38,737 nucleotides of DNA from Deltaproteobacteria bacterium (lineage in GTDB: Bacteria > Desulfobacterota > JAJRXV01). Both the position numbers and the translations under genes were made by a program. Of this stretch, positions 1 to 38,737 are shown piece by piece (the first letter of the stretch is position 1; each line of letters begins with the position of its first letter). The notes below the pieces were generated by a model. That model was not told where the DNA came from, ran no database searches, and saw nothing but the letters and a program-made list of their open reading frames with translations. The stretch spans positions 1 to 38,737 of the forward strand of contig JAJRXV010000153.1 of assembly GCA_024276115.1 (NCBI GenBank). Reading direction: 5' to 3'.

Positions 1-2
1 CG

Positions 3-1247
3 AACATCGCTATTTCCCCGAGGGAGTTCAAAGACTTCATCTCTGAGGAACTCGGCAAACGCGAGTACTCAAAGATGATCAACAACCAGCGATATGTTGT
101 CACCGAGTTGCGGTACGCACTCTTCCCGATGAAGTCTGGCGCGATATATTTACCGGGGATTGAGGGTGAGGCCGGAATCCTTTGCAAGACTAACCGACGA
201 ACGTTTTTTGGTGGGTATGCGACCACGCAGAGGAATCGTGGTTTTACGACGAATGATATTACGCTCAACGTAAAGAAGCTTCCGCCTTATAATATGAAAG
301 AAGATATTCCTCTATCAAATCTGGTAGGGAGTTTCAGCATAAAATCATCGCTTGGTAAGAAGTCTCTGAAGGTCGGTGATTCTACTACGCTTACGATTAC
401 GGTTTCTGGGACTGGTAACATCAGGGAGGGTGTTTTCCCTGAAGTCAAGACTCCTGAGCATTTCAAGTCGTATGATGACAAGCCTGAGGAGCGTATTTAT
501 GTCAGGATCGGTGGTATTTCTGGCAGTAAGACGTTTAAAAAGGCACTTGTACCGCTTAAAGAAGGTGATATTGTTCTGCCCCCACTCAAATTCGCGTACT
601 TTAATACCGCAAAAAACGCGTATGATGTTCTGAGTACTCCTGAGTATACGCTTAAAGTGAGTCCATCAGACGAAAAGCAGGGGATATCGACTATAGCCGG
701 TAGAAACGGGACGAAGCACGCTGTGAAGATCATCGGTCAAGATGTCCTACCGATTGTTACTTCGCTTGACGCGATAAAAGAGGAAAACCTCAATGTTATT
801 ACTGTTACAACTATTGTTTTAGTGTTGTTGCCGGGGATGGTATACCTTGTTTTTTTCATCATCGTGCGGCGAAAGCATAAGCACTTGTCAGACAGAAGCA
901 TTCTTAAGAAGAGGAAAGCTTACCGAGTATTCATTAGTGATATGAAAAGAGTAAAAGAGATGCCTAAAGATGACTCTAAGGAGTTTAGCATGGCTCTTTC
1001 GGGCGCGTTTAAGAAATATATCGGTGATAAAATGGTTGTTTCTGGTGTCGCTATGACTCCGAAAGAGTTGAGCTATATTCTTGCGGAAAAGAAGCTGCCT
1101 GCTGATATCGTTTCATCTGTTTCTAGGGCTACTGAAAAACTTGAGCGTGTGCAATTCGCTTCGGAGAAATTTTCTGTAGATGAGAAGAAAGAGTTGGTGA
1201 AGTTGTTGAATAATGCAGCGAAAAAAATTGAGAAGAAGGTAAAATAG
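3..1247 (+). CDS. batD: BatD-family aerotolerance protein, C-terminal part (5' partial)
   Basis: The reading frame is open to the left edge (codons from base 3), so the ATG at 75 in the ORF track is internal and the N-terminus lies outside the window. What is seen: beta-rich repeats with a motif of the type SGAIYLPGI, a second Ig-like stretch with VGDSTTLTITVSGTGN, then one membrane segment (about residues 240-265 of the track protein) followed by a basic, helical cytoplasmic tail of about 120 residues. This layout is that of BatD (oxygen-tolerance family), a membrane-anchored partner of BatA/B VWA proteins and TPR proteins BatC/E. The next gene, a TPR/SH3 protein one base after the stop, supports the assignment. 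Function in the family is poorly defined (aerotolerance, envelope stress), so the biochemical role is unknown. Confidence 0.85.
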   Translation, partial: NIAISPREFKDFISEELGKREYSKMINNQRYVVTELRYALFPMKSGAIYLPGIEGEAGILCKTNRRTFFGGYATTQRNRGFTTNDITLNVKKLPPYNMKEDIPLSNLVGSFSIKSSLGKKSLKVGDSTTLTITVSGTGNIREGVFPEVKTPEHFKSYDDKPEERIYVRIGGISGSKTFKKALVPLKEGDIVLPPLKFAYFNTAKNAYDVLSTPEYTLKVSPSDEKQGISTIAGRNGTKHAVKIIGQDVLPIVTSLDAIKEENLNVITVTTIVLVLLPGMVYLVFFIIVRRKHKHLSDRSILKKRKAYRVFISDMKRVKEMPKDDSKEFSMALSGAFKKYIGDKMVVSGVAMTPKELSYILAEKKLPADIVSSVSRATEKLERVQFASEKFSVDEKKELVKLLNNAAKKIEKKVK

Positions 1248-1248
1248 C

Positions 1249-1989
1249 ATGAAAAAGCTGTTGTTTGTGATCCTCGCGACATTATTTTGCTCAACCGCTT
1301 ACTGCGGTGAAGCACCGCAGTATTTCATAAAAGCTAATGAAGCTTATCAGAATAGTGATTTCAAGCAGGCGATCGAACTGTATGAGGCTGTGGCGCAAGA
1401 AGCTAAAAGCGGCGCGGTTTATTATAACCTTGGCAACAGCTATTTTAGGGATGGCAAAATCGGGATTGCGCTCGCTAACTATCTTCGCGCGCGAAAATAT
1501 ACTCCGAACAATAGTGACCTAGAGGAAAATATAAAGTATCTGCGTACGCTTACAGAGGATAATATTGAGAATAAGGGTTTGTTCAGGTACGTGTCACGAG
1601 TGTTTTTTTTCTATAAATACTTCAACATTAAGAAACTCTTGCTGATTCTTCTTACCCTGAATGTTCTCTTTTTTGCTTTGTTGACTGTTATGCTTTATTC
1701 CAACAAAGAGCTGTTTAAGTGGATGAAATATCTTGTGTTACTGCTTATGGCACTATCATTGACCGCGTCTGTTGTAAACTACAAAGTTTTTCATCATGAT
1801 AAAATCGGTGTTGTCACAAGCGCTGAAATCTCAGTGAGGTCGGGTAAGTCTATCAACGATACAACACTATTCAACCTGCATGAAGGAACAGAGTTCCGTA
1901 TTATCAAGGAAAGTGGCGACTGGATAAAAATCCTGCTCAGTGATAAGAAAAAAGGTTGGATACAAAAATCCGCCGCCGAAACAGTATAA
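1249..1989 (+). CDS. BatE-like TPR and SH3 domain membrane protein
   Basis: The ATG lies one base after the batD stop, so the two genes are probably cotranslated. The 246-residue product begins with a signal peptide (MKKLLFVILATLFCSTAYC), followed by two to three TPR units (about residues 25-90, including AVYYNLGNSYFRDGKIGIAL), two membrane helices (about 125-150 and 155-178) and a C-terminal bacterial SH3 domain (about 185-246, ending in GWIQKSAAETV). The combination TPR-TM-TM-SH3 directly after batD is the usual architecture of BatE. It presumably sits in the inner membrane with both soluble domains in the periplasm and acts as a scaffold in the Bat complex; that is inference from the family. 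This appears to be the last gene of the bat operon, as the next gene is convergent. Confidence 0.82.
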   Translation: MKKLLFVILATLFCSTAYCGEAPQYFIKANEAYQNSDFKQAIELYEAVAQEAKSGAVYYNLGNSYFRDGKIGIALANYLRARKYTPNNSDLEENIKYLRTLTEDNIENKGLFRYVSRVFFFYKYFNIKKLLLILLTLNVLFFALLTVMLYSNKELFKWMKYLVLLLMALSLTASVVNYKVFHHDKIGVVTSAEISVRSGKSINDTTLFNLHEGTEFRIIKESGDWIKILLSDKKKGWIQKSAAETV

Positions 1990-2032
1990 AAAGTTATGTT
2001 GTCTAATGCAACAAAATAGAAAATATGTTTTA

Positions 2033-3460
2033 TTACTTACTGCTCAGTACTCCGCTATCTTTCAATGCGTAAATAGTTTCACTCCAAGACGCGACATACA
2101 AATAACCATTTGAGCCAATTACTGGCTGTGAAGTGACTATCCCTCTAGTTTCATAATTCCAACGTGGCTTTCCGTCCGCAGTGAACGAATAGACATTATT
2201 GTCATTTGCTCCAATATACACGTTGCCATTTTTGTCGATTACTGGTGCTGAGAGCACCATGTCGCCTAACTGCTTGTTCCACAACATTCCACCGTTAAGA
2301 GTTAACGCGTATACTGTGCTGTCGTTTGAACCGAAGTAAATACGACCATCTTCGCTGATTGCCGGCGATGAGTAAATCGATCCCTGAGTTTTGTGCGTCC
2401 AGTTTAGGGTGCCTTTTTTGCTAAGGCTGTAGAAAAATTCGTCTAAAGAGCCGAAGTAAATGTTTCCGCTCTTATCAATCGCAGGTGTTGAAATAATTTG
2501 GTCACCAGCCTCAAAAGTCCAGAGTTGTTTCCCAGACTTGTTAAGTGCGTAGAAAACATAGTCTTTTGAGCCGAAGTAGACGTTTCCGTCATCGTCGATT
2601 GCTGGTGATGAGTAGATTCCCGCCCCAGTCCTGAATTTCCATACCAGTTTTCCGTTCAGGTCTATTACGTGTAGATTTTTGTCATCGCTACCAAAGTATA
2701 TTCTACCGTCTTTTATCGTGCAGGGGGAGTTAATAAGACCCGCTGTTTTGTATGTCCACTTTAACTTACCCGCAGGGGAGAGTGCGTAGAATGTATTGTC
2801 ATTCGCTCCAAAGTATATAGTACCGTCATCTCCGACAGCTGGGACTGATCGAATAACTCCGTTAGTCTCGAAATACCATACTACTTTTCCATCTTTAATC
2901 GCATAGAGTTTTTTGTTTGTATTACCGGTGTAGATTGTACCGTCACCGGCGATAGCGCATGATGTGTATGATCCGTCAGTCTTGAGCTCCCAACTTAGCT
3001 TTGGATTGGTGGGGCCGTAAGAAGTACTTGTACCATTATGTTTTGGTCCCCCACGAAACATTTTCCACACGTATTGGGGGGCTTGAGGGGCTTTGGAGTG
3101 TACTGTCAGGTTTATAGTCGCCTTTTCAGTAAAAACGCCATCGTTGACTTTAAGAGTAATCACATATTTACCTTCTGCGTGCGGAGTCAATGTAGCTTTC
3201 ATGTTTTTGTGTGAATTGATTGTTGGTTTTGTTCCTGAAGGCGATTCGGTGACTTTCCAGCTGTATGTCAGAGAATCTCCCTCACTATCGTGACTCAATG
3301 AGGCGTCAAGTGTGGCTGTTTCTCCGAGACTGATTGACTGGTCAGTGCCGGCATTTGCTCTAGGAGGGGTATTCCCCACTTTTTTTTGCTTTTGGAGTAG
3401 TATTATCGCGCCTGCTACCAAGATGATGATTATAATAAAAGACAGTACTTTTTTTGACAT
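2033..3460 (-). CDS. PKD-like domain plus PQQ-repeat beta-propeller protein, membrane-anchored or secreted
   Basis: I prefer the ATG at 3460 to the GTG at 3475 of the ORF track, because the sequence AAGGAG that would be the ribosome binding site lies inside the longer version. The product starts with a hydrophobic N-terminal segment (VLSFIIIIILVAGAIILL), then a PKD/cadherin-like Ig domain (about 30-125; GTDQSISLGETATLDASLSH) and about eight PQQ-type propeller repeats of about 40 residues, each with variants of W.F.T.G.I.SSPAI...G.IYFGS.D...YAL. PQQ-like propellers of this type occur in BamB and in many exported sensors or binding scaffolds; no enzyme motif is visible, so I read it as a protein-protein or ligand-binding propeller facing the periplasm. 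The repeats cause periodic similarity in the DNA. It is probably transcribed separately from smpB, 91 bp upstream. Confidence 0.8.
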   Translation of the reverse strand: MSKKVLSFIIIIILVAGAIILLQKQKKVGNTPPRANAGTDQSISLGETATLDASLSHDSEGDSLTYSWKVTESPSGTKPTINSHKNMKATLTPHAEGKYVITLKVNDGVFTEKATINLTVHSKAPQAPQYVWKMFRGGPKHNGTSTSYGPTNPKLSWELKTDGSYTSCAIAGDGTIYTGNTNKKLYAIKDGKVVWYFETNGVIRSVPAVGDDGTIYFGANDNTFYALSPAGKLKWTYKTAGLINSPCTIKDGRIYFGSDDKNLHVIDLNGKLVWKFRTGAGIYSSPAIDDDGNVYFGSKDYVFYALNKSGKQLWTFEAGDQIISTPAIDKSGNIYFGSLDEFFYSLSKKGTLNWTHKTQGSIYSSPAISEDGRIYFGSNDSTVYALTLNGGMLWNKQLGDMVLSAPVIDKNGNVYIGANDNNVYSFTADGKPRWNYETRGIVTSQPVIGSNGYLYVASWSETIYALKDSGVLSSK

Positions 3461-3494
3461 GTATTTCTCCTTCACGCTGGACTAGTAAAAAAAA

Positions 3495-3523
3495 ACAATA
3501 TCAGAAGTCCGGTTATTAATCAA
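3495..3523 (-). promoter_or_regulatory. Possible sigma70 promoter for the PQQ propeller gene
   Basis: On the minus strand TTGATT and TATTGT are separated by exactly 17 bases (4/6 matches each), 35 bases upstream of the preferred start. Moderate match only; readthrough from smpB is also possible. Confidence 0.35.
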
Positions 3524-3535
3524 GTAATTGTTAAG

Positions 3536-3562
3536 AAAATAGAACCAAGTTTTATCTATTTT
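3536..3562 (-). terminator. AT-rich inverted repeat at the 3' end of smpB
   Basis: AAAATAGA and TCTATTTT form a perfect 8-bp inverted repeat spanning the smpB stop codon, with an 11-base loop. It lacks a clear U-tract (CTTAAC follows), so it is at best a weak terminator or a 3' stabilising hairpin. Confidence 0.3.
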
Positions 3563-4004
3563 GTTTGAACGCTCTATCCACCTGGAGCTTGGCGTCTTTC
3601 TTTTTCATTGTTTCTCGCTTGTCGTATAGTTTTTTACCACGACCAAGCGCAAGTTCGAGCTTACATAGACCTTCTTTAAAATATATCTTAAGTGGTATTA
3701 GCGTCAACCCTTTTTCCTGAGTCTTACCGATAAGTTTTCTTATCTCGCGTTTATGTAAAAGGAGTTTACGCTTTTGTGTCGGTTCGTGGTTGAACCTGTT
3801 CGCGAAAGGGTAGGGGCTTATGTGCATTCCAAAAACAAAGACCTCACCATCTATTATCCTGGCGTGCGATTCCTTAAGGTTGACTTTGCCAAGACGTAAT
3901 GACTTCACCTCGGTGCCGGTAAGGACTATACCAGTCTCATAAGTATCCTCTATAAAGTACTCAAAGCGCGCTTTTTTATTTTGCGCAATTATTTTTATTC
4001 CCAT
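3552..4004 (-). CDS. smpB: SsrA-binding protein SmpB
   Basis: This 150-residue protein has full SmpB length and signatures: [27 protein letters not shown] near residue 33, a central HISPY segment, LLLHKREI, and the basic C-terminal tail [14 protein letters not shown] followed by a lysine/arginine-rich end. SmpB binds tmRNA and delivers it to stalled ribosomes for trans-translation; the C-terminal tail enters the empty mRNA channel. The gene follows the RseC-family gene by three bases, so both likely share the promoter at 4475-4503. I looked for an adjacent ssrA (tmRNA) gene and do not see one in this window. Confidence 0.96.
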
Positions 4005-4007
4005 GTT

Positions 4008-4442
4008 TTAACCGATCACCTGAATTATTCGCGGAGCATATCTGTCATCATTACGCTTTCTGGTGACGAGTTTTACGATAATCAGACTGGCGATAAGAAA
4101 TATTAAAGCGCTAAGCGCCGAGAAAGCGTCTTTTGACATAGCATCCTGAAAATGTCCGTGGAGCCAGCCACCGACAGTCGCTCCGATTACTAATAATATT
4201 AGTGGAAATACATAAAGTAAGAGTGATGTTTTTAGTATTGTTGATGTCTGCATCTCAAACTTTACGGTGTCTCCGGCGGTGGCGCCGATTTCATTGATAG
4301 CCTGAATCGTTACTGCTTTATCACTGCCTCCTGGGTGGCACATGCTTTTTGACGCGCAATTTTCACATGAACCGGTGCGCTCTGCTCTGATAAAAGCGTA
4401 CCTTCCCTCAACTTTTTCGACTATTCCGGTTTCCTGAATCAA
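4008..4442 (-). CDS. RseC/MucC-family (SoxR-reducing) membrane protein
   Basis: A TTG start at 4442 is chosen because AGGAG lies seven bases upstream and the protein begins correctly (MIQETGIVEKVEGRYAFI). The 144-residue product has the N-terminal OB-like segment with a cysteine cluster (GSCENCASKSMCHPGG; C26, C29, C35) and two membrane helices (about 70-92 and 104-126). This is the RseC_MucC architecture, found in RseC of the sigmaE operon and RsxC-associated SoxR reducers; the cysteines may bind a metal or Fe-S centre. The partner complex (Rnf/Rsx) or sigmaE regulators are not in this window, so its exact redox or stress role is unknown here. First gene of a two-gene unit with smpB. Confidence 0.85.
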   Translation of the reverse strand: MIQETGIVEKVEGRYAFIRAERTGSCENCASKSMCHPGGSDKAVTIQAINEIGATAGDTVKFEMQTSTILKTSLLLYVFPLILLVIGATVGGWLHGHFQDAMSKDAFSALSALIFLIASLIIVKLVTRKRNDDRYAPRIIQVIG

Positions 4443-4474
4443 TAAATCGCTCCTGACAAATCAATTAAGCAACC

Positions 4475-4503
4475 ATCATAATGAATTAAATGAAAAGTGT
4501 CAA
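4475..4503 (-). promoter_or_regulatory. Strong sigma70-type promoter for rseC-like gene and smpB
   Basis: On the minus strand TTGACA (6/6) and TATGAT (5/6) are spaced by exactly 17 bases. The -10 ends 32 bases before the TTG start at 4442, leaving a short leader with the AGGAG site. Confidence 0.75.
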
Positions 4504-4506
4504 TGA

Positions 4507-4534
4507 ATTACTTGATATACATTACTTGATATAC
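4507..4534. repeat. Exact 14-bp tandem duplication upstream of the rseC promoter
   Basis: ATTACTTGATATAC occurs twice head to tail, directly upstream of the -35 box of the rseC/smpB promoter. It may be an activator site pair or simple slippage duplication. Confidence 0.6.
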
Positions 4535-4586
4535 ACTGCCATTAGATACCCAAATTGCAGGACTGTTGTTACAGCTAATACGATAT

Positions 4587-6110
4587 TTACTCTTCAATCT
4601 TGAATTTTCTTACAAGACCGTTTAAGTCGTCAGAAATTTTCGCGAGCTCTATTGATGAATTAGCGATTTCTCCTGTAGAGTGAGTGAATTGTTTTACTAC
4701 TGTAGCGTTATTTTCACTTGTAGTCGCAAGTTCTTCAATTGCTTTTTTCACTTCTGATGATGTGTGAATCTGATTCTCGGTTATCGCGGATATATCTTTT
4801 ATAAATGCTGATGTGCTTTTTATCCCTTTCATGATATCGGTGAAAGATTTTCCAGCATCGCCGGCGAGTGTCACTCCATGTTGTATTGTCTGAGCGTTAT
4901 TATCTATAATGCGACTTATCTCTTTTGTCGATGAGGCGCTTCGCTCGGCAAGCTTTCGTACCTCTTCTGCGACGACCGCGAACCCTTTGCCTTGTTCCCC
5001 TGCTTTTGCCGCTTCAATTGCGGCATTTAGTGCCAGCAGGTTAGTTTGACTCGCAATTTCACTTATAACTGATATGATACTGTCAATTTTTTTAGAATCT
5101 GTCTCAATAAGACCAATGCTGTTTATAACATTGTTAAGTGTTTTTTCTCCTGTGCCTATCTGTGTTTCTGTTGTTTTGTAAAGTGCTGAGAGCTTTTTGG
5201 CTCTGTCATCAATCTCTTTTGTAGACACCTCCATGGTAAGCATTGAAACTGAAGATTCCGCGGCCGCGCCCGCCTGTATTTCAATTCCGTTTGACATTTC
5301 ATTCGCGGCTGAAGTCATCTCTTCTGTCGATGAAGCCATCTCCTCGGCAGAGCTTGAAATTGACAGGACTGTACTTTTTATTTCCATTATAATTCCAGAG
5401 ATTTTATTAGTGAATATATTTAACCAATTCGCAAGCTCTCCTATTTCATCTTTGTGAGAAATATCAATATGTGTCGTGAGATCTCCCTCACTGATAAGCT
5501 TAAAACTTTTTATCATTAATGAGAGTCTCGTTGAAACAAGTTTCTTAAAGGTGATTGATATACCAAATAATAGAAATATGACCTCAATGATTACTACTGT
5601 TACAAGCACAAGTAAAAAACTACGAAGAGATTTAAGGTTTTCGCCCTCAATTTTTTTTATATCTTTATTAAGTTCAGCTTCGTTTATATAAATCGCGACT
5701 ATTCCGAGCTTACTATTATCAAAAATAATATCTTGGACAAGTTTATTGTCCTTTTTGGAATAACTTGTTGAAGCTTTTTCAGCAATTATATTACCGTCTG
5801 TGTCAATGTAGCTTACCTTTGAAATATCTTTGTCTTTTATCGCTTCTTCGGCATACTTACTTAAACTATCAAAATCGTAGTTGTTAATTGCCCCCGCGGC
5901 AATATTTGACATAAAGTTTAAAAGCCGCTCCCCCTTCTTATCAACTTTTTCCTTAGCTTCTATCACTATTCTATCAAATGTGTTTTTCTGAACTGAGTAC
6001 AGTAGAACTGCGGCTATACTCATCCCAAGAACAGCTATGATGATAACAACAAGTGAAAACTTAGTACTGAGCTTATTAGTCGATAGTTTCAACTTTTCAA
6101 TTATATCCAT
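4587..6110 (-). CDS. Methyl-accepting chemotaxis protein
   Basis: The 507-residue protein has the classic MCP layout: a short cytoplasmic start, TM1 (about 18-42), a periplasmic sensor region of about 115 residues that looks like a single small PAS/Cache-type domain ([16 protein letters not shown]), TM2 (about 160-188), a HAMP domain (about 190-240; [20 protein letters not shown]), and a long coiled-coil signalling domain. The hairpin tip [34 protein letters not shown] is highly conserved and contacts CheA/CheW. There is no C-terminal CheR-tether pentapeptide. The start is supported by GAGG five bases before the ATG. No che genes are adjacent, so this is an orphan transducer; its ligand is unknown. 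Confidence 0.95.
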
Positions 6111-6138
6111 AACAACCTCAAAAATAGTAATTTTTATT

Positions 6139-6160
6139 GCTTTGTCACAAGCTACAAAGC
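6139..6160 (-). terminator. Inverted repeat after the rhodanese gene
   Basis: GCTTTGT and ACAAAGC form a perfect 7-bp stem with an 8-base loop one base after the rhodanese stop codon. It is followed by A-rich rather than T-rich sequence, so it may stabilise or weakly terminate the message. Confidence 0.35.
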
Positions 6161-6161
6161 C

Positions 6162-6941
6162 TTATTTTGCACCTACTCCGCCACTCAAAAAATTATAATT
6201 TTTATAACCCTTCTCTTCTAGGTGATACTGCAACCACCTTACCTGTTTCCCTACCGCGTCAAAGATATACAGCTCCTTATTCTTGAATGTACCTTTTTCA
6301 AGAAGACCTAAAAGTCTGTCTAACGGAATATTCTTGATTCCTTTGATCTCAGGGGTCTGTTTCCTCTGGAATGGCTCGCGAACATCAATGACGATGGCGC
6401 CAGAGCCTTCTCCCTTAGATTTGAACTCCGCGAGTGTTAACATCTTTGCCTTTAAATCTGATTTAGGTATGATTTTGCTGGTATCTACCGGCGACTTGCC
6501 TAACAGAACACCTTTGTCAGGGTTTGCCGTTATCCAGTCAAATATACCAGCGTCATAGGCGTAAACATTATCAAAACCTGCTCCCATAGCTTTTTTTGTC
6601 GATTTATAGCTTTTCTTGCATGTATGACCGTTGCAATAAAACACCAGCTTTTTAGCGCCATCTTTACTCCTAACCCCCTCTAAGTCTTTTTCAAAAGACT
6701 TAGAGGCTACCGGTACGTGTTTCGCTTTTTCTATATGAACTACGTCAAATTCAAACTTGGAGCGGACATCCACAATAATGACATCATCATACTGGTTAAG
6801 CAACTCCTCGGTCTCAATTACTTTTACCTCGGGGTAATCTTTCCGGTAAGGGAAGTCATCAGCCGCTTTTGTTGATACGCTAAAAGAAGTGAGGATAAGT
6901 ATTATTAATAGCGCGGTAAAAAGAATGTTTCTTGTATTCAT
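6162..6941 (-). CDS. Exported tandem rhodanese-domain protein
   Basis: The start at 6941 has AAGGAG eight bases upstream. The product has a signal peptide (about residues 1-26) and two rhodanese folds. The first (about 38-140) keeps an active-site cysteine in the loop after FYCNGHTCKKS (C103); the second (about 165-258) has the rhodanese frame VIDVREPFQRK and a loop starting IFDAVGKQ in which aspartate replaces the catalytic cysteine, so it is probably structural. Rhodaneses transfer sulfane sulfur or bind other thiols; a periplasmic location suggests sulfur handling or redox sensing outside the cytoplasm, which is inference. It is separated from the MCP by 51 bases and may be cotranscribed with it. 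Confidence 0.85.
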   Translation of the reverse strand: MNTRNILFTALLIILILTSFSVSTKAADDFPYRKDYPEVKVIETEELLNQYDDVIIVDVRSKFEFDVVHIEKAKHVPVASKSFEKDLEGVRSKDGAKKLVFYCNGHTCKKSYKSTKKAMGAGFDNVYAYDAGIFDWITANPDKGVLLGKSPVDTSKIIPKSDLKAKMLTLAEFKSKGEGSGAIVIDVREPFQRKQTPEIKGIKNIPLDRLLGLLEKGTFKNKELYIFDAVGKQVRWLQYHLEEKGYKNYNFLSGGVGAK

Positions 6942-6976
6942 GATTTAATCTCCTTTTATATAATAAGTATTAACTA

Positions 6977-7004
6977 ATGTTACCCTCTGTAATGTAAAAG
7001 TCAA
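6977..7004 (-). promoter_or_regulatory. Possible promoter for the rhodanese gene
   Basis: TTGACT (5/6) and TAACAT (4/6) are 16 bases apart on the minus strand, 35 bases upstream of the ATG. Confidence 0.35.
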
Positions 7005-7068
7005 GGTGGAGGTAGTAGAAAATTATTTATTTGATTTTTTTGAAAAATGACTTAAAGTAATACTTGAA

Positions 7069-7082
7069 GCTTTTTAAAAAGC
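7069..7082. repeat. 14-bp perfect palindrome next to the CoA-binding gene RBS
   Basis: GCTTTTTAAAAAGC is self-complementary and directly precedes the ribosome binding site AGGGGG of the 7095 gene. It could be an operator for a dimeric repressor, or chance in AT-rich DNA. Confidence 0.35.
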
Positions 7083-7094
7083 AGGGGGTGCTGT

Positions 7095-7463
7095 ATGAAA
7101 AAGGTTGCGGTTTTAGGCGCGTCAAACGATACTGAAAAATATGGACACAAAGCTGTTAGAGCTTACCAGAAGCAAGGGTGGGAGGTATACCCTGTAAATC
7201 CGAAGGAGTCGGAGGTATGCAGTATAAAGAGCTTCAAGGATATTGATGAGTTACCAGACGATATTGACAGGATATCCTTTTATATTAACCCAAAAGTTGG
7301 TATCACGTTGCTCGCTAAGGTCAAGGCGAAGGGGATCAAAGAGGTATTCATAAACCCCGGCGCTGAAAGTGATGACCTGCTCGACAAAGCTGATGAACTC
7401 GGAATAAATCTGACATTTGCCTGCTCTATACGTGATATCGGGGAGGCACCGGGTGACTTCTAA
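7095..7463 (+). CDS. CoA-binding domain protein (YccU-like)
   Basis: This small protein of 122 residues is a single Rossmann-type CoA_binding_2 domain: MKKVAVLGASNDTEKYGHKA at the N-terminus, VYPVNPKESEV after the second strand, and VFINPGAESDDLLDKA as the third conserved block. Family members (YccU and relatives) bind CoA or an adenine dinucleotide; no catalytic residue is known and the physiological role is undefined. The ATG is preceded by AGGGGGTG. The next gene on the plus strand, a nuclease, begins 138 bases later and may be independent. Its divergent neighbour is the rhodanese gene. Confidence 0.88.
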   Translation: MKKVAVLGASNDTEKYGHKAVRAYQKQGWEVYPVNPKESEVCSIKSFKDIDELPDDIDRISFYINPKVGITLLAKVKAKGIKEVFINPGAESDDLLDKADELGINLTFACSIRDIGEAPGDF

Positions 7464-7475
7464 CAGGCGCGCCTC
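7464..7475 (+). repeat. CAGGCGCGCCTC copy of a dispersed palindromic motif
   Basis: This motif follows the TAA of the CoA-binding gene immediately. Near-identical CAGGCRCGCCTG palindromes occur at 24980 and 29173; here the T-tract is absent. Confidence 0.45.
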
Positions 7476-7482
7476 AGGTTGC

Positions 7483-7541
7483 TGGATCTACTTGGATTTA
7501 TTAAGATTTACAGATCCTGAAATAAATTCAGGGTGACGGTT
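7483..7541 (+). repeat. REP-like repeat fragment
   Basis: The stretch containing AGATCCTGAAATAAATTCAG is closely related to bases 30624-30683 (same order: GGATCTAC, ATTTATAA, AGATCCTGAAAT, AATTCAGG, GACRGTTT). It corresponds to one half of the palindromic doublet at 30605-30677 and therefore looks like a second, partial copy of a dispersed repeat. Confidence 0.65.
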
Positions 7542-7601
7542 TAATGGCTGTGCAGAAGTCTTTTATTGGTGGTTCATTGCCGCTTTTCTTAGAGGTGGAT
7601 T

Positions 7602-8123
7602 TTGCGTAAAGAAACAGACTTTAAGCTGATGCTATTTATTGTTCTTATTGTGTCTACTGCAATGGTAGTCTCAAGGAGCGCTAGAAAGCGGGGCAGCATC
7701 AAAATAGAGGGTAATAATATCGTTACAGGTAGTGAGTCAGGTACTACCCCGCTGAAAGAAGGGGTAGAGGTCTTTTGCACTTTTGTTATCGATGGTGACA
7801 CCATTATCGTCAGTGATGGTACGAAGGTGCGACTGCTCGGGATCGATACCCCCGAACGGGGTGAACCGTACTATAAAGTGGCGAAGGATTATCTCATAGG
7901 CGCGGTAAGTAAGAAGCGCGTAGTCCTGAAGTTTGACCAGCGTCGTAGAGATAAGTACGGGCGTACGCTGGCGTATGTCTACCGTGATGGAGAACACATC
8001 AACGCTGAGATCATCCGCCGCGGTCTTGGTGAAGTGTACAGAAAAGAGAAGTACGTCTACAAAGAGGAGTTCAGCAGACTCGAAAAGGAAGCGAAGAGTA
8101 AGCGATTCGGTATATGGAGGTGA
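7602..8123 (+). CDS. Membrane-anchored staphylococcal-type thermonuclease
   Basis: The start is TTG at 7602, supported by AGAGGTGG just upstream. The 173-residue product has an N-terminal membrane anchor or signal (LMLFIVLIVSTAMVV), a short linker and an SNase OB-fold (about 55-173). Catalytic and metal-binding residues are present: FVIDGDTI, VRLLGIDTPERG (R77, D82, E85) and KYGRTLAYVY (R121). The family cleaves DNA and RNA with Ca2+. An exported or membrane-tethered form suggests extracellular or periplasmic nucleic acid degradation, for nutrition or DNA uptake; that part is inference. It ends six bases from the convergent heme-protein gene. Confidence 0.92.
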   Translation: MRKETDFKLMLFIVLIVSTAMVVSRSARKRGSIKIEGNNIVTGSESGTTPLKEGVEVFCTFVIDGDTIIVSDGTKVRLLGIDTPERGEPYYKVAKDYLIGAVSKKRVVLKFDQRRRDKYGRTLAYVYRDGEHINAEIIRRGLGEVYRKEKYVYKEEFSRLEKEAKSKRFGIWR

Positions 8124-8129
8124 GTATGG

Positions 8130-9242
8130 TTATCTCATATTAGGCCTGCTTGGGTCGAAATCGAGTAACGCTTCATGTATCTCGTTTGAAGGGCTTTTGT
8201 TGCCGGAGTTATCTTTTGATACTATCTTATAGAATAGCGTTAGCTTCCAGGAGGAATAAATAGATTTCCCCTTCTGGGTTTTCTTTAGATCTTCATCATA
8301 ATTATCGTTGAACCACGGCTCTTTGACTGTCGCGATCAGTTTGTATGGTCCCTTTGCTTTGCTGGCTCTCAGTATTTCGTACTCGTATGCTCTAGGAACC
8401 TCAGACCAAGCAATAAACATATAATAATGATAACCATATACTGCAAAGTCAACCCTCGCTGGTTGTTCCAACGTTTCATTACCCGTAAGGCTGATGTTAT
8501 ACTCCTCATTCCACCACGCACGCCACTTCGCGTGGTCATCACCGAAATCTTCCCGAGTGACTGTTCGCAGTATATCGACTATACGTACCTTCGCGTCACT
8601 ATCGACCTTTTCATCCCCGAGTAAGGTGATAAGCGGTTTTAACGCGGGCGTACCGAGCAGTTTAAGGTTCCACACCGTCGTGGTGCGGGTTATATCCTTT
8701 TGCGTTTCCCCGATTTTTAAATATGGCACATGGCAATAAGTGCAGTCAGCACCGAACTTAGCCCAAGGCGGTGTGACCCATCTAACAAGCTCATGTTTAA
8801 ATGTACCTGGTTTGAAGGAGGCAGTGAGAGGGGTTGTTAGAGCTTTCACCAGCCTGTAACGATTTGTGAGACTTTCAAAAGGCTTTTTGGGAGTCGCCTC
8901 ACGCTCTTGAGAGAAGTACTCTTCCCCATCTTTAGATATTAGTGAGAACTTATATAGCGCGGGCTTTTTCGGTGCGGGGAGAACGAACCACGGTTTGTTC
9001 GGATCTTCTAAGATGAGCTTACCATTCTCATAAAGCCTGAACGTCTTTGCTTGTTCGTACTGATTTATCTCTCCCCCCTTCTTTTTGAGAGGGTGGAGCC
9101 TGCCACCCATGACGAAGATATTTTTGCCGTCACGCATCGGGAACCCCGGCATGAACTCCGGGGTGTCTAAAGCTTTTGAGAAAAGTGGGAATAGTAATAT
9201 AAACGATGCTATACATAGAAACATATTGAAGTAACATCTCAT
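8130..9242 (-). CDS. Exported monoheme protein with C-terminal FnIII domain
   Basis: I do not know a named family. The 370-residue product has a signal peptide (about 1-25), a beta-rich N-terminal module containing PWFVLPAPKKPALYKFSL (about 83-102), one c-type heme motif CTYCH (C167, C170, H171), a HEAT-like segment ending in DFGDDHAKWRAWW, and a fibronectin type III-like domain (about 265-350; YEYEILRASKAKGPYKLI). The start ATG has GAGG seven bases upstream. The upstream gene encodes a paralog with the same modules in a different order. A single heme plus FnIII suggests a periplasmic or surface electron-transfer or binding protein; the function is not established. Confidence 0.75.
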   Translation of the reverse strand: MRCYFNMFLCIASFILLFPLFSKALDTPEFMPGFPMRDGKNIFVMGGRLHPLKKKGGEINQYEQAKTFRLYENGKLILEDPNKPWFVLPAPKKPALYKFSLISKDGEEYFSQEREATPKKPFESLTNRYRLVKALTTPLTASFKPGTFKHELVRWVTPPWAKFGADCTYCHVPYLKIGETQKDITRTTTVWNLKLLGTPALKPLITLLGDEKVDSDAKVRIVDILRTVTREDFGDDHAKWRAWWNEEYNISLTGNETLEQPARVDFAVYGYHYYMFIAWSEVPRAYEYEILRASKAKGPYKLIATVKEPWFNDNYDEDLKKTQKGKSIYSSWKLTLFYKIVSKDNSGNKSPSNEIHEALLDFDPSRPNMR

Positions 9243-9266
9243 TGATGACCTCGCTGTTGTTTATTT

Positions 9267-10331
9267 TTAATACCCTTGAGTTTTCCACCACTCCAGCCAC
9301 TTGTCGTAATCAGAGCCGAAGCTTTTGCCCGTAAGGACTTTTAGTAGCTTAAACAGCTCCGGTGGCGCGTCCTTCGTTTTACTCTTTGCCTTGACTACCT
9401 CCATCATCGGAGCGATCATCGGTTTACCGATCTGAGCGCCGGTCCATACTATCGCGTCGTGGATGCTTTTTGAGGAGCCTGATGAGTGGCATGGTGTACA
9501 TGAGACTTTTCCTCTCTTGTTACCCCAAGGCAGAGGGAACGCGGTCTTATCGATTTTTTGCCAGTGTTCAAATTTTGTTTTACTGCCATGAGGGTGACTC
9601 AGCGCCGCGATGAGTTCCTGGATGCGGTTCATCTGCCGCGCGGTATCATAATCATTGCGCCTGGGTCTAGGGAAGTGTTCTTTTGAGCGTGGGTACTCTT
9701 TATCATTTTTTATAACCGCGACAGAATATTTGAATACGTCGAGTTTTTTCGGAGCGGGGAGAATAAACCACGGTGTATGTTCCTTCCTAGCAATCAACTT
9801 ATCGTTTTCATAGATAAGGTACTCCTGCGCTCTAGCAACAGGTTTTACCATTATAAGCAGATTGTTCCCGGCTACCATCGGGAAGTCTTTTTCAAAATCA
9901 GTCATCGCTTTTTCTACTTTTTCGATGATGGGTCTTACAAATACTGTGTGGACCGCGCTATCTGGACTCGATTCATAGTTGACGGATTTAGCGACGATTT
10001 TATAGTAAAAGTACTTACCAGCGTCTTTATCTTCTTTTATGGCAGGATCTGTGAATGAGTTTTTCCCCTCTGATCCAACCAATGTGAAGTCCATTGCTAT
10101 ACCTTCAGCACGGTAAATATCATAGTAAGCGGCGCCTTTTGTTTTTCTCCATGACAAGTATAACGTACCTCTTTTGAACTCATGTCTGATCGATAGTGGT
10201 GCGGCTATCTCAACATAGTCATCTTCATCATCGTAGTAATCGTCCTGGCAATAAACAGTTGTAGCTAATAAAATGTAGATTAGAATCGTAATAGAAATAA
10301 AGACAGCTTTGAATCTGTTTCTTACTATCAT
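9267..10331 (-). CDS. Exported monoheme protein with N-terminal FnIII domain (paralog of the next gene)
   Basis: The ATG at 10331 is preferred over 10364 because it opens the signal peptide (MIVRNRFKAVFISITILIYI) and GGAGG lies inside the longer form, though the spacing (11 bases) is long. After an acidic linker (DDYYDDEDDY) comes an FnIII-like domain, then a module containing PWFILPAPKKLDVFKYSV, which nearly repeats that of the downstream gene, and near the C-terminus one heme motif CTPCH followed by SFGSDYDKWLEWW. So the FnIII unit is N-terminal here and C-terminal in its neighbour. The two genes are 24 bases apart and presumably cotranscribed from the promoter at 10370-10397. Function unknown; likely periplasmic redox pair (inference). 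Confidence 0.74.
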   Translation of the reverse strand: MIVRNRFKAVFISITILIYILLATTVYCQDDYYDDEDDYVEIAAPLSIRHEFKRGTLYLSWRKTKGAAYYDIYRAEGIAMDFTLVGSEGKNSFTDPAIKEDKDAGKYFYYKIVAKSVNYESSPDSAVHTVFVRPIIEKVEKAMTDFEKDFPMVAGNNLLIMVKPVARAQEYLIYENDKLIARKEHTPWFILPAPKKLDVFKYSVAVIKNDKEYPRSKEHFPRPRRNDYDTARQMNRIQELIAALSHPHGSKTKFEHWQKIDKTAFPLPWGNKRGKVSCTPCHSSGSSKSIHDAIVWTGAQIGKPMIAPMMEVVKAKSKTKDAPPELFKLLKVLTGKSFGSDYDKWLEWWKTQGY

Positions 10332-10369
10332 TATGCTTCTGTCCTCCAAAGTTAACATTACCATTAATT

Positions 10370-10397
10370 ATTATAATATAAATCATACAATTTTCAA
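10370..10397 (-). promoter_or_regulatory. Sigma70-type promoter for the two heme-protein genes
   Basis: TTGAAA (5/6) and TATAAT (6/6) are 16 bases apart on the minus strand, 38 bases upstream of the preferred start at 10331. Confidence 0.6.
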
Positions 10398-10448
10398 ATA
10401 TTATGTGAAAGCTCATGTTTTTTATATTCTTTTACTTATATTGAATAA

Positions 10449-11105
10449 TCAACCAGAGCTGTGCGGTGGGGCAATGTTTATACGTTCATCATGGGAAATT
10501 GGTGGCGAGACCATAACTCTTCTACCTTCAATCGTCAAGCGGTTTTGCGTATACAGTCTTATCGCGAGTGGGTACAGTTTGTGCTCCTGTTTTAATATCC
10601 GGCTAGAAAGGCTTTCTTCTGTATCGTCGTCAAGTACCGGTACTACTGCCTGTGCGATTATTGGTCCGGTATCAACGCCTTCATCCACAAAGTGTACAGT
10701 ACAGCCGGAGAATTTCGCGCCGTATTCGAGCGTTTTTTTCTGGACATGCAGTCCGGGGAAGGAGGGCAAAAGGGCAGGGTGGATGTTCAGTATCTTGTTT
10801 TTGTAAGCATCAATAAAAACTGGTGTGACAACCTTCATATATCCAGCCAGTACAACAAGCTCAACATCATATCGCTTTAAGATAGCAACAATATGCGCGT
10901 CATAATCTGAACGATGATCAAAACTCGGGAAATCGACAGTTTCAGTGTCGATTTCGACCTCGCTCGCTCGTATCAATCCATACGCGTTTTTGTTATCACT
11001 TATTACTACGGCGATTCGCGCGTTTATGTAGCCTGATTTGATGTTATCAATTACCGATTGCAGGTTTGAACCGCCACCAGAGATCAACACACCGATATTT
11101 ATCAT
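10449..11105 (-). CDS. purN: Phosphoribosylglycinamide formyltransferase
   Basis: The true start is the ATG at 11105 (MINIGVLISGGGSN), one base after the purM stop; the longer ORF in the track adds residues from inside purM. The GART fold motifs are intact: SGGGSNLQSVIDNI (phosphate loop), NIHPALLPSFPG with the catalytic Asn and His, and VHFVDEGVDTGPIIAQ with the catalytic Asp. The enzyme transfers a formyl group from 10-formyl-THF to GAR, the third step of IMP synthesis. The 218-residue length is usual. The gene is translationally coupled to purM, giving consecutive steps (GAR to FGAR and FGAM to AIR) in one operon. Confidence 0.97.
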   Translation of the reverse strand: MINIGVLISGGGSNLQSVIDNIKSGYINARIAVVISDNKNAYGLIRASEVEIDTETVDFPSFDHRSDYDAHIVAILKRYDVELVVLAGYMKVVTPVFIDAYKNKILNIHPALLPSFPGLHVQKKTLEYGAKFSGCTVHFVDEGVDTGPIIAQAVVPVLDDDTEESLSSRILKQEHKLYPLAIRLYTQNRLTIEGRRVMVSPPISHDERINIAPPHSSG

Positions 11106-11106
11106 C

Positions 11107-12159
11107 TTAATCCCATTCCGCGTTTTCAATTATCACCGGTACAGTATCATCTTCGCGCCTTACTACCTCACCGATGACAAACGCCTCATTGCCCATCGCG
11201 CTCGCCCTGTGAGTTACATCATCCACCTCTTTACTGTCGACGATCAGAACCATTCCGACACCGCAGTTAAATGTACGCATCATCTCGCGCGCTTCAACTC
11301 CACCTTCTTTTTTTAGGAACTTAAACAGCGGAGGTATTTTGTACTCATCAAGATCGAGTTTTGCCGTGCAACTACTTGGTAGCACTCGCTTTATGTTCTC
11401 ATAAAATCCACCGCCAGTGATATGCGCGATACCTTTTATCCGAAACCCTCTCATCAGGTTCTTTATTGTTTTGACATATATAATCGTTGGTTCTAGCAGT
11501 ATATCCCCGACTGTCTTCCCAAGCTCCGGGATGTCGTCGTTAACGCTTTTATTTAGTTTTTCAAAGAATATTTTTCTTGCGAGTGAATATCCGTTGCTGT
11601 GCAACCCTGATGACGCAAGTCCGATTATCTTGTCCCCGATGCTTATTGAGGCTCCATCGATTATCTTGTCATTGTCTACAACCCCAACAGTGAATCCAGC
11701 AAGCTCATACTCACCATCCTTGTAGAACGTAGGCATCTCAGCCGTTTCGCCACCTATTAGCGCGCATCCTGCTATCTTGCACCCTTCTGCGATCCCTTTT
11801 ATTACTTCTAGCGCTGTTGCGGAGTCAAGGTTCGATGTCGCCAGGTAGTCCAGAAAAAAGAGTGGCTCGGCGCCCTGAACTATTATATCGTTTACGTTCA
11901 TCGCGACGAGATCGATACCGATCGTGTCGTGCTTGTTCATCATAAACGCGACTCGTAGTTTTGTGCCGACACCGTCTGCCGAAGAGACTAGCACCGGGCT
12001 TTTGTAGTTATTGGAATTAAACGAGAACATAGCCCCGAAAGAACCGATATCGGTAAGGACTTCTGGTCTGAAAGTTCCTTTGACAACAGGCCCAATCATG
12101 TCGACAAGTTTATTCCCCTCGTTAATATTTACTCCAGCGTCTTTGTAAGTTAAACTCAT
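11107..12159 (-). CDS. purM: Phosphoribosylformylglycinamidine cyclo-ligase (AIR synthetase)
   Basis: The 350-residue protein matches PurM throughout: MSLTYKDAGVNINEGNKLVD at the start, VSSADGVGTKLRVA (ATP/substrate loop), GIDLVAMNVNDIIVQGAEPLFFLDY, IGGETAEMP, and LASSGLHSNGYSLAR. It converts FGAM to AIR with ATP. AGGGGG lies 12 bases ahead of the ATG, and a good promoter is at 12185-12213. It heads a two-gene purM-purN operon. No other pur gene is in the window, so the pathway genes are dispersed. Confidence 0.98.
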   Translation of the reverse strand: MSLTYKDAGVNINEGNKLVDMIGPVVKGTFRPEVLTDIGSFGAMFSFNSNNYKSPVLVSSADGVGTKLRVAFMMNKHDTIGIDLVAMNVNDIIVQGAEPLFFLDYLATSNLDSATALEVIKGIAEGCKIAGCALIGGETAEMPTFYKDGEYELAGFTVGVVDNDKIIDGASISIGDKIIGLASSGLHSNGYSLARKIFFEKLNKSVNDDIPELGKTVGDILLEPTIIYVKTIKNLMRGFRIKGIAHITGGGFYENIKRVLPSSCTAKLDLDEYKIPPLFKFLKKEGGVEAREMMRTFNCGVGMVLIVDSKEVDDVTHRASAMGNEAFVIGEVVRREDDTVPVIIENAEWD

Positions 12160-12184
12160 GTAAGTATCTACCCCCTGAAGCTAC

Positions 12185-12213
12185 ATAGTATTAAACTTTT
12201 ACTCCTAAGTCAA
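12185..12213 (-). promoter_or_regulatory. Promoter for purM-purN
   Basis: TTGACT (5/6) and TACTAT (4/6) are 17 bases apart on the minus strand. It lies back to back with the lipoprotein promoter at 12226-12254, so both start from the same short region. Confidence 0.55.
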
Positions 12214-12225
12214 TCAATGTTTTCC

Positions 12226-12254
12226 TTTACATGCCACAAAACTTTATATATAAT
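12226..12254 (+). promoter_or_regulatory. Promoter for the lipoprotein gene, probably giving a leaderless message
   Basis: TTTACA (5/6) and TATAAT (6/6) are 17 bases apart. The expected transcription start, about seven bases after the -10, coincides with the ATG at 12262, and no Shine-Dalgarno sequence is present. Confidence 0.6.
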
Positions 12255-12261
12255 GTTTTAT

Positions 12262-12873
12262 ATGAAACAAAAAATCACAAATTATTTATGGTTTACGCTC
12301 ATTTGCGTGCTTATTTCTTCTTGCGCGACGAGGCAGGGAGATTTTTCAGATCGCGCGATTTATGAGCGTGCCTTAAAAACAAATTCTGTCAGCCAGAAGG
12401 CGTACGATAAATTCGAGACAAAGCTTATCGCTAACGCCACATACAAAGACCTTGACTTCATCGAGGCTCAGATCAAACAAAAGGGTGATTCTCTGCTTTA
12501 TGACTCTGGTCAGATAAACTCGCTTACCACCTCTGCAAAGCGGGACAACATATTCTTCGTTAACTTCTTCGTCTCGGTATTTACGCCTGATGACAGGTAT
12601 GCCGACTTCTCAAAAAAAAAAGGGCTATGGCGGTTCTACCTCAAGAAGGGGCGCGACGAACTGATCGAAGCGCATTCTGTACGGTTGGTAGACAATGATC
12701 GGCTAGCGGAATACGAGGCGCTTTATCCTTATATCTCAAGCTGGTCAACATGCTACGAAGTGAGCTTCGCCAGAAGCGACCTCTACAACGCCACAAAAAA
12801 ACGCGAACTCTTCAGACCATTCTCACTCGTCATCACCGGACAGATCGGGCAGGTTGAGTTGGAGTATGAGTGA
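12262..12873 (+). CDS. Hypothetical lipoprotein
   Basis: The start at 12262 (MKQKITNYLWFTLICVL) is chosen because it gives a normal lipoprotein signal with lipobox ISSC, and because the upstream ATG at 12217 would lie ahead of the best promoter. The mature protein would start CATRQGDF and is about 185 residues, hydrophilic, without a domain I recognise; the middle holds a stretch SAKRDNIFFVNFFVSVFTPDD and the end FRPFSLVITGQIGQVELEYE, suggesting beta strands. Presumably an outer- or inner-membrane-anchored lipoprotein processed by the Lnt encoded at 19.4-21 kb. Function unknown. It is divergent from purM. Confidence 0.7.
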   Translation: MKQKITNYLWFTLICVLISSCATRQGDFSDRAIYERALKTNSVSQKAYDKFETKLIANATYKDLDFIEAQIKQKGDSLLYDSGQINSLTTSAKRDNIFFVNFFVSVFTPDDRYADFSKKKGLWRFYLKKGRDELIEAHSVRLVDNDRLAEYEALYPYISSWSTCYEVSFARSDLYNATKKRELFRPFSLVITGQIGQVELEYE

Positions 12874-12892
12874 AAAAAAACAGGGTCTTAGG

Positions 12893-12920
12893 GGTTGAAA
12901 TACTAGGGTTCTAGGGGGCG
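12893..12920 (+). repeat. Short degenerate direct repeats upstream of the ATPase gene
   Basis: TAGGGGTT, TAGGGTTC and TAGGGGGC follow one another within about 27 bases between the lipoprotein and the ATPase gene. This 125-base spacer is otherwise featureless and unlike the AT-rich spacers nearby. Confidence 0.35.
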
Positions 12921-12998
12921 AGCCAAAAGAGGATTGGAAATAAAGACATAGCCCATCCAGCTTGGGGGATGCAAAAAAAGAAAATATGGTGAGAAAAT

Positions 12999-14126
12999 AT
13001 GCCTGATTCATTAAAAAAAATGACAATAAAAGGCTTTAAGTCCATCCGTTCGCTAGAAGACTTTGGGCTGACCAACCTGAATGTTCTCATTGGTGGCAAT
13101 GGCGCCGGTAAGAGTAATTTTGTAGATTTTTTCCGTATGTTGCGCGCTATGATGGGCATTGGTTCGTCCAGCGCCAGTCTAAAAGCTTATGTTGAAGTTG
13201 GCGGCGGTAGCTACGATTTGCTTTTTGGAGGTCCGAAGGTAACGAAGCAGATTGAAGTCGAAATGATGTTCGGCAATAACGGCTATCGCTTCAAACTTGC
13301 ACCTACCACTGAAGAATCCTTTCTCATTAATGATGAGGCCTGCTATTTTTATTATAGGTGCTACAACCCAACAGGTTGGGAGGAGATAGGTAGTGGACAT
13401 GCTACTACGCCTTACTTACTTGTAGAAAGGAGAACTAGTGGCTATGTTGGTAAACATAGTGTCGCATGGTACATTTATAATTCGATATCTTCATGGAAGA
13501 TATATCATTTTCACGATACAAGTAAGTTTGCTCCAATGCGAAGTTATGAAACAGTTGACGACGCTGATTACTTGCGGTTTGACGCGGCTAATATCGCCCC
13601 GTTTTTGCTTAACCTGAAAAAAAATCATTCGAATGTCTATGAGCAGATTGTTGATACGGTCAGACTGGTCACTCCATTTTTTGATGATTTTATTCTGAGG
13701 CCAAATGAGAATGAAAAAGTCCGACTTCTCTGGAAACAAAAAGGTTCTGATTATCCATTAAAGCCGAATCACTTATCAGATGGAACCATCCGCTTTATTT
13801 GCCTCACGACCGCGCTGTTGCAACCTGATCCGCCATCGACAATTATTATCGACGAGCCAGAGCTTGGGTTGCATCCTTACGCGATTGATATTCTAGCCGA
13901 ACTTATTCACGCGGCGTCAACAAAAATGCAGGTAATTGTTTCTACGCAGTCACCGGCGCTCGTCGATTGTTTTGAGCCTCAACATGTTATCGTCGCGAAC
14001 CGGAAGGATGGCGCGTCTGAATTTGAGCGCCTGAAGCCAAAAGATCTGGCATCATGGCTAGAAGATTATTCTCTCGGTGACCTCTGGCGTAAGAACATAG
14101 TCGGTGGAGGACCGGTTCATGAGTAA
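12999..14126 (+). CDS. AAA/ABC-type (AAA_21, RecF/SMC-like) ATPase
   Basis: The 375-residue protein opens MTIKGFKSIRSLEDF, then Walker A (IGGNGAGKSNFVDFF, about residues 31-45), an insert rich in aromatic residues, the ABC-signature-like LSDGTIRFICL, Walker B (IIIDEPELGLHPYAI) and the switch segment VIVSTQSPALVD. This is the OLD/RecF-like AAA_21 class without an attached nuclease. Its stop overlaps the start of the DUF4276 gene by eight bases, so the two products are made together and probably act as a complex. Such ATPase plus TOPRIM-like pairs occur in phage defence (for example PARIS and related), so a defence role is my inference; the specific system is not identified. GGTGAG precedes the ATG. 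Confidence 0.88.
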   Translation: MPDSLKKMTIKGFKSIRSLEDFGLTNLNVLIGGNGAGKSNFVDFFRMLRAMMGIGSSSASLKAYVEVGGGSYDLLFGGPKVTKQIEVEMMFGNNGYRFKLAPTTEESFLINDEACYFYYRCYNPTGWEEIGSGHATTPYLLVERRTSGYVGKHSVAWYIYNSISSWKIYHFHDTSKFAPMRSYETVDDADYLRFDAANIAPFLLNLKKNHSNVYEQIVDTVRLVTPFFDDFILRPNENEKVRLLWKQKGSDYPLKPNHLSDGTIRFICLTTALLQPDPPSTIIIDEPELGLHPYAIDILAELIHAASTKMQVIVSTQSPALVDCFEPQHVIVANRKDGASEFERLKPKDLASWLEDYSLGDLWRKNIVGGGPVHE

Positions 14127-14823
14127 TCCGGAAATTATTATCGTAGTTGAGGGACCCACCGAGCAGACTTTTGTACGTGATGTGCTCGCGCCGGAGATGG
14201 GTTGTCGAGGGATTTCTCTTAGCGCGGCTCGAATAGGCAAGCCCGGTCATAAAGGTGGTGATGTTCATTTTGAAAGAGCAAAAAATGATATACGTACGTT
14301 TCTAAAACAACGCGAAAATACTTATGTATCTACAATGTTTGATTACTTTAGAATTGATGTTTATTGGCCGGGGCGGAGTATTGTATGTCAACAGATAGAG
14401 AGTGGTATTACGCTTTCTGTAGAACAAAAAGCAAATATACTAGAATCGGCGACAAAGGAAAAAATTATAAAGTTATTCCCAGATTGCAACGCTGAAGAAA
14501 GATTTATCCCATACATTGAGATGCACGAGTTTGAAGCTCTGCTTTTTAGTGATACCAGTATTCTCGCAAAAAAAACGGGCATTGCTATAGCTGATATTGA
14601 AAAGATATTAGTGGAGTATGGCGACGATCCAGAAGCGATTAACGATGACCCTAAGAAAGCCCCGTCAAAGAGACTTGAAACATTAAAAAAAGGGTACAAA
14701 AAAATCATAACGGGGAAAACAGTATCTGAAGCGATTGGAATCCAAAATATACGTCAAAAATGTAGGCACTTTGATTCATGGCTGAAAAAGCTGGAAAATC
14801 TCACAGACGGCAGGTTGCGTTGA
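14119..14823 (+). CDS. DUF4276 (TOPRIM-like) partner of the ATPase
   Basis: The ATG at 14119 (MSNPEIIIVVEGPTEQTF) is chosen over 14104 because GGAGG lies eight bases upstream of it. The 234-residue protein fits DUF4276: IIIVVEGPTEQTFVRDVLAP at the N-terminus with the TOPRIM-like glutamate, TMFDYFRID around residue 75, and EMHEFEALLFSD about residue 140, acidic positions that could bind metal. The C-terminus is helical and basic. It overlaps the ATPase gene (ATGAGTAA). The family resembles OLD/TOPRIM nucleases, so the likely job is metal-dependent nucleic acid cleavage gated by the ATPase; that is inference. Confidence 0.85.
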   Translation: MSNPEIIIVVEGPTEQTFVRDVLAPEMGCRGISLSAARIGKPGHKGGDVHFERAKNDIRTFLKQRENTYVSTMFDYFRIDVYWPGRSIVCQQIESGITLSVEQKANILESATKEKIIKLFPDCNAEERFIPYIEMHEFEALLFSDTSILAKKTGIAIADIEKILVEYGDDPEAINDDPKKAPSKRLETLKKGYKKIITGKTVSEAIGIQNIRQKCRHFDSWLKKLENLTDGRLR

Positions 14824-14876
14824 ACCCCAAAGCGCAAGGCTAGGTGGATGTTATTGTTGCGCTTCACGTTGTTCAA
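14820..14876. repeat. Nested inverted repeat between the DUF4276 gene and waaA
   Basis: TTGAAC / GTTCAA (outer) and AAGCGCAA / TTGCGCTT (inner, 8 bp perfect) form a stem around a 19-base loop. It overlaps the DUF4276 stop and sits between two convergent genes, so it could be a REP-like element or a bidirectional terminator; no U-tract is seen. Confidence 0.6.
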
Positions 14877-14883
14877 CCTGCTC

Positions 14884-16167
14884 TTAGACAAACTCCAGGA
14901 GCAGAAGTAGTGTTTTTTCAAGCGCGCCTTTGTTCTTCATCAAGGCGGCTTTCGCGTTGTTGCCTATATCATTCAGCATAGCCAGGTTCTCATCTCTCAA
15001 CAGCATCGCGATATTTTCCGCCAGCTCTTTTTCGTTTGCCACCATTACCGCACCTCCTTCAGCTAATAACAGTTCCTTCGCGTCGGTGAAGTTCTGCATG
15101 TTCGGTCCAAAAATTATCGGACGGGCGAAGTGCGCGGGCTCAAGGATATTGTGACCACCGATATTCGCGAGCGAGCCACCGATAAACACCAGCTTCGCAT
15201 GGGTGAAAAACGTTACAAGATCACCAATAGTATCGACAAATAGCACGTCGTATTCAGCAGTATGGTCGCTAGATCTCATGGCAGAGCGTTTTATATACCT
15301 AAGCCCGCTGTCACGCAGGAGAGCTTCCACCGCGGAACATCTCTGGATATGCCTCGGGGCCAGCACCAGTTTCAAGCTCGGATCGCGCGCCTTGAGGGTT
15401 TTGTAGATGGTCAGGATTTTTTTCTCTTCATCATCATGAGTGCTGGCGGCGACTATATAATCGACCTCTCTCATCCGCTCTATAAGTTCGCCATCGATCT
15501 TGAAGAATGAATCGTCTATGTCGAATTTGATATTACCGGTAACTTTTATGTTACTGTCAGAACCGAGCAGAGTTGTGAGGCGTGTTTTGTACTCTTCCTC
15601 CTGCATAAGAAAAAAATCAACGTGTTTCAGTATCGAGCGTGTAAAGCCACCGATCATCTTGTATCGTTTGAATGATCGTTCTGATATTCTGCCGTTTACT
15701 ATCCCGACTTTTATCCCCTGCCTGCTCAAAGTCCGCAACATGTTCGGCCATATCTCCGTCTCGATTATGAATACAGCGCCAGGAGATATTTTGTTCAGGA
15801 ACCTGTTGATTGAGACGCTATAATCAAGCGGCGCGAAGAAGACCTTCGCGACTCCCTTTAGTTTTTCATGAGCCAGATCGTACCCCTCAGGCGTTACCGC
15901 GGTAAGCACAACTTCACAGCTATCGTACCGCTCTAGTAAAGCTTTAATAAAGGGGTAGGCGACATTCACCTCGCCGACAGAAGCCGCGTGTACCCAGAAG
16001 CGTTTCTGCCCGGAGTCAGAATACTCATACTCTCTGAGCCCCCGCGAAAAACCAAAGCGCTCTTTAAGACCCTTCCTGAAACGTTTGTCTACAATCGCTT
16101 TGACAGCTACGTACGGCGATGACAACACCCCGAAAAGCAATATGATTATATTATATAAAAAGTACAT
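14884..16167 (-). CDS. waaA: 3-deoxy-D-manno-octulosonic acid transferase (Kdo transferase)
   Basis: The 427-residue protein has a membrane-associated N-terminus (MYFLYNIIILLFGVLSSPYV) and the WaaA/KdtA GT-30 signatures: WVHAASVGEVNVAYPFI, FIIETEIWPNMLR, LVLAPRHIQR, and FIGGSLANIGGHNILEPA followed by GPNMQNF. It transfers Kdo from CMP-Kdo to the lipid A precursor. Third gene of lpxB-DUF374-waaA on the minus strand; a spacer of 40 bases with the motif GGGCAACATGCCC separates it from DUF374. The number of Kdo residues added cannot be predicted from sequence. There is no strong ribosome binding site before the ATG (ATGGATAA only). Confidence 0.96.
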   Translation of the reverse strand: MYFLYNIIILLFGVLSSPYVAVKAIVDKRFRKGLKERFGFSRGLREYEYSDSGQKRFWVHAASVGEVNVAYPFIKALLERYDSCEVVLTAVTPEGYDLAHEKLKGVAKVFFAPLDYSVSINRFLNKISPGAVFIIETEIWPNMLRTLSRQGIKVGIVNGRISERSFKRYKMIGGFTRSILKHVDFFLMQEEEYKTRLTTLLGSDSNIKVTGNIKFDIDDSFFKIDGELIERMREVDYIVAASTHDDEEKKILTIYKTLKARDPSLKLVLAPRHIQRCSAVEALLRDSGLRYIKRSAMRSSDHTAEYDVLFVDTIGDLVTFFTHAKLVFIGGSLANIGGHNILEPAHFARPIIFGPNMQNFTDAKELLLAEGGAVMVANEKELAENIAMLLRDENLAMLNDIGNNAKAALMKNKGALEKTLLLLLEFV

Positions 16168-16187
16168 TTATCCATTTCTTTGTTTAA

Positions 16188-16200
16188 GGGCATGTTGCCC
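16188..16200 (-). repeat. GGGCAACATGCCC motif after the DUF374 stop
   Basis: On the minus strand this 13-mer can fold into a 5-bp hairpin (GGGCA/TGCCC) between DUF374 and waaA. A 12/13 match, GGGCAACATACCC, follows the phosphatase stop at 31940. Confidence 0.4.
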
Positions 16201-16207
16201 AATCCCT

Positions 16208-16879
16208 TTAACTGCATTTGTCGCTCAAAAAATGAGCGTCCGCCAGCTCTGTTATCCTTCTCATTTCTACCTCAAGCTCAACACGTTTCTTCTCGATCTC
16301 TTCTTTGTCCGCGTCCCTGCTGACAGAGACCGGATTGCCCCATATAAAAACGCCTTTCGAAAATGGTCGCGGTAACAAAAAACCGTCCCAGCTTGAAAAC
16401 CGCTTCCCTTTTGAGGCATTAAAAGCCACCGGAAAAATCGGTACGCCAGTCATCTTAGCTACGATTATCGCGCCGTTTTGCGCGGTGTATCTCGGTCCCT
16501 TAGGTCCATCAGGAGTGATGCAGATATCTGTACCGCCTTTGAGTGTCCTCACCATCTCCCGCAGCGCCTTTGTGCTTCCACGCGTTGTAGAGCCCCTCAC
16601 CGATGAAAAACCGAACAGCTTCATCGCCCGGCTGATTATCTCACCATCTTCGTGCATACTGATCAGGATGCTGATCCCCTGTCCTCTGTATGCCTCTGGC
16701 ATCATCAAAAGTCTGCCATGCCAGAACGCCATGATAATGTTCTTCTTATCATCATGTACTTTTTGTACCTGCCCGGCGTTTAAGACATCGATCCTCATAG
16801 TCATCTTTAAGGATTTTATGATGAAATATGCCAGGTACGGCGCCGCGAAGACTATAAACTTCTTAATCATTTTTTTCAT
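16208..16879 (-). CDS. DUF374 lysophospholipid acyltransferase-like protein
   Basis: The 223-residue protein carries the DUF374 features: a hydrophobic N-terminus, MAFWHGRLLMMPEAYRG (HxxxxD-like acyltransferase block), ISMHEDGEIISRAM, SSVRGSTTRGSTKAL, ITPDGPKGPRYTAQ. Family members lie in LPS operons and are thought to be acyltransferases acting on lipid A or on phospholipid precursors. The ATG overlaps the lpxB stop (ATGA), so the two are coupled. Together with lpxB and waaA it makes a lipid A/Kdo assembly operon; it might supply a secondary acyl chain in place of LpxL, which is inference. Confidence 0.9.
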   Translation of the reverse strand: MKKMIKKFIVFAAPYLAYFIIKSLKMTMRIDVLNAGQVQKVHDDKKNIIMAFWHGRLLMMPEAYRGQGISILISMHEDGEIISRAMKLFGFSSVRGSTTRGSTKALREMVRTLKGGTDICITPDGPKGPRYTAQNGAIIVAKMTGVPIFPVAFNASKGKRFSSWDGFLLPRPFSKGVFIWGNPVSVSRDADKEEIEKKRVELEVEMRRITELADAHFLSDKCS

Positions 16880-18021
16880 TTATATAGAATCTCTTTTGCT
16901 AATTTCGCGGTGTTCTTAGATGCGCCGGTCTTCGCCAATAACTTCTCCCTGACGATCTCGAGTTTCGCCCGCGTGGCGTCATACAGCTTTTTGTCACCCA
17001 TAATACGCGACACCTCGTCTGCGATCTTTAACCAGCTCGCGTTATCCTGAATAAGCTCTGGCACAACCCTCTCACCAGCTACGATGTTCGCCAACCCGAT
17101 ATGGTCTACCTTGATGAATGTCTTCCCGATTAGATATGTGAGGTAAGACACCTTATAAACAATCAGCATCGGAGTCGTGAGCATTGCAGTCTCGAGCGTT
17201 GAGGTACCGGACTTTGTGATAACAAAATCTGATGCGTTTATGGCGTTGTATATGTTGCCTTCGATAACCTGACCTCTTATGTCGCACTGTTCAAACGCGC
17301 TCTTTATAATATCCGCCTCGATAGTCGGGGCGCATGATAGCAAAAAATAATAGCTTTTGTCCATCTCGTTAAGAGCCTCACAAGCTCCAAGCAGTTCACT
17401 CAAAAGTAGCTTTATCTCGCTCATCCTGCTACCGGGCAAGACTGTTATCACCTTCGCGTCATCTGGGATATTCAGCTGAGCGCGGTACTGCTCCGGTTCA
17501 ACAGTAGCTTTCACACAGTCCGCGAGCGGATGCCCAACATAAGTGACATCCATATTTTCTTTAAGGTAATACTCCTCCTCAAACGGGAATATCACCGCCA
17601 TTTTATCGATCATCTTCGCCATCTTCTTCACACGACCTTGTCGCCATGCCCAAACCTGAGGACTGATATAATATAGAACTTTCACACCTATCTTTTTCGC
17701 ATAGGCGGCGATCCTCAAGTTAAAGTCAGGATAATCGATCAGTATCAGCAAATCCGGTTTATCTTCCTTCAGTCGTCTTTTTATATCACTCATAACTTTC
17801 AGGATGATCCTCAGGCGCGCTAGTACTTCAAAAATCCCAATTACAGCTAAATCCTTAGAATCATGCAGTATATCAACACCAAGCTCAGCCATCTTCGTAC
17901 TTCCTATACCGTAGAACTTTGCATCAGGGTCGAGGCGTAAGTACTCCCTGACCAGATTAGAACCGTGCAAGTCACCAGAGGCTTCACCAGATATAATCAT
18001 TATTTTTTTTGAATTTGCCAA
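16876..18021 (-). CDS. lpxB: Lipid-A-disaccharide synthase
   Basis: The 381-residue protein has the GT-19 hallmarks: MIISGEASGDLHGSNLVREY near the start, LLILIDYPDFNLRIA, YYISPQVWAWRQGRVKKM, YVGHPLADC, VLPGSRMSEIK and KSGTSTLETA. The start in the track is a TTG with GGAG five bases upstream; an internal ATG (MIISGEASG) would lose only seven residues. LpxB joins UDP-diacylglucosamine and lipid X to form the lipid A disaccharide. It is the first gene of the lpxB-DUF374-waaA unit; lpxA/C/D/K are not in the window. Confidence 0.97.
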   Translation of the reverse strand: MANSKKIMIISGEASGDLHGSNLVREYLRLDPDAKFYGIGSTKMAELGVDILHDSKDLAVIGIFEVLARLRIILKVMSDIKRRLKEDKPDLLILIDYPDFNLRIAAYAKKIGVKVLYYISPQVWAWRQGRVKKMAKMIDKMAVIFPFEEEYYLKENMDVTYVGHPLADCVKATVEPEQYRAQLNIPDDAKVITVLPGSRMSEIKLLLSELLGACEALNEMDKSYYFLLSCAPTIEADIIKSAFEQCDIRGQVIEGNIYNAINASDFVITKSGTSTLETAMLTTPMLIVYKVSYLTYLIGKTFIKVDHIGLANIVAGERVVPELIQDNASWLKIADEVSRIMGDKKLYDATRAKLEIVREKLLAKTGASKNTAKLAKEILYK

Positions 18022-18126
18022 ACCTTCTCCAGTTTTTTTGCGCTGATGATAACAGGATTGTTTCGATTATGAAAGCATTTTTTCACTTGGAAAGATAACA
18101 ACAGAATAAAGCTGTGATAAAGTCGG

Positions 18127-18154
18127 TTGACAAACTATCATTGCGTGGTATGAT
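18127..18154 (+). promoter_or_regulatory. Strong sigma70-type promoter for the 18371 gene
   Basis: TTGACA (6/6) and TATGAT (5/6) are 16 bases apart. The predicted start is about 210 bases upstream of the ATG, giving a long untranslated leader. Confidence 0.65.
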
Positions 18155-18260
18155 TAAATCAAAGTCATCTCTTGAAATTGGTCTATTTGTCATTAAGCAT
18201 TTTTCTTTAAAACTTAGTACAGATACCAAGTTGCAGTCGGGCGGAAATAAGGCGGCAAGA

Positions 18261-18300
18261 AGGTTTGAACAGTCGGTTGGATAACAAACCTATTCCAACC
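18261..18300 (+). promoter_or_regulatory. Interleaved 7-bp inverted repeats in the leader of the 18371 gene
   Basis: AGGTTTG (18261) pairs with CAAACCT (18285), and GGTTGGA (18275) pairs with TCCAACC (18294). The pairs are interleaved, so the two hairpins are mutually exclusive, as in a switch. No attached Shine-Dalgarno overlap is evident; the site at 18360 (GAAGGAG) lies 60 bases downstream. Confidence 0.45.
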
Positions 18301-18370
18301 AGATCAATTGTTAAAACCGGTCAAAAAAATCGTAAGTAGAATCTAAGAGTAAATTAGAAGGAGATAATCG

Positions 18371-19330
18371 ATGGGAAATCATGATGATATTAGCACGTTT
18401 TTGAGCAAATATTCCTCAATGTTAAAAAATATTTTTGAAAAGACATCATATTTTAAGAAGGCATATGATACAGCATACGCTGAGTCCGCACAACAAATAC
18501 CGACAATAAAGTCTGAGCTTCTCGCTATCATCAATAATGTAAAGGATAATATCTCAACGTTGGGGCAGGCAGAACTCCCCTCAGATGATTTATCACGAGT
18601 AAAAAATATATTAAGCGATATAGAAAATGTTCTCCCTGTGATTAACGATATGCTCAACGACCTTCAATCGAAGAAGACTGTTGATAAATGTATAAGTCAT
18701 ATTGAAAGAACGATTTTTATCGCAAATGAGCATATAGCTGATATAGACTCAGAAAACCGATCCCACCAAACTATTGAGACAGTAAAGTTTCTCGCGATAA
18801 TGCCGAGGTTGTTGTTCGCTCAGATTGATGGCGTTTACGATGAAATGAATAGCTATATCCATACTCAACTTGACAGAACTACAAAACTTTCAGGAATATT
18901 AACATTACCGTTGACTCTAGAATCACTTTTGGCCGGGGATACGCAAAAAAGCAGGTTGACCGAGATAATTGAAATACTTTCAGATGTCGAAAAAGTTTCT
19001 TCTGCTGATTCTACCGAGCTGAAGGAACTACTCAAAAATACAATAAGTGAATTTGAACTATTAGAGCCAACGGTGTTTGATGTACTGCACTTGTTAGATG
19101 TCTCGGCGGCTTCTACAAAAACACTCGAGCAGCCGCTCGCTGAAAAACTCTTTCTGGACAATAACTTATCAAAGGCATCAATTTTCGCCACAAAGTTATT
19201 AAAAGACCTTTCAGCCAATAATACCAGGACAATAGATTGTGACGATAAGGTTCAGGATATACTCAACCTATTGTCCACTGATGAAGAAAAGAAAAAAGCA
19301 CAGGAAATTCTCGACAATATAGATTTGTAG
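18371..19330 (+). CDS. Hypothetical helical protein
   Basis: I do not recognise this 319-residue protein. It has no signal peptide or membrane helix. The sequence is acidic, rich in Leu/Ile/Asp/Ser, and predicted mostly helical with amphipathic segments (e.g. DDLSRVKNILSDIENVLPVI and KSRLTEIIEILSDVEKVSS). It could be a cytoplasmic coiled-coil or helical bundle; no catalytic motif, no repeat and no metal site is visible. AAGGAG is eight bases ahead of the ATG, and a strong promoter with a long structured leader precedes it, so expression seems regulated. It is monocistronic, flanked by divergent lpxB and convergent lnt. Confidence 0.7.
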   Translation: MGNHDDISTFLSKYSSMLKNIFEKTSYFKKAYDTAYAESAQQIPTIKSELLAIINNVKDNISTLGQAELPSDDLSRVKNILSDIENVLPVINDMLNDLQSKKTVDKCISHIERTIFIANEHIADIDSENRSHQTIETVKFLAIMPRLLFAQIDGVYDEMNSYIHTQLDRTTKLSGILTLPLTLESLLAGDTQKSRLTEIIEILSDVEKVSSADSTELKELLKNTISEFELLEPTVFDVLHLLDVSAASTKTLEQPLAEKLFLDNNLSKASIFATKLLKDLSANNTRTIDCDDKVQDILNLLSTDEEKKKAQEILDNIDL

Positions 19331-19433
19331 TTCAATATCTTATCAGCATGGACGCGTGTCCGATAACATCTTCGTAGAGCGGCTTTGACATACAGTGCAA
19401 TGCGAGGTCTTGAAAAGCATAAATGATGTCCTC

Positions 19434-21041
19434 CTACAGCTTTATACGGTTTTTCCTGTAAGCCAAAAACAACATCAACAGAAGTATCACAGACAGCGTC
19501 ACCGCGAAAACATCCCCATACTTCGAGTAAAACGTATCTTTATTTATCGTGTATATCTCATCAGTCAAATACGCTCTGTCAAGTAGCTTTGTGTTTTTGA
19601 TCACTCTGCCGAAAGGATCAATGACGAGGCTGATACCGGTGTTCGCCGCGCGGATGAGGTACCGCTTGTTTTCCACCGCTCGGAAGGCTGCCATGCTTAC
19701 CTGCTGATGTGGCGCGGAAGTATCCCCAAACCAGGCGTCATTAGTGATATTGACGAGGAAATCCGCCCCGTTATTAACAAAGTTTCTGACGAGGTTCGGG
19801 AATATCGACTCGTAACAGATCAGAACGCCGAACTCATAGTTATGTCCGACCATCTTCAGATTTTTCGCCTTCTTCCCCGACGTGAAATCACCAATCCCTT
19901 CAGTGAGTTTGTCCACAAAAAACAGTATCTTATGGATCGGCACATACTCCCCGAACGGCACGAGGTGTACCTTGTCGTAGCGGGAGAGCTTGACCTCACC
20001 GCTTGCGTCTTCGGTCGGTGGAATCAGAAACGCGCTGTTAAAATAGTCATACTCACCATCGGGGTCATCATACTTCGGTTCGTACGCGAGCGCGCCGGTT
20101 AATATGTACGCGTTATTCTCTTTTGCGAGTCTGATTAGCTTCGCGCGGTCATTGGTAGCGTTCTGGATATAAAACGGCGCGGCGGTCTCCGGCCACACGA
20201 TGAGGGTAGGGGGGCTATTATCATAGTTCGAGTTTTTTTGTATATCCTCAGTGGCTTTCTGAGTGAGCTCTGTGTAATTCTCCATTGTCGTCTCTCTCGA
20301 GTTCTCTGACCACTTCAACTCTTGGGCGATGTTTCCTTGCGTTAGCCCTACTTTTATCGGGTTATTTTTGTTGATTATACTCTCGTCTAGCGACAAAGCG
20401 CCATAAAGGAGAGCGGCGATAAATATTGCGCATGTGATAGCGGCTTCGATTTTGTACAGCTTTTTTTTCTCCGAAGTGAAGTACCTGTACATTCTGTATA
20501 GTGCGGAGTTGACCAGCAGTATGAGGAATGATTGTCCGTAAACGCCTGTGATATCCGCAACCTGTGTAAGCCCGAACCGGCGGTAAGTCGCATATCCAAA
20601 GAGTATCCATGGAAACCCTGAGATCAGATATGTTCTGAGATATTCGAGCGGCACCCAGATTAGTGGCGCGATGAAAACAGAGTCGAATCGTTTGAGTGTG
20701 TATCTGTGCAACATCGCGAAGAGTCCAAAGAATGCGGCGAGGTAAAGCGCCAACAGCAGGAATATCAGGGTGCAGAGTACTATATTCATCGCTCCGTATG
20801 TAGAGAGGGTAGCGATGAGCCAGTACATAGTCAAAAAGTAGAAAACCAGTCCGACGTATAGACCGGCGAGGAAGGATCCCTTCGCGCTTTTTTTCTCTAT
20901 AACGATGAAAAACGGTAGAAGTCCAACCCAGATGAGTGCGTCGATGTTGATATTCTCAAATGAGCAGGCGAGGGCGACCGCGGAGAGGGTCAACAGAAAA
21001 TATTCAGTTAATGTAAGTCGAAATATATTGAGTTTTTTCAC
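19434..21041 (-). CDS. lnt: Apolipoprotein N-acyltransferase
   Basis: The 535-residue protein has six to seven N-terminal membrane helices, a nitrilase-type periplasmic domain (about 230-500) and a C-terminal membrane helix (VFAVTLSVILLLMLFLAY). Active-site residues are visible: Glu in LIVWPETAAPFY, Lys in YDKVHLVPFGEYVP and Cys in VLICYESIFPN. It adds the third acyl chain to outer-membrane lipoproteins using a phospholipid donor. Its start is a GTG nine bases after the corC stop. It ends the pgpH-ybeY-corC-lnt operon; corC-lnt neighbours are common in proteobacteria and related phyla. The 104-base spacer to the convergent 18371 gene holds only a short palindrome-like GGACGCGTGTCC. Confidence 0.97.
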   Translation of the reverse strand: MKKLNIFRLTLTEYFLLTLSAVALACSFENINIDALIWVGLLPFFIVIEKKSAKGSFLAGLYVGLVFYFLTMYWLIATLSTYGAMNIVLCTLIFLLLALYLAAFFGLFAMLHRYTLKRFDSVFIAPLIWVPLEYLRTYLISGFPWILFGYATYRRFGLTQVADITGVYGQSFLILLVNSALYRMYRYFTSEKKKLYKIEAAITCAIFIAALLYGALSLDESIINKNNPIKVGLTQGNIAQELKWSENSRETTMENYTELTQKATEDIQKNSNYDNSPPTLIVWPETAAPFYIQNATNDRAKLIRLAKENNAYILTGALAYEPKYDDPDGEYDYFNSAFLIPPTEDASGEVKLSRYDKVHLVPFGEYVPIHKILFFVDKLTEGIGDFTSGKKAKNLKMVGHNYEFGVLICYESIFPNLVRNFVNNGADFLVNITNDAWFGDTSAPHQQVSMAAFRAVENKRYLIRAANTGISLVIDPFGRVIKNTKLLDRAYLTDEIYTINKDTFYSKYGDVFAVTLSVILLLMLFLAYRKNRIKL

Positions 21042-21050
21042 GTGGCGGGG

Positions 21051-21917
21051 TTATTCCTTTTTCGTTTCGTCAGAGTCGGTTGGTACGTTAACGTAGACTT
21101 TCACTTTATCCACTCTTCGTTCATTACCTTCGGTTATTTCAAACGAAAAGTGTTCGTAATCGATTTTTTCACCTATCGTGGGGACTTTGCCGGTCAGATG
21201 GAATATGAAACCGCCGAGCGTCTCATATTTTTCTTTCGGCAGTTCAGTGTGAAAAAAGTCATCGAATTCATCAAGATCGATACGAGCGTCAACGCTGTAG
21301 CAGTTTTCGCTGAGTTTTACGATCTCCTCTTTCTCGTCATCATATTCGTCTTTGATATCCCCGACTATCTCCTCGAGAATATCCTCAAAGGTCACGATAC
21401 CGGCTGTACCACCGTACTCATCGATAACTATAGCCATGTGTGTCCGCTTTTTCTTGAACTCCTTGAAGAGCTCCTCGACATTTTTGGTCTCAGGAACAAA
21501 AAAAGGTGTACGGCATATCTGCATGAGGTTGATCGATTCAGGGGCACGCCCCCAATACTGTAGCAGATCGCGCAGATACAAGATTCCGACGACGTTATCT
21601 ACACTACCCTCATACACCGGAATCCGCGAGAAGTTTTCGTTGCTCGCTATGTCCAGAACATCGGCGATCGTTGACTCTTTTGAGAGCGCGATTATCTCTG
21701 TCCTTGGTTTCATTATTTCTCTTATGATTATGTTTTTGAACTGTAAGATGCTGTGCAACATCTCACTTTCATCTTCGTCAATAACTCCTTCTTTTTCACT
21801 GACATCCAGTAATATTTCTATCTCTTCTTCAGTGATATTTAACTTTTCATCCTTGTTTTCACTATGTAAATAGTTGTTTAAATTTAACAACAACCGTTTA
21901 ATGGGACCATCTTCCAA
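21051..21917 (-). CDS. corC: CBS-domain CorC/HlyC-family protein
   Basis: The TTG at 21917 directly follows the ybeY TAA (TAATTG), with GGAG eight bases upstream inside ybeY. The 288-residue product has no membrane domain: an N-terminal helical segment (EEEIEILLDVSEKEGVIDEDE), a CBS pair (about 65-185; IMKPRTEIIALSK and VIDEYGGTAGIVTFEDILEEIVGDI) and the C-terminal CorC_HlyC domain with YETLGGFIFHLTG. The short, soluble form without DUF21 is the classical CorC type, thought to act in Mg2+/Co2+ handling; the mechanism is not established. Between ybeY and lnt, as in many Gram-negative genomes. Confidence 0.94.
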   Translation of the reverse strand: MEDGPIKRLLLNLNNYLHSENKDEKLNITEEEIEILLDVSEKEGVIDEDESEMLHSILQFKNIIIREIMKPRTEIIALSKESTIADVLDIASNENFSRIPVYEGSVDNVVGILYLRDLLQYWGRAPESINLMQICRTPFFVPETKNVEELFKEFKKKRTHMAIVIDEYGGTAGIVTFEDILEEIVGDIKDEYDDEKEEIVKLSENCYSVDARIDLDEFDDFFHTELPKEKYETLGGFIFHLTGKVPTIGEKIDYEHFSFEITEGNERRVDKVKVYVNVPTDSDETKKE

Positions 21918-22367
21918 TTATTCCTCTCCTTTAGTAATCATTTTAAATAGTTCTTCTTCTTTCTTTTTCATCGCTTTGGCGTCAGAGTCCTCTTTCTCAT
22001 GGTCGTACCCGCAAAGGTGTAAAATGCCATGGATGAGCAGGTAGATAGTCTCCTCCTCAATAGTCACATTTTTTTTTTCGGCGTATTCCTTAGCGTTGTC
22101 AAGGGATACGACAACATCACCAAGAAGGTAGTCATTTATACCTGAGTCCTCCCCCTCTCGCATTGGAAAAGATATTACATCAGTAGGGTAATCTCTGTTT
22201 AAGTATTTCGCGTTCAAGCCCCTAATCTCTTCATCTCCGACAAAGAGTACGCTGACTTCAGTGCTACTTGGACATTCCAAGGCGTTTAAGATTTTCTTTA
22301 TCTTCGTTTTCATCACCGCCTTGTTTATCTGTATCTTTTGATGATTGCTTCTTAACTGTATCTCCAT
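21918..22367 (-). CDS. ybeY: Endoribonuclease YbeY (rRNA maturation)
   Basis: The 149-residue product has the YbeY metalloprotein motif HGILHLCGYDH (three histidines binding Zn2+) and LNRDYPTDVISFPM upstream. The N-terminal piece MEIQLRSNHQKIQINKAVMK looks like the normal YbeY first strand and helix, so I keep the start at 22367 although this overlaps pgpH by 104 bases. YbeY acts in 16S 3'-end maturation and ribosome quality control. It lies in the usual pgpH-ybeY-corC context. The overlapped part of pgpH is its hydrophilic tail, so ybeY is the more constrained frame there. Confidence 0.95.
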   Translation of the reverse strand: MEIQLRSNHQKIQINKAVMKTKIKKILNALECPSSTEVSVLFVGDEEIRGLNAKYLNRDYPTDVISFPMREGEDSGINDYLLGDVVVSLDNAKEYAEKKNVTIEEETIYLLIHGILHLCGYDHEKEDSDAKAMKKKEEELFKMITKGEE

Positions 22368-24960
22368 TTTGCTTTTGCTTCCTCTCGCTTTGTTTGTAAG
22401 CCAGCTCTGGGTAATCGACTCTTTGATGATATATCGCGTTCAAGATATGGTTAAACGCCTTTGCTATCTTATTAAGATCCTTCAACGTCAACTCACACTC
22501 ATCAAGCTGCCCCTCTGAAAACATCTTATTTATCATCTTCTGCACGACACCTTGTATCCGCGCGGAAGTAAATTCAGGTATTGTTTTTGCCGCCGCCTCA
22601 ACGACGTCAGCCAAAAGCACCAGCCCAGCCTCCTTCGTCTGCGGTTTCGGACCGGGGTACTTGAAGTCCTTCTCGTCTACTGTTTGCAGATTTTCATCCT
22701 CTTGATCCTTAGCTTTTTTGTAGAAGTACTTTATCAGCCCTGTACCGTGATGCTGTTGGATAATATCTATTATCTTCTTGCCAAGCTTGTGTTCTGTCGC
22801 GAGCTCCACACCCTCCCGAATATGAGATATGATAATCAAACTACTCATATTGGGGCTGAGCTTATCGTGCTTGTTGTTTATCTCCCGCTGGTTCTCAATG
22901 AAATAAAGTGGTTTCTTAATTTTACCTATATCATGGTAGTATGAACTTACCCGGGCGAGGAGCGGGTTGGCGTTTATCGCTTTCGCGGCCTCCTCTACCA
23001 TAGAGCCGACAATGATCGAATGCTGATATGTGCCCGGAGCGTGAATCGGAAGCTTTTTCAAAAGCGGGTGGTCAAGATTTGCCAGCTCAAGGAGCTTGAT
23101 ATCGGTAGTGTAGCCGAATACAGCCTCTATTATCGGAATTACCCCCGAAACAAGTATGCTGAGAATTATACCATTAGCGAACCCTGATACAAGTTGCGTC
23201 ACATTGCTTTCAGAGAAAACGTCGAGCTTCAGGTTGAACGTGTTGAAGGATAGTATTAGCAGAACGTTGATAAATCCTACCATGAATCCGGCTTTGATCA
23301 TTGTTGTTCGTTGTTTGCAGTGAGTCACCCCTAGAGCGGCGACCAAACTTCCTACAAAAGAATAAACAAAGATAATCATAGAGTTATCCATCAACAACGC
23401 ATACAGAAGGCTCGAAAATAGCGAGTAGATGAGGGCGGTTTCTGAGTTGAGTACTATTCTGATTGTCATTGCGCCCAACGCGAATGGAATAGCATAATAG
23501 TAATCGGCGACATTTGTGCCGGGTAGTCTGATACTCATCGCTTCGGAGATAAATATGAACCCTTTTGCGATGAGTAGCCCAAAAATCGAGATCACGCACA
23601 TCAGCAAAACGTCTTTAAAGTCTATTGTAAATTTTCTGATATTTTTCGAGGCGAACCTATAACCAACAAGTGTTAAAGTCAGTAGCATCATGAAAACCCC
23701 GACGAAGATCTTTACATATCTGTATTCGAGCTTTGTTGTGCTAAGTTTGCGTAAAAACAAGATGTCCTGTTCTTCTACCGGATCACCTTCTCTGACGATG
23801 ACTTCACCTTTTTTAACCTCAAAAAATACCGGTGATATAGCGTCTTCGGCCTTTTTCTTCCGCTTTTCCGTTTCATTTTTGTTTAGTGAAAGGTTTGGTG
23901 TTATCAGCTCTTGTGACTTGTTAAGTATTAGTTTCACAAGCTTCTTTGACTTAATCTCACTAAGCATATCTTTAGAAATAATCGCTATTATGTTTTTTAC
24001 GTCCTTGTAATCTTTGACGATACCTATATCTTTTATCCTGTCTTCTTTTTGAGTCTCGATTTTGCGAATGATTATACCTTTAGATTGATCGTCAGGCAAA
24101 AGCCCTTTATCCCGGACTATGAAATTTTCCATAGATTTTGAGATTATTGACTTAATATTATCACGTATTTGAAGGGTAAATTTGCTGTCTATAAGCACTT
24201 TGTATTCATTATCAGTAAGAGTTATCTTCAGTGCTTCCTCGAAATTCTTTTTCATTGTGATGATCTGTTCTTCAGGCTTCTGGATTGCTTTTATGTCTGC
24301 CTCAAACATCTTTTTCTTATCTTTAGGGATGCTTACTTCTCTTTCACCTACTTTGAGTGTTATCAGCTCAACCGGCTCTTCCACAATAACATCTTTCGCC
24401 TTTATCAGCTCCTTATCTGGCTTGGGTAGCGTTTTATCCAGAGTCACTGGGGTGTTTTTGTCGCCTTCAGGCGTAACAACCGGCTTAGGCTGTGGCTCTT
24501 CAATCGGTGGTGTAGCTACATTGACCGCATAGCTATTTATTACCTCGTCGACTTTATTGTTGTAATTCGTGTAAAGCCGTTGGATTATCCCGAACGCGTT
24601 ATCAACATTTTTCTGAATGTCAAGAGGTATTTTTGAGTCGTAATCATAGACTGATAGTGCGTGTTCGCGCGCGTTTTTCTTCATTACCCTGACTTGTTTT
24701 GAATCCTCTACTCTTATAAGAAATGGCGCTTTTATAGTTGAATCAGCAATCGCGCCTTTCTCGTAGCTATACGTTGTGACCTTAGACTCCTGAGAAATCA
24801 GGAATGTCAGAATAAGCGTAGTCACAAGGCATAAAAAAAACTTGTGTAATCCTCTGTTGTTCATAATGTTTTCCCTCTTTACATAATTATCTAATACGAA
24901 TACGTTCTTCTTAAAAAGGTAATAGAACAATGATTTTTTTTCTTGCCCGTCAATATCCAT
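22264..24960 (-). CDS. pgpH: 7TMR-HD family phosphodiesterase (PgpH-like)
   Basis: The 898-residue protein has a short cytoplasmic N-terminus, one membrane helix (about 41-56), a large extracytoplasmic 7TMR-HDED region (about 60-410) with a proline-rich insert around 150-200 (PPIEEPQPKPVV), seven membrane helices (about 415-615) and a cytoplasmic HD domain (about 640-850): H647, H676-D677 (YYHDIGK), H713, IIQQHHGTGL and D785. In Gram-positives PgpH hydrolyses c-di-AMP; here the nucleotide is not proven. ATG 24960 has AAGG at about nine bases; an internal ATG at residue 33 is also preceded by GAGGG, so the start is ambiguous. The last 34 residues (NGDTVKKQSS.., low complexity) are read from DNA that also encodes the YbeY start. 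Confidence 0.9.
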   Translation of the reverse strand: MDIDGQEKKSLFYYLFKKNVFVLDNYVKRENIMNNRGLHKFFLCLVTTLILTFLISQESKVTTYSYEKGAIADSTIKAPFLIRVEDSKQVRVMKKNAREHALSVYDYDSKIPLDIQKNVDNAFGIIQRLYTNYNNKVDEVINSYAVNVATPPIEEPQPKPVVTPEGDKNTPVTLDKTLPKPDKELIKAKDVIVEEPVELITLKVGEREVSIPKDKKKMFEADIKAIQKPEEQIITMKKNFEEALKITLTDNEYKVLIDSKFTLQIRDNIKSIISKSMENFIVRDKGLLPDDQSKGIIIRKIETQKEDRIKDIGIVKDYKDVKNIIAIISKDMLSEIKSKKLVKLILNKSQELITPNLSLNKNETEKRKKKAEDAISPVFFEVKKGEVIVREGDPVEEQDILFLRKLSTTKLEYRYVKIFVGVFMMLLTLTLVGYRFASKNIRKFTIDFKDVLLMCVISIFGLLIAKGFIFISEAMSIRLPGTNVADYYYAIPFALGAMTIRIVLNSETALIYSLFSSLLYALLMDNSMIIFVYSFVGSLVAALGVTHCKQRTTMIKAGFMVGFINVLLILSFNTFNLKLDVFSESNVTQLVSGFANGIILSILVSGVIPIIEAVFGYTTDIKLLELANLDHPLLKKLPIHAPGTYQHSIIVGSMVEEAAKAINANPLLARVSSYYHDIGKIKKPLYFIENQREINNKHDKLSPNMSSLIIISHIREGVELATEHKLGKKIIDIIQQHHGTGLIKYFYKKAKDQEDENLQTVDEKDFKYPGPKPQTKEAGLVLLADVVEAAAKTIPEFTSARIQGVVQKMINKMFSEGQLDECELTLKDLNKIAKAFNHILNAIYHQRVDYPELAYKQSERKQKQNGDTVKKQSSKDTDKQGGDENEDKENLKRLGMSK

Positions 24961-24979
24961 TTTTGTTACCTTTCTTGTT

Positions 24980-25010
24980 CAGGCGCGCCTGTTTTTTTCT
25001 GCGGGTTTAT
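24980..25010 (+). repeat. CAGGCGCGCCTG-T7-GCGGGTTTA repeat, second copy
   Basis: CAGGCGCGCCTG, seven Ts, C(T)GCGGGTTTA. The same string, read on the minus strand, forms the terminator after mtnP at 29156-29184. In this copy it faces plus, opposite to both neighbours, so it cannot end ntrC or pgpH transcripts. Confidence 0.55.
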
Positions 25011-25044
25011 GCACTTTAATAGTATAGCAAGCTACAATATCTGA

Positions 25045-25067
25045 TACCCCAGACCTGTTACGGGGTA
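25045..25067 (-). terminator. Hairpin after the NtrC-family gene
   Basis: TACCCC and GGGGTA form a 6-bp stem with an 11-base loop, seven bases after the ntrC-like stop. No U-tract follows, so termination efficiency is doubtful. It resembles the CCCGAACTGGTTTCGGG half of the repeat at 30605. Confidence 0.35.
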
Positions 25068-25073
25068 GTCAAT

Positions 25074-26492
25074 TCAGTTAAAAGAGATTTCCATTCGCTT
25101 TAGCTTCTCAACTAAAGTGGTACGGTTAATGTTTAAAAATTTCGCGGCTTTACTCTTTGTTCCTTTATGTAGCGCCATAGCGTTTTTGATCAGTTCTTTT
25201 TCAAATTTTGCCAGCTCACTGTTAAGGTCTATACCGGTTGTGGTGTGCTTATCGCTTTTGACCCTGCTTGCCTTGGGGATCAAAGCCTTGCTTCTAACAT
25301 TTTGTGGAAAATCTTTCTCAGTGATTTTATTATCATCGCATAATATTATCGCGCGCTCGATCATGTTTTCCAGCTCTCGGACATTACCGGGGAAGTCATA
25401 AGCTTCAAGTAACTTGATCGCGGAATCATCAATAATAACCTTCTTGTTCTTGATTTTCTTTGAGTATTTCTTTAAGAAATATTTTGCCAGTAAAGGTACA
25501 TCGCCCTTACGCTTTTCAAGGGTAGGGAGATTTAATTGTACTATGTCCAGTCTATAATATAGGTCTTCTCTAAATGTCCCGTTTTTTATCGCCTCAGTCA
25601 GGTTGGCGTTTGTCGCTGAAACCACGCGCACATCGATTTTTTTTGACTTGGTGTCGCCGACTTTTACAATCTCTTTCTCCTGGAGTACGCGAAGTAATTT
25701 CACTTGTAGAGCAGGACTCATATTACCTATTTCATCCAAAAATATTGTTCCGTTATCCGCGTATTCAAACTTCCCCACCTTGGTTGCGTGGGCGCCGGTA
25801 AAAGCTCCCTTGACATGCCCAAAAAGCTCACTTTCGAGCAGGTTGTGCGGGATAGAGCCGCAGTTTATAGCCACGAACTTATTGTCACGTCGCGAGCTGT
25901 TGTAGTGTACCGCTTTCGCGACAAGTTCTTTGCCGGTACCAGAATTACCGAGAATCAAAATAGAGCAGTCCTGGTCAGCGACCTTCTCCATCACATTGAA
26001 AACCTCCTGCATTGCCAGGCTCTTACCGATGATGTTGCTGAAATCATATTTTCCATACAGTAGTTTTTTTAAGTATGTGTTCTCATTGATTAAACGCTGT
26101 TGGTCGAGCGCTTTGTCGATCACTTTTTTCAGCTCATCAAATTTAAGCGGCTTCAAAATGTAATCATAAGCGCCTTCTTTTATGGCCGTAACAGCTGTTT
26201 TTATTGTCGCGTGCCCGGTGATAAGAAGAGTGCAGATATGCGGTGCTGTCTCCTTGATATTTTTTAACAGATCTATGCCGTTCATGTTAGGCAGTTTAAG
26301 GTCAGTGATAACTATGTCGATATTCTCTTTTTTGAGTATCTTTAGCGCTTCTTCCCCGGATCCTGCGGAAAAAGGCAGGAAATTTTCACGTTCCAGCAAC
26401 TTAGTGAGAGCTAATCGCGTGTGAACCTCGTCATCTACGATTAAAATAGGTATCTTGCTGCTACCTTCATTGTTATCACTCTTACTCATCAT
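25074..26492 (-). CDS. NtrC-family sigma54-dependent response regulator
   Basis: The start is taken at 26492 (MMSKSDNNE, or the next ATG), with AAAGGTGG upstream; the longer start in the track lies inside the preceding gene. Domains: receiver (about residues 15-130) with DDEVH, phospho-acceptor in DIVITDLKLPN and Lys in YILKPLKF; AAA+ domain (about 155-390) with Walker A GNSGTGKE, the sigma54-contacting loop GAFTGA intact, Walker B TIFLDEIG; C-terminal Fis-type HTH (AAKFLNINRTTLVEKLKRM). It is a classical enhancer-binding protein that activates sigma54 RNA polymerase. No histidine kinase is adjacent. It overlaps the stop of the upstream 874-codon gene, and the coupling suggests that gene's product feeds into it. 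Confidence 0.95.
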   Translation of the reverse strand: MMSKSDNNEGSSKIPILIVDDEVHTRLALTKLLERENFLPFSAGSGEEALKILKKENIDIVITDLKLPNMNGIDLLKNIKETAPHICTLLITGHATIKTAVTAIKEGAYDYILKPLKFDELKKVIDKALDQQRLINENTYLKKLLYGKYDFSNIIGKSLAMQEVFNVMEKVADQDCSILILGNSGTGKELVAKAVHYNSSRRDNKFVAINCGSIPHNLLESELFGHVKGAFTGAHATKVGKFEYADNGTIFLDEIGNMSPALQVKLLRVLQEKEIVKVGDTKSKKIDVRVVSATNANLTEAIKNGTFREDLYYRLDIVQLNLPTLEKRKGDVPLLAKYFLKKYSKKIKNKKVIIDDSAIKLLEAYDFPGNVRELENMIERAIILCDDNKITEKDFPQNVRSKALIPKASRVKSDKHTTTGIDLNSELAKFEKELIKNAMALHKGTKSKAAKFLNINRTTLVEKLKRMEISFN

Positions 26493-29106
26493 CGAGCCAC
26501 CTTTTGTTTTTGAAAAAAACATTAATATCTGAAGCGTATCCTGTTTTTTTCGCTTCTTGTATCCAGTCGTTCAAGTGATGCTTCATCAGCAGGTTATAAA
26601 ATAGCGAGTCTTTTCTTATTATCTCAAAGACCATTGTGTTGTTTTCTTTAGCCTCAAAACCTTTGAACTTTACCTGACCGGCATATCTAAAAAGATCGAC
26701 TTTTAGTTTGTCGTTGTACTTTTCTGTAAAGACGATAAATTTCAGAAGTTTGACAGGGAAGACAAATTCATCTAATATCGCTTTATTGAAGTCCGACACC
26801 CTTACATCCTGCTTGAAAAAGTTCTTCTTGTCCTTTACCTCTTTGATATACGCTATCACCGCTTCTATACTCATTGCTTCACCGAGGTTATAGATGTCAT
26901 GACCGTAATCGACGAACGTTAAATCAGGCGAATATCCGCCATCTTCAGTTTCCATAGCTGAACATATCCCATTATAACACAACTTGGATATCGATTGCGA
27001 CAGTTTTTTTGCAAGCTCTTTATCTTTGTTCTTAATCGCAAGCTCCAAAGCGCTTGCCATATCTATGTCAAAGTTAAAAGCGTAAGTATTATCAATGTAT
27101 ACAGCAAAAGGATAAAGTAAGTTCTTACGTTGTCTCCGCTCCTCTTCTTCACGGATTATGCTGAGTAGCTTTTTCCGTAGTGACTTATTTCGTGCTGTAC
27201 CACGCGCCGCTTCGTTTATTTTTTCGGCGATCGCGACTTTTGAGCTACCCCACACCTCATCCTCGATATCGATGATCTCGGCGGGCGCGCCATAAGAGAT
27301 AAAGAGCCCCGAATCAAGCCCCCCATCGTCATGCTCAACTTCATGAGGGTCAAAGTCACTGCTTTCAAACTCGATACGTCGCAGTTTTTTCTCATACTCC
27401 TTCGCGATATTTTGAATATCTTCGGCGAGGTTTACAAGCGAGTGTACCGTACCAGAAAATGCTACAGCGTCACCTAGAAGATTGTTCAGCGTGACGTTTT
27501 TTGAGCCATCCAATGAGCCTACACCGACGAAGTATTTTTTTCCGGCGGATAAGATAGGTAAGTAAAATTCCTTCATCATGAAATCCGCCATGACTATCTC
27601 TTTTGCTCGATATGTCTTTTTTGTGTAGTCTTTTAAATCGATAAAGAGTTGCCCCTCTCTCTTGATAGAGAGCTCTTTCAGAGTGTCCATGTCATCGTTG
27701 GCGAAGCGATACAGCCGCCCTTTATGGTATTCCCGGTCGAGCTCTTCATCTTTTGTTGTACCGCGTTTGTCATTCAACTGTTCTATAACAGTACCCGCGA
27801 CTTCTTTTATTCTGTTATCCTCATACGCGCAGATGAAGTTTCTTATTAAGTTACTTAGCTCGTCCTTCGTTTTTATTAGGAATTTTGACTTGAGGCTGCC
27901 TGCCTTAAAAAGGTCAAAGCGTGTTTCAATCTCATGGATGTAATCTTGGATATTTTCATCTATTTTGCTCTTTTCATGTAGAATCTTCATGCAGTTTTCG
28001 CTGTTCACCATCTCTGCGGAGTTGTTGAGAGCAAGGTCAAGTAGCTTGCTGTCCCGAATCAACGCAAGCAGATAGTTGCTCGCTTGATCTTTCTGGTTAT
28101 CGTTTTCAAACAGATACTCTAATACGGCGTATCTAAACCGTATCAGCTTAGCGTTGTACAGCGCTTTATTCTGGATATCTTTCTTGAGCTTATGCTGGAG
28201 AGATTTCACTCTGTCAGCGAGAGGCGCGTCACTTTTGAGCTCTTCATATAATGGCGCAATAGATTCAAAAAGAGAGAGTGGAATATGGTATATATTGTAA
28301 TCGTTTTTTAGTGTCCCCTTGTCAGTCATCGAGAATATCATCGGTGATACAGTCGCGAGCAACAAGTATTCAAGCTTCACCAGGTTATACGCCACCTGTT
28401 TTTTTTCAAATTGTTTCAGGCTACTTTTTATCGCCGTAGTGAGTAGTACGTGCAAAATGTTGGAAAATAGTCTGTCAAGCCGCTCTAATGTTACTCCACG
28501 CACACGGATGTTTTTTATTGTCGCTGTTTTGAAGTTCCGTAGTAGTTTTATAAGCGCCAGATGCGCTATGTAAGCAGTAGGTTCAGCCGTGGACGTTCTT
28601 ATCTCTTCAGCGATCATTTTGTTATAGAACATGAGCAATCCATGGATCAGCTCAGAGCCATTTGATTTTTTTGAGAACCAGTACGCGAGTAGTGACGCGT
28701 CAGCCGTGCTGTCATTTTCGAGTATCTGGGTTATAACATCTATCGTCGCCGTGTTGGCGTCGAGGTTGGTGGTCTTTAGTGTTTTTTGAGGTAGCCCAAA
28801 TTCACGTCGTGTTTTTGATGATATGTTCAGGCTCGAGTGATCGTCATCGGTCGTTTTTTTTACAATATGATCCTCGTAGCGGAATTTGATAAGCTCCGCT
28901 AACTCCTTCAATGATGATAATATTATATCCTCAACGTAACTCGAGAAGACAAAGGGAATCATTATTTCCCGGTTGATCCCACCCAATGAGTGACGGATCT
29001 TCTTACGGGGAATCTTAAAAAAGGATTCGTAAGTTTTTTTATGCAGAGCCAAGTAGCTCTGCAAATCTGAAAAAAACTGAAATCTATCACCTGAAAAAGG
29101 TTTCAA
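26482..29106 (-). CDS. Large helical protein with a cryptic class III nucleotidyl cyclase-like domain
   Basis: I know no named family. The 874-residue product has no signal peptide or membrane helix; residues 1-480 are helical with no motif I know. At 485-640 I read a degenerate class III cyclase layout: FIDLKDYT (F488-T495, position of the first metal Asp, D490), LLGDAVAF (D546, position of the second metal Asp), SGLFISYGAPAEI (599-611, like the RVGIHTGE strand) and KVAIAEKINEAAR (like VNLAARL, but N and R are Ala and Lys). So metal Asp positions may persist while transition-state residues are lost. The C-terminus (680-874) is again helical. The gene overlaps the NtrC-type gene start (TAA within ATGATGAGTAA). 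Function unknown; sensor or receptor role is inference. Confidence 0.75.
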   Translation of the reverse strand: MKPFSGDRFQFFSDLQSYLALHKKTYESFFKIPRKKIRHSLGGINREIMIPFVFSSYVEDIILSSLKELAELIKFRYEDHIVKKTTDDDHSSLNISSKTRREFGLPQKTLKTTNLDANTATIDVITQILENDSTADASLLAYWFSKKSNGSELIHGLLMFYNKMIAEEIRTSTAEPTAYIAHLALIKLLRNFKTATIKNIRVRGVTLERLDRLFSNILHVLLTTAIKSSLKQFEKKQVAYNLVKLEYLLLATVSPMIFSMTDKGTLKNDYNIYHIPLSLFESIAPLYEELKSDAPLADRVKSLQHKLKKDIQNKALYNAKLIRFRYAVLEYLFENDNQKDQASNYLLALIRDSKLLDLALNNSAEMVNSENCMKILHEKSKIDENIQDYIHEIETRFDLFKAGSLKSKFLIKTKDELSNLIRNFICAYEDNRIKEVAGTVIEQLNDKRGTTKDEELDREYHKGRLYRFANDDMDTLKELSIKREGQLFIDLKDYTKKTYRAKEIVMADFMMKEFYLPILSAGKKYFVGVGSLDGSKNVTLNNLLGDAVAFSGTVHSLVNLAEDIQNIAKEYEKKLRRIEFESSDFDPHEVEHDDGGLDSGLFISYGAPAEIIDIEDEVWGSSKVAIAEKINEAARGTARNKSLRKKLLSIIREEEERRQRKNLLYPFAVYIDNTYAFNFDIDMASALELAIKNKDKELAKKLSQSISKLCYNGICSAMETEDGGYSPDLTFVDYGHDIYNLGEAMSIEAVIAYIKEVKDKKNFFKQDVRVSDFNKAILDEFVFPVKLLKFIVFTEKYNDKLKVDLFRYAGQVKFKGFEAKENNTMVFEIIRKDSLFYNLLMKHHLNDWIQEAKKTGYASDINVFFKNKRWLDDE

Positions 29107-29155
29107 AACAACCCCTTAATATGTAATGGGCTATATCACCAAGCGACAGAATGAG

Positions 29156-29184
29156 TAAACCCGCGAAAAAAACAGGCGTGCCTG
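29156..29184 (-). terminator. Rho-independent terminator of mtnP
   Basis: Immediately after the mtnP TAA the minus strand reads CAGGCACGCCTGTTTTTTTC: a stem of about 6 bp with a CACG loop and a seven-T tract. It is also a copy of the dispersed CAGGCRCGCCTG repeat. Confidence 0.75.
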
Positions 29185-30045
29185 TTAAACATACTTACCA
29201 ATAATTATATCAAGATCCTGCTTTGTTTTTTCCGGTATCGTTTTAGTATCTGTCATAATAGAAAATTTAAGCGCGTCTTTACAGCTACAGGTTCTCTCTG
29301 CCGGAATCATATCGACCACTGCCCGAATTATCTTCTTAGCGTTCGCGACATTATTTTTGATTATCTCAAGTATCGCGTCTACAGATACGTCATCCTCAGC
29401 CTCATACCAGCAGTCGTAGTCGGTAGCTAAAGCTAGTGTCGCGTAACATATCTCAGCCTCACGCGCGAGCTTCGCCTCTGGCAGATTGGTCATGCCGATG
29501 ACAGAGACGCCCCAGCTTCTGTATACATTTGACTCAGCGCGGGTAGAAAACGCCGGGCCCTCCATGCAGATGTATGTGCCGCCCTTATGCGACGTTACAT
29601 TAACCGAATCCGCGGCATCGCAGAGTGAGTTGTTTAAGTCAAGACATACCGGGTCGGCAAACTGAATATGTCCGACAACCCCACTGCCGAAGAAGGTGGA
29701 AATGCGATTTTTAGTTCTGTCGATAAACTGGTCAGGCATCACCATATGCCCTGGAACGATCTCTTCTTTCATGCTCCCTACAGCGCTGACTGAGATTATG
29801 TACTGAGCTCCGAGTTTTTTCATGGCGTATACGTTAGCGCGGAAATTGATCTCAGACGGTAGCAACTTGTGTCCTCTGGCGTGTCTCGCGAGGAATATCA
29901 TCTTAGCGTCACCAAGCGTTCCTGTTATCAGGTTATCAGAAGGTTTACCAAAAGGCGTGTCGATCTCGACTTCCTTTATGTCTGTCATCCCTTCCATTTC
30001 ATATAAACCACTCCCGCCGATTATACCTATGATTTTTTCTGACAT
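29185..30045 (-). CDS. mtnP: S-methyl-5'-thioadenosine phosphorylase
   Basis: The ATG at 30045 is chosen because GGAGG is seven bases upstream; the longer form in the track begins before it. The 286-residue protein has the PNP/MTAP family 2 signatures: IGIIGGSGLYEMEGM at the N-terminus, FLARHARGHKLLPSEI, ICMEGPAFSTRAESNVYR, IGMTNLPEAKLAREAE and ATDYDCWYEAEDDVSV, the last close to eukaryotic MTAP. It cleaves 5'-methylthioadenosine with phosphate to adenine and 5-methylthioribose-1-phosphate, from polyamine or homoserine lactone synthesis, feeding methionine salvage. No other mtn gene is present. It has its own promoter and terminator. Confidence 0.95.
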   Translation of the reverse strand: MSEKIIGIIGGSGLYEMEGMTDIKEVEIDTPFGKPSDNLITGTLGDAKMIFLARHARGHKLLPSEINFRANVYAMKKLGAQYIISVSAVGSMKEEIVPGHMVMPDQFIDRTKNRISTFFGSGVVGHIQFADPVCLDLNNSLCDAADSVNVTSHKGGTYICMEGPAFSTRAESNVYRSWGVSVIGMTNLPEAKLAREAEICYATLALATDYDCWYEAEDDVSVDAILEIIKNNVANAKKIIRAVVDMIPAERTCSCKDALKFSIMTDTKTIPEKTKQDLDIIIGKYV

Positions 30046-30080
30046 ACAGTTCACCTCCAAATTATTTTATTTATCATTGA

Positions 30081-30109
30081 ATTATAATGTAAAATAAATC
30101 AAATAGCAA
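30081..30109 (-). promoter_or_regulatory. Promoter for mtnP
   Basis: TTGCTA (4/6) and TATAAT (6/6) are 17 bases apart on the minus strand; the -10 ends 35 bases before the ATG. Confidence 0.55.
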
Positions 30110-30206
30110 GGGTTAAGAGTTAAGAATTATGAATGGAGATTTAATGACAAGAGCATAAAAAGATATAATATCAGAGAGGTAATGGAAAAATAAAAGAGGT
30201 TAAAGC

Positions 30207-30524
30207 TTATTTATCGTTGTGAGGTTCGGCAAGTCTGGCAAATATTACTCTGGCATTTTGCCAGTTGCTACTCTCTTCTTTTTTGACCATGATATAAAAC
30301 TCACACTTTTGGCACATAGGGAGCTTGAGTGCGAAGGTCCCCTGGACTTCTCCGTTACAGAATGTTCTCGCAATCGCCCAGCATGACCTGCCTCCGTATT
30401 TGCCGCCATTAATACCGGTAAGTTTTTCTTCTGACGCCGCGGGACATACGCCCATTGCGTCAGCGTCGTCGCTTTCTGATTCGCGTCCGCATTTCAAGAC
30501 TTCCCAGCAATTCATTTTATTCAT
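30207..30524 (-). CDS. Two-CW domain protein
   Basis: The 105-residue protein shows the two-CW pattern: MNCWEVLKCGRE, GVCPAA, NGGKYGGRSCWAIARTFC, then KLPMCQKCEFYIMVKKEE. Seven cysteines (C6, C12, C27, C48, C56, C71, C74) with two CW dipeptides suggest a metal-binding cysteine fold, seen alone or fused to sensors and PAS proteins in delta-like anaerobes. No signal peptide, so probably cytoplasmic. AAGGAG precedes the ATG by nine bases. It is monocistronic, 160 bases from mtnP, and the function is unknown; redox or metal sensing is inference. Confidence 0.85.
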   Translation of the reverse strand: MNKMNCWEVLKCGRESESDDADAMGVCPAASEEKLTGINGGKYGGRSCWAIARTFCNGEVQGTFALKLPMCQKCEFYIMVKKEESSNWQNARVIFARLAEPHNDK

Positions 30525-30563
30525 ATAAATACACTCCTTTTAATTAAACAATATATTGAGTGT

Positions 30564-30725
30564 TATTAACCCGGTGATAAAATGTATAGTGCAATACTCC
30601 TGCCGTCGTCCCGAACTGGTTTCGGGATCTACCCGCATTTATAAGATTGCCAGATCCTGAAATGAATTCAGGACGACAGTTTTGGAGTCGTCCCGGAGTC
30701 TTTATATTTTATCGCCGAGTTAATA
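30564..30725. mobile_element. MITE-like element with 20-bp terminal inverted repeats
   Basis: Left end TATTAACCCGGTGATAAAAT and the reverse complement of the right end TATTAACTCGGCGATAAAAT agree at 18 of 20 positions. The ends begin with TA, as expected for TA target duplication by IS630/mariner-type elements (inference). There is no coding capacity; it contains the palindromic doublet below. Confidence 0.55.
30605..30677. repeat. REP-like palindromic doublet
   Basis: GTCGTCC and GGACGAC bound the unit. Inside are two hairpins, CCCGAAC-TGG-TTTCGGG and TCCTGAA-ATGAA-TTCAGGA, joined by GATCTACCCGCATTTATAAG. The second half recurs at 7483-7541. Confidence 0.7.
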
Positions 30726-30893
30726 GTGAAGATAAATACGCAATTATGTATATAACTATACTAATCATAATTGAATATGTCAAGTTCTAATAATTTGTTT
30801 TCAAATAAAAAAGTAATCGTATACATTAGTGTTTGCCAGTAGCCTCTTGAGCCATTATTTATCACTAAAAGTAAGTATATTTAAGAAATCAAC

Positions 30894-30922
30894 TTGCATT
30901 GACCATAAAAGTGATATATAAT
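30894..30922 (+). promoter_or_regulatory. Probable promoter for the 30967 operon
   Basis: TTGCAT (4/6) and TATAAT (6/6) are 17 bases apart. The -10 ends 44 bases before the ATG, and AGGGG of the ribosome binding site lies about 12 bases from it. Confidence 0.5.
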
Positions 30923-30966
30923 TAATATAATAGCGTTTTATTCAATATTGGGAGGGGATTGCGCTG

Positions 30967-31173
30967 ATGAGTGATTCAGAAAAAACCGGCAATGTAAAGA
31001 GAAGCTTTATTGGTATGTTTTTTGAAGAATGTAGCGTATATTCTCGTATCTATAAGAATAAAGCTGAAACTGCCTACGTTGGTTTCTGCCCCAAATGCGG
31101 TAGGAAGGTAAGCATAAAGATAGGTGCTAATGGAATCGGTGAACGGTTTTTCAGATCAGACATAAGCCGTTGA
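30967..31173 (+). CDS. Small zinc-ribbon-like protein
   Basis: The 68-residue product has a single conserved CPKCG knuckle (VGFCPKCGRKVSIKIGANGIGERFFRSD). Only one CxxC is present, so a second pair would have to come from another subunit or it is not a true zinc ribbon. Its stop (TGA) is one base before the phosphatase ATG, so the two are coupled. GGGAGGGG lies upstream of the ATG. Function unknown; likely a nucleic acid or protein adaptor (inference). Confidence 0.6.
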   Translation: MSDSEKTGNVKRSFIGMFFEECSVYSRIYKNKAETAYVGFCPKCGRKVSIKIGANGIGERFFRSDISR

Positions 31174-31174
31174 T

Positions 31175-31939
31175 ATGAAGACTTATATATTAGGCGACAT
31201 ACATGGTGAGTATAGCAGGTGTTGTGAAATCCTTCAACATGTTGGGATATTTGACGAAAACGGTCACTGGAAAAAGGGGTGTAAGTGTCGCCTGATCCAG
31301 ACCGGTGACATTGTTGACAGAGGAAGCGAGGTAATAGAGTCCGTTGAGCTTTTTGAGCGGCTTCAGTGTGAGGCGCCTAATGAGGGTGGGGTTGTAATAC
31401 GTTTATTGGGTAATCATGAGTTAGGTCACATTGGAGGACCTATTATAGCGCGTGCGCGTGACACAGAGCTTTTGGTTGACAGGATAAAAAGCGCTGTTGT
31501 AAGTGGCAGAATTGTCGCGGCTTATTTGTTAGATGGTTGGATGGTTGTACATGCCGGGATTATGCCGCATATTTTTGGCAACAATGATCTTAAAAAAAGA
31601 AGCTTGCGTGAGCTAGCTGATGAACTTAACTTTAAGCTACTCAATGCCGTGATAACTGGTGATTTTTCAGACGATATCTTTTTTATTGGACAATCAAGAG
31701 GTGGAACTGGAAAGCCCGGCATCTTTTGGGCGGATTATAATATAGACTTGCTAGAGCGCGAAGATGAGTTGATACATCAGATAGTCGGACATACTCCATC
31801 GCGTTGCAAGATACCGGAGATAAAGCGTAGCCCCAAAGGAAAAATATTTGATATAGATGTAGGTATATGCACAATGTACGGTGGTAACAAAGGCTTATTA
31901 TTGTATGAAGACGGCGTTTTTACCCCGGTTTTGTTTTAA
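31175..31939 (+). CDS. PPP-type metallophosphatase
   Basis: The 254-residue protein carries the full PPP metal-binding set: GDIHGEY (about residue 7), QTGDIVDRG (about 44), LLGNHELGH, VVHAGIMP and IVGHTPSR. That set is seen in serine/threonine phosphatases of the PPP class and in Ap4A hydrolase-like relatives. There is no membrane or signal segment, so it acts in the cytoplasm. The start one base after the zinc-ribbon gene shows coupling. Substrate is not deducible; neighbouring regulators make a phosphoprotein or nucleotide signal plausible, which is inference. The stop is followed by the motif GGGCAACATACCC. Confidence 0.88.
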   Translation: MKTYILGDIHGEYSRCCEILQHVGIFDENGHWKKGCKCRLIQTGDIVDRGSEVIESVELFERLQCEAPNEGGVVIRLLGNHELGHIGGPIIARARDTELLVDRIKSAVVSGRIVAAYLLDGWMVVHAGIMPHIFGNNDLKKRSLRELADELNFKLLNAVITGDFSDDIFFIGQSRGGTGKPGIFWADYNIDLLEREDELIHQIVGHTPSRCKIPEIKRSPKGKIFDIDVGICTMYGGNKGLLLYEDGVFTPVLF

Positions 31940-31952
31940 GGGCAACATACCC
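31940..31952 (+). repeat. GGGCAACATACCC motif after the phosphatase stop
   Basis: 12/13 match to the motif behind the DUF374 gene (minus strand, 16188-16200), in the same position relative to the stop. Confidence 0.4.
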
Positions 31953-31999
31953 TGTTAAAAAGAAGCATAGAATCATAGAAGCAAAGGAGAATTTTAAAC

Positions 32000-33886
32000 T
32001 TGACAAAGGATTTTAGTAAGCTAAATAAAAACAGCTCTTCACGAGTATCAGATAAGATAGTTAACATTATAAAGATGTTAGGTTTTTTTGAGTCCGGCAT
32101 GAGCTATACGGTTAAAGAACTATCAGAAAAACTGAACGTTTCCAAGAAGACGATATACAGGTACTTGCAGACCTTACAGTCAGCATACCTGCCTATTGAT
32201 AGGGATCCGGTTTCTCTAAGGTACTCAGTCGGCGGTGGTTTCACTTTCAAGAAGGTCGGTGCGCTGATTGAAAAAAAAGAATATGATGATCTCCACGTTA
32301 TGGCTGATTCTGTGAACAGCGCGGTTTTTATTGTTGATGAAAACGGTAGAATAATCTACTGGAATAGCGCGGCGGAGAAGTTATATGGGTATAAAAAAGA
32401 AGAGCTCACCGGGAAAGCATTTTACAAATACCTTTCTCCAAAACGCTACCATAAGCAGCATCAGAAGTCACTAGCGGAATTTAAGAAGGCCGGGAAGTTA
32501 ACTATGGCTAGTATGCCAAACAAGTTTATCTCTCAGGATAAAAGCGGTAGAGAATTTCCGGTGGAAGTGTCCCTTTCTACTATGACATTGGGCGGAAATA
32601 ATAGTATGATTTTGAATGTCAGGGATATCACTAGCCAGAAGCGTACAGAGGAGGCGTTAAAAAATATCGCTTTGGGGTTTGTCGGATCAAAGGGGGATGA
32701 TCTACTGCGTTCCCTTGTGAAAAAACTCGCGAATTTTGTCCCTGCTGACAATGCGCATATATGTGAGTTGATGCCCGGGGAAGAGAAGACCTTCAGGGTA
32801 GTCGCGACAACTCCAGGAGCCCTGGGTAAAGGTAATTATATTTGTCGTAAACCATGTTGTATTTGTAATTTAGTTCAAAAAGAGGGTTTTAAGTATTTTT
32901 CTGGTAATGTTCAAGAAAAAGCAGCTAATCCTAATTACTTTATCGAAAATGGTTTTATAAGTTACAGTGGTGTTCCACTGCTTGATTCTGATAGTAAGAA
33001 GATCGGTGTTATATCGATAATGAGTCGCCAGGAGTTCAGCAACCAGCTTTCTGTTGAGACAATGTTGAAAATATTCGCTGTAAGAGCCTCTATGGAGCTA
33101 GAGAGGAGGCGTGCTGAGGATAACATAGAAATGATCAAGAACGAGATTGAGCTACTGACCTCTTCAACTCAAGACGCGATATATATGCTCGATAATAACG
33201 GAGATATTATTTATTGGAATAAGGCCGCTGAAAGGATTTACGGCTTCTCCAGCTCTGCGATCATAGGTAAAAGAGCATATAAATATTTATCTCCTGAGAG
33301 GTTTCATGAAAAGTTTTCTAAGATGAGAGAAGTGATGAAACGCACTGGTACTCATGATTATGTTGATACTATTGGGGAGCATATAGCTGTAAGAAAAAAT
33401 GGTGAGGAATTTATTACAGAGGCTTCGATTTCACGAGTTAAAGTCAAGGGGGCGTTGAACCTTTTGATTGTCGCCAGAGACAAATCGAATGAGAATAAAA
33501 AGAGCGCGAGACTTATAGAAAGTGATACTCCCGCATCTCTGGTCGCGACTTCAAACGCGACGATTGTTCTTGATAAAAATGGAAATATAGCTTACTGGAA
33601 TATGGCGAATCAAAAGGTTTTTAACTTTAAGAGGGAAGAAGTTCTCGGGAACCATTTTTGTACTACGCTTATCGCGGATAAGTTTCAGAAAAATTGTGAT
33701 CTCTTATTAAATGAGATCAAGGAATCAAAAAATAATAAATTTAAAACGAAGAAAATAAAATTATCAATAAAACGAAAAGATGGTATTACTTTTCCGGTGG
33801 ATGTAACTTTTACGCTAATCAAAAGAGAGGATGAGCCGCTAATGATTGTTGCCAGCTTCCCTATACCTATGTCTGTAAGGCGTTAA
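32000..33886 (+). CDS. HTH-PAS-GAF-PAS-PAS transcriptional sensor protein
   Basis: Start TTG at 32000, AAAGGAG 10 bases upstream. The 628-residue product has an N-terminal DeoR-type HTH (about 15-80; SEKLNVSKKTIYRYLQTL), a PAS domain (about 97-212; IVDENGRIIYWNSAAEKLYGY), a GAF domain (about 215-370), and two more PAS domains (about 385-495 and 510-622; both with DNNGDIIYWNKAAERIYGF-type cores). It lacks any histidine kinase, GGDEF or HD output, so the likely output is the HTH itself: a one-component regulator with several ligand- or redox-sensing domains. The GAF holds an odd cysteine cluster (CRKPCCIC, about 282-289). Its N-terminus is paralogous to that of the next gene. Confidence 0.85.
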   Translation: MTKDFSKLNKNSSSRVSDKIVNIIKMLGFFESGMSYTVKELSEKLNVSKKTIYRYLQTLQSAYLPIDRDPVSLRYSVGGGFTFKKVGALIEKKEYDDLHVMADSVNSAVFIVDENGRIIYWNSAAEKLYGYKKEELTGKAFYKYLSPKRYHKQHQKSLAEFKKAGKLTMASMPNKFISQDKSGREFPVEVSLSTMTLGGNNSMILNVRDITSQKRTEEALKNIALGFVGSKGDDLLRSLVKKLANFVPADNAHICELMPGEEKTFRVVATTPGALGKGNYICRKPCCICNLVQKEGFKYFSGNVQEKAANPNYFIENGFISYSGVPLLDSDSKKIGVISIMSRQEFSNQLSVETMLKIFAVRASMELERRRAEDNIEMIKNEIELLTSSTQDAIYMLDNNGDIIYWNKAAERIYGFSSSAIIGKRAYKYLSPERFHEKFSKMREVMKRTGTHDYVDTIGEHIAVRKNGEEFITEASISRVKVKGALNLLIVARDKSNENKKSARLIESDTPASLVATSNATIVLDKNGNIAYWNMANQKVFNFKREEVLGNHFCTTLIADKFQKNCDLLLNEIKESKNNKFKTKKIKLSIKRKDGITFPVDVTFTLIKREDEPLMIVASFPIPMSVRR

Positions 33887-33887
33887 C

Positions 33888-34925
33888 ATGGTAAAGAAAA
33901 ATCCAAAAGTAAAAAATAATAAAAAATTCGATAAATTAACCAGAAGTTCTACTTTTGGTGTTTCAGAAAAGATCGTTAATATTCTCAAACTCCTTAACCA
34001 TTTTGATTCTGGAAACAGCTATACAGTAAAGCAACTTGCCACAGAAATTGGGGTTTCTGAAAAAACCATATATCGCTATTTTAAAACGCTCAAGGCGGCT
34101 TATGTCCCGATTTATAGAGATTCGGTGACGCTTAGGTACTCTTTTTACAGCGGTTATACCCTAAAAAAAATCGGTCTCTCAGAGGATGAGGTCTCCGTTC
34201 TGGCGACTTTAAAAAACCTTGTAACAAACCTCGGTATCCCTTTTGCCACATCATTCAATAGTGTACTTGACAAAGTAACATACAAAGCTAGAGGAGATAT
34301 AAAGCTTGAAAAGAGCAACTCTGAGTTGCCGATATGGATAAATATTGACGAGTCGAAAGACTTTTATAAGTTTGAGAAAATATTTTCTATTATCAGTAAG
34401 AGTATTAAGGATACTTGCAGGCTTAACATGACATATTTTACTCTTTCGAGGAGGACTACAACGAAAAGATCGATTGATCCTTATGGACTTATATACTCTA
34501 ACGGTTTTTGGATAATGGTCGCTTATTGCCATTTTCGGGGCGAGGTGCGGCACTTTTCTGTCGATAATATCAGAGAGCTTGAGATAACTGATAAATACTT
34601 CTTTTACCCTGAGGACTTCAACCTTGCCGAACACGTCAAAAGGAGCTGGCGCTACTATAGTGGAAAAACAGCTGAAGTACTCGTAAGGTTTGATGAAGAG
34701 ATCAAGCATACGATCCTGCGCCGTGAAAAGTGGCATCCAACCCAGAAAGTAATCAATAACAGTGATGGAAGCGTTACCCTCTCTTTTACTGTCGCCGGTA
34801 CAGAAGAGATCAAACACTGGATATACAAATTTTTACCGAATTGTGAAGTCCTTGCCCCACCATATCTACGCGAAACTATTAAGAAAGACCTGCTAGCTGC
34901 TCTTAACAAATATAAAAAAAACTAA
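33888..34925 (+). CDS. HTH-WYL transcriptional regulator
   Basis: The 345-residue product starts one base after the previous stop. It has the same DeoR-type HTH as its neighbour (about 22-95; ATEIGVSEKTIYRYFKTLKA), a WYL domain (about 165-235; SIDPYGLIYSNGFWIMVAYC and HFSVDNIRELEIT) and a C-terminal WCX segment (about 260-340). WYL proteins sense ligands (often nucleic acids or nucleotides) and regulate defence, DNA-damage or stress genes. With the preceding PAS protein it forms a pair sharing the DNA-binding domain, and it may control this operon or the downstream ARPP-1 gene; that is inference. Confidence 0.93.
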   Translation: MVKKNPKVKNNKKFDKLTRSSTFGVSEKIVNILKLLNHFDSGNSYTVKQLATEIGVSEKTIYRYFKTLKAAYVPIYRDSVTLRYSFYSGYTLKKIGLSEDEVSVLATLKNLVTNLGIPFATSFNSVLDKVTYKARGDIKLEKSNSELPIWINIDESKDFYKFEKIFSIISKSIKDTCRLNMTYFTLSRRTTTKRSIDPYGLIYSNGFWIMVAYCHFRGEVRHFSVDNIRELEITDKYFFYPEDFNLAEHVKRSWRYYSGKTAEVLVRFDEEIKHTILRREKWHPTQKVINNSDGSVTLSFTVAGTEEIKHWIYKFLPNCEVLAPPYLRETIKKDLLAALNKYKKN

Positions 34926-34940
34926 AATGCTATAGAATTA

Positions 34941-34958
34941 TTGACACACTCCTGTCAA
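34941..34958. promoter_or_regulatory. TTGACA-CACTCC-TGTCAA inverted repeat upstream of ARPP-1
   Basis: 6-bp arms and a 6-base gap, between the WYL gene and ARPP-1. TTGACA could be a -35 box, but no good -10 (TGTAAA at 20 bases) lies at normal distance. A candidate operator for the WYL or PAS regulator; untested. Confidence 0.4.
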
Positions 34959-35030
34959 AGCTTCAGTGTAAAATCATAGTCAAGAAGTAAAGATATTTAT
35001 TAACAATCTAAATATTAAAAAGGGTGGACT

Positions 35031-35963
35031 ATGAAACAGCTAGTTGGAAGTTTTCTGAGAAGTTTGAAGTTAGGGGAGAAGATGGAGTATCGAAACCTTA
35101 CAATTTTTCCAATCTCTACAAATCAGGCGGCAGGTCATAACTTTCTGACAATTGATGAAGCGCTTGAAACCGAGCGTATCTGCATCAAAGAGACATCTGA
35201 GATGGGTGACGTACCAAACTTGATGCTACAGAACTTAAGTGATGAAAAAGTATTTATCCTTGACGGTGAGGAGCTTGTAGGGGCTAAACAGAACAGGGTG
35301 ACAAACTCTGTTGTTCTTGTGCCTGAGCGGGATGAACTCATCATACCGGTTAGTTGCGTTGAACGTAACCGCTGGAACTACAAGACGAAGCGGTTTTCCT
35401 CTGGGCATACGAGGGTATATTTCGGTTTGCGTAAGAAGATTTTTCAAACAGAGATGTCGAGCAGGCAAAGGCAGGTAAAATCGCATTCACAACATGAAGT
35501 ATGGAACGATATTGAGAGCAAGATGCAGGCGATGCATATTGACTCTACTACCAGCGCGATGAATGATATATACAAAAAATACATTAAGAAGCTTAATAAG
35601 TTTAATCAAAAGTTCAGATGTGTAGCCGGGCAAGTAGGTATGGTCGTACTCATCAATAACAAGGTAGTCAGCTGTGAAATATTTTCTGACCCTGAGATAA
35701 TGGAGAAACTACACTATAAGATCCTCAACAGTTACTCTATTGATGCTTTAGAATCATACAGTGGCAAGACCAAAAAACTGAAAACTATTAGAAGAAGGGC
35801 TCTAAAATTCCTTAGTGAGATAAAAAAAACTGAGTTTGAAAAAACTAACTCTGTCGGGCTCGGGGAGGATTTACTGTTCAACTCTGATGACGTTTGTGGC
35901 TCGGCGTTAAAGCATGAAGATAAGCTTATATATATGTCAGCGTACTCAAAGGTGAATCAATAG
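35031..35963 (+). CDS. ARPP-1 domain protein
   Basis: The 310-residue protein matches the ARPP-1 (DUF6569) family: EYRNLTIFPISTNQAAG, HNFLTIDEALETERICIKE, LILDGEEL-type block FILDGEELVGAKQNRVTN, LVPERDELIIPVSCVERNRW. The domain is found near ADP-ribosylglycohydrolase, rhodanese and phosphatase genes. Here a PPP phosphatase and WYL regulator are close by, in line with that association. The biochemical role is unknown. AGGGTGG precedes the ATG. It converges with htrA and the two reading frames overlap by seven bases. Confidence 0.82.
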   Translation: MKQLVGSFLRSLKLGEKMEYRNLTIFPISTNQAAGHNFLTIDEALETERICIKETSEMGDVPNLMLQNLSDEKVFILDGEELVGAKQNRVTNSVVLVPERDELIIPVSCVERNRWNYKTKRFSSGHTRVYFGLRKKIFQTEMSSRQRQVKSHSQHEVWNDIESKMQAMHIDSTTSAMNDIYKKYIKKLNKFNQKFRCVAGQVGMVVLINNKVVSCEIFSDPEIMEKLHYKILNSYSIDALESYSGKTKKLKTIRRRALKFLSEIKKTEFEKTNSVGLGEDLLFNSDDVCGSALKHEDKLIYMSAYSKVNQ

Positions 35964-37339
35964 TTAAGGTTCATTGTTATGTAATAACCATATTGACCGC
36001 GCTGTATAAGCAACAATATCGATGACTTCTTACGCTTTAGTGACTGCAAAGCTTTATAAAGACTAGACTTGTTTTTAACTATATAATCGTCTACCTTGCG
36101 TATAACATCACCGTTTCTTATTCCATTCTTATACGCAATCGCACCATTTTTTACACTATGGATTAGTACGCCCTCATTAGTCCTTAAACTAAATCTCCTT
36201 ATCGCGTTGCGACCAATGTCCGCGAGTTCCACTCCGAGAATATCCTCAAAATAAGTATTAAAATATCTGTCCGGTACATCTTCGGTCACCAGCGTGACAT
36301 CAATATATTCGCCTCGTCTGAACAGTTCAAAGTTAAGAGCCTGTCCAGTTGTATATTGCCGTTGAAGCTCAATATACATACGCTTCGATGATGTGTTCGC
36401 TTTGTTGATACTGACAATGATATCACCGGTTTTTAAGCCGGCTTTCTGTGCCGGTGACTTCTCAAATACTTTTGAAACCAGCACACCCTTTGTGCTGTGG
36501 TAGCCAAAGTAGTTTGCCAGCTCAACCGTAATATCCTGCACTTGAACACCGATCCACCCCTTGTGAACCTCGCCATAATGGAGCAGATTATCCGCAACAC
36601 TTTTCACAACATCTATCGGTATAGCGAACCCGATCCCCTGCGCCTTCACGTATAGCGCGGTGTTGATACCGATCACATCACCATCGACATTTAGGAGTGG
36701 TCCACCTGAGTTACCCGGATTTATCGCCGCGTCAGTCTGTAGAAAATTCGTATATGTTCGATCATCAGTTTTCAGTGTCCGACCGACCGCGCTTAATACT
36801 CCGGTTGTCACAGTGTGAGAAAAACCATACGGATTACCGATAGCTATAACAGTCTCTCCGATCATCAGGTCATCTGAACGCCCCATGGTGAGGTAAGGTA
36901 ACGGCTTGTCGGAGTCGATTTTCAGCACCGCTATATCTGTGCCGGGGTCTGCGCCGACCACCTTCGCGAAAAACTCGCGATTATCCGCCAGAATCACTTT
37001 TATGCTGGACGTGCTTCTGATGACATGTTGGTTGGTTATGATGTAGCCGCTTTCGGTGATGATTACCCCTGAACCGAGGCTGGTTTGAACCGTTTCTTTT
37101 TTTATCCTTGGCTCAAAAAAATCCTTAAAAAACTCATCGGCAAAAGGAGCCCCGAAAGTACGCATTTTATACTCTTCTCGCTTTTGTTCAACCCTGATGT
37201 TTACGACCGCAGGGCTTGCTTTCTCTACCGCTTTGACGACAGAGTTGCGCCTTTCAGTTCTACTGGCATCCGCTATGGAGCTTTGTAGAATGACTATAAG
37301 AGCCGTGAAAAAAAATATTTTTTTTAAGAAATATACCAT
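35957..37339 (-). CDS. Periplasmic serine protease of the HtrA/DegP type
   Basis: The start in the track (37411) lies inside the asd terminator, so the ATG at 37339 (MVYFLKKIFFFTALIVIL, a signal peptide or anchor) is preferred, giving 460 residues. No clear ribosome binding site is seen. The trypsin-like domain has the triad: His (YIITNQHVI), Asp (GTDIAVLKI) and Ser (AAINPGNSGGPLL). Two PDZ domains follow (about 265-355, GWIGVQVQDITVELA, and about 370-455, GVELADIGRNAIRR). HtrA proteases degrade or refold damaged envelope proteins. Single gene unit after the asd terminator. Sequence just upstream has a run of TTTGATTTGATTTG. Confidence 0.95.
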   Translation of the reverse strand: MVYFLKKIFFFTALIVILQSSIADASRTERRNSVVKAVEKASPAVVNIRVEQKREEYKMRTFGAPFADEFFKDFFEPRIKKETVQTSLGSGVIITESGYIITNQHVIRSTSSIKVILADNREFFAKVVGADPGTDIAVLKIDSDKPLPYLTMGRSDDLMIGETVIAIGNPYGFSHTVTTGVLSAVGRTLKTDDRTYTNFLQTDAAINPGNSGGPLLNVDGDVIGINTALYVKAQGIGFAIPIDVVKSVADNLLHYGEVHKGWIGVQVQDITVELANYFGYHSTKGVLVSKVFEKSPAQKAGLKTGDIIVSINKANTSSKRMYIELQRQYTTGQALNFELFRRGEYIDVTLVTEDVPDRYFNTYFEDILGVELADIGRNAIRRFSLRTNEGVLIHSVKNGAIAYKNGIRNGDVIRKVDDYIVKNKSSLYKALQSLKRKKSSILLLIQRGQYGYYITMNLNY

Positions 37340-37377
37340 TTCACACTTTGAATTAATTTGATTTGATTTGGTTAAAA

Positions 37378-37415
37378 TAATGTGGACGCCACAGCCTGAA
37401 GAGGCGTCCACATTA
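37378..37415 (-). terminator. Strong hairpin between asd and htrA
   Basis: TAATGTGGACGCC and GGCGTCCACATTA form a perfect 13-bp stem with a 12-base loop, downstream of asd. A short T-rich stretch (TATTTTAA) follows on the minus strand. This is the longest perfect inverted repeat I found in the window. Confidence 0.7.
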
Positions 37416-37429
37416 ATTGTATTAATTGA

Positions 37430-38452
37430 CTATAGATACTTCGCGATCAATATCTCAGCTATCTGCACAGCGTTCAGCGCCGCGCCTTTTCTGATGTTAT
37501 CCGCGACAATCCACATGTTGATACCGTTTTCGATAGACTCATCATCCCGGATACGGCCGACAAAAGTCTCATCCTGTCCGGCAGCGTCCACCGGCATCGG
37601 GTATTCATTTTTCTTTAGATTATCGACTACTTTTACACCCGGAGCGGACTTCAACAGTTTCTTCACCTCATCTGCTGTGATCTTCTTTACCGTTTCTATA
37701 TTCACCGACTCGCTGTGACTGTAGAATACAGGTACACGCACGGCTGTAGCGGTGATCGCTACAGAATCATCCTCAAAGATCTTCTTTGTCTCGTTCGCCA
37801 TCTTCATCTCTTCTTTGGTGTAGCCGTTATCTAAAAAGACGTCGATGTGCGGAATGCAGTTGAACGCTATTTGAGCGGTGAACTGTTCTACCTCAAGATC
37901 AGCCTGCTTGTATACCGCCAGTGTCTGCTTAAATAGTTCATCCATCGCCGCTTTACCAGCACCGGACGTCGCCTGATATGTAGAGACGACAATCCGCTTT
38001 ATCCGCGCGGCTTTATGTATCGGGGCGAGCGCCACGACCATCTGTATCGTTGAGCAGTTCGGGTTTGCTATTATCCCCTTGTTTATATAATCAGCGATTG
38101 CGTGGGGGTTTACCTCCGGTACGACAAGCGGCACCTCGGCTTCCATCCGGAAAGCGCTCGAGTTGTCCACAACCACCGCCCCAGACGTCGCCGCTATCGG
38201 AGCGTACTCCAACGAAATATCGCCACCAGCGGAGAATAACGCGATATCAATATCCTCAAAAGAGTTCTCGTCAAGCTCCTTGACCGAAATGTTTTCGTCG
38301 TGAAACTGCACGAATTTACCCGCCGAACGCCCGGACGCAAGCGGCAACAGACGCGCCACCGGAAACTTCCGCTCTGCAAGAGTTGATATCATCTCTCCGC
38401 CGACAGCACCAGTGGCACCGACTATCGCGACGTTATATCTGTCTTTTCTCAT
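37430..38452 (-). CDS. asd: Aspartate-semialdehyde dehydrogenase
   Basis: The 340-residue protein starts MRKDRYNVAIVGATGAVGGEM (NADP-binding loop), has the active-site cysteine in IANPNCSTIQM (C133), the QATSGAGKAA loop, FNCIPHID and VPVFYSHSESVNIE. It reduces aspartyl phosphate to aspartate semialdehyde, the branch point for lysine/DAP, threonine and methionine. AGAGGA is about six bases before the ATG. It lies 15 bases behind leuB and so belongs to an amino acid operon (leuB-asd). Confidence 0.98.
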   Translation of the reverse strand: MRKDRYNVAIVGATGAVGGEMISTLAERKFPVARLLPLASGRSAGKFVQFHDENISVKELDENSFEDIDIALFSAGGDISLEYAPIAATSGAVVVDNSSAFRMEAEVPLVVPEVNPHAIADYINKGIIANPNCSTIQMVVALAPIHKAARIKRIVVSTYQATSGAGKAAMDELFKQTLAVYKQADLEVEQFTAQIAFNCIPHIDVFLDNGYTKEEMKMANETKKIFEDDSVAITATAVRVPVFYSHSESVNIETVKKITADEVKKLLKSAPGVKVVDNLKKNEYPMPVDAAGQDETFVGRIRDDESIENGINMWIVADNIRKGAALNAVQIAEILIAKYL

Positions 38453-38467
38453 CCCATTCCTCTCTTT

Positions 38468-38737
38468 TTATGAAACCGCGTAATTAGCTACTTTTGTACC
38501 AATCTCTTCTGTCGAATGACCCATTTTACCGGCCGCGAGGCTATCCATATCGTTAGCGATTACTTTAATTATCGCGTCTTCGATCCGCTTCGCCGCGCTC
38601 TCTTCACCGAGAGTGTCGAGCATCATCTGAACAGCGCCGATAGCCGCGAGCGGATTGATAACGTTCTGGTTCGTGTACTTCGGTGCGCTTCCACCGATCG
38701 GCTCGAACATCGATACGCCCTCAGGGTTGATGTTACC
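38468..38737 (-). CDS. leuB: 3-isopropylmalate dehydrogenase, C-terminal part (5' end beyond window)
   Basis: The frame is open to the right edge (27 bases more than the ATG-to-stop ORF); the codons ahead of the track start read GNINPEGVS. The visible 90 residues, with MFEPIGGSAPKY and NVINPLAAIGAVQMML, match the C-terminus of LeuB/isocitrate dehydrogenase-like beta-decarboxylating dehydrogenases. The GGSAPKY form fits LeuB; a homoisocitrate or tartrate dehydrogenase-like role cannot be excluded. It is directly upstream of asd, forming an amino acid synthesis unit. Confidence 0.85.
   Translation of the reverse strand, partial: GNINPEGVSMFEPIGGSAPKYTNQNVINPLAAIGAVQMMLDTLGEESAAKRIEDAIIKVIANDMDSLAAGKMGHSTEEIGTKVANYAVS

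Follow-up and report, generated by a model that had tools for sequence, protein, structure and literature searches.

Two tandem genes of a deltaproteobacterial contig, here called A and B, are a real, lineage-restricted pair in which fibronectin type III (FnIII) domains have been rearranged, with a probable monoheme core in common. Known parts are varied here in a way specific to the lineage, and no new system is involved. The sequence-only reading of the 38.7-kb window (the whole stretch of DNA analysed, 38,737 nucleotides) had already noticed two tandem open reading frames, and both lie at the place and on the strand it gave, with a gap of 24 bp between them. The features of the locus are as follows.

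10370–10397, minus strand: promoter-like site TTGAAA-16-TATAAT, directly upstream of gene A (consensus match only)
9267–10364, minus strand: gene A, 365 aa; signal peptide, FnIII a, FnIII b, CxxCH segment, HEAT unit
9921–10220, minus strand: gene A FnIII a, residues 49–148, N-terminal (profile 3.5e-18; match in alignment A2 at 9936–10214, 1.3e-15)
9675–9905, minus strand: gene A FnIII b, residues 154–230, with FPM and PWFILPAPKK (profile 3.5e-14; A2 match at 9678–9899, 1e-11)
9486–9500, minus strand: gene A CTPCH, residues 289–293, predicted heme c attachment site
9276–9461, minus strand: gene A HEAT-like unit, ending SFGSDYDKWLEWW
8130–9242, minus strand: gene B, 370 aa; signal peptide, FnIII b, CxxCH segment, HEAT unit, FnIII a
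9171–9242, minus strand: gene B signal peptide, residues 1–24, N-terminal, type I as judged by eye
8907–9164, minus strand: gene B FnIII b, residues 27–112, with FPM and PWFVLPAPKK (profile 5e-9; FnIII by Foldseek)
8730–8744, minus strand: gene B CTYCH, residues 167–171, predicted heme c attachment site, aligned to CTPCH of gene A
8493–8693, minus strand: gene B HEAT-like unit, ending DFGDDHAKWRAWW
8157–8477, minus strand: gene B FnIII a, residues 256–362, C-terminal (profile 3.9e-14; A2 match at 8169–8471)

The likely start of gene A is Met12, an internal ATG at 10331 with GGAGG upstream, which we prefer over 10364, and the promoter-like consensus match suggests that A and B form a transcription unit separate from purMN. 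Both reading frames are intact, with ribosome-binding sites and with signal peptides that by eye appear to be of type I, having neither a lipobox nor an anchor. A and B are true paralogs: blastp aligns them over 230 columns at 27% identity (E=1e-22), and their score of 84.3 bits compares with a maximum of 25.4 bits in 200 shuffles of A, which excludes a lack of shared ancestry for the core. The motifs first noticed as common to the two, PWF[VI]LPAPKK, FG.D..KW..WW and one CxxCH per protein, are present in both, and many core residues are identical despite the low overall identity. No family was found for either protein in Pfam, NCBIfam or PADLOC.

Profile searches distinguish two types of FnIII domain, b, which holds the PWF motif, and a, the movable one, and they give the order a-b-CxxCH-HEAT in A and b-CxxCH-HEAT-a in B. 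PWF(V/I)LPAPKK had originally been taken for a module separate from FnIII, a view that has to be given up, as profiles, AlphaFold and Foldseek all place it in a second FnIII domain, b, so that there are two FnIII domains per protein. What A and B have in common is a core consisting of b, a helical CxxCH segment and one HEAT-like unit ending in FG.D..KW..WW, and since FPM, PWF[VI]LPAPKK, CxxCH and FG.D..KW..WW follow one another in the same aligned order in both, this core is unpermuted. The permuted FnIII order of the sequence-only reading thus survives in part: an FnIII domain other than b does lie at the N-terminal end in A and at the C-terminal end in B, but the order of the core is identical and only domain a switches side. 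The FnIII beta-sandwich fold of a and b is borne out by AlphaFold models and by Foldseek matches to FnIII pairs, with tandem FnIII structures aligning to A as a contiguous pair across about 210 columns and to B, across about 350, as two domains separated by the core. The pLDDT is mostly 75–95 for b and a of B and for a of A (about 88 across most of b of B, which has an insert of about 13 residues relative to A) and about 60–76 for b of A; the model of A was built from a four-row alignment only, because MAFFT had stacked b on a in an alignment that included a- and b-fragments, and that alignment was dropped. Pfam fn3 matched neither A nor B, and a sub-threshold GH85_C match in A was all that appeared.

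Each protein has one HEAT-like unit, which matches the endings of other HEAT proteins; Pfam HEAT profiles gave no match in A or B. The FG.D..KW..WW ending, initially noticed as shared by A and B, is no mark of this pair: in this genome and in its phylum it closes many unrelated HEAT-repeat proteins, and it is therefore better described as a HEAT cap than as a cytochrome feature. A and B, each with a single C-terminal unit that fits the ending TGxxFGxDxxKWxxWW of bacterial HEAT-repeat proteins, differ from those proteins, most of which contain numerous repeats and lack a CxxCH.

The case for heme centers on the CxxCH. It is no chance motif by composition, the expectation being 7e-4 and 2e-4 per mature protein; its cysteines are the only ones conserved between the mature proteins, and the motif, including its histidine, is aligned between them. 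Both A (CTPCH) and B (CTYCH) combine, as c-type cytochromes do, a CxxCH with export (signal peptides judged by eye), and the genome encodes cytochrome c assembly machinery (Cytochrom_C_asm, PF01578; six above-cut-off matches in five open frames). From these two diverged paralogs, with their signal peptides and no other conserved cysteines, in a genome with assembly genes, it is likely that A and B are monoheme proteins as predicted. The secondary structure of the core is parallel in the two models, with helices at 102–117, 124–131, 157–184, 191–205 and 213–224 in B, where residue 1 is the mature start, and at 198–217, 223–233, 271–289, 296–307 and 315–325 in A, and the CxxCH segment is modelled as helical in both at a pLDDT below 50. 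A candidate distal histidine, B150 or A267 (FxH), is aligned by blastp and not by MAFFT, in two paralogs only. As there is no Met in B between residues 46 and 274, the distal ligand would probably be His150 if the heme is six-coordinate, and to name His150 of B, with His267 as its counterpart in A in the blastp alignment, is a guess.

No convincing match to a PDB cytochrome was found for A or B, and no cytochrome family in Pfam or NCBIfam. Weak matches of the core to nitrite reductase were judged to be chance. The sister genome of the class (G022) and 395 phylum genomes yielded no homologs of the CxxCH core beyond A and B; there were only b-domain and HEAT matches and weak ones judged to be chance, so that conservation of the CxxCH rests on two sequences; in this pair, the homologs on which it could be examined, it is conserved. 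The description of A and B as monoheme proteins is thus upheld by the CxxCH, the signal peptides and the assembly genes, and is tempered by a core whose homologs are the two paralogs only and whose model is of low confidence.

The significance of the domain order becomes apparent from the other proteins that contain both a and b. The order is b-a in all 24 of the other distinct proteins (30 open frames when A and B are set aside, from the same genome and the phylum; of the 31 b-a rows in the table, one is gene B and six are the same gene repeated from overlapping loci). Gene A is the only a-b case among the a+b proteins examined, and gene B keeps the b-a order with the core inserted between the domains; the earlier proposal of domain shuffling within one locus is supported by this evidence. 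Most relatives are b-a-beta-propeller proteins, and 19 of the 24 distinct a+b loci have a cytochrome gene with 8–14 CxxCH motifs no more than 300 bp away and in the same orientation; the exceptions are C43, C193, one gene of L091, L097 (at a distance of 1.3 kb) and L073 (at a contig edge). Many phylum genomes show this pairing of b-a propeller and multiheme cytochrome. A b-a alignment matches 68 of 395 phylum genomes at E<=0.001, many of them via generic FnIII; in the named genomes its sole match is the propeller protein of the sister genome, and gene B as a query found nothing there.

Within the source genome, b-a stands alone in C193, before a propeller in C118 and before a VWA-like region in C43. 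In C118 (locus L025, 7601–11726) the b-a FnIII propeller gene is followed by a 12-CxxCH cytochrome on the same strand, and in the sister genome (L027, G022:C85, record JAJRZU010000012.1, 3235–8314) a b-a-propeller gene is followed by a 14-CxxCH cytochrome and then a TlpA-like gene, again on one strand. The C43 gene (L023, 1326–3497, minus strand) is a 724-aa open frame in which the b-a FnIII pair is fused to a VWA-like domain, and the small exported protein encoded in C64 (L024, 7245–7886, plus strand) contains two stretches of FnIII type a.

Neither A nor B has a propeller, and the window contains no multiheme gene; indeed, it has no other CxxCH gene at all, and no neighboring cytochrome or other redox partner was found at the locus. 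Together with signal peptides that look like type I and have no lipobox or anchor, this leaves the "surface" and "diversified redox system" of the sequence-only reading unsupported, and to speak of a surface redox system goes beyond the evidence. The window does encode a PKD domain followed by a PQQ/BamB-like beta-propeller (2033–3475, minus strand) and a candidate anti-phage defence pair, an AAA_21 ATPase (12999–14126, plus strand) overlapped by a DUF4276 protein (14104–14823, plus strand), whose best PADLOC matches are HEC-01A (3e-141) and HEC-01B (2e-68).

How did the rearrangement arise? The class of the source genome comprises two genomes in the collection searched, the source and its sister G022, and in the latter purM-purN is conserved (72% and 66%) and followed by a different gene, A and B being absent. 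As purM-purN is kept there without the pair, A-B was either gained in the source lineage or lost in the other. A single insertion, placing the core between b and a, accounts for the order in B; that in A takes a second event, which could be a permutation following the tandem duplication or a fusion with another a domain. A route without any permutation, compatible with the functional readings considered below and to which we assign a little less than an even chance, is that an ancestral b-CxxCH-HEAT gene was duplicated and each copy fused to an a domain from a different family member. The b domains of A and B are clearly sisters (98/88 support), branching beside C193, whereas the a domains are only 22% identical by blastp and pair weakly, and within the genome the best match of A's domain a is C193 and that of B's is C64. 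Against independent acquisition, both a domains score with the a profile and not with b, and joining them in the tree costs just 0.56 log units (AU p=0.46). Their sisterhood is thus neither supported nor rejected, and the data choose neither route.

From these parts we infer heme attachment, electron transfer, a docking role, partnership with multiheme cytochromes and a route of rearrangement. Our working proposal, which we rate at about an even chance, is that A and B are exported c-type monoheme electron carriers with FnIII docking arms, their core having been joined to the phylum-wide b-a cassette. The source of the parts would be the cassette that otherwise makes up the N-terminal part of beta-propeller proteins with multiheme cytochrome genes as neighbors, and behind its domain b a small helical CxxCH segment and one HEAT unit may have been joined. 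The products would be periplasmic or secreted, their two FnIII domains might be arms for docking or spacing, and the one heme could pass electrons from an upstream periplasmic donor to a partner such as a multiheme cytochrome/propeller complex. With domain a at the opposite end in A after tandem duplication, the same redox core would present an arm on different sides. Docking to the multiheme/propeller apparatus is suggested by the shared domains only. It is tempting to speculate further that, as lineage-specific monoheme carriers plugging into that apparatus in opposite orientations via the shared cassette, one is a donor-side and the other an acceptor-side adaptor, but this we regard as a long shot.

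The same exported proteins could be read without electron transfer. If the CxxCH is no heme site, A and B might be FnIII/HEAT scaffold or adhesion proteins with the cysteines as a disulfide or metal holder, as would fit the lack of cytochrome family or PDB cytochrome matches above noise, the low confidence of the core in AlphaFold, and b-a relatives that have no CxxCH and look structural, among them C43 with its VWA-like domain. Yet a CxxCH whose histidine is also aligned in two paralogs at 27% identity, in exported proteins of a genome with cytochrome-c assembly genes, speaks against this reading, and we consider it rather unlikely. Still less probable, in our estimate, is that the two genes, specific to this lineage, were acquired recently or are in decay and persist as exported FnIII proteins with no electron-transfer role: they are absent from the only sister genome, which has a different gene after purM-purN, and from all other genomes examined, but intact frames, signal peptides, ribosome-binding sites and many identical core residues at such low identity speak against it.

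In this one tandem locus an FnIII pair of otherwise invariant order, tied phylum-wide to multiheme cytochrome genes, is split up and reordered about a new, probable redox core. Should the heme prove real, this would be a small testable case of docking modules being put to further use in connecting new carriers to a chain of electron transfer. A more general by-product is that, in deltaproteobacterial lineages with poor sampling, the b-a FnIII cassette marks propeller proteins whose genes neighbor those of multiheme cytochromes.

Literature searches on the combination of FnIII, CxxCH and HEAT and on its permutation found nothing on the A/B family, and the closest comparisons are with its parts. 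The NHL-like b-a FnIII beta-propeller proteins of the same phylum are likewise exported, with a and b domains homologous to those of A and B; unlike them, A and B lack a propeller, have one CxxCH and one HEAT unit of their own, and are encoded at a distance from any multiheme cytochrome. The b-a propeller clusters themselves can be likened, by description and not by sequence, to the SEEP-SRB1 operon that encodes a six-bladed beta-propeller, multiheme cytochromes and a prolyl isomerase (Skennerton et al., 2017; PMC5539420). Also by description, Cbp2D of Cellvibrio japonicus (PMC8981238), an exported protein with FN3 and the single-CxxCH domains X183 and X132, resembles A and B in its working as a modular exported protein in which FnIII is joined to single-CxxCH cytochrome domains, but it has CBM and YceI-like domains, another order and no HEAT unit. 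OetF, a cytochrome with fibronectin domains from syntrophic sulfate reducers, described as a likely component of a conduit for extracellular electron transfer (PMC10553843), is similar, again by description, in uniting a fibronectin domain and c-type heme (predicted in A and B) in one Desulfobacterota protein; OetF is ascribed to such a conduit, whereas A and B have one CxxCH each.

Follow-up and report, generated by a model that had tools for sequence, protein, structure and literature searches.

An 874-amino acid protein encoded on the minus strand of the window (the whole stretch analysed here, 38,737 nucleotides of contig JAJRXV010000153.1 from a Deltaproteobacteria bacterium) raises the question of whether it is a nucleotidyl cyclase and, if so, whether its active site is still complete. 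The first-pass annotation had seen in it four strings reminiscent of class III cyclase motifs, and had proposed that the fold and both metal-binding aspartates are present but that the catalytic Asn/Arg pair has become Ala/Lys, so that the protein would be inactive, altered or a nucleotide-binding sensor. All four strings are found in this open reading frame, which starts with a TTG codon at 29106-29104 that has AAGGGG just 5' of it on the minus strand: FIDLKDYT is residues 488-495, LLGDAVAF residues 543-550, GLFISYGAPAEI residues 600-611 and KVAIAEKINEAAR residues 623-635 (27202-27240 of the window). The interval that had been assigned to the domain, 27305-27650, does span residues from about 486 to 600, but the last of these motifs lies outside it. 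The features discussed below are collected in the following table.

Features of the 874-amino acid protein gene and its downstream neighbours, in window coordinates (domain assignments are predictions)
Feature	Position	Strand	Basis or conservation
Gene for the 874-amino acid protein: diverged class III cyclase domain preceded by a helical N-terminal domain	26482..29106	-	Open reading frame with ribosome binding site; full-length homologues; AlphaFold2 model
All-helical N-terminal domain, residues 1-442	27781..29106	-	AlphaFold2; no structural match
Linker EYxxGRLYRFSxDxRPxL between N-terminal domain and cyclase, residues 453-476	27679..27750	-	Conserved
Diverged class III nucleotidyl cyclase domain with insertions, residues 478-836	26599..27675	-	Foldseek top 50; HHalign after insertion removal
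D490, first metal-binding Asp position (FxDxKxFT)	27637..27639	-	Asp 55/55
N542, site of the base-recognising Lys (adenylyl cyclases) or Glu (guanylyl cyclases)	27481..27483	-	Asn 50/55, Ser 5/55
D546, second metal-binding Asp position (LLGDA)	27469..27471	-	Asp 55/55
V624, second base-recognition site (Asp/Thr in adenylyl cyclases)	27235..27237	-	Val 55/55; register from profile scan and insertion-free HHalign
N631, transition-state Asn position	27214..27216	-	Asn 55/55; best profile register
R635, transition-state Arg position	27202..27204	-	Arg 54/55; Lys in L113
C-terminal hairpin GxxxFKGFE...VYE, residues 808-830	26617..26685	-	AlphaFold2 strands 800-812 and 824-830
Sigma-54-dependent response regulator, downstream and overlapping the cyclase gene at its end	25074..26522	-	Response_reg, Sigma54_activat, HTH_8
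7TM-HD (PgpH-like) protein, downstream of the cyclase gene and the sigma-54 regulator	22264-24960	-	Family

The protein does not stand alone. Full-length relatives were present in 8 of the 59 genomes of a first sample (its own genome included) and in 28 of the 395 in a sample of the phylum, normally as one copy per genome. A scan of genome contigs with the single sequence returned no relatives, and an alignment-based scan then gave 77 named loci in metagenome-assembled genomes of Deltaproteobacteria and Myxococcota; a search of viral contigs found none. Family members are 850-1080 amino acids long, and several lineages carry an extra insertion of about 150 residues, rich in charged residues, right behind the helix that follows the LLGDA motif. 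Pfam, PF00211 included, had no usable match for the protein or 34 relatives (35 members, E ≤0.1), and PF00211 run against the window protein gave no match at E ≤10, hence none at its curated cut-off. NCBIfam and the PDB sequences likewise held no usable match for the window protein, and no PADLOC family matches it; a DUF7291 match (E 0.009) occurred in a single member and was treated as noise. Judged by sequence, the 874-amino acid protein is a member of an uncatalogued family of Desulfobacterota and Myxococcota. Two copies of the family gene are broken, one (L096, 4232-6951) by a seeming single-base frameshift at the boundary of the N-terminal and cyclase parts and the other (L049) by one in-frame TGA; these could be assembly errors or decay.

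Does the likeness to cyclases extend beyond short motifs? An AlphaFold2 model of the protein, made with 55 family members as input, has a pLDDT of 86 and a pTM of 0.74, and when it was compared with the PDB by Foldseek the listed top 50 matches were all class III nucleotidyl cyclases, as were all 20 matches at E ≤0.001. Among the matches are CyaC, Cya2, Rv1900c and Ma1120, along with photoactivated and mammalian enzymes and a uridylate cyclase. The best of them, CyaC, has an E-value of 6.3e-5 and a probability of 1.00; its TM score, normalised by target, is a modest 0.58, which we count against the cyclase reading. The family profile was also aligned by HHalign with 23 canonical PF00211 domains from related genomes. 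Large insertions in the family separate helix 554-581 from strand 598 (by up to about 150 amino acids in some relatives) and also lie between residues 660 and 787, and the profile probability is only 22% when insertions are kept; the insertion-free family core gave 87-90% with a score of 44, against a maximum of 20.4 for 60 column-shuffled profiles and 8.7 for the reversed profile. Thus both the structure prediction and the profile comparison that the first-pass annotation had proposed found the class III core, and its third check, a survey of homologues, found both metal-binding aspartates kept throughout. The low probability with insertions in place, like the lack of any Pfam or PDB sequence match, might be expected of a chance likeness, that is, of short motifs in an unrelated fold. 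The predicted fold and the Foldseek and insertion-free HHalign results argue against this, as do the motif residues themselves: D490, D546, G545, G600, G606, V624, N631, E632, G636 and R639 do not vary across 55 relatives with roughly 20-53% identity. We regard a chance likeness as very improbable; because the motif residues are invariant, the HHalign score exceeds those of the shuffled profiles and the structural matches are cyclases, the motifs are not fortuitous, and the class III cyclase-like domain is real. By eye, the C-terminal hairpin resembles the last hairpin of class III cyclases; position 815 is Lys or Arg in 51 of 55 members, and K815 is a possible candidate for a phosphate contact.

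The proposed change of the Asn/Arg pair to Ala/Lys fared differently. It corresponds to reading V624-A625...K629 as VNxAxR, a register that HHalign also gives with the insertion kept, but the insertion-free alignment and an ungapped scan speak against it. When the canonical YTVIGDxVNxASRL was slid without gaps along the family profile, it scored 11.6 with its Asn at N631, higher than anywhere else in the protein, and -2.4 with its Asn at A625. Insertion-free HHalign pairs VAIAEKINEAAR with TVLGDPVNIASR, again placing Asn on N631 and Arg on R635, and the pair is thereby located in VAIGEKINEAARG (canonical TVIGDxVNxASRL). In the AlphaFold2 model A625 lies within strand 620-626, and N631 and R635 are on helix 628-636; it is on the corresponding helix that class III cyclases carry their Asn/Arg pair. 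R635 comes four residues after N631, within the helix behind the G(D/E)x(V/I) motif, and the steps of +7 from base-recognition residue to Asn and of +4 from Asn to Arg equal those between D157, A164 and R168 of Ma1120, of which D157 is the base residue (PMC4215837). The Ala/Lys reading is thus very probably a register error, to judge from the alignments and the model, and the catalytic set of two metal-binding aspartates plus Asn/Arg appears complete. Since the pair is retained in this placement, the inference that the protein is inactive or a sensor loses its main support.

Our favoured reading, which we hold to be reasonably likely, is that the gene encodes a soluble and catalytically competent class III cyclase that belongs to an uncatalogued family and has a helical input domain; the protein would probably be a working, stand-alone cyclase. 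Besides the fold and the catalytic set, we count in its favour that the cyclase part is better conserved than the N-terminal part and that the gene is full length, single in each genome and mostly alone between neighbours of opposite orientation. Counting against it are the base-recognition residues, which match no characterised class III type, the size of the insertions and the failure of every Pfam model on 35 members; a conserved nucleotide sensor, moreover, would also be expected to show conservation. A pseudo-cyclase, close to the earlier view, would bind nucleotide or metal with this fold without cyclising, and would work either as a sensor or by partnering another protein. Such a role would fit the replacement of the base-recognition residues (N542 and V624), the failure of PF00211 to detect the family and the presence in the same cell of three PF00211 matches (one of them weak). 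Pseudo-enzymes usually lose their catalytic residues, however, and here each of the four catalytic residues is found in at least 54 of 55 diverged relatives; with the Ala/Lys argument traced to a register error as well, we consider this alternative unlikely.

What, then, would such an enzyme cyclise? The bases are recognised by Lys/Asp in adenylyl cyclases and by Glu/variable in guanylyl cyclases (PMC4215837), and by yet other residues in pyrimidine cyclases (PMC11224242). In the 874-amino acid protein the two sites are N542, four residues ahead of the second Asp, and V624, seven ahead of the Asn; neither known type of pair (Lys/Asp-Thr or Glu/variable) is found, and N542/V624 match no characterised class III type. 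They fit neither adenylyl nor guanylyl cyclases, and the substrate base is therefore not assignable from sequence. Other cyclases are reported, or predicted, to vary at these sites (PMC4215837, PMC4886424), so the Asn and Val bar assignment as an adenylyl or guanylyl cyclase, and not membership of class III, to which the protein belongs by its predicted fold and catalytic residues.

Three known systems come closest. With class III cyclases (PF00211; Arthrospira (Spirulina) CyaC, 1wc3; Synechocystis Cya2, 2w01) it shares the predicted fold, the order of the motifs and the two metal-binding aspartates, and with PF00211 cyclases also an Asn/Arg pair one helical turn apart and an FKG-type C-terminal hairpin. 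Unlike PF00211 cyclases, it has N542 in place of Lys and V624 in place of Asp/Thr, lacks a PF00211 match, bears an unmatched N-terminal domain, and has a cyclase domain of about 350 residues, insertions included, rather than about 190. DUF2652 proteins are likewise uncharacterised, predicted diverged class III cyclases with both metal-binding aspartates, but are single-domain proteins of about 250 amino acids with Lys/Glu or Glu/Lys base pairs, usually without the Asn (PMC4886424), whereas the present family has two domains and keeps N631. The DUF2652 Pfam model matched none of the 35 members, the window protein included, on the assumption that it is still in the Pfam copy searched. PycC of Pycsar (8jsz, one of the Foldseek matches) also combines a class III fold and two metal-binding aspartates with non-canonical base-recognition residues (R142 and Q144 in EaPycC) and acts with a dedicated cyclic-pyrimidine effector (PMC11224242). 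In contrast, the present cyclase has N542/V624, no PADLOC match and no conserved partner, and no adjacent cyclic-pyrimidine effector or defence context was found at the loci scanned, whose neighbours gave no convincing defence match.

Several invariant residues have no counterpart in canonical cyclases: E632, R639 and N740 (55/55 each), with K629 nearly so (52/55) and G742 a further family-specific invariant. The first four could instead serve two-metal nucleotidyl transfer or hydrolysis on the class III fold, rather than 3',5'-cyclisation. The retained Asn/Arg pair is a specific signature of cyclisation, though, and the fold search found no known class III member with a different chemistry, so we think it quite improbable that the family catalyses such a reaction.

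Residues 1-442 are predicted to form one all-helical domain (AlphaFold2 of residues 1-482: pLDDT 90.6, pTM 0.91), and searches with it in the PDB (best E 0.23) and the viral structure library BFVD (best E 0.49) gave noise. The N-terminal part is less conserved than the cyclase part (about 13-25% versus 29-44% pairwise identity to the window protein, with the closest relative left out), and within the N-terminal half no columns other than G463 and Y466, both in the linker, are invariant. When the two halves were searched separately in 297 genomes, the same genomes were matched and neither half was found alone. The sole cyclase-profile match outside the family (E 2e-4, in G099) is radical-SAM-type by eye and was set down to chance. 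Two apparent natural splits between the halves were rejected as evidence of modularity: that in L096 looks like the single-base frameshift mentioned above, and that in L100 coincides with a stretch of N.

If the protein is a cyclase, the active site would be shared by two subunits in a head-to-tail dimer, with D490 and D546 from one binding metal ions and N631/R635 from the other stabilising the ring-closing transition state, so that NTP would be converted to 3',5'-cyclic NMP. The roughly 440-residue N-terminal domain may sense a signal and control the geometry of the dimer through the EYxxGRLYRFSxD linker, which we propose as the signal-transmitting element. A broader picture, which we offer only tentatively, is of a new family of cyclases that is widespread among Desulfobacterota and Myxococcota relatives. 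Its Asn/Val pocket would produce some cyclic nucleotide that is neither cAMP nor cGMP, or several different ones, controlled by a helical sensor fold not seen before, and this in bacteria that have ordinary cyclases as well. Class III cyclases are a central class of second-messenger enzymes, and the standard domain models miss this family in all members tested; its confidently predicted input domain lacks a counterpart among solved structures, and its base residues fall outside the adenylyl and guanylyl rules. If the enzyme is active, cyclic-nucleotide signalling in these phyla would gain a branch, and one could test for which nucleotide the altered pocket is selective.

The PF00211 matches, together with six cyclic-nucleotide-binding domain matches in the window genome, indicate that the cell has cyclic-nucleotide signalling. 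The cyclase gene is flanked in the window by the gene for S-methyl-5'-thioadenosine phosphorylase and by that for the sigma-54 response regulator, which is followed by the PgpH-like 7TM-HD protein, by family a probable cyclic-di-nucleotide phosphodiesterase. The coupling to a sigma-54 activator noted earlier is thus true of this genome; the gene order is seemingly kept in the closest relative (G001; L015, L016) and in no other locus examined. Because the adjacency occurs only here and in one close relative, the sigma-54 regulator is not a general partner of the family. In most genomes the family gene stands alone between oppositely oriented genes, and a search across loci for a conserved operon partner found none. 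Elsewhere in the window, a gene upstream of that for the phosphorylase (30207-30524, minus strand) encodes a 105-amino acid two-CW domain protein (NF045718, E 4e-29). On the plus strand, 32000-34925 encodes a three-PAS protein with an N-terminal HTH followed directly by a WYL/WCX transcription factor whose HTH is similar, and 35031-35963 a 310-amino acid protein with a full ARPP-1 domain (PF20208, E 1.8e-89), a name that refers to association with ARG and rhodanese-phosphatase-superfamily proteins.
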